Positions 1-9,300 of a stretch of 9,300 nt of DNA are shown here, piece by piece; position 1 is the first letter of the stretch, and each line of letters opens with the position of its first letter. Position numbers and translations under genes: made by a program. Source of the stretch: a bacterium (lineage in GTDB: Bacteria; DYJV01; JALVYZ01); the NCBI GenBank assembly GCA_027037705.1, contig JALVYZ010000282.1:1-9300 (forward strand), written 5' to 3'. The notes beneath the pieces are model-generated. The model ran no database searches. It saw only the letters and a program-made list of their open reading frames with translations, and was not told the origin of the DNA.

Positions 1-704
1 TTGGATTTCAATCATGGGAATATTTTCAAAAATATTTAAAAGAGTTAAAACCTGATGTTGAATTTTTTACTAAAGATAAAGTAGCTTTCCCTCCATTTAA
101 GACAACAGATTTTAGCCCATATATTACAAAAATTATGGAAGAAAAACCTGATGGAGTATTTATTTCTCTATGGGGAGGAAATTTAGTTAATTTTATTAAA
201 CAGGGACTTGATATGGGATTTTTTAATGGAAATTATAAAATATTAATGAGTTTAGGTGGTGCTGTTGAAGTTCTTGAAGCAATTAGCAAGTTGAATAAAA
301 AATTGCCTGAAAATATATGGGTAGGTACAAGATATTGGTTTTTAGCTAATAAATCAAAAGTTAATCAGGAATTTGTAAAAGCATTTTACAAAAAATATCA
401 TTCATATCCATCTTACAATGCTCATGGTGCTTATAGTGCAGTTTATGTTTATAAAAAAGCTGTTGAAAAAGCAAAATCATTTAATAAAGAGAAAGTTGTT
501 GATGCTTTAGAGGGTCTTGAAATAGAACTTCCAGTTGGTAAAATAAAAATTAGACCTGAAGACCATCAAGCTATAACTGATGCATGCTGGGGTAAAATTC
601 ATTATACTGATAAATATCCAATACCAATTTTACAACCATTTAAAATTTTCAAAGGTAAAGATGTAACAAGACCTGTAAGTCAAACAGAATGTAAGATGAA
701 ATAA
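1..704 (+). CDS. Branched-chain amino acid-type ABC transporter substrate-binding protein, 3' part (5' end outside window)
   Basis: The reading frame is already open at base 3 and continues without a stop to the TAA at 702-704, giving 233 visible codons. The gene therefore begins before the window, and the internal ATG at 135 is not its start. The visible part looks like the second half of a type I periplasmic binding protein (Leu/Ile/Val-binding, amide or urea family): FSPYITKIMEEKPDGVFIS is the usual segment where the second lobe begins, and IRPEDHQAI near the C-terminus is typical of these receptors. Full-length members have roughly 370-420 residues, so about 60% is present. The signal peptide is not visible. 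The mature protein would bind its ligand in the periplasm and deliver it to the LivH/LivM permease encoded just downstream. The ligand cannot be read from sequence; branched-chain amino acids are the default, with amides, urea or other amino acids possible. Confidence 0.9.
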   Translation, partial: GFQSWEYFQKYLKELKPDVEFFTKDKVAFPPFKTTDFSPYITKIMEEKPDGVFISLWGGNLVNFIKQGLDMGFFNGNYKILMSLGGAVEVLEAISKLNKKLPENIWVGTRYWFLANKSKVNQEFVKAFYKKYHSYPSYNAHGAYSAVYVYKKAVEKAKSFNKEKVVDALEGLEIELPVGKIKIRPEDHQAITDACWGKIHYTDKYPIPILQPFKIFKGKDVTRPVSQTECKMK

Positions 705-719
705 TTTGAATCAAAGGTG

Positions 720-766
720 GAAGGCGTCAGCCGAGCACCTAAAACTTTAAGTGCTCGGGATTCTGG
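720..766 (+). repeat. Dispersed hairpin repeat, copy 1 (GAAGGCGTCAG box plus stem-loop)
   Basis: GAAGGCGTCAG at 720-730 is followed directly by a perfect 8-bp stem: CCGAGCAC at 731-738 pairs with GTGCTCGG at 751-758 across a 12-nt AT-rich loop. The same box and a related stem-loop recur at 4869-4919. No U-run follows the stem, so it is not a standard intrinsic terminator. Its place between the binding-protein gene and livH suggests an mRNA processing or stabilising structure that would let the binding protein be made in excess over the membrane parts. That role is inference. Confidence 0.75.
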
Positions 767-800
767 AGTTATTATGAATAGTTGAGCTATTGGTGCTGGG

Positions 801-894
801 TTATGGTTAATAAATGGTTAGTTTTAGATTAGTGAAAGTTAGTTAATGTTAGTGAAAAATTAAAAACCAATACCAACACTAACACTAACACTTA
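801..894 (+). repeat. Phased TTAGT/TTAAT motifs and inverted repeat ahead of livH
   Basis: TTA-type hexamers begin at 807, 818, 829, 839 and 849, so they are spaced 10-11 bp. They are followed by three hexamers in the complementary sense: CACTAA at 877-882, CACTAA at 883-888 and CACTTA at 889-894. Positions 843-854 and 877-888 match as inverted repeats at 11 of 12 positions around a 22-nt A-rich loop, so the transcript could form a hairpin ending a few bases before the livH Shine-Dalgarno. A role in translation or transcript processing is inferred. The block could equally be simple-sequence drift. Confidence 0.6.
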
Positions 895-904
895 GAGGTA
901 AAAA

Positions 905-1768
905 GTGGAAGGGTTTGTACTTAATCTTTTAAATGGTTTAAGCTGGGGAATGTTACTGTTTTTGATATCAGTAGGATTGACTACAGTATTTGGAGTCATG
1001 GGCATACTTAATTTTGCCCATGGCTCTTTTTATATGTTAGGAGCTTACTTTTGTCTTGAAATAATGAAATATTTTAATTCTTTTTGGATAGGTTTGATTG
1101 TTGCTCCTTTATTTGTTGCTATTTTAGGATTTATTATTGAAAAAACATTATTGAATAAAATATATGCAAGAGATGTAATATTCCAGCTTTTATTAACTTT
1201 TGCAATACTACTTATTTTAGATGATTCAGTTAGATTTATTTGGGGGCCAGGATATCATGTTATAAACCCACCAGATATTCTTTCTGGTTCAGTTAAAGTA
1301 TTCACTCATTCATATCCTGTATACAGATTTTTCTTAATTATTTTAGGTCCTGTTGTGGCAGTTATCTTGTGGGGATTTTTCCACTTTACAAAAGCTGGAA
1401 AAATAATTAGAGCTGTTGCTTCTGATAGAGAAATGGCTGAAGGAGTAGGTTTAAATGCTCCATTAGTGTTTAGTCTTGTTTTTGCTTTTGGATGTTGGCT
1501 TGCAGGTTTGGGAGGTGCATTAGCAAGTCCTATTGAGAGTGTTGCTCCATCTATGGGAGAAAAAATTATTATTGAAAGTTTTATAGTTGTTGTCATTGGT
1601 GGAATGGGTAGCTTTCCAGGAGCATTTATTGGAGCTTTAATATTAGGACTTGTTGAATCATTTGGAACAAATTTAATTGGTGAAATTCAAATGGCTATAC
1701 CTTATCTTGTTTTAGCAATCATTTTACTTGTAAAACCTACAGGTTTATTCGGAAAGAAAATAGCATGA
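905..1768 (+). CDS. livH: Branched-chain amino acid ABC transporter permease LivH
   Basis: Inner-membrane permease of the Liv system that, with LivM, forms the channel passing the ligand from the binding protein into the cytoplasm. The product has 287 residues, close to the usual 290-310, and is almost entirely hydrophobic. Family marks are NFAHGSFYMLGAY starting at residue 36, the cytoplasmic coupling loop RAVASDREMAEGVGLN that contacts the ATPase, GGMGSFPGAFIGALILG, and the C-terminal KPTGLFGK. The start is a GTG at 905, supported by AGAGGT at 894-899 with 5-nt spacing and by the N-terminus VEGFVLNLLNGLSWG, which matches the family. The end overlaps livM by 4 bp (ATGA). It is separated from the binding-protein gene by 200 bp of repeat-rich DNA, unlike the tight spacing further down. 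Confidence 0.95.
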   Translation: MEGFVLNLLNGLSWGMLLFLISVGLTTVFGVMGILNFAHGSFYMLGAYFCLEIMKYFNSFWIGLIVAPLFVAILGFIIEKTLLNKIYARDVIFQLLLTFAILLILDDSVRFIWGPGYHVINPPDILSGSVKVFTHSYPVYRFFLIILGPVVAVILWGFFHFTKAGKIIRAVASDREMAEGVGLNAPLVFSLVFAFGCWLAGLGGALASPIESVAPSMGEKIIIESFIVVVIGGMGSFPGAFIGALILGLVESFGTNLIGEIQMAIPYLVLAIILLVKPTGLFGKKIA

Positions 1769-2712
1769 AAAAAGTTTTTATATTTTTATTAATTCTATTT
1801 TTTCTTTTTTTGCCTAAGATTTCTTCTGAATACTGGACTTTTATAGCTATTGAAGTTTTAATTATGGGTTTTTTTGCTATGAGTTTTAATCTTTTAATGG
1901 GATATTCAGGTTTATTATCATTTGGTCATGCAGGGTTTTTTGGCGTTGGAGCTTATACAACAGCTATTTTACTTCAACATGGGTTTAATTCTTTATTCTT
2001 AATTTTATTAATTGCAATTATAGTATCTTTAATTTGTTCAGTTGTTATTGGATACCTTTCAGTGAGGCAGGATGAGATATATTTTGCAATGATTACTCTT
2101 GGTTTTGGAATGATGTTATACACAATAGCTCATAACTGGACAGATTTTACTGGAGGTTCAGATGGACTTCCATTAATGAATGAGCCTATACTCAATTTAT
2201 TTGGGAAGAAAATATCTTTAATTTCACCAGAAAATTTATATTTTTTTACTTTTGTGATTGTTTTTATTGGAATTTTGATTTTATGGAAAATAATAAATTC
2301 TCCATTTGGATTAATTTTAAAAGGGATGAGAGAGAATAAAAATAGATTGAATTTTTCAGGTGGAAATATCTCTTCTATAAGATTATTTGCATTTACCATT
2401 TCAGGGACTTTATCTGGAGTGGCTGGGTTTTTATTCTGTCTTTTCAGTAGCATGGCAACACCAGATTTTTTACATTGGAGTTTTTCAGCAAAACCTGTAA
2501 TTATGTCAATTTTAGGTGGAGCTTGGAATTTTTATGGACCAATGGTTGGTGCTGCTATATTTTTTGCATTGGAGCAGTTTATAAAAATGTATACAGATAA
2601 CTGGATGATTTTTTTAGGAATTTTATTAATTCCAATTACAATTTTATTCCCAAAAGGAGTGCTTGGAACAATTTATGACTACGCAAAAAAAAGATACAAT
2701 TCTAAAAGTTGA
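1765..2712 (+). CDS. livM: Branched-chain amino acid ABC transporter permease LivM
   Basis: Second inner-membrane permease of the Liv system. The product has 315 residues, a normal length for the short form of LivM. The first hydrophobic segment (about residues 4-17) is followed by the family signature GYSGLLSFGHAGFFGVGAY at residues 46-64. The coupling loop is GMRENKNRLNFSGGNISSIR, where other members have a RENE-type loop. ILGGAWNFYGPMVGAA lies near the C-terminus. Its ATG overlaps the livH stop (ATGA at 1765-1768), so translational coupling is likely; a weak purine stretch, GGAAAG, lies at 1751-1756. The 3' end runs into livG by about 38 bp. Confidence 0.95.
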   Translation: MKKVFIFLLILFFLFLPKISSEYWTFIAIEVLIMGFFAMSFNLLMGYSGLLSFGHAGFFGVGAYTTAILLQHGFNSLFLILLIAIIVSLICSVVIGYLSVRQDEIYFAMITLGFGMMLYTIAHNWTDFTGGSDGLPLMNEPILNLFGKKISLISPENLYFFTFVIVFIGILILWKIINSPFGLILKGMRENKNRLNFSGGNISSIRLFAFTISGTLSGVAGFLFCLFSSMATPDFLHWSFSAKPVIMSILGGAWNFYGPMVGAAIFFALEQFIKMYTDNWMIFLGILLIPITILFPKGVLGTIYDYAKKRYNSKS

Positions 2713-3442
2713 TAATATTCATCATTCTTATGGTAAGTTTAAAGTATTAAATGGAATTTCTCTTGAAGTTAAAAGAGGTGGGATAACAGCTTTAATTGGG
2801 CCAAACGGTGCAGGAAAAACCACATTTTACAATGTTATCTCAGGGAAATTTCCACCAACAAGAGGGAAAATTTATTTTAATAATATTGATATTACAGGAT
2901 TTCCGCCTCATAAAATAGTTAAGTTAAAGCTGCTTCGTTCGTTTCAAATAACCAATATTTTTCCAGAGTTGACTGTTGAAGAAAATATTTTAATCCCACT
3001 TATTTTAAAAAGAGGAAAATGTTATTCTTTTTTTAAAGATTTAAAAAAATATAAAGAATTTTATATTGAAGCAGAGAATATTATGAATAATTTAGGCCTG
3101 ATTGAATTTAAAAATAGAACTGTCAGTGAATTAGCTTATGGTGATAAAAGACTTGTTGAAATTGGGATCACATTTGCAAGTGATCCTGAAATGATTTTAC
3201 TTGATGAGCCAACAGCAGGGATGAATCCTGCTGAAACTGAAAGAACTGTAAATTTAATTAAAGACTTATCTGAAAAATCAAATGTAACATTTTTTATAAC
3301 TGAACATGATATGAATGTTGTTTTTTCTGTTTCAGAATATATTTTTGTTTTACATCAGGGAAGTTTATTAGCTCAGGGGACTCCAGAAGAGATTAAGAAT
3401 AATCAAGAAGTTAAAGAGGCTTATCTGGGAGGCTCTGTTTAG
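2675..3442 (+). CDS. livG: Branched-chain amino acid ABC transporter ATP-binding protein LivG
   Basis: Cytoplasmic ATPase that powers the Liv transporter as a heterodimer with LivF. Using the ATG at 2675 the product is 255 residues, matching the family. Visible motifs are Walker A GPNGAGKTT (residues 42-50), Q-loop Gln91 in SFQITNIFPELTVEEN, signature LAYGD (153-157), Walker B MILLDEP (173-179), D-loop AGMN, and switch His211 in ITEHD. The LAYG form of the signature is normal for LivG, whereas the following DKRLVEIG departs from the common QQRRLEIA. An upstream in-frame TTG at 2663 is a possible start, but GGAGT at 2656-2660 is only 2 nt from it, too close. The ATG has no strong Shine-Dalgarno either (GGAA at 2665-2668). 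Either start lies within livM, so coupling is likely. Confidence 0.94.
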   Translation: MTTQKKDTILKVDNIHHSYGKFKVLNGISLEVKRGGITALIGPNGAGKTTFYNVISGKFPPTRGKIYFNNIDITGFPPHKIVKLKLLRSFQITNIFPELTVEENILIPLILKRGKCYSFFKDLKKYKEFYIEAENIMNNLGLIEFKNRTVSELAYGDKRLVEIGITFASDPEMILLDEPTAGMNPAETERTVNLIKDLSEKSNVTFFITEHDMNVVFSVSEYIFVLHQGSLLAQGTPEEIKNNQEVKEAYLGGSV

Positions 3443-4141
3443 ATGTTAAAAGTTGAAGATATTCATGTTTACATTGGAGATAGTTATATTATTCAGGGGA
3501 TTTCACTTGAAGTTAAAAAAGGAGAAATAGTTGCTTTACTTGGTAGAAATGGTGCTGGAAAAACAACAACATTTAAAAGTATTATTGGATATCTGCCACC
3601 AAAAAAAGGAAATATTTTTTTTGAAAATGTAAATATTACAAAAAATAAAGTATTTCAAAATGTTAGATTGGGAATAGGTTATGTCCCAGAAGATAGAAGG
3701 CTATTTCCTGATTTAACAGTAAGAGAAAATTTTGAAGTCTCTTTCTTACCGCCACACGAAGGAATTGAGCCATGGACAATAGATAGAATTTTTTCAGAGA
3801 TTCCAATTGTTGAAAAATTACAAAATAAAAAAGGTGGAGAATTAAGTGGTGGCGAGCAGCAAATTGTTGCAATAGCAAGAGCTTTATGTTGTAATCCAAA
3901 ATTACTATTATTAGATGAGCCTTGTGAAGGACTCGCTCCGGTGATAGTGGAAGAACTTGGTGAAATTATTTTAAAATTAAAACAACACATCCCAATTTTG
4001 ATGTCTGAACAGAATGCTCATTTTGCTCTAAAAATTTCAGATAGAGGATATGTTATTGATAAAGGGAAAATTAAGTTTTCTGGCTCAGCAAATCAACTTA
4101 AAGAGAATAAAGAAATTCAGGAAAGATATTTAGCTGTTTAA
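3443..4141 (+). CDS. livF: Branched-chain amino acid ABC transporter ATP-binding protein LivF
   Basis: Second ATPase of the Liv transporter. The product has 232 residues, the usual LivF size. Motifs are Walker A GRNGAGKTT (34-42), the LivF-typical GIGYVPEDRRLFPDLTVREN (77-96), signature LSGGEQQ (134-140), Walker B LLLLDEP (154-160) followed by CEGLAP, and SEQNAHFAL where most ABC ATPases have the switch histidine. EQN at this place is the norm for LivF. The ATG directly follows the livG stop (TAG at 3440-3442) with no gap, and GGGAGG at 3427-3432 inside livG gives a good Shine-Dalgarno with 10-nt spacing. It is the last gene of the operon. The 84-bp gap to bioD shows no clear terminator. Confidence 0.95.
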   Translation: MLKVEDIHVYIGDSYIIQGISLEVKKGEIVALLGRNGAGKTTTFKSIIGYLPPKKGNIFFENVNITKNKVFQNVRLGIGYVPEDRRLFPDLTVRENFEVSFLPPHEGIEPWTIDRIFSEIPIVEKLQNKKGGELSGGEQQIVAIARALCCNPKLLLLDEPCEGLAPVIVEELGEIILKLKQHIPILMSEQNAHFALKISDRGYVIDKGKIKFSGSANQLKENKEIQERYLAV

Positions 4142-4189
4142 TATAATCCTGTCCTTCTAAAGAACCATTATTTTACCAAATTATATTTA

Positions 4190-4217
4190 TTGACTCTGCT
4201 ATTTTTTATGTTATAAA
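4190..4217 (+). promoter_or_regulatory. Candidate sigma70-type promoter of bioD with near-leaderless start
   Basis: TTGACT at 4190-4195 and TATAAA at 4212-4217 are separated by 16 bp. The -10 ends 8 nt before the bioD ATG at 4226, so transcription would start at about 4224-4226. No Shine-Dalgarno precedes the ATG, which agrees with a leaderless or near-leaderless mRNA. It also separates bioD transcription from the liv operon. Confidence 0.6.
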
Positions 4218-4225
4218 TATTTTCT

Positions 4226-4858
4226 ATGAAAAGATTCTTTGTTGCAGGAACAGATACTGAGGTTGGTAAAACTTATGTTACATGTTTAATCTGTGAGTAC
4301 TTTAAAAATAAAGGTTACAAAGTAGGAGCTTTAAAACCAGTTGAGTCAGGTGTTAAATATTTAGAAAATCCAGATTATAAAAGAATTGCAAAAGCAAGTG
4401 GTGATAAAGAAAAGCCTATCTATACATTAACTGAACCTCTTGCCCCATATATTGCAGCTAAAATTGATAATGTAAAAATTGATAAAAGGAAAATTATTGA
4501 TTTTTATAAAATGAATACATCAAAAGAAAATTATGATTACTATTTTATTGAGGGAGCAGGTGGATTATTTGTCCCATTAACAGAAAATTTACTCTATATT
4601 GATTTAATAAAAGAATTTAACTGTGAAGTAATTTTAGTTGCAAGGACAAATCTTGGGACTGTTAATCATACTCTTTTGTCAATTGAGGCATTAGAAAAAA
4701 GATCAATTCCAATAAAAGGAATAATTTTAAATGAAGTTTTTGAAACAGATAAAAAAATGATTGAAGAGAATAAAAATATGATTGAAAAATTTTCTGGGTT
4801 TAAAGTCTTAACTGTTATAAGAAAAAATCAGGAAAAAATTTTTCATATTGAGTTATAA
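4226..4858 (+). CDS. bioD: Dethiobiotin synthetase BioD
   Basis: Cytoplasmic enzyme of biotin synthesis. It closes the ureido ring of 7,8-diaminopelargonate using CO2 and ATP to give dethiobiotin. The product has 210 residues, slightly shorter than the usual 220-230. Motifs are P-loop GTDTEVGKT (8-16), KPVESG with the conserved Lys37 and Ser41 (37-42), Asp50, EGAGG (109-113), the ARTNLGTVNHTLL segment (139-151), and Asn169 in ILNEVF, the expected nucleotide-base contact. The C-terminal loop normally reads like GxIP but here reads LTVIRKN, so the usual proline is absent and the tail is short. This may slightly alter base binding, and other NTPs are accepted by some BioDs. No other bio genes are in the window, so this is an orphan copy here. 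Its own promoter lies immediately upstream. Confidence 0.93.
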   Translation: MKRFFVAGTDTEVGKTYVTCLICEYFKNKGYKVGALKPVESGVKYLENPDYKRIAKASGDKEKPIYTLTEPLAPYIAAKIDNVKIDKRKIIDFYKMNTSKENYDYYFIEGAGGLFVPLTENLLYIDLIKEFNCEVILVARTNLGTVNHTLLSIEALEKRSIPIKGIILNEVFETDKKMIEENKNMIEKFSGFKVLTVIRKNQEKIFHIEL

Positions 4859-4868
4859 TTATTAGGCT

Positions 4869-4919
4869 GAAGGCGTCAGGCAAGCATCAAAAAAATATTA
4901 GGTGCTCTGGGAGTCGGGA
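4869..4919 (+). repeat. Dispersed hairpin repeat, copy 2 (GAAGGCGTCAG box plus degraded stem-loop)
   Basis: GAAGGCGTCAG at 4869-4879 is identical to 720-730. It is followed by AGCATC (4883-4888), which can pair with GGTGCT (4901-4906) through one G-U wobble, again around a 12-nt AT-rich loop. The 3' flank reads GTGCTCTGGGAGTCGGG, against GTGCTCGGGATTCTGG in copy 1. The shared box, loop length and flanks show that the two are diverged copies of one element. This copy begins 10 bp after the bioD stop and has no U-run. Confidence 0.7.
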
Positions 4920-4927
4920 AATGTTCA

Positions 4928-4961
4928 ATGAAAAATGAATAATTAAAAATGAAAAATTATT
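4928..4961 (+). repeat. AT-rich direct and inverted short repeats
   Basis: ATGAAAAAT occurs at 4928-4936 and again at 4949-4957. AATAATT at 4938-4944 is an inverted repeat of AATTATT at 4955-4961. This links the hairpin repeat to the 10-bp array that follows. No function can be assigned. Confidence 0.45.
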
Positions 4962-4970
4962 ACGACAACA

Positions 4971-5030
4971 AATAACTACTAATAACAATGAATAACAATA
5001 AATTACTATTAATTACAACAAATAACGATT
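4971..5030 (+). repeat. Six degenerate 10-bp tandem units, AAT(A/T)AC plus 4 variable bases
   Basis: Six consecutive units in exact 10-bp register begin at 4971, 4981, 4991, 5001, 5011 and 5021. The first six bases are AATAAC in units 1, 2, 3 and 6 and AATTAC in units 4 and 5; the last four bases vary. A constant hexamer at helical spacing could bend DNA or present protein-binding sites on one face. It may equally be a neutral minisatellite. A short open frame across this block (4988-5173) runs into the tRNA and is not a gene. Confidence 0.7.
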
Positions 5031-5040
5031 ATCATATTTT

Positions 5041-5072
5041 CGCATATACGCATCCACGCATTTACGCATGTC
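5041..5072 (+). repeat. Four 8-bp tandem units, CGCAT plus 3 variable bases
   Basis: CGCAT recurs at 5041, 5049, 5057 and 5065 in exact 8-bp register, with variable trinucleotides ATA, CCA, TTA and GTC. It lies 45 bp upstream of the tRNA. With only four units of 8 bp it is far too short and too regular for a CRISPR. Confidence 0.7.
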
Positions 5073-5094
5073 CATATTTACAAAACACGGGGCA

Positions 5095-5108
5095 CGAATC
5101 CCGAATCC
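5095..5108 (+). repeat. Direct duplication CGAATCC x2
   Basis: CGAATCC at 5095-5101 is repeated at 5102-5108, just upstream of the tRNA. GAATCCCGA at 5096-5104 is the reverse complement of TCGGGATTC at 755-763 in hairpin repeat copy 1, so this may be an inverted fragment of the same repeat family. Nine bases is weak evidence. Confidence 0.4.
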
Positions 5109-5116
5109 CAAATATA

Positions 5117-5207
5117 GGAGAGGTGGCCGAGTCTGGTTTAAGGCGCGCGACTCGAAATCGCGTGTGGAGGTAAAACTCCATCGTGGGTTCAAATCCCACC
5201 CTCTCCG
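5117..5207 (+). tRNA. tRNA-Ser, anticodon CGA (reads UCG)
   Basis: A complete class II cloverleaf can be folded by hand. The acceptor stem GGAGAGG (5117-5123) pairs perfectly with CCTCTCC (5200-5206), with discriminator G at 5207. The anticodon stem CGCGA/TCGCG (5146-5150 and 5158-5162) encloses loop CTCGAAA with anticodon CGA at 5153-5155. The long variable arm has stem TGGAG/CTCCA (5165-5169 and 5176-5180), and the T-arm is GTGGG-TTCAAAT-CCCAC (5183-5199). The long variable arm and the G discriminator mark it as serine. CCA is not encoded (TCA follows), so it must be added after transcription. An AT-rich stretch with T-runs follows, without a clear hairpin terminator. Confidence 0.96.
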
Positions 5208-5364
5208 TCATTTATTTTTTATAACTTTTTAAATTATTTAGTTTTTTTGTCGCTGTCACATTGATATGTATATTTTACCTCCATTCCCAATATATAAATG
5301 TTCTGACAACTTTTTCAAAATTTAGTATTTTTTTTATAATAGTCTGGATATGGATTAACATCCA
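5208..5364. other. Non-coding AT-rich spacer after the tRNA
   Basis: No open frame or stable hairpin is visible. It contains T-runs that could end tRNA transcription. TATAAT at 5335-5340, 24 nt before the ATG of the small broken ORF, is a possible -10, but no -35 lies at the right distance. On the minus strand GGAGGT (complement of 5277-5282) resembles a Shine-Dalgarno, but the frames behind it close at once. Confidence 0.5.
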
Positions 5365-5542
5365 ATGACAAATGAAGCTAAAATTGTAAATAAAATAGAG
5401 TCATTAGATGCAGAAATTGATGAATTTATTTTAAAAATTGCCTGAATTTAAATTATTGAAAAATTTAAGTTCTTTACCTTTAAAACAGGCTATCAAAAAA
5501 CGCATTTCAAATGGAAAATATATTGAAGAAAGATATAGTTAA
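5365..5542 (+). pseudogene. Small frameshifted ORF, unknown product
   Basis: An ATG at 5365 opens 26 codons (MTNEAKIVNKIESLDAEIDE...) and stops at the TGA at 5443-5445. In the next frame, coding-like sequence continues from 5441 (PEFKLLKNLSSLPLKQAIKK...) to the TAA at 5540-5542. Removing one base near the A-run at 5433-5440 would join the two into a protein of about 58-59 residues, charged and mostly helical in appearance. This suggests a recently broken small gene, or less likely a programmed frameshift or a sequencing error. No strong Shine-Dalgarno is seen. The size and charge would suit a toxin-antitoxin partner or small regulator, but I recognise no family. Confidence 0.45.
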
Positions 5543-5572
5543 GAAATAAAAGAATAGTTAATTCCATAAAGA

Positions 5573-5695
5573 AACCGATTAGTTAAACATCGCCGAGTAT
5601 TTTTAGAAAGAGGTGTCCATCCTAAAGGGTATTCTAAAATAAGAAGAATTACTAACAAAAAAATAGATATAAAAAGTTTGAGTTTCATAATTTAA
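5573..5695 (+). pseudogene. ORF remnant without start codon, unknown product
   Basis: The frame from 5573 to the TAA at 5693-5695 encodes about 40 basic residues, including RLVKHRRVFLERGVHPKGYS, with a protein-like rather than random composition. There is no ATG, GTG or TTG near its beginning. In the frame next to it, 5542-5583 reads RNKRIVNSIKKPIS before a stop, so one more frameshift at about 5575 could extend the remnant upstream. It may be the decayed end of the same locus as 5365-5542 or a second small gene. Confidence 0.3.
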
Positions 5696-5713
5696 ACTAA
5701 TTAACTCTACCTT

Positions 5714-6529
5714 TTATATTTTTTTCGGTAAATATGATATTCTTTCAACCAAAAATTTTCGATCATCAAATAGAAACCTCATAGCATCTTGAATATCTTT
5801 CTTATAAAGTCCAGCTCCAGGATCTTGAGAATATCCTACAACTCTAAAACCCTTATAATATATATCTAAAGCTGGATCTGAAAGGTATCTCCTATGGTCA
5901 TAATAATAAGAGTGTGTTTCTTTTGCGACTTTAAATTGATTTTCCTCATTAAATCCAGAGATATCAATAAGGTATAAATCAAGTTTAACACCATATTCTT
6001 CTTTAATCCTATCAGCAATTTTTTTTGCTAATATCATTAAACCTATGATGTGATTATTTCTATTAGTCATTGTTTTAGAATTATACCACATAATTATATG
6101 GTTTCCGCCATTATATGATTTAAATGGTTCTTTAATAGAAAAAAATTCATCATCTCTCTTTTCTTTCTTAATTGGCAACCAAGACATAATCTCATCTTGA
6201 TATTTCTCAGGGTTGATAGCTACATTAAACTCAACATCATAGAGATTAAACTTTGGAAAATCATATTCTTTTTTCTTAAAAGGAACATTTCCTATATATT
6301 TAATATCCTGTGCAAAAATCTCATTGTTTAACAAGGAGTTAATCTTTTCTGCTAAAGTAGGATATTGATTCTGTTGAGAAACAACTATCTGCTTAGGTTC
6401 TTTAGGAACAACATACTTATTTATTAAATCTCCAGCATAATTTAATACAGCCCAAATTCCAGCAGTAAGTAATATTTTTTGAAATAAACCTAATACTTTT
6501 TTATTGTTTAAAATATCAATTCTAATCAT
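5714..6529 (-). CDS. Membrane-anchored protein of unknown function
   Basis: An intact 271-residue ORF on the minus strand. I do not recognise a family. Residues 12-33 (VLGLFQKILLTAGIWAVLNYAG) form one likely N-terminal membrane anchor or uncleaved signal, interrupted by one lysine. A Gln/Pro-rich linker (about 38-60) follows, then a soluble domain rich in Lys, Asp and Tyr. The C-terminal half includes ETHSYYYDHRRYLSDPALD and FRVVGYSQDPGAGLYKK, but no known catalytic motif is evident. The ATG at 6527-6529 has no Shine-Dalgarno. A good promoter lies just upstream on the minus strand and predicts a leader of only a few bases. It is divergent from the PD-(D/E)XK gene with a 152-bp shared regulatory gap. 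Whether the two act together is unknown. Confidence 0.75.
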   Translation of the reverse strand: MIRIDILNNKKVLGLFQKILLTAGIWAVLNYAGDLINKYVVPKEPKQIVVSQQNQYPTLAEKINSLLNNEIFAQDIKYIGNVPFKKKEYDFPKFNLYDVEFNVAINPEKYQDEIMSWLPIKKEKRDDEFFSIKEPFKSYNGGNHIIMWYNSKTMTNRNNHIIGLMILAKKIADRIKEEYGVKLDLYLIDISGFNEENQFKVAKETHSYYYDHRRYLSDPALDIYYKGFRVVGYSQDPGAGLYKKDIQDAMRFLFDDRKFLVERISYLPKKI

Positions 6530-6539
6530 GTTGTCTCAA

Positions 6540-6568
6540 AAAATAAAATATTTTTCAAACAATGTCAA
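6540..6568 (-). promoter_or_regulatory. Candidate promoter of the minus-strand unknown gene, near-leaderless
   Basis: On the minus strand, TTGACA (complement of 6563-6568) and TATTTT (complement of 6540-6545) are 17 bp apart. The -10 ends 10 nt before the ATG at 6529, predicting a leader of about 3-5 nt. The 10-bp palindrome AAAATATTTT at 6545-6554 touches the -10 and might be an operator, but in such AT-rich DNA it could be chance. Confidence 0.55.
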
Positions 6569-6623
6569 TGAAAATTTCTGATTAATAATATATAGTTACA
6601 CAATTTTAAAATAAATCCCCATA

Positions 6624-6681
6624 GATAAATGTTAATAAAAAATAAATTGAAAAAATTAAATTACTTTGATAAATTGTTAAT
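6624..6681 (+). repeat. Direct repeat GATAAAT(T)GTTAAT in the divergent promoter region
   Basis: GATAAATGTTAAT at 6624-6636 recurs as GATAAATTGTTAAT at 6668-6681, differing by one T, with starts 44 bp (about four helical turns) apart. The second copy covers the -10 and abuts the ATG of the PD-(D/E)XK gene, so binding there would block its promoter. An operator pair is inferred; AT-rich coincidence is possible. Confidence 0.4.
6647..6675 (+). promoter_or_regulatory. Candidate leaderless promoter of the PD-(D/E)XK gene
   Basis: TTGAAA at 6647-6652 and TAAATT at 6670-6675 are 17 bp apart. The -10 ends 6 nt before the ATG at 6682, so transcription would begin at or next to the A of the start codon. 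No Shine-Dalgarno is present. The -10 matches the consensus only moderately. Confidence 0.5.
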
Positions 6682-8262
6682 ATGAAATTAAAAAATCTTC
6701 CAATTGGTCAATCTTCTTTTGAAAACATTATAAAAAATAATCAAATTTATGTTGATAAAACCAAAAGAATTTATGAATTAATAACTTCAACGCAGTTTAA
6801 TTTTTTATCCCGTCCAAGAAGATTTGGGAAATCATTACTTGTATCAACTCTTAAAAATATTTTTCTTGGAAATAAAGATTTATTTAAAGGACTGTGGATT
6901 TATAATTCAGACTGGGAATGGGAAAAACATCCTGTAATTGTAATTGATTTTAACTCTATTGTTACTGACACAGTAGAAAATTTAATCTATTCTATAGGAA
7001 AATGTTTTGATAATAAGGCAAAGGAATTTGGAATATCCCTTGAAGAAAGTCTTTTAAAGTTAAAATTTAAGGAACTTATAGTAAAAGTTTACGAAAGGAC
7101 AAAAAAAGAAGTAATAATTTTAGTGGATGAATATGACAAGCCGATAATCTCCCATCTTGGAGAAGGAGAAGAGAGATTAGATATAGCGAAGAAAAATAGA
7201 GAGGTGTTAAAAAGTTTATTTGGGACAATGAAGGATGAGCAGGTAATAAGCAGGTTGAGATTTGTATTATTAACAGGAGTGAGCAAATTTTCAAGAGCAG
7301 GAGTATTTTCTGACCTTAATAATCTCAATGACATTTCAATGGATTCAATTTACAGTGATATTTTAGGAATAACTGAAGATGAACTTGAAAAATATTTTCA
7401 TGATTACATTAAAGTTTGCGCTAATGAATTTGGAATAACATATGAGAAAATGAAAGAAAAAATAAAAGACCATTACAATGGATATAGATTTTCAAGGAAA
7501 AATGTAAAAGTTTACAATCCATTTTCAATATTAAATTTTTTTAGTAAAAGAGAGATCAAAAACTACTGGTTTGAGAGTGGTACGCCAACATTCTTGATTA
7601 AATTAATTAAAGATAAAAACTTTTATCTTCCACAAGCAGAGAATCTTTTAGTTGAGGAAAGCATATTTTCAACCTATGAACTTGAACATCTAAATCCATC
7701 TGCTTTACTATTTCAGACAGGCTATTTAACAATAAAAGATTACGATTTTGAAACAAATGAGTATGTGTTGAGTTATCCTAATAAAGAGGTGAAATATTCG
7801 TTTTTAAAGATACTTTATAAAAGTTATGTAGAAGAGTATGATGGAGAGAATCTCTATTTAAAATTAGGCAAATATTTACGAGCTGGAGATGTGGAAAGTT
7901 TTATTGAAACTGTAAAGTCAATATTTGCAGGAATTTCTTACAGTGTAGGAAGCAAATTAAATGAGGCAAATTTTCATACAATATTTTATTTAATGGTAAA
8001 TGCAGGTGGGACACCAGCAGAGATGGAACTTTTAACATGTGAAGGAAGGATAGATATGGTAGTGGAAACAAAGGACAGAATTTACATAATGGAATTCAAA
8101 TGCAATCAAAGTGCCGAAAAAGCAATAGAACAAATGAAAGAAAAAAACTATGCAGAAAAATATAAAAATAAAGGCAAGGAAATAATTTTACTTGGAATAA
8201 ATTTTGACACTAAAAAAAGAAATATAGCTGATTGGAAGAAATTTATATTGTCTAAATTTTAG
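6682..8262 (+). CDS. AAA-ATPase-like / PD-(D/E)XK nuclease-fold protein of unknown role
   Basis: A 526-residue protein of the family with an N-terminal AAA-ATPase-like domain (Pfam AAA-ATPase_like) and a C-terminal PD-(D/E)XK domain (PDDEXK_9, formerly DUF1703). The start fits the family: LPIGQSSFENII, then YVDKT at 23-27. The Walker A variant RPRRFGKS is at 44-51 and Walker B VIILVDEYDKP at 144-154. A conserved arginine/serine loop, LLTGVSKFSRAGVFSDLNNL, follows, then HYNGYRF and YNPFSILNF. The nuclease-like core is GRIDMVV with Asp458, then MEFK with Glu471 and Lys473, then Gln484 in EQMKEKNYAEKY. All core residues are present, so catalysis is plausible. The family is strongly amplified in many anaerobes and its biological role is not established; links to mobile DNA or defence are speculation. 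It stands alone and is divergent from an unknown membrane protein. Confidence 0.9.
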   Translation: MKLKNLPIGQSSFENIIKNNQIYVDKTKRIYELITSTQFNFLSRPRRFGKSLLVSTLKNIFLGNKDLFKGLWIYNSDWEWEKHPVIVIDFNSIVTDTVENLIYSIGKCFDNKAKEFGISLEESLLKLKFKELIVKVYERTKKEVIILVDEYDKPIISHLGEGEERLDIAKKNREVLKSLFGTMKDEQVISRLRFVLLTGVSKFSRAGVFSDLNNLNDISMDSIYSDILGITEDELEKYFHDYIKVCANEFGITYEKMKEKIKDHYNGYRFSRKNVKVYNPFSILNFFSKREIKNYWFESGTPTFLIKLIKDKNFYLPQAENLLVEESIFSTYELEHLNPSALLFQTGYLTIKDYDFETNEYVLSYPNKEVKYSFLKILYKSYVEEYDGENLYLKLGKYLRAGDVESFIETVKSIFAGISYSVGSKLNEANFHTIFYLMVNAGGTPAEMELLTCEGRIDMVVETKDRIYIMEFKCNQSAEKAIEQMKEKNYAEKYKNKGKEIILLGINFDTKKRNIADWKKFILSKF

Positions 8263-8371
8263 TTTTGAGAAATATTATTTTGAAGTTGGCGGTAAGAATA
8301 AGAATTTTTAACAGATTAAAGATTTAGCTATTCAATTCCTTTATGGTTATTTGGTTTTCTATATTAAATCA

Positions 8372-8400
8372 TTGACTTAATTTTTTATTCATTTTATATT
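8372..8400 (+). promoter_or_regulatory. Candidate near-leaderless promoter of the M24 peptidase gene
   Basis: TTGACT at 8372-8377 and TATATT at 8395-8400 are separated by 17 bp. The -10 ends 8 nt before the ATG at 8409, predicting transcription start at about 8407-8409. No Shine-Dalgarno precedes the ATG. The geometry is nearly the same as at bioD. Confidence 0.6.
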
Positions 8401-8408
8401 CGCTTTTC

Positions 8409-9300
8409 ATGTACTATGAAAACTTAATTCCAGAAAGTGAAATTTCATTTAGAATAAAAAAATTTCAAAAAAAATTAAAAGAATTAGACATCCCTGTTGC
8501 AATTATCTATTATCCAGTAAATTGTTATTATTTTTCAGGAGCTCTACAGGATGAAATTTTAATTATTTATGCTGATAAAGAATCTATCCTTCTTGTTAGA
8601 AGAGATATTGAAAGAGCTTGGAAAGACTCATCAATAAAAAATATTTATTCTTTAAAATCACTAAAAGTATTAAAAGAATATATAAAAGAAAATAAAATTG
8701 GAATTGAGTTTAACAATATTACATATTCAGAGTTTTTAAAATTTAAAGCTATTTCCCCAGATGCTAATTGGGTTAATATTTCTGAAATTATTGACAATCA
8801 AAGAGCTATAAAAAGTGAATATGAAATATCATTAATGAGAAAAGCAGGAGAAATTGCTAAAAAAGTATATTTAGAAGCAGCCAATTTTTTAAAAGAAGGA
8901 ATTACAGAAATAGAATTTGCTGGCATTATGGAATCTATTGCAAGAAAGTATGGGCATGAAGGTGTCTTAAGAACAGGAACATTTAGATTTGAATCTTATA
9001 CTTCTCATATAATGAGTGGGGTGTCAGGAACTTATACAACTAAAACAGCTACTCCAACAGGTGGAATTGGATTATCTCCTGCATTTCCATGTGGAGCCTC
9101 TTTTAAAAAAATTAAAAAAGGTGAACCAATTTTAGTAGATTTTGGAATTTGTTACATGGGATATCAAGTTGATGAAACAAGAATATTCTGTATTGGTGAG
9201 CCTGATGATGAATTTCAAGATTACTACAATAAAATCTTAATAATTGAAAATGAAATTTATAAGAATTTAAAACCTGATGTGAATGGTGCAGAACTTTTTA
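8409..9300 (+). CDS. M24-family metallopeptidase (Xaa-Pro peptidase type), 5' part, runs off window
   Basis: The frame is open from the ATG at 8409 to the window end, giving 297 codons. The protein has the two-domain creatinase/prolidase layout: an N-terminal creatinase-like domain (about residues 12-135, FRIKKFQKKLKELDIPVAII...) and then the pita-bread M24 domain, beginning near IIDNQRAIKSEYEISLMRKA. His200 in SHIMSG fits the substrate-site histidine. Asp244 and Asp255 (VDFGICYMGYQVDETR) are the first two metal ligands with the correct 11-residue spacing. The remaining His, Glu and Glu ligands lie beyond the window. Such enzymes remove an N-terminal residue before proline or split X-Pro dipeptides in the cytoplasm. 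Creatinase-like or non-peptidase relatives cannot be excluded. The start is supported by a promoter ending 8 nt upstream; no Shine-Dalgarno is seen. Confidence 0.88.
   Translation, partial: MYYENLIPESEISFRIKKFQKKLKELDIPVAIIYYPVNCYYFSGALQDEILIIYADKESILLVRRDIERAWKDSSIKNIYSLKSLKVLKEYIKENKIGIEFNNITYSEFLKFKAISPDANWVNISEIIDNQRAIKSEYEISLMRKAGEIAKKVYLEAANFLKEGITEIEFAGIMESIARKYGHEGVLRTGTFRFESYTSHIMSGVSGTYTTKTATPTGGIGLSPAFPCGASFKKIKKGEPILVDFGICYMGYQVDETRIFCIGEPDDEFQDYYNKILIIENEIYKNLKPDVNGAELF

Follow-up and report, generated by a model that had tools for sequence, protein, structure and literature searches.

Short tandem words in a near-fixed order fill two intergenic spacers of an uncultured bacterium

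The window, the whole stretch of 9,300 nucleotides that was analysed, belongs to the 2.05-Mb MAG of an uncultured bacterium, and within it two spacers, one between livK and livH and one between bioD and a tRNA-Ser(CGA) gene, are full of short word arrays. Their features are as follows.

705-904, + strand: livK-livH spacer, 200 nt, full of word arrays
715-730, + strand: GAAGG-type heptamers (AGGTGGAAGGCG) with heptamer period, plus TCAG, including the box at 720-730
731-758, + strand: palindrome CCGAGCACCTAAAACTTTAAGTGCTCGG with one mismatched pair (61.3 bits, model R1)
757-769, + strand: GGGATTCTGGAGT, a single GGAGT-type word immediately 3' of the palindrome
817-854, + strand: [GA]TTAGT words at 817, 828, 838 and 848, period 10-11
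866-895, + strand: CACYAA hexamer array (ACCAATACCAACACTAACACTAACACTTAG), 9 bases upstream of the livH start
4859-5116, + strand: bioD to tRNA-Ser(CGA) spacer, full of word arrays
4864-4879, + strand: GGCTGAAGGCGTCAG, GAAGG-type words plus the box at 4869-4879
4880-4910, + strand: decayed palindrome GCAAGCATCAAAAAAATATTAGGTGCTCTGG (47.1 bits, model R1)
4909-4919, + strand: GGGAGTCGGGA, GGAGT-type heptamers
4926-4960, + strand: AT-rich AATGAAAAATGAATAATTAAAAATGAAAAATT words
4971-5026, + strand: AATWAC words, six copies at 4971, 4981, 4991, 5001, 5011 and 5021
5041-5069, + strand: CGCAT words at 5041, 5049, 5057 and 5065, period 8
5093-5109, + strand: CACGAATCCCGAATCCC, a word type of 7 bases, just upstream of the tRNA

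The CACYAA hexamers at 866-895, the GGAGT words after both hairpins and the 8-base CGCAT array at 5041-5069 had been overlooked in the preliminary description of this DNA. Its starting point, an 11-base box (GAAGGCGTCAG), is indeed exact and identical at 720-730 and 4869-4879, and both copies lie outside genes, with a stop codon 15 bases before the first and 10 bases before the second. The box is the only GC-rich 11-mer repeated within the window, but a coincidence of this kind turns up in 13 of 300 windows simulated with an order-2 Markov model, which makes the pair weak evidence by itself. Four occurrences are found in the MAG, against none of the reversed control. The box-plus-arm pattern has no match in GTDB r220, and a looser box pattern, searched alongside a palindrome pattern that has no match in viral contigs, gives 11 matches, about the chance expectation; a similarity search of phage DNA returns low-complexity matches only. 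The box is not a unit in itself: it forms the final 7-base word of an array of GAAGG type that runs into the palindrome.

The palindrome has the form CCGAGCACCTAAA-NN-TTTAGGTGCTCGG (28 bp), and a model search places it at about 13 sites in the genome (11 distinct at E<1e-4, plus C94 and C60), about half of them accompanied by the box. The dispersed, mostly intergenic family of more than two copies that had been predicted therefore exists, although one copy lies in frame inside the conserved gene aroA, an occurrence that had been named as evidence against such a family. One or two copies stand in cobalamin-riboswitch-like leaders elsewhere in the genome. Within the window, the first copy has a single C/A mismatch and the second is decayed, while other copies, such as the one on C359 (CCGAGCACCTAAA-AC-TTTAGGTGCTCGG), show a stem of 12-13 bp and a loop of 2-4 nt. 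The 12-nt loop that had been described does not belong to the hairpin's design but is a decayed stem that was once paired. The G-U wobble by which the second copy was said to keep its pairing is present, but shuffled sequences fold as well as that copy does (z -0.38). Nor does the stem bear out the suggested selection for the hairpin: the check for covariation was run on nine copies and shows none, only one pair having changed on both sides, which 282 of 500 shuffles match, so that compensatory changes give no sign of structural selection.

Well beyond the two spacers, the same words recur across the genome as separate families: degenerate 7-base words (GAAGGTN, GGAGTNN and GTGAANN), CACYAW with 6 bases, ACGCATNN with 8, and AATWACNNNN and GGTTAGTTRA with about 10. 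The helical phasing that had been proposed holds exactly for AATWAC, at 10-base steps, and approximately for the TTAGT-type words (steps of 11, 10 and 10), but with word periods of 6, 7, 8 and 10 it is not a general rule. CACYAW arrays give 14+23 matches against none of the reversed control, and GGAGTNNGGAGT gives 54+58 (112) against 0+1; GGAGT and CACYAAC arrays sit mostly in spacers. There the families follow a near-fixed order in one orientation, namely stop codon, GAAGG, palindrome, GGAGT, GGTTAGT, AT-rich, AATAAC, CACTAAC, CGCAT and ribosome-binding site. One order fits 151 of 175 word pairs, as scored on the same data from which it was defined, with GGAGT before CACYAAC in 12 of 12 pairs and before AATAAC in 10 of 10.

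The words are also strongly stranded. In co-directional spacers, drawn from a sample enriched for contigs carrying CACYAA arrays and bounded by genes called with a simple longest-ORF rule, sense exceeds antisense by 34 to 3 for GGAGT, 31 to 3 for CACYAAC and 22 to 1 for GAAGG. As raw matches unscaled by spacer length, co-directional and divergent spacers hold 34 and 4 CACYAAC and 37 and 3 GGAGT, respectively, and those in divergent spacers all come from the leader side of a single spacer. The words that come after the stop codon are rich in G and poor in C, those ahead of the ribosome-binding site rich in C and poor in G, and such a site is present in 14 of the 20 spacers that contain CACYAA. 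Over the length of 36 word spacers the G fraction drops from 0.34 to 0.06 while that of C climbs from 0.08 to 0.20, whereas 25 control spacers are flat. A general RNA hairpin role was rejected, since array spacers have a mean fold z of -1.1, like other spacers, and most fold no better than shuffles. It was retained for mirror arrays only, which on C6 reach z -5.8 and -6.2 and whose arms match better within than between spacers (permutation p 0.001); three spacers on C6, at 11168-11263, 14923-15014 and 15879-15967, hold complementary words in both halves.

The components also occur apart: palindromes without the box, word arrays without either, and the hexamers, as families of their own, at many other spacers that lack both. 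The single composite element first envisaged was therefore rejected. Both places fit better among tandem arrays of short words such as the GGGNATC and TAACTGA repeats, the palindrome being one of the components, and they share with intergenic repeats of this class the tandem short units, the co-directional placement and the G-rich strand after the stop and C-rich strand before the start.

For comparison we used a genome of the same order, G001. At five conserved junctions the spacers measure 200, 123, 96, 92 and 89 nt here against 17, 9, 60, 27 and 23 nt in G001, and no words were found at those five junctions there; because G001 is the sole relative compared and a distant one (AroA 51%, LivH 64%), gain here and loss in G001 cannot be polarised. 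The first junction is livK-livH, where G001 has 17 nt to the called start or 23 nt to a TTG start; the composite stretch is absent from this orthologous site, in line with the first reading. Word density, over 318 kb here and 562 kb of G001, is 30 against 2 for GGAGT and 26 against 0 for CACYAA. No palindrome was found in G001, and the in-frame aroA copy corresponds to about 12 residues more than in its AroA. Two further candidates for insertion were rejected: the NSSTSHLPPST stretch in TrpE stands where G001 has a linker just as long, with no net insertion, and the same is true of the second array in aroA.

With moderate confidence, we regard both places as ordinary examples of genome-wide ordered word arrays that grew by slippage and act at the RNA level. 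Co-directional spacers would have filled with degenerate short tandem words since the divergence from G001, the arrays growing through slippage and local copying and the palindrome now and then being copied to new sites, and arrays would be tolerated only inside co-transcribed spacers. What the arrays do we infer from their sequences. The most likely effect on the RNA is that the 3' half, being rich in C and poor in G, leaves the ribosome-binding site unpaired; where the two halves hold complementary words, as in the three C6 spacers, an intercistronic hairpin may form, insulating or stabilising the neighbouring cistrons.

A possible but distinctly less likely reading is that the arrays are neutral filler, slippage-prone words piling up where they are harmless, with order and strand set by local tolerance and no function. 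The degenerate arrays, their varying unit number, their position beside genes of unrelated function and the lack of a general folding signal all agree with this, as does the finding of no regulatory role for similar repeats (Rehm 2015; PMC4692102). However, slippage by itself does not order eight unrelated word families or repeat that order at unlinked sites, a difficulty that weighs on the preferred reading too, and one particular unit, CTAACACYATCACYAACACTAACACT, recurs in the CACYAA arrays of different spacers and different phyla. We consider it rather improbable that an undescribed process writes ordered, stranded arrays between co-transcribed genes and is shared or has spread among distant lineages. 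Such a process might be common to the phylum of this MAG, Aminicenantes, Acidobacteria and some phages, since a CACYAW array of much the same sequence (CTAACACYATCACYAACACTAACACT) and the rule of G-rich words after the stop and C-rich words before the start occur in them; MAGs of Aminicenantes and Acidobacteria carry hexamer arrays that obey this strand rule. A literature search on Aminicenantes and tandem repeats found nothing relevant.

Still more doubtful is that the palindrome is a mobile element of REP or RPE type, from the CGTC-tagged superfamily, with spacers as well as genes as its targets. Its dispersal and the in-frame aroA copy would fit, as would the CGTC or TGTC that five of nine aligned copies have two bases ahead of the stem, and there is precedent for CGTC-tagged REPs that lack a dedicated transposase and are in part intragenic (Di Nocera 2013; PMC3733652). 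Yet the tag is variant or absent in the remaining copies, about half, the stem and loop have other dimensions than the 8-9 bp and 4-5 nt of such REPs, and the CCA tail is absent. The Y1/RAYT transposase (PF01797) has no match in the genome, as against 5 of 14 control genomes, no GTAG stands beside the stem in the aligned copies, so that both hallmarks of GTAG-type REPs mobilised by RAYT are missing, and no target-site duplications were seen by eye at palindrome copies. A cis-regulatory RNA, terminator or promoter at the two spacers is very unlikely: the sites do follow stop codons and precede start codons, and palindromes occur in what may be two riboswitch-like leaders, but Rfam finds only the tRNA in the window, neither spacer has promoter-like or terminator-like sites, no T-run follows the palindrome, and covariation is absent. 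Least likely of all is the MITE or BIME-like composite moved as one unit that was originally proposed, for although several spacers combine box, palindrome and words, and livK-livH in G001 lacks the stretch altogether, the components are independent and variable in number, box and palindrome are missing from most word spacers, word spacers vary in ends and content, constant length, constant boundaries and terminal inverted repeats are all absent, as is the transposase, and no target-site duplications were seen.

Earlier descriptions of short-word repeats in bacterial spacers each deal with a single word. In this genome, at least eight word families occur together in spacers, in fixed order and direction, and a relative lacks them at five conserved junctions, which makes the choice between slippage debris and working RNA testable. 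The strand rule seems to extend to unrelated candidate phyla, and may thus be a widespread trait of operon spacers that has gone unnoticed.

Among known systems, the STRR heptamers of heterocystous cyanobacteria are a candidate parallel: they too are degenerate tandem repeats of 7 bases that lie between genes, but they consist of other words. CGTC-tagged REPs and Rickettsia palindromic elements resemble the palindrome as short dispersed palindromes with CGTC or TGTC beside some stems, an in-frame gene copy and no dedicated transposase (Di Nocera et al., 2013; PMC3733652), but here the stem is longer, the loop shorter, the CCA tail missing and the tag optional, and the palindrome lies within word arrays. 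The TAACTGA direct repeats of marine Beggiatoaceae, cyanobacteria and Bacteroidetes, for which a translational role was suggested (MacGregor, 2015; PMC4679880), are likewise short, mostly just upstream of start codons and scattered among lineages; they consist of a single heptamer, whereas here the layout is multi-word and two-sided, with ribosome-binding sites usually present. Similar placement is seen in Xanthomonas and Nostoc, whose G-rich heptamers GGGNATC and GGGGAYT (Rehm et al., 2015; PMC4692102) are 7-base units in few copies per site that lie between co-directional ORFs, are avoided between divergent ORFs and put the G-rich strand just after the stop and the C-rich strand just before the start. 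Unlike these, GGAGTNN lacks the run of at least three G per unit needed for a quadruplex argument (words such as GGAGTCGGGAGTGCGGAGT have G runs of only 2-3), and several unrelated word families share each spacer in near-fixed order, with periods of 6, 7, 8 and 10 together.

The repeats in the window, which is contig C282, had been described as two copies of one composite element, at 720 and 4869, in which an 11-base box is followed by a hairpin with a 12-nt loop and phased hexamers. The box, GAAGGCGTCAG, does lie at both positions, and a genome-wide search finds four copies in the source MAG (496 contigs, 2.05 Mb, completeness 92.8%; GC 26% in the sampled part) versus none for the reversed control, or five places with up to three mismatches across 20 bases. 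In the window it is the tail end of a GAAGG heptamer run and not a signal of its own; roughly one palindrome copy in two has a GAAGG-type box ahead of its stem. Comparison with other copies identifies the stem and its 12-nt loop as a partly decayed form of a near-perfect palindrome, CCGAGCACCTAAA-NN-TTTAGGTGCTCGG, while the hexamers belong to separate families of short tandem repeat units, or words, in the spacers between genes. Elsewhere in the window, positions 6682-8262 hold a gene for an AAA-ATPase-like/PD-(D/E)XK_9 protein, and 5714-6529 a 271-aa ORF on the opposite strand with no Pfam match.

The palindrome is not limited to two copies. A covariance model built from nine copies places it, at E<1e-4, at 11 distinct sites (C359, C282 twice, C461, C285, C103, C305, C341, C154, C340 and C124), with weaker places on C94 (E 0.002) and C60 (E 0.1); because nine of the places went into the model, the new finds are C103, C124, C94 and C60. 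Many of the 26 matches listed are opposite-strand readings of the same palindrome. The covariation expected of a selected hairpin was not found among the copies, no Y1 transposase was detected in the MAG, and a search of G001, the only same-order genome among the 60 genomes searched (the others have just the domain in common), found no palindrome. The box-plus-arm pattern has no match in 84,980 GTDB r220 genomes, a set from which own and near genomes are possibly absent.

The words were surveyed in 319 kb from 45 contigs; word densities are biased upward, since some contigs were picked for carrying CACYAA arrays. With one mismatch allowed, CACTAACACTAACAC gives 33 matches versus 0 in the control, a longer CACYAW pattern 14+23 versus 0, and GGAGTNNGGAGT 112 versus 1. 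Periods are characteristic: 6 for CACYA, 7 for GAAGG, GGAGT, GTGAA, CACGAA and ATAGCC, 8 for CGCAT/ATGCG, 10 for AATWAC and 10-12 for GTTAGT. In co-directional spacers the sense strand prevails for GGAGT (34 versus 3 antisense), CACYAAC (31 versus 3) and GAAGG (22 versus 1), where at least the CACYAAC exceptions all come from one wholly inverted spacer on C63 (L067); divergent spacers generally lack arrays. The order GAAGG, palindrome, GGAGT, GGTTAGT, GTGAA, AT-rich, AATAAC, CACYAAC, CGCAT is obeyed by 151 of 175 word pairs; the p-value for this agreement is descriptive, as the order was picked from the same data. Its clean parts are GGAGT ahead of CACYAAC (12/12), AATAAC (10/10) and AT-rich words (8/8), with CGCAT after all other words. 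As far as the ninth tenth of the word spacers, the G fraction drops from 0.34 to 0.06 and the C fraction climbs from 0.08 to 0.20, versus a flat composition in 25 control spacers. For 11 of the 20 CACYAA arrays, the distance from the array end to a called start is at most 23 nt.

G001 retains the livK-livH-livM-livG order, and its livK-livH spacer, 17-23 nt long where the window has 200 nt, contains a ribosome-binding site but none of the words. Five of 20 conserved co-directional neighbour pairs carry words here; the corresponding G001 spacers (17, 9, 23, 60 and 27 nt) carry none (0/5). With one distant relative for comparison, gain here cannot be told from loss there. G001 spacers taken together show no such word enrichment.

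One palindrome copy lies inside a conserved gene, antisense and in frame within aroA on C285 (EPSP synthase, Pfam E 6e-105). AroA is 431 aa long here and 413 aa long in G001, and about 12 residues at the palindrome (STFNQAPNILDARLTPST) are additional. Words and palindrome arms also occur in the following genes and leaders:

L042, 4360-5835, minus strand: trpE, antisense GAAGG words inside the gene
L042, 6609-7904, minus strand: aroA, antisense GAAGG words inside the gene
L072, 10107-10205 (C199): cobalamin-riboswitch-type leader
L102, around 1514 (C124): cobalamin-riboswitch-type leader

In the two aromatic amino-acid genes, trpE and aroA, the antisense words yield a recurring peptide, SST(F/S)xLPPST; at the trpE site and the second of the aroA sites this peptide replaces a linker with no net insertion. 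On C199, an insert of roughly 80 nt between the arms CCGAGCACCT and AGGTGCTCGG adjoins a cobalamin riboswitch match barely over the Rfam threshold (34.7 versus 31.5 bits); the C124 palindrome copy lies in a leader that, by eye, is of similar type. In both leaders the stems are very long and variable, and the CCGAGCACCT palindrome or relatives of it sit at the stem tips.

Three spacers on C6 are two-sided:

L051, 11168-11263: GGAGT spacer
L051, 14923-15014: GGAGT spacer
L051, 15879-15967: GGAGT spacer

Each runs from a stop through [GGAGTNN]n, a AAATAAAAA-type loop and [CTCCNGA]n to a ribosome-binding site. These hairpins are near-identical, lie in one conserved gene cluster and are absent in G001. 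The two that were folded give z of -5.8 and -6.2, and across 36 spacers the halves match better within their own spacer than between spacers (permutation p 0.001). Most word spacers fold no better than shuffles, and hairpins are therefore at most one use of the words.

Beyond this genome, more than 104 stretches of GTDB r220 sequence match CYAWCACYAACACTAACACT, some of them plain microsatellites or coding sequence, and many in Aminicenantes and Acidobacteria MAGs with companion words and TTAGTG...CACTAA pairs. By rough gene calls, arrays there are G-rich after the stop or C-rich before the start of the nearest gene in 18 of 22 cases (Aminicenantes) and 8 of 9 (Acidobacteria). In L136, L156, L171 and L198, from these MAGs, TTAGTG arrays are followed by distant CACTAA arrays with matching unit variants, forming long, near-perfect inverted arrays. 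Some viral contigs, of phages (L242, L244, L245, L249, L251), carry two-sided GGAGTC arrays between genes, with two nested word types in L242.

We favour putative RNA-level effects inside operons, together with arrays that would grow through slippage and copying. Although the palindrome is similar to CGTC-tagged REPs, its stem, loop and tail do not fit the definition of that group (PMC3733652). For the multi-word ordered form we found no earlier description; the kind of array is already known, because its layout is that of the GGGNATC/GGGGAYT heptamers of Rehm et al. (PMC4692102) and close to MacGregor's TAACTGA repeats (PMC4679880).
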